From contig QZKU01000006.1 of NCBI GenBank assembly GCA_003598085.1, positions 1 to 11,032 on the forward strand: DNA of 11,032 nucleotides. The letters are read 5' to 3'. Every line of letters starts with the position of its first letter. The stretch's first letter is position 1. Shown in pieces: positions 1 through 11,032 of this stretch. A model generated the notes under the pieces. The model had not been told where the DNA came from and did not search any database. It worked only from the letters and a program-made list of their open reading frames with translations. This stretch comes from Candidatus Abyssobacteria bacterium SURF_5. Lineage in GTDB: Bacteria; Abyssobacteria; SURF-5. The position numbers were made by a program, and so were the translations under genes.

Positions 1-117
1 TTTCAAGTATCCTCTTCAGACACTCGATATGCAGGATTTAGTTCATGCTTTTCAATTATTTATGACTTTTTCTCACCCACAAATTCTCATGAGGACCCAT
101 AATTTTTAAATAAAATC

Positions 118-990
118 ATGCGACATTTTATCGTTCGAACTGTCAGTGCCCCTGTTAATCCGCAGGTGCTTATTAGCGGATTCTGGGAAAACCCACAATG
201 GAGCCGAATGCTCATGTATTCGGTTCTTATACATGTATGCCTGGCGCTTACTTTTGTCTTTGTCAAGGTACTGAATCTGCCTTTCAGAAAGCCTTTTCAG
301 CCGGTGGTTTATACGGTTGATCTTGTTGAATTCGAGAAAAAAAAGCCTCAGAAAAAGGCGAAAGCTGCGCAGGTCGCCGCGAAGAAAGAAGAGCCTAAGC
401 CGAAACCAAAACCCGAACCGAAGCCGGAGCCAAAGCCCGAACCGAAACCCGAGCCGAAGCCGGTAGTTGAAAAAAAAGCGGCGCCGCCACCGCCACAAAA
501 AAAAATTGAAGCACCGAAGGTTGTAAAAGCGCCTGAGCCGAAACAGGAACCGCCTGAAGTGAAGGCGCCGATCGAGCCGGCGAAGGAAGAGGCTCCTCCG
601 CCACCTCCGCAAGCCGAGCCGACGGAGGTGGCCAAAGGGGAGCCCGAGCCGGTGGCCGAGAGCACGGTCGATCTTGATGCGGAATACATCACCCCCGAGC
701 TGAAGTGGTACATTGAAATCATCCGGCGCAAAGTCTGGCAGAACTGGATCGAACCGTTGCATGCGCTCAGGTTGGGGACAAGTGCGAGAGTGGTCATACG
801 TTTTGAAATTGGTCGTGACGGAAGTTTGGTTTCGGAGCCGGTGGTTTTCGAATCGTCGAATATCTTTGAGTTGGATCAATCCGGCTATCGCGCAGTGCTG
901 CGATCGGCCCCGTTTCCGCCTCTTCCGGAAGGATATACCGGAACGAGTTTGGGCGTACGTTTCGGTTTCGCATATGGAGAAAGTGCATGA
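118..990 (+). CDS. tolA: TolA/TonB-like energy transducer
   Basis: This 290-aa inner-membrane protein probably links the proton-motive-force motor (TolQR/ExbBD, presumably upstream of the window) to TolB and Pal. It has a cytoplasmic N-terminus of about 30 residues and one membrane helix at about residues 31-50. That helix carries the S-x3-H pair (S35, H39) typical of TonB/TolA motor contacts. A long periplasmic Lys/Pro/Glu/Ala-rich spacer follows (about 70-185), including a perfect Pro-Lys/Pro-Glu repeat at 93-115. The C-terminal domain (about 195-290) has the 'W..W..P' and 'V.IRFEIGRDGSL' features of TonB/TolA C-domains. The start at 118 lacks a clear Shine-Dalgarno sequence; an AGGA lies too far upstream. 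The stop overlaps the tolB start (ATGA). The tolB-pal-cpoB context favours TolA over a siderophore-type TonB, although the Pro-rich spacer is TonB-like. Confidence 0.88.
   Translation: MRHFIVRTVSAPVNPQVLISGFWENPQWSRMLMYSVLIHVCLALTFVFVKVLNLPFRKPFQPVVYTVDLVEFEKKKPQKKAKAAQVAAKKEEPKPKPKPEPKPEPKPEPKPEPKPVVEKKAAPPPPQKKIEAPKVVKAPEPKQEPPEVKAPIEPAKEEAPPPPPQAEPTEVAKGEPEPVAESTVDLDAEYITPELKWYIEIIRRKVWQNWIEPLHALRLGTSARVVIRFEIGRDGSLVSEPVVFESSNIFELDQSGYRAVLRSAPFPPLPEGYTGTSLGVRFGFAYGESA
394..462 (+). repeat. Pro-Lys/Pro-Glu codon repeat in the tolA spacer
   Basis: A 69-nt tract of tandem CC(G/A/C)-A/GA(A/G) codons encodes 23 alternating Pro-Lys/Pro-Glu residues (93-115). Synonymous third-position changes break the DNA repeat while the peptide stays regular, so it is kept at the protein level. 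Such tracts form rigid, extended rods that let TonB/TolA span the periplasm. Confidence 0.85.
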
Positions 991-2285
991 AGTATCTTTT
1001 CGTTAAAATTCTCTTTGTTTTTCTTCTCGTTAGTTGGCCGGTCGCACTTCGCGGGGAAAGCGATATCATCATTGATATTATTGAGCCGGGGACTGCGAAA
1101 ATTAAAATCGGGATTCCTCCTATCGTTCTCGATCCCGGCACTCGTTTGCAAACGACCGCAAACGCGGCCGCCGAATTCGCGCAAGTTCTACGCGACGACC
1201 TGGATTTCACCGGGATTTTCGAAGTCTATCCTTCACCTCCGATAAATGTGAGAGTAAGCCAGGGCGAATTCGTTCCGCTCAAGTCATGGGTTCCGCTCGA
1301 CGTACAGGCGGCCTTTCAAGGGCGCTGCAAAGAAACCGGCGGCGCCGTCGCTTTCGAATGTGAACTTTATGATGTCGAATCTGAAAGTCGCATCGTCGGC
1401 AAGTCTTATAAAGGGACCACGCGAGACGTGCGCACGATCGCTCATGCGTTTTCCGATGAAATCGTTTACCGCTACACCGGCAAACCCGGAATCGCCCATA
1501 CCTCAATAGCTTACACCAGAGAGAAGGGCGGCTCTAAAGAAATCCATATCATGAATTACGACGGACATGGCTCCTATCAGCTTACCTACGACAAGTCTAT
1601 CGCGCTTTCCCCCAGTTGGTCGCCCGATGGCACAAAAATTGTTTTCACTTCTTACCGCGATCATAACCCGGACGTTTACTTGATAGACTTGAAAGCCAGA
1701 AGCTCCAAGCGAATCTCGGCGTATGTGGGGCTCAATACAACTCCAGTGTTTTCGCCTGATGGCAAAACCGTGGCCCTTACTCTGAGCAAGGATGGAAACC
1801 CAGAACTGTACCTGCTCGCGCTCAAGGACGGCTCGCTTACGAGACTCACGAGGAATTCCGCCGCGGATACTTCCCCTTCCTGGTCCCCGAACGGCAGGGA
1901 AATAGCCTTTGTTTCAGACCGATCCGGCTCGCCGCAGGTATATATCGTCGACCGCGAAGGAGTTTACGTCCGCAGGCTGACCTATTCCGGATCGTATAAT
2001 ACTTCGCCCGATTGGTCGCCACAGGGGGATAGAATTGCCTACGTGTCGATGGTCAATGGCAAACCTGACATATTTACCATCGGTCCAACCGGAGCCGACG
2101 CCCGCAGAATAACCACAAACGGCGGAAACGAAGACCCGGTCTGGTCGCCCGATGGCAAGTACATTGCGTTTTCCGGGAAACGAAATGGCGTAAGAGATAT
2201 CTATTTGATGAGAGCTGATGGTTCAGGTATTAAACAGGTTACCTTCGGAGGAGGTGATCATATGTCACCTGCGTGGTCTTCCTAA
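987..2285 (+). CDS. tolB: Tol-Pal system beta-propeller protein TolB
   Basis: This 432-aa periplasmic protein binds Pal and the TolA C-domain and helps keep the outer membrane tethered during cell division. A hydrophobic signal peptide spans residues 1 to about 23. The TolB N-terminal alpha/beta domain follows (about 25-145). The C-terminal beta-propeller then shows repeated PD40 blades, visible as 'PSWSPDG', 'PVFSPDG', 'PSWSPNG', 'PDWSPQG' and 'PVWSPDG', each followed by (I/V)(V/A)F or (I/V)AY strands. Length and blade number fit the family. ATG 987 overlaps the tolA stop by 4 nt and is preceded by GGAGA at 976-980, so translational coupling is likely. A run matching the full anti-Shine-Dalgarno complement lies near the 3' end (2249-2259) but is explained by the Gly-Gly-Asp-His coding there. 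Confidence 0.97.
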   Translation: MKYLFVKILFVFLLVSWPVALRGESDIIIDIIEPGTAKIKIGIPPIVLDPGTRLQTTANAAAEFAQVLRDDLDFTGIFEVYPSPPINVRVSQGEFVPLKSWVPLDVQAAFQGRCKETGGAVAFECELYDVESESRIVGKSYKGTTRDVRTIAHAFSDEIVYRYTGKPGIAHTSIAYTREKGGSKEIHIMNYDGHGSYQLTYDKSIALSPSWSPDGTKIVFTSYRDHNPDVYLIDLKARSSKRISAYVGLNTTPVFSPDGKTVALTLSKDGNPELYLLALKDGSLTRLTRNSAADTSPSWSPNGREIAFVSDRSGSPQVYIVDREGVYVRRLTYSGSYNTSPDWSPQGDRIAYVSMVNGKPDIFTIGPTGADARRITTNGGNEDPVWSPDGKYIAFSGKRNGVRDIYLMRADGSGIKQVTFGGGDHMSPAWSS

Positions 2286-2360
2286 AGAACCACACGGGGA
2301 AGATCTGTAGTCGTTCGCTTGAGCAATTGATTTTTTTAAGGAAAATGTGATTTGAGAGAG

Positions 2361-2367
2361 AAGGAGG
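2361..2367 (+). promoter_or_regulatory. Strong Shine-Dalgarno sequence of pal
   Basis: AAGGAGG lies 6 nt before ATG 2374. It fixes the pal start and predicts high translation, as expected for an abundant lipoprotein. Confidence 0.85.
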
Positions 2368-2373
2368 CGGGAG

Positions 2374-2961
2374 ATGCGTCGCATTACAATTGGCTTGATG
2401 CTCCTGATGTTTACTGTGACTTCAATCGGGATCGGGTGCGCCCGCAAAAGCGGAGCGGTCACTGCGAAATTCCCGGAGGAATCAAAAAGCGCCGCGGCAA
2501 CGACTTCGACGGCTGACAAGGAGGCCGAAGCCAGGCTTGGCGAAGGCGCAGCCACTGGATTCGAAGAAGGCGATCTCGCTCTGTTGCAGAGCAACAGACC
2601 TGGAGACCTTGTCTTTACCGACGCCGGCGAATCTTTGAAAAGCGTATACTTTGACTACGACAGTTCCGCCCTTTCACCCGAAGCGAAAGCGACGTTGGAA
2701 CAAGTCGCTCAGTGGCTCAAGCAGAATCCCACGAAAAACATTCGGATCGAGGGAAATTGCGACGAGCGCGGAACTACCGAGTACAACCTTGCCCTTGGCG
2801 AGCGCAGATCTCTCGCCGCACGACGCTACCTGATCAGCCTGGGCATCAGCTCCGACCGCATTTTCACGATCAGTTACGGCGAGGAAAAACCGGCCGTCGA
2901 TGGGCATGATGAGTCGGCTTGGAAGTTCAACAGGCGTGATGATTTTGCGATATCGCTGTAG
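2374..2961 (+). CDS. pal: Peptidoglycan-associated lipoprotein Pal (OmpA-like)
   Basis: This 195-aa outer-membrane lipoprotein binds peptidoglycan and TolB. The signal peptide ends at Cys22; the preceding G-I-G is a loose lipobox because -3 is Gly rather than Leu/Val/Ile. A flexible Ala/Glu/Thr-rich linker covers about 25-85. The OmpA/MotB-type domain covers about 88-190, starting with 'VYFDYDSSALSPEA'. It contains the diaminopimelate-binding region 'GNCDERGTTEYN' (Asp130) and 'LGERRSLAARRYL' with the conserved Arg. The C-terminal 'NRRDD' replaces the usual 'NRR-V-x-F'. It follows tolB after 88 nt and precedes cpoB, the usual tol order. Confidence 0.96.
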   Translation: MRRITIGLMLLMFTVTSIGIGCARKSGAVTAKFPEESKSAAATTSTADKEAEARLGEGAATGFEEGDLALLQSNRPGDLVFTDAGESLKSVYFDYDSSALSPEAKATLEQVAQWLKQNPTKNIRIEGNCDERGTTEYNLALGERRSLAARRYLISLGISSDRIFTISYGEEKPAVDGHDESAWKFNRRDDFAISL

Positions 2962-2986
2962 ACGTTGATGTCCCCAACGCGATATC
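2949..2986 (+). other. Imperfect hairpin between pal and cpoB
   Basis: GATATCG (2949-2955) can pair with CGATATC (2980-2986). A second stem, CGTTG (2963-2967) with CAACG (2975-2979), nests inside it. The structure spans the pal stop codon and lacks a T-run, so it is not an intrinsic terminator. It could protect or process the mRNA between the highly expressed pal and the less abundant cpoB, but no function is shown by sequence alone. Confidence 0.35.
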
Positions 2987-3006
2987 ACCAAGCGAAAGGG
3001 GGATAG

Positions 3007-4056
3007 ATGGAACATTTATCCAAGGCCTGGCTGCTGGGGGTGTGTGTGCTCTCCTATTTTTTCATGGGGCAGGCAGGATGTCAGACGCTCACTTCGCAAG
3101 AGGATATTACTTACATAAGGTCCGACCTGGTTCGCATGAGGCGCGACATCGAGGAAATCAAGCAGGATCTTAATGCGCCGGACGCTTCAAGTAATCAGGA
3201 TATCCTCCGCAACCAGGCGGCGCAACGGGAAGCTCTGATAGAATTGCATGAGGGCCAGCAGCGTCTGGAGAGCAAAACGGAGGAATCCTCCTACCAATTG
3301 GAGTCGCTCAAGCAGGAGCTTACAAACCTCAAGTTGAACCTGGTCAACCAGATGGAAGCCTTGCGGGCAATGAGCAAGCCGGTTCAACCGCCTCCTGCTG
3401 CTGGACAGCCGTATAGCAGCCAGCAACCGCCCGCGCAGTCGCCACTCTCTTCGACTCCTGCATCCCCTCAACAGCCGGGCCCTGTGCAAGCGGCTCCTCA
3501 ACGGCAGATTCCTTCGCCGCCTCCTGTGCCTGCGATTCCGCCTGTGCCCTCGCCTTCGGTGGCTCCTTCAATGCCGCCGGTGCCTCCAGTCCCGTCGGCG
3601 CCGTCTTCTCCCCAGGCGCAGGCTATACCCTCGCAAGACGCGGGCGATGTTCGGGTCGCCCCGCCACCGGTTGATGTTATTGATTACACGAAGCTGTATG
3701 ATACGGCCTACGAGGATTACGTGCGGCAGAAATATTCCCTTGCGCGCAGCGAGTTCGAAGAATATTTGCGGCGATTTCCGGAAACTGATCTTGCCGATAA
3801 CGCTCAGTACTGGATCGGCGAGTGCTACTTCGCCGAGGGGAAGTATGAAGAGGCCGCAAACTCCTTCAAACTGGTCGTCGAAAGGTATCCAACCGGCAAC
3901 AAGGTTCCTCGTGCCTTGTTGAAGGCGGGCTACGCTTTCCTGCAACTAGGGCGCGACTCTGATGCGAAAGAAATGTTTCAGCAGGTGATTGATGCCTACC
4001 CGCTTTCCAGCGAAGCCGATCAGGCAAAGATAAAACTCAGGGCACTCCAGGAGTAG
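3007..4056 (+). CDS. cpoB: Tol-Pal associated coiled-coil/TPR protein CpoB (YbgF)
   Basis: This 349-aa protein coordinates Tol-driven envelope constriction with peptidoglycan synthesis in known systems. The N-terminal hydrophobic segment (about 7-24) ends at Cys25 in 'MGQAGC', a possible non-canonical lipobox. A coiled coil rich in Glu/Gln/Leu follows (about 30-120). A very long Pro/Ser/Ala/Gln linker spans about 124-222. Three C-terminal TPR-like repeats (about 228-345) show 'A.EDY...KY..A...FEEYL..FP', 'A.YWIGECYFAEGKYEEA' and 'GYAFLQLG...A...FQQVIDAYP'. AGGGGG at 2997-3002 supports ATG 3007. The protein is longer than E. coli CpoB (about 260 aa) because of the linker. It is last in the tol cluster; a separate tRNA promoter starts 22 nt after its stop. 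Confidence 0.93.
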   Translation: MEHLSKAWLLGVCVLSYFFMGQAGCQTLTSQEDITYIRSDLVRMRRDIEEIKQDLNAPDASSNQDILRNQAAQREALIELHEGQQRLESKTEESSYQLESLKQELTNLKLNLVNQMEALRAMSKPVQPPPAAGQPYSSQQPPAQSPLSSTPASPQQPGPVQAAPQRQIPSPPPVPAIPPVPSPSVAPSMPPVPPVPSAPSSPQAQAIPSQDAGDVRVAPPPVDVIDYTKLYDTAYEDYVRQKYSLARSEFEEYLRRFPETDLADNAQYWIGECYFAEGKYEEAANSFKLVVERYPTGNKVPRALLKAGYAFLQLGRDSDAKEMFQQVIDAYPLSSEADQAKIKLRALQE

Positions 4057-4078
4057 AGCCTAGGTATGGCGCCTTGCG

Positions 4079-4107
4079 TTGACAAAGGCAATGCGCTGCA
4101 ATATACT
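4079..4107 (+). promoter_or_regulatory. Consensus sigma70 promoter of tRNA-Val
   Basis: TTGACA (4079-4084), a 17-nt spacer and TATACT (4102-4107) match the housekeeping consensus at 11 of 12 positions. The start point should fall at about 4113-4115, a few bases before the mature tRNA at 4120. The GC-rich palindrome CCCTAGGG (4110-4117) lies in the discriminator/start region, as in stringently controlled stable-RNA promoters. Confidence 0.88.
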
Positions 4108-4119
4108 ATCCCTAGGGCG

Positions 4120-4193
4120 GGGCGCTTAGCTCAGTTGGTTGGAGCGCTGCGTTCACATCGCAGAGGTCACTGGTTCGAGTCCAGTAGCGCCCA
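4120..4193 (+). tRNA. tRNA-Val (anticodon CAC)
   Basis: The cloverleaf is complete. The acceptor is GGGCGCT (4120-4126) with AGCGCCC (4186-4192), and A4193 is the discriminator. The D stem is GCTC/GAGC (4129-4132/4142-4145). The anticodon stem is CTGCG/CGCAG (4147-4151/4159-4163) around loop TTCACAT, with CAC at 4154-4156 reading GUG (Val). The T arm is ACTGG-TTCGAGT-CCAGT (4169-4185). The 3' CCA is not encoded and must be added after transcription. It is flanked by its own promoter and terminator, so it is a single-gene unit. Confidence 0.97.
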
Positions 4194-4212
4194 CAGAATC
4201 ATGCTTATAAGG

Positions 4213-4252
4213 GCTTGCACCAAGGTTCACAACCGTGGATGCAAGCTTTTTT
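4213..4252 (+). terminator. Intrinsic terminator after tRNA-Val
   Basis: GCTTGCA (4213-4219) pairs with TGCAAGC (4240-4246). Inner stems CCA/TGG and GGTT/AACC close a 3-nt CAC loop. TTTTTT follows directly (4247-4252). This is a long, near-complete rho-independent terminator about 20 nt after the tRNA. Confidence 0.92.
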
Positions 4253-4287
4253 GTTCCCCCCGATCGTCTTCAACCGCCTATCCGGGG

Positions 4288-4317
4288 TTGACAAGGAATC
4301 CCATGATCTGGTAGCAT
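4288..4317 (+). promoter_or_regulatory. Extended -10 sigma70 promoter of a candidate small RNA
   Basis: TTGACA (4288-4293), 18 nt, then TAGCAT (4312-4317) preceded by the extended -10 TG at 4309-4310. It sits between two intrinsic terminators, so it cannot serve the tRNA. It would start a transcript at about 4324. Confidence 0.6.
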
Positions 4318-4323
4318 GTTGCC

Positions 4324-4425
4324 ACTGTATCAGGCAGAAGTTGACTTCATACCTAATGATGTAAGTTTGGAAGTTCTTCCGCTTGCGCCTGTCGCAGTTC
4401 GGGATCGACGCAAGCGCCTTTTTTT
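4324..4425 (+). ncRNA. Candidate small RNA of about 100 nt
   Basis: The stretch is bounded upstream by an extended -10 promoter and downstream by an intrinsic terminator (4380-4425). No ORF with a ribosome binding site is seen inside. A short palindrome GGAAG-TT-CTTCC (4369-4380) abuts the terminator stem. I recognise no known RNA family (not tmRNA, 6S, SRP or RNase P). It lies directly upstream of the sigma54-driven cytochrome operon, so it could be a leader/attenuator remnant or a trans-acting sRNA; the sequence alone does not decide. Confidence 0.45.
4380..4425 (+). terminator. Intrinsic terminator upstream of the cytochrome operon
   Basis: CGCTTGCG (4380-4387) pairs perfectly with CGCAAGCG (4409-4416). 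A CC and seven T follow (4419-4425). The orientation is + strand; no T-run exists on the other side. It insulates the sigma54 promoter at 4459 from upstream transcription. Confidence 0.88.
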
Positions 4426-4458
4426 GGTTGGATAGTTACGTTTAGGGCGCTGATATCC

Positions 4459-4479
4459 GCTGGCATGGAACTTGCCTTT
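4459..4479 (+). promoter_or_regulatory. Sigma54 (RpoN) -24/-12 promoter of the multihaem operon
   Basis: The site reads GCTGGCATG-N4-TTGCCTTT. The invariant GG (4462-4463) and GC (4474-4475) are separated by exactly 10 nt. It matches the TGGCAYG-N4-TTGCW consensus except for the last base. Predicted start is about 4487, giving a 23-nt leader to ATG 4510. Activation would need an RpoN-type enhancer-binding protein, which is not encoded in the window. A near copy occurs at 8611-8631. Confidence 0.82.
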
Positions 4480-4509
4480 CAACCTGGTGATTTCGACAAA
4501 GACTGAGGC

Positions 4510-4941
4510 ATGATCAAATATATGAACGCTGGGATTTCGGGGAGGTTTGCCGCGGGCTTGTTTTGGGTGGCTCTCCTCTCGATCTTCGGCTGTCAAACCC
4601 TGAGAACATCGGAGCCTGCTTTCACCGTCCGGGTGCGTCATATTTCCGATTTTCAGGCTCACGAGGATCACGTAGTCCATCTGCATGAAGGCTTTTTCAT
4701 TGCCGATACCGATTTATATGTGAAACTGCAGCGTTTTGTCCCGGATTTTGAATTGAATATGAACTCTAAAGAGGTCGTTTCGCGTTCCAACGAACCTCTG
4801 AACCCGGCTCTCCAACTGGCTGTTTCCTTCCAAGAGGACCTGTTGTACGAGTCATGGATTCTCTACCAGAACCTCATTCCACACGCAATCCATGAGCCGG
4901 GATACTACTTCCAATTCATTGCGTATGAAGACTTAAAATAG
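4510..4941 (+). CDS. Probable lipoprotein, ResB-like periplasmic domain
   Basis: This is a 143-aa exported protein. A hydrophobic segment (about 13-27) ends at Cys28 in 'LSIFGC', a lipobox-like site with an unusual Phe at -2. The rest (about 38-143) has no haem motif. The stretch 'LQRFVPDFEL' followed by 'VVSRSNEPLNPAL' resembles a segment found in ResB/Ccs1-type cytochrome c biogenesis proteins and related small redox lipoproteins; I recall this from family patterns and have not tested it. It is the first gene after the sigma54 promoter and ends 8 nt before the earliest start of the 26-haem cytochrome. A role in cytochrome maturation or attachment is therefore plausible. GAGG (4505-4508) is too close to ATG 4510 and rather far from ATG 4522, so the start is uncertain. 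Confidence 0.78.
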   Translation: MIKYMNAGISGRFAAGLFWVALLSIFGCQTLRTSEPAFTVRVRHISDFQAHEDHVVHLHEGFFIADTDLYVKLQRFVPDFELNMNSKEVVSRSNEPLNPALQLAVSFQEDLLYESWILYQNLIPHAIHEPGYYFQFIAYEDLK

Positions 4942-4949
4942 CATGTACT

Positions 4950-6938
4950 GTGGGAAAAGGTAATTTGAAATTGCAGATGGCGGCTCATTTGTTCCGATTC
5001 CGGTTGCTTGCTGTCTTTATTCTGTTCTCGATCATATCGGTTGCATTTGTGCATTGCGCGGAGACGCAACCCTCGCGCAGACGCATGGGTAAGGCATGTC
5101 TTGACTGCCATGAAGATATGCGTCCACGCCTTTCTGATAAAGTCGCACACCAGCCGTTCAGGGATCAGGATTGCGAGCAATGCCATAAGCGACATGGACT
5201 GCTGAAAACCCTCCTCTTGAAATCCCCTGATGCGTCGCTCTGTTTCCCGTGTCACGAAGAGCAAAAAGCGATTTTCGATCAGCCCGTGCAGCATTTCCAG
5301 AACGAGCAAGGGGTATGCTGGAAATGTCACGACCCGCATTCGAGCTCGAATGAATCGCTTTTGAAAGAAAGCGGCGAGGGTCTGTGCGCAACTTGCCATC
5401 CGGACAAGGAGGAATTCCAACGGGCGGTCGTCCATTCCCCGGTGAAGGAAGAAAAATGCCTCACCTGCCACGTCGCACATTCGGGCTCCACTGACCAATT
5501 GTTGAGAAAGCCGGAGGTCGAGGTGTGCGCCGGCTGCCATTCGGCCCAGCAGCCTCCTTTCGCCCAAAAACATCAAAATTACGACGTGTCACAGAGCAAA
5601 TGCAGTTCCTGCCACAATCCGCATTCTTCGACGGGCGATGGCCTTCTTCAGCTTTCATTCCATCCGCCGGCGGGGGAGGATTGCCAGGCATGTCATACTC
5701 CGCCCCAGGAAGGAACCAAGCCCAAGCTGCTCCAGAGCGGCGGCAAGCTTTGCTTTACCTGCCACTCGGATGTCCAGGACGAACTAAAGCTCACCAATGT
5801 GCATCCGCCTTTCGGCGGAGACGAATGCGGCGAGTGTCATCTCCCGCACGGGTCGCGCTTTCCGGCGTTGCTGGCAAGCCGGCAGGAACAGGTATGCAAT
5901 CGCTGTCATGATGATGAGATTATTTTCCCGAAATCGAAACAGGTTTCAAGTCATGACCCGCTCGAGAAGGGGGATTGCTCGGCCTGCCATGATGCCCATG
6001 CAAGTGAACAGCCGTATCTGGCGAAGCAGCCCGGCAAGCAACTCTGCCTGCAATGTCACCACGATCATGAGGCTTTCAAGAGCAAGAATCAGCATGAGCC
6101 TTTCAAAGAAGGCGAATGCCTCAAATGTCATGGTCCTCATACCTCCACGTTTGCCGCATTACTGCGTGACCGAACATACAATGTTTGCACCGAATGCCAT
6201 TCTGCTGTCAAGGAACAGGGGCAACACCAAAATATTCACGATCCTTTCGGCGCAGGACGATGCGAAAAATGTCACGACGCTCACGGGAGTGATCAACAGA
6301 ATTTCCTGATCTCGGGCGAACCGGGTTTGTGCTACGGCTGCCATTCGGATTTGGAAGAGAAGCTGAAGGTTGGCGAGAAGCACGCCCCCGCCGGATCGGG
6401 AGAGTGTTCAACATGTCATCCCGCCCACTCAAGCAGGCAAGAGAAGCTTCTGCACGTTTCATCACAGGAGCTGTGCTATCAGTGTCACGAAGATTTCAGT
6501 GAGAAAGGCGAGGCCGATCATGTGCATGAACCGGTGCGGCAACGTAACTGCCTCGGCTGCCATGAAGCGCATGTGGCAAGCGGCGAATCCCTCTTGAAGA
6601 AAGACGGCTCCTCCCTTTGCTATGAATGTCATACCAGCCAAAAGGAACTCTTCGTAAAAGATGTCATACATGAACCGGTGGGCGGGGGGGACTGCCTGAC
6701 CTGCCACGAGCCGCATATCAGCAAATTCACATCGCTCGTCGTCGATAAGACAAGCGTGCTCTGCGCCTCATGTCACGATGTGAACGTTGATGAGTTTCTA
6801 AAATCCCACAGGGGATATGACGTAGCCAAAGCGGATTGCAGCGGCTGCCATGACCCGCATGCCTCCGCGAAGAATGGGTTGTTGCCGGCTTTCATTCATG
6901 AACCATACGGATCATTCCGTTGCGAGCTATGTCATTGA
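4950..6938 (+). CDS. Large multihaem cytochrome c, 26 CXXCH motifs
   Basis: This protein of up to 662 aa has a signal peptide at about residues 15-36. It then has 26 CXXCH haem-c sites from Cys50 to the very last residues (658-662), about one per 25 aa. Most form the paired arrangement of the doubled-CXXCH family: 'H.P...C..CH.(P/A)H.S...LL....LC..CH'. Histidines such as the PH/AH and H-x-P positions are obvious candidates for distal ligands (bis-His haems). Residues 8-9 and 25-26 of the haem series belong to a distinct 'H.GYDV/NYDV...C..CH.PH.S' module. It should be a periplasmic, outer-membrane-associated or secreted electron conductor. Oddly, the chain stops on the final CXXCH, where the sister modules carry a further haem. 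The start is uncertain (GTG 4950, TTG 4965/4971, ATG 4977). Confidence 0.95.
   Translation: MGKGNLKLQMAAHLFRFRLLAVFILFSIISVAFVHCAETQPSRRRMGKACLDCHEDMRPRLSDKVAHQPFRDQDCEQCHKRHGLLKTLLLKSPDASLCFPCHEEQKAIFDQPVQHFQNEQGVCWKCHDPHSSSNESLLKESGEGLCATCHPDKEEFQRAVVHSPVKEEKCLTCHVAHSGSTDQLLRKPEVEVCAGCHSAQQPPFAQKHQNYDVSQSKCSSCHNPHSSTGDGLLQLSFHPPAGEDCQACHTPPQEGTKPKLLQSGGKLCFTCHSDVQDELKLTNVHPPFGGDECGECHLPHGSRFPALLASRQEQVCNRCHDDEIIFPKSKQVSSHDPLEKGDCSACHDAHASEQPYLAKQPGKQLCLQCHHDHEAFKSKNQHEPFKEGECLKCHGPHTSTFAALLRDRTYNVCTECHSAVKEQGQHQNIHDPFGAGRCEKCHDAHGSDQQNFLISGEPGLCYGCHSDLEEKLKVGEKHAPAGSGECSTCHPAHSSRQEKLLHVSSQELCYQCHEDFSEKGEADHVHEPVRQRNCLGCHEAHVASGESLLKKDGSSLCYECHTSQKELFVKDVIHEPVGGGDCLTCHEPHISKFTSLVVDKTSVLCASCHDVNVDEFLKSHRGYDVAKADCSGCHDPHASAKNGLLPAFIHEPYGSFRCELCH
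4955..4960 (+). promoter_or_regulatory. Shine-Dalgarno that questions the 26-haem gene start
   Basis: AAAAGG lies inside the longest reading frame (GTG 4950). No comparable site precedes that GTG. The spacing favours TTG 4965 (4 nt) or TTG 4971 (10 nt), or less well ATG 4977 (16 nt). All give a sound signal peptide. Confidence 0.45.
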
Positions 6939-6972
6939 GGAAGACCTGAGCGAAAGCCGCTGAGATTGCTTG

Positions 6973-8232
6973 ATGAAAAAGAAACACATACAAATTCCTC
7001 TTCTGTTGGCGGCCCTTCTTCTTATCTGCCCGCTTCTGGTGGAACAATCATACGGCGCGGGAAAAGAGATCGTCAGGAAAAAGGATTATCAGAAGCTATG
7101 CTACACCTGTCATAAGGATCTGAAAGACAGTTGGCAAGGAAAGCAGGTGCACGCGCCGGTTGGGCTTGGAAATTGCGTCGGCTGCCATAATCCCCATGCC
7201 TCAAATAATTCGAAACTTGTCGCCGCTCCAAGAAGCAGATATTGCTTCAATTGCCATGGAGAGGACCCATCGGAATTTGAATCCGAATATTCGCACCTGC
7301 CGGTCAAAGAGGGGCAATGCCTCAGTTGTCACCAGCCTCATGCGTCTGCAAATCCCTCCCTGTTGAGCGTCGGTAAGAAGGACCTCTGTTATACATGTCA
7401 TCAAGATGAGAAAAAGGAGTTCGCCCAAGAGCATGTACATGCACCGGTCGAAAAGGCGGAGTGCCTGCAATGCCATTCTGCACACTCTTCGCCCCGACAC
7501 AATCTGCTGCGCAAATCCAGCTCACAGCTGTGCGTACAATGCCACGATGGCACCAATTCCAGCTTCAATAATGCTCATGCCGGCTACCCGGTGGGTAAGG
7601 CGGGATGCGCCGATTGTCACGACCCGCATGCATCCGCCGAAAAGGCGCTTACCAGAAAAGTCGCCCATGTGCCTATGGTTAAGAAGCTCTGTTCATACTG
7701 CCACAGGGAGCCGGACAGCTCAAAGCCGTTTTCTTTGGTCAAGTCCGAAGACAGCCTATGCCGCTCGTGCCATTCTGATATGTGGCAGGAGTTTGCCAAA
7801 CCCATCGCCCATCCTCCCGTCGCAGAAGGAAAATGCTCTGTCTGTCATTCCCCTCACGCCTCGGATCAGCGGTTCCTCATGAAAGAGAACAAGCAACTGC
7901 TGTGCGCCGGCTGTCATCAGGGCTTCCTTGAGAAGTTACAAAGAAAAGTCGTTCACGAGCCGGTCGTCAAAGGCCAGTGCGAACTCTGCCATGAGCCTCA
8001 CGCTGCAAGCGTGGCGTCAATGCTGAAGACCGACGTCATCGAATTGTGCAAGCGATGCCACGGCGCGCAACACAGCATCAGCCATCCCTTTGGAAAAGAC
8101 GTAATCGATCCCCGCGACGGCTCGGTGCTCGATTGCGTGAGCTGCCACGATCCTCATTCTTCTAACGAGGAGTACCTGGTGCATTATCCCGCTGCGCGGG
8201 AACTATGCATCCAATGCCATAAGGCGCTCTAG
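6973..8232 (+). CDS. Multihaem cytochrome c, 16 CXXCH motifs
   Basis: This 419-aa exported protein starts at ATG 6973, just after an in-frame TTG at 6970. Its signal peptide ends near 'SYGA' (about residue 28). Sixteen CXXCH motifs run from residue 43 to three residues before the end, in the same doubled-CXXCH pattern as the preceding gene ('HAPV...C..CH.PHAS...LL....LC..CH'). The seventh to tenth motifs form the 'HAGYPV...CADCHDPHAS' module also seen in the 26-haem protein, so the two are paralogues. The gap of 34 nt puts it in the same operon. It is likely a second electron conduit in the periplasm or at the cell surface. Its Shine-Dalgarno is weak (GAG near 6962), so coupling to the upstream gene is possible. 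Confidence 0.95.
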   Translation: MKKKHIQIPLLLAALLLICPLLVEQSYGAGKEIVRKKDYQKLCYTCHKDLKDSWQGKQVHAPVGLGNCVGCHNPHASNNSKLVAAPRSRYCFNCHGEDPSEFESEYSHLPVKEGQCLSCHQPHASANPSLLSVGKKDLCYTCHQDEKKEFAQEHVHAPVEKAECLQCHSAHSSPRHNLLRKSSSQLCVQCHDGTNSSFNNAHAGYPVGKAGCADCHDPHASAEKALTRKVAHVPMVKKLCSYCHREPDSSKPFSLVKSEDSLCRSCHSDMWQEFAKPIAHPPVAEGKCSVCHSPHASDQRFLMKENKQLLCAGCHQGFLEKLQRKVVHEPVVKGQCELCHEPHAASVASMLKTDVIELCKRCHGAQHSISHPFGKDVIDPRDGSVLDCVSCHDPHSSNEEYLVHYPAARELCIQCHKAL

Positions 8233-8432
8233 AAAACCCACATTAAATTTCGCCTTCCGCACAACATCTCACTGCCACCCGCCTTTCAACGCTCTTCTCC
8301 TCATCCAAAGTTGTTCCGGCCTTTTAGTCGAATCATATTTGGGTGAAACAACCCACTAGATGGGTCATTTCGCGCTCTCCAGACCTCCGAAAGAAGCCGC
8401 GAAAGCTTTTAGTCAAGTAAATTCTGCCTTTC

Positions 8433-8454
8433 TTCCTTCTGCTTGGAGAAGGAA
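8433..8454. promoter_or_regulatory. Inverted repeat, candidate enhancer-binding-protein site
   Basis: TTCCTTCT (8433-8440) and AGAAGGAA (8447-8454) are perfect 8-nt arms around GCTTGG. It lies about 190 nt upstream of the predicted sigma54 start at 8639, a usual distance for an RpoN activator site. No T-run follows on either strand, so it is not a terminator. The upstream region of the first sigma54 promoter has a related GGAAG-TT-CTTCC dyad (4369-4380), which is only loosely similar. Confidence 0.4.
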
Positions 8455-8610
8455 AATCAAACCAGTCTTTGGCGGGTTCTGCGAATACGATTTCGTAATA
8501 GATGGTAAGTTACTACAGATATTGCGTTTATGTCCTTCAATAAAGAGCGGAGGAATTGACCTATGGGAAATAAATCGGAAAAATTTTCCTCTCCATCACG
8601 ATTTAGTAAG

Positions 8611-8631
8611 GCTGGCATGCAGATTGCCTTT
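8611..8631 (+). promoter_or_regulatory. Sigma54 (RpoN) -24/-12 promoter of the NHL-OmcS-like operon
   Basis: The site reads GCTGGCATG-N4-TTGCCTTT. GG at 8614-8615 and GC at 8626-8627 have the required 10-nt separation. Predicted start is about 8639, leaving a leader of about 59 nt before ATG 8698. It is identical to the 4459-4479 site at 18 of 21 positions, differing only in the N4 spacer. Confidence 0.82.
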
Positions 8632-8697
8632 TAAGGCGACGCAGTCAATGAGGGCAAGCACTCGACCAGTTGCAGTAGATCACCGAAAGTGCGGCAG

Positions 8698-9702
8698 ATG
8701 AAGATCAAACGCGAACGGCAGAATGTGAACAAGAAATCTGCAGGCGTTTGCCTTATTCAGAGACTTCATAGTTTTTCCTTCATTATTTTCGCAGTTACCC
8801 TTTCCCTCTTCGTTGCCTCTCCAACGTATGCGGCATTAAAAATAGAGGCCGTCCATTTATACGACTTGCAGGGCCCAACCAAAGATTCCCGATTCCGGAA
8901 CCATAACGCTGTGCTCTGCGATCCAGAACGCAATGAGATGTATGTCGTCGACACGGGAAACGGCTGCATCCGAATCTTTGGCAAGGAAGGCCTTCAGATT
9001 TTTCAGTTCGAGAATGACGATTTGTCTCTCCCACTGAGCGTCGCTCTGAATGATCTCGGAGATATCTATGTTCTGCAAAGCGGCTCCGGCGGGCGCAGCA
9101 TCAAGGTTTTTGATTTTCGAGGGAAGTACCTGTCTCAGTTGAAGCTCCAGGGTTTGCCCGACGGCGATTCCGTCATGCCGGAAGCCATCGCGATCGATTC
9201 GCGCAATACCGTTTATGTTTCCGACCCCAAACACGGCCGCCTTCTCGCTTTCGACAGCGAAGGCCGTTTGAAATTCACCATAACGCCTGAGATGTCAGAA
9301 AAAGACCGTGAGGAGGTTATCTTTGGCAATCTGATGATTGACAAAGAAGACAGGGTTTATCTGCCCGTCAGCACACTTGGGACAATTTTAGTGTTCGATT
9401 CCCAAGGCCAGCTTGTCACGAATTTCGGAATCAAAGGAGGCGGCCCCGGCAAACTGGCATTTCCGGTCGACGTGGTCGCGGACAACCGCGGGCGCATGCT
9501 GGTGCTCGACAAGCAGAGGCACTGTATATCGGTTTTCGATAGTCAGGGCAATTACCAGACCGAATTCGGCGGCATGGGCATATCTCCGGGTTGGTTCTTC
9601 TTTCCGAGCGGACTCGAGATAGACAGATATGGACGTCTCTATGTTTCCCAAAGATACGGTGACAAAGTGCAAGTTCTTAAGGTGAAGGAGGTAGTGGAAT
9701 GA
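8698..9702 (+). CDS. Secreted NHL-repeat beta-propeller protein
   Basis: This protein of about 334 aa has a hydrophobic signal segment ending near 'SPTYA' (about residues 25-46). It is followed by about six NHL-type blades. Each shows an aspartate/asparagine-rich turn, a 'V-Y-V' type strand and a following '(I)xVFD..G' strand: 'EMYVVDTGNGCIRIFGKEG', 'DIYVLQSG..RSIKVFDFRG', 'TVYVSDPKHGRLLAFDSEG', 'RVYLPVSTLGTILVFDSQG', 'RMLVLDKQRHCISVFDSQG' and 'RLYVSQRYGDKVQVLKV'. NHL propellers bind proteins or other polymers; no catalytic residues are evident and there are no haem sites. It is the first gene after the second sigma54 promoter and lies 73 nt before the OmcS-like gene, so it may serve that cytochrome in export, assembly or surface attachment. 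Start choice: ATG 8698, with GAAAG upstream; GTG 8689 and GTG 8725 are alternatives. Confidence 0.92.
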   Translation: MKIKRERQNVNKKSAGVCLIQRLHSFSFIIFAVTLSLFVASPTYAALKIEAVHLYDLQGPTKDSRFRNHNAVLCDPERNEMYVVDTGNGCIRIFGKEGLQIFQFENDDLSLPLSVALNDLGDIYVLQSGSGGRSIKVFDFRGKYLSQLKLQGLPDGDSVMPEAIAIDSRNTVYVSDPKHGRLLAFDSEGRLKFTITPEMSEKDREEVIFGNLMIDKEDRVYLPVSTLGTILVFDSQGQLVTNFGIKGGGPGKLAFPVDVVADNRGRMLVLDKQRHCISVFDSQGNYQTEFGGMGISPGWFFFPSGLEIDRYGRLYVSQRYGDKVQVLKVKEVVE

Positions 9703-9763
9703 GATCAGACGGGAAGCGCCAAGGGAGTACTCAACGTCGACTTACAAAACATCTGAACAGGGG

Positions 9764-9770
9764 GGAGGTG
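9764..9770 (+). promoter_or_regulatory. Very strong Shine-Dalgarno of the OmcS-like gene
   Basis: GGAGGTG, fully complementary to the 16S rRNA 3' tail, sits 5 nt before ATG 9776 within a G-rich run. It is the best ribosome binding site placed at a gene start in the window and suggests very high synthesis, as needed for a filament subunit. Confidence 0.88.
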
Positions 9771-9775
9771 AAACA

Positions 9776-10831
9776 ATGAAAAAGGCATTCGTATTGATGG
9801 TAGCTACATTCCTTATCGCGGGAGTCTACGCGCCTGCGGCTATGGCGTTCCATGACGACGGCGTCGCTTACTGCGGCGGCTGCCACACCATGCACAACAG
9901 CCAGCATGGTCAATTGGTTGATCCGAATTCCGCAACAGGCAACCCATTCTTGTTGAAAGATGCCACGCCGAGCGATACCTGCTTGCTCTGCCATAAGAAC
10001 TACGGGCAGTTAAGCATTGATGGGCAGACCCTCGGCCCCGGCGGTGACTACTATTGGGTGACGCAGGACGTCACGTGGACCGCCCACAGCCGCAACTACA
10101 TTGTAGAAGGCCGCGAACATGGTCATAACCTGGATGCTCCGGGCAATGGCCTGACGGCGGACCCCGTGCTTACCACCTCGCCTGGTGGAACCTACAATGC
10201 AACGTACATGGGTTGTAACTCCTGTCATGACCCGCATGGGGAAGACAGTAACGACCTGTTGCTCTATGGTGTCGGCGCGACGGCCGCAAACTACGTTGGT
10301 GGATTCAATTTCACCAACGCTGCTCCGGCTATCATAGATAACGGACGCAGCACCACTCTCACCGGGAGCGCAGCCGAAAAACTGAGTCAGCACACGGCTT
10401 ATCTCAGCGGGATGAGCGACTGGTGCGCGAACTGTCATGCCGGCATGCACTCCGGAATGACCAGCAACCTGGTTCACCCGGTAGACGTCGGCGTCGGCAC
10501 GACGTTATCCAACAACTACAATGCATACGTCACGACGGGCAATATGACCGGCGCGCAGGCGACGGCTTACCTGCCGCTGGTGCCGTTTGAAGATGCTGCG
10601 AACACTACCACCAGCACCACCGGTACCACGTCCGCAAGTAGAGTGATGTGTCTGACCTGCCATCGTGCTCATGCATCGCCGTATCCGGATGCAGGCCGTT
10701 GGGATTTCGCTCAGACCGAGTTGACAGAAAGCCATCCGGCCGGTGAGCCTTACCTGGCTCAGTATTCCGGTGCTCCGCTGGATATGACCGTCCAGAGGAG
10801 TCTGTGCAACAAGTGTCACGCCAAGGACTGA
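9776..10831 (+). CDS. OmcS-like hexahaem cytochrome, predicted nanowire subunit
   Basis: This 351-aa protein has a signal peptide cleaved after 'AMA' (residue 24), leaving a mature chain that begins FHDDG. Six CXXCH sites start at Cys33, 69, 147, 217, 292 and 344. By memory of Geobacter sulfurreducens OmcS, the match runs along the whole chain. The shared blocks include '[14 protein letters not shown]', 'GGD..W', 'E..HGHN', 'LTT.PGGTY', 'CHDPHG', 'MS.WCANCH', 'LTHP/LVHP', 'TG.QA.AYL.L.PFE', 'CL.CHRAHAS' and the C-terminal 'LCNKCHAKD'. OmcS polymerises into micrometre-long haem-chain filaments for electron transfer to minerals and partner cells. Mature His16, which in OmcS ligates a haem of the neighbouring subunit, is present (His40 of the precursor). 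The chain is about 80 aa shorter than OmcS, mainly between haems 3 and 4 and haems 5 and 6. The Shine-Dalgarno is very strong. Confidence 0.95.
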
Positions 10832-10897
10832 TCCTTGCCGGCACAATAGATAGCAAAATGTTCCACGCTCAGCAGTGGAGCGAATGAGCAAAGAGGG

Positions 10898-10936
10898 GGA
10901 GAGGGCGCTTCCAAGGCGAGGCGCCCTTCTCCATTT
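10898..10936 (+). terminator. Terminator-like hairpin after the OmcS-like gene
   Basis: AGGGCGC (10902-10908) pairs with GCGCCCT (10921-10927). A bulged extension, GGAG (10898-10901) with CTCC (10929-10932), lengthens the stem. The downstream tract is only moderately T-rich (TTCTCCATTTG) and is interrupted at 10938 by the start of a group II intron. It probably was, and may still be, the intrinsic terminator of the operon. Confidence 0.7.
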
Positions 10937-10937
10937 G

Positions 10938-11032
10938 GTGTGCCCGGCAGGGCGCACTCACTTGAAGGTGCAAGTCCTTTGCAGGCCCGACAGGGGGAAC
11001 TGCTAGCCGGACGGCAAGGGTGTCCATCGCGA
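10938..11032 (+). mobile_element. Group II intron (IIC-like), 5' end, truncated by window
   Basis: The sequence begins with the group II 5' splice-site motif GTGTGCCCGGCA, followed by a hairpin region around CTTGAAGGTGCAAGTCCTT. It then shows the highly typical domain I string CAAGGGTGTCC (11008-11018). The start and the GGGTGTCC string match the well-known Oceanobacillus iheyensis IIC ribozyme as I recall it. Insertion directly after a terminator hairpin is the hallmark target of IIC introns. The remaining domains and any intron-encoded reverse transcriptase/maturase lie beyond the window. Confidence 0.88.

Follow-up and report, generated by a model that had tools for sequence, protein, structure and literature searches.

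A member of the OmcS family of hexahaem cytochromes in Candidatus Abyssobacteria bacterium SURF_5 and its gene neighbourhood

The gene at positions 9776-10831 (+ strand) of contig QZKU01000006.1 from Candidatus Abyssobacteria bacterium SURF_5 encodes a relative of the Geobacter sulfurreducens cytochrome OmcS, with which it shares family and fold and which Geobacter assembles into extracellular electrical filaments. The contig stretch analysed here, 11,032 nucleotides in all, is referred to as the window. By analogy with OmcS, the window protein is likely to polymerise. The reading favoured here, with moderate confidence, is that of a secreted OmcS-family hexahaem cytochrome whose subunits would be joined through His16 and haem 5 into a filament along which the haems form an unbroken chain.

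Sequence and fold

The open reading frame starts with ATG behind a strong ribosome-binding site and specifies a precursor of 351 amino acids. Its six CXXCH motifs begin at residues 33, 69, 147, 217, 292 and 344, and provide haem 1 (CGGCH, residues 33-37, 9872-9886), haem 2 (CLLCH, 69-73, 9980-9994), haem 3 (CNSCH, 147-151, 10214-10228), haem 4 (CANCH, 217-221, 10424-10438), haem 5 (CLTCH, 292-296, 10649-10663), and haem 6 (CNKCH, 344-348, 10805-10819), all on the + strand. A 24-residue signal peptide is predicted at 9776-9847 (+), forming a helix at residues 2-17 in the structural model; its cleavage site, between AMA and FH, is placed by alignment with the mature 6ef8 chain. The mature protein comprises 327 residues from Phe25, with the same F-H N-terminus as OmcS. 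According to a genome search it is the sole OmcS-like protein of its genome, and an OmcS-like protein is present in all three genomes of the phylum in the searched collection.

A phmmer search of PDB sequences returned OmcS (6ef8/6nef) as the sole match up to E 1 (E 3e-49), with residues 25-156 and 161-351 aligned as two separate segments. The original prediction, that six haem sites and sequence blocks match OmcS along the chain, is borne out: the FHxxGVAxCxGCHTMH and CNKCHAKD blocks align, and the comparison with OmcS it had suggested gives 42% identity over 320 aligned positions, with precursor His40 opposite mature His16. Membership of the OmcE or OmcZ groups was not found, as the protein carries six haems rather than four or eight and the same search recovered neither up to E 1.

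An AlphaFold model built on a 10-sequence alignment (pLDDT 32) was discarded, and one built with 95 homologues reached a pLDDT of 80.9 and a pTM of 0.77. Residues 21-60 of this model, which include His26, haem 1 and His40, have a pLDDT near 50. OmcS was the sole significant match when the model was compared with the PDB by Foldseek (E 1.5e-18, TM 0.70/0.62), and VIA-align superposed the two with a Z of 24.8 and an rmsd of 3.1 Å over 291 residues, the N-terminal 60 residues of the model being of low confidence. Because the OmcS fold is reported to be unique among solved structures (PMC6584659), this match is specific. The protein thus combines whole-chain homology to OmcS, the twelve ligand positions described below and the OmcS fold. 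It resembles G. sulfurreducens OmcS (PDB 6ef8, 6nef; GSU2504) in fold, haem order and all twelve ligands, His16 included, as well as in its FH N-terminus and CNKCHAKD C-terminus, but it is 80 residues shorter, with every inter-haem gap reduced, and falls in a separate clade.

Haem ligands and the loss of His16

Conservation was assessed in a family of 101 sequences assembled from a genome-collection scan, whole-genome searches and the OmcS chain from the PDB alignment. In OmcS numbering, His13, 51, 110, 144, 147, 243, 332, 335 and 404 are invariant among the 101 homologues, and His257 is found in 100, His2 in 97 and His16 in 90. By this pattern twelve histidines act like axial ligands, of which six lie in the CXXCH motifs and six are distal (OmcS 2, 16, 110, 147, 257 and 335), the number that six bis-histidine haems require. 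The window protein has all twelve. Its predicted distal ligands, again on the + strand, are His26 (mature His2, 9851-9853), His40 (mature His16, 9893-9895), His117 (OmcS His110, 10124-10126), His154 (OmcS His147, 10235-10237), His234 (OmcS His257, 10475-10477), and His299 (OmcS His335, 10670-10672).

Other histidines were considered as ligands and rejected. Window His225 (OmcS His247) looks like a ligand in this protein, yet it is present in only 65 of the 101 sequences, and none of His44, 104, 115, 206, 225 and 320 is conserved family-wide as an extra or alternative ligand. His206 occurs in about two fifths of family members and His225 in two thirds, which leaves an in-chain alternative ligand for haem 5 conceivable.

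His16 of OmcS is the residue that we take to bridge to the haem of the neighbouring subunit, a role reportedly assigned to it by Wang and colleagues in Cell in 2019. It is the sole distal ligand that is cleanly lost: 11 of the 101 homologues lack it while keeping every other ligand, and the tree needs five or more changes to account for them. Such clean loss fits a bridging residue, because a ligand that serves another chain can disappear without breaking the fold. Since His16 can be lost, its retention as His40 in the window protein is informative rather than automatic.

According to the published OmcS structure, a chain supplies eleven of its twelve ligands itself, and the one on haem 505 is donated by a neighbouring molecule (PMC6584659). 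The alignment agrees with the earlier equation of precursor His40 with mature His16, and the accompanying proposal that His40 is an inter-subunit ligand, here for the haem 5 of a neighbouring subunit, fits both the loss pattern and the haem 505 ligand.

The proteins without His16 are those of loci L040, L041, L052 (428-1669), L053 (654-1835), L059, L085, L087, L088, L090, L092 and L097 (9938-11227), and these eleven are candidate non-polymerising members of the family. Loss of His16 was also compared with absence of the gene block described below. The block lies near 40 of 67 His16-bearing and three of 10 His16-less genes (p 0.10), and no signal was seen in tree-independent pairs.

A clade of short chains

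The mature window protein has 327 residues and OmcS 407. The deficit is spread over every gap, with 2 residues missing between haems 1 and 2, 15 between 2 and 3, 29 between 3 and 4, 14 between 4 and 5, and 20 between 5 and 6. The original estimate of a chain about 80 residues shorter therefore stands, but gaps 3-4 and 5-6, to which most of the shortening had been assigned, account for 61% of it and the rest lies elsewhere.

On the tree, the five sequences from the window's phylum group together (support 99). The smallest fork that joins them to other short chains takes in 19 further sequences, most of them from Krumholzibacteriota and other little-known phyla. This group of 24 rows (support 94) stands apart from the OmcS clade. 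Because the short chains group in this way, shortness is a trait of the clade and not a peculiarity of the window protein. Members of the short clade, from Krumholzibacteriota, Calditrichota, Zixiibacteriota, Acidobacteriota and MAGs, have mature lengths of 318-352 residues and the same ligand set as the window protein, His16 being missing from one of them, although their identity to it is at most about 51%.

Gene cluster

Four co-directional genes precede the OmcS-like gene. The nearest encodes an NHL beta-propeller protein of 337 amino acids (8689-9702, +, Pfam NHL), a type that most related loci also have beside their OmcS-like gene. Two doubled-CXXCH cytochromes lie further upstream, one with 16 haems and 420 amino acids (6970-8232, +) and one with 26 haems and 662 amino acids (4950-6938, +). 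They are preceded by a small lipoprotein-like frame of 143 amino acids with the lipobox FGC (4510-4941, +), which is syntenic in two relatives and gave no Pfam or NCBIfam match. The window begins with an ordinary tol-pal cluster, in which TolA/TonB-like, TolB, Pal (OmpA) and YbgF-like TPR genes are followed by tRNA-Val(CAC) (118-4194).

Behind the OmcS-like gene, an inverted repeat read by eye (AGGGCGC...GCGCCCT, 10902-10927, +) is a possible terminator. A terminator scan has no + strand entry at this position, the loop of the repeat being too long for the scan. The contig then breaks off inside a multicopy element of which the 5′ end is present (10938-11032, +) and which is interpreted as a group II intron. 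This terminal sequence, at least 94 bases long, recurs unchanged at three other contig ends in the genome. A second contig, C64, starts with a sequence (L105:1-102) that recurs near three other contig ends. It matched Intron_gpII, as a 3′ end, in an E-value search (31.8 bits, E 1.4e-4, a score under the curated cut-off), but no intron was called there by Rfam at the gathering threshold. Ends of the group II intron occur at about four places in the genome, every copy at a contig end. The assembly appears to have broken inside the cytochrome cluster, just behind the possible terminator hairpin, because of these multicopy intron copies.

Contig C64 opens with an outer-membrane barrel gene, two CsgG-like lipoprotein genes and a gene for a 20-haem cytochrome. 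Relatives G001 and G002, from the same family, share the row of the window, and there the OmcS-like gene is followed by a second NHL gene and by genes for a divergent hexahaem and a 9-haem cytochrome. Next come an 830-residue barrel bearing NHL repeats, a pair of CsgG/LpoB-like lipoproteins and a cytochrome with 20 haems. The simplest reading is that of one cluster split by the multicopy intron, and from this synteny we infer that the window contig (C6) and C64 are linked. The 9-haem and second hexahaem genes were sought in the window genome and not found. The second hexahaem protein, encoded in the clusters of both sister genomes (L016:8688-9698 and L018:6253-7404), is a highly divergent OmcS relative. 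The small lipoprotein pair (L105:3164-4566 and most related loci), related to CsgG, GNA1162 and LpoB, accompanies OmcS-like genes across phyla and could possibly supply export or anchoring parts.

The original prediction placed the gene in a non-Geobacter-like locus. Its neighbours turn out instead to be relatives, in another order, of the block beside omcS in Geobacter. In G. sulfurreducens, maturation and secretion of OmcS have been connected with the eight-gene block GSU2500-GSU2493 downstream of omcS (PMC12977616, citing Shen et al. 2025), in which GSU2495 has 26 haems and a mass of about 70 kDa (PMC12977616). The window has the 26-haem counterpart, the 16-haem component and the NHL gene beside the OmcS-like gene (4950-9702), and contig C64 of the same genome, joined to it by presumed linkage, has the barrel and both CsgG/GNA1162-like lipoproteins. 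Gene-by-gene matching to GSU numbers is inferred from order and size. Compared with GSU2500-GSU2493, the cluster is reordered, lies on two contigs separated at the intron, has an NHL insert in the barrel and includes an extra 20-haem cytochrome. A PPIC-type PPIase gene had no match in the window genome or in G002, and G001 gave weak, unlinked matches. As in the window, omcS genes of Geobacteraceae have an NHL gene upstream and a large-cytochrome block nearby, though the window gene differs in being single copy and in its gene order.

OmcS-like genes together with NHL, barrel, two CsgG-like lipoprotein, PPIase, 26-haem, 16-haem and NHL genes occur in named genomes of Geobacteraceae and Desulfuromonadales, and the same set is found in Nitrospirota, Acidobacteriota, Krumholzibacteriota and others. 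Of 77 OmcS-like genes flanked on one side by 6 kb or more of sequence, 43 have at least two of three classes (NHL, CsgG-like, large cytochrome) nearby. At two loci the 26-haem frames, of 1309 and 1064 residues (L054:16833-20762 and L084:17292-20486), are far longer than usual and possibly represent fusions with a PPIase or another domain. The oet (OetABI) cassette of syntrophic sulfate reducers likewise pairs an OmcS homologue with an outer-membrane barrel and several cytochromes, and filament formation has been proposed for its OmcS-like proteins (PMC10553843). That cassette belongs to different phyla, and the likeness drawn here is one of gene content.

An outer-membrane barrel with an inserted NHL propeller is encoded on C64 (L105:647-3130) and also at L016 and L018. 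When a profile of the barrels from the window's phylum was compared with that of the block barrels of Geobacter and others, both flanks matched (95.9%, E 6e-9). Between the flanks lies the NHL propeller in the window's phylum, and an F5/8 type C-like domain in three of six block barrels, possibly in the region corresponding to the NHL insert. A single barrel family would thus seem to have a different insert in each of the two groups, a lead drawn from alignments of low depth.

Proposed wire formation and its alternatives

The window protein is probably an ordinary, previously undescribed wire subunit. After removal of the signal peptide the chain would begin with Phe-His, and each of the six haems would be held by its CXXCH histidine and a distal histidine, five of them completed within the chain. 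The second ligand of haem 5, which in OmcS comes from the neighbouring subunit, would be His16 of the next molecule, so that subunits link head to tail. The co-encoded large cytochromes and the outer-membrane barrel would carry electrons out of the periplasm, and the filament would conduct them onward to an acceptor outside the cell.

Several points count against a wire. Proteins like OmcS are common, the tree places the window protein outside the OmcS clade, the PPIase is missing, and the modelled region holding His40 is of low confidence. G. sulfurreducens itself has three OmcS paralogues that are not known to form wires (PMC12977616). The window protein could be of this type, like OmcT, OmcJ or GSU2501, an extracellular electron carrier that works as a monomer or a short-lived oligomer and builds no long wires. 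This is unlikely, though it is the most serious rival. A single wire is proven, against a larger number of paralogues whose function is unknown (PMC12977616), some family members have dispensed with His16, and the subunit is much shorter than OmcS. Against this, His40 is retained, and the gene has as neighbours the NHL gene and the large cytochromes of the OmcS block. Being the sole OmcS-like gene of its genome, it is also not an extra copy beside a wire-former. A role at the outer surface as an adaptor or as the base of a filament, in which a few stacked subunits would join the barrel conduit to another acceptor protein as OetB or MtrC do, would suit a locus whose barrel and very large haem proteins could form a conduit, but it is highly improbable for a protein that has no lipobox, with a signal peptide ending in AMA, and that matches the polymer OmcS in fold and ligand set.

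The wire reading can be extended, speculatively and with considerable doubt, to the short clade as a whole. Its members, spread over several poorly known phyla, might build a slimmer version of the OmcS wire in which the protein sheath is thinner, with loss or retention of His16 acting as a polymerisation switch and the NHL-bearing barrel as the export gate for subunits.

Which OmcS-like proteins polymerise is described as unresolved in recent Geobacter work (PMC12977616), and the presence or absence of His16 provides a simple way to test which of them can. The short clade points to a minimal subunit, as the parts absent from it are probably dispensable for the haem chain. The OmcS wire family and its assembly genes are thereby extended to a phylum represented by three genomes in the searched collection.
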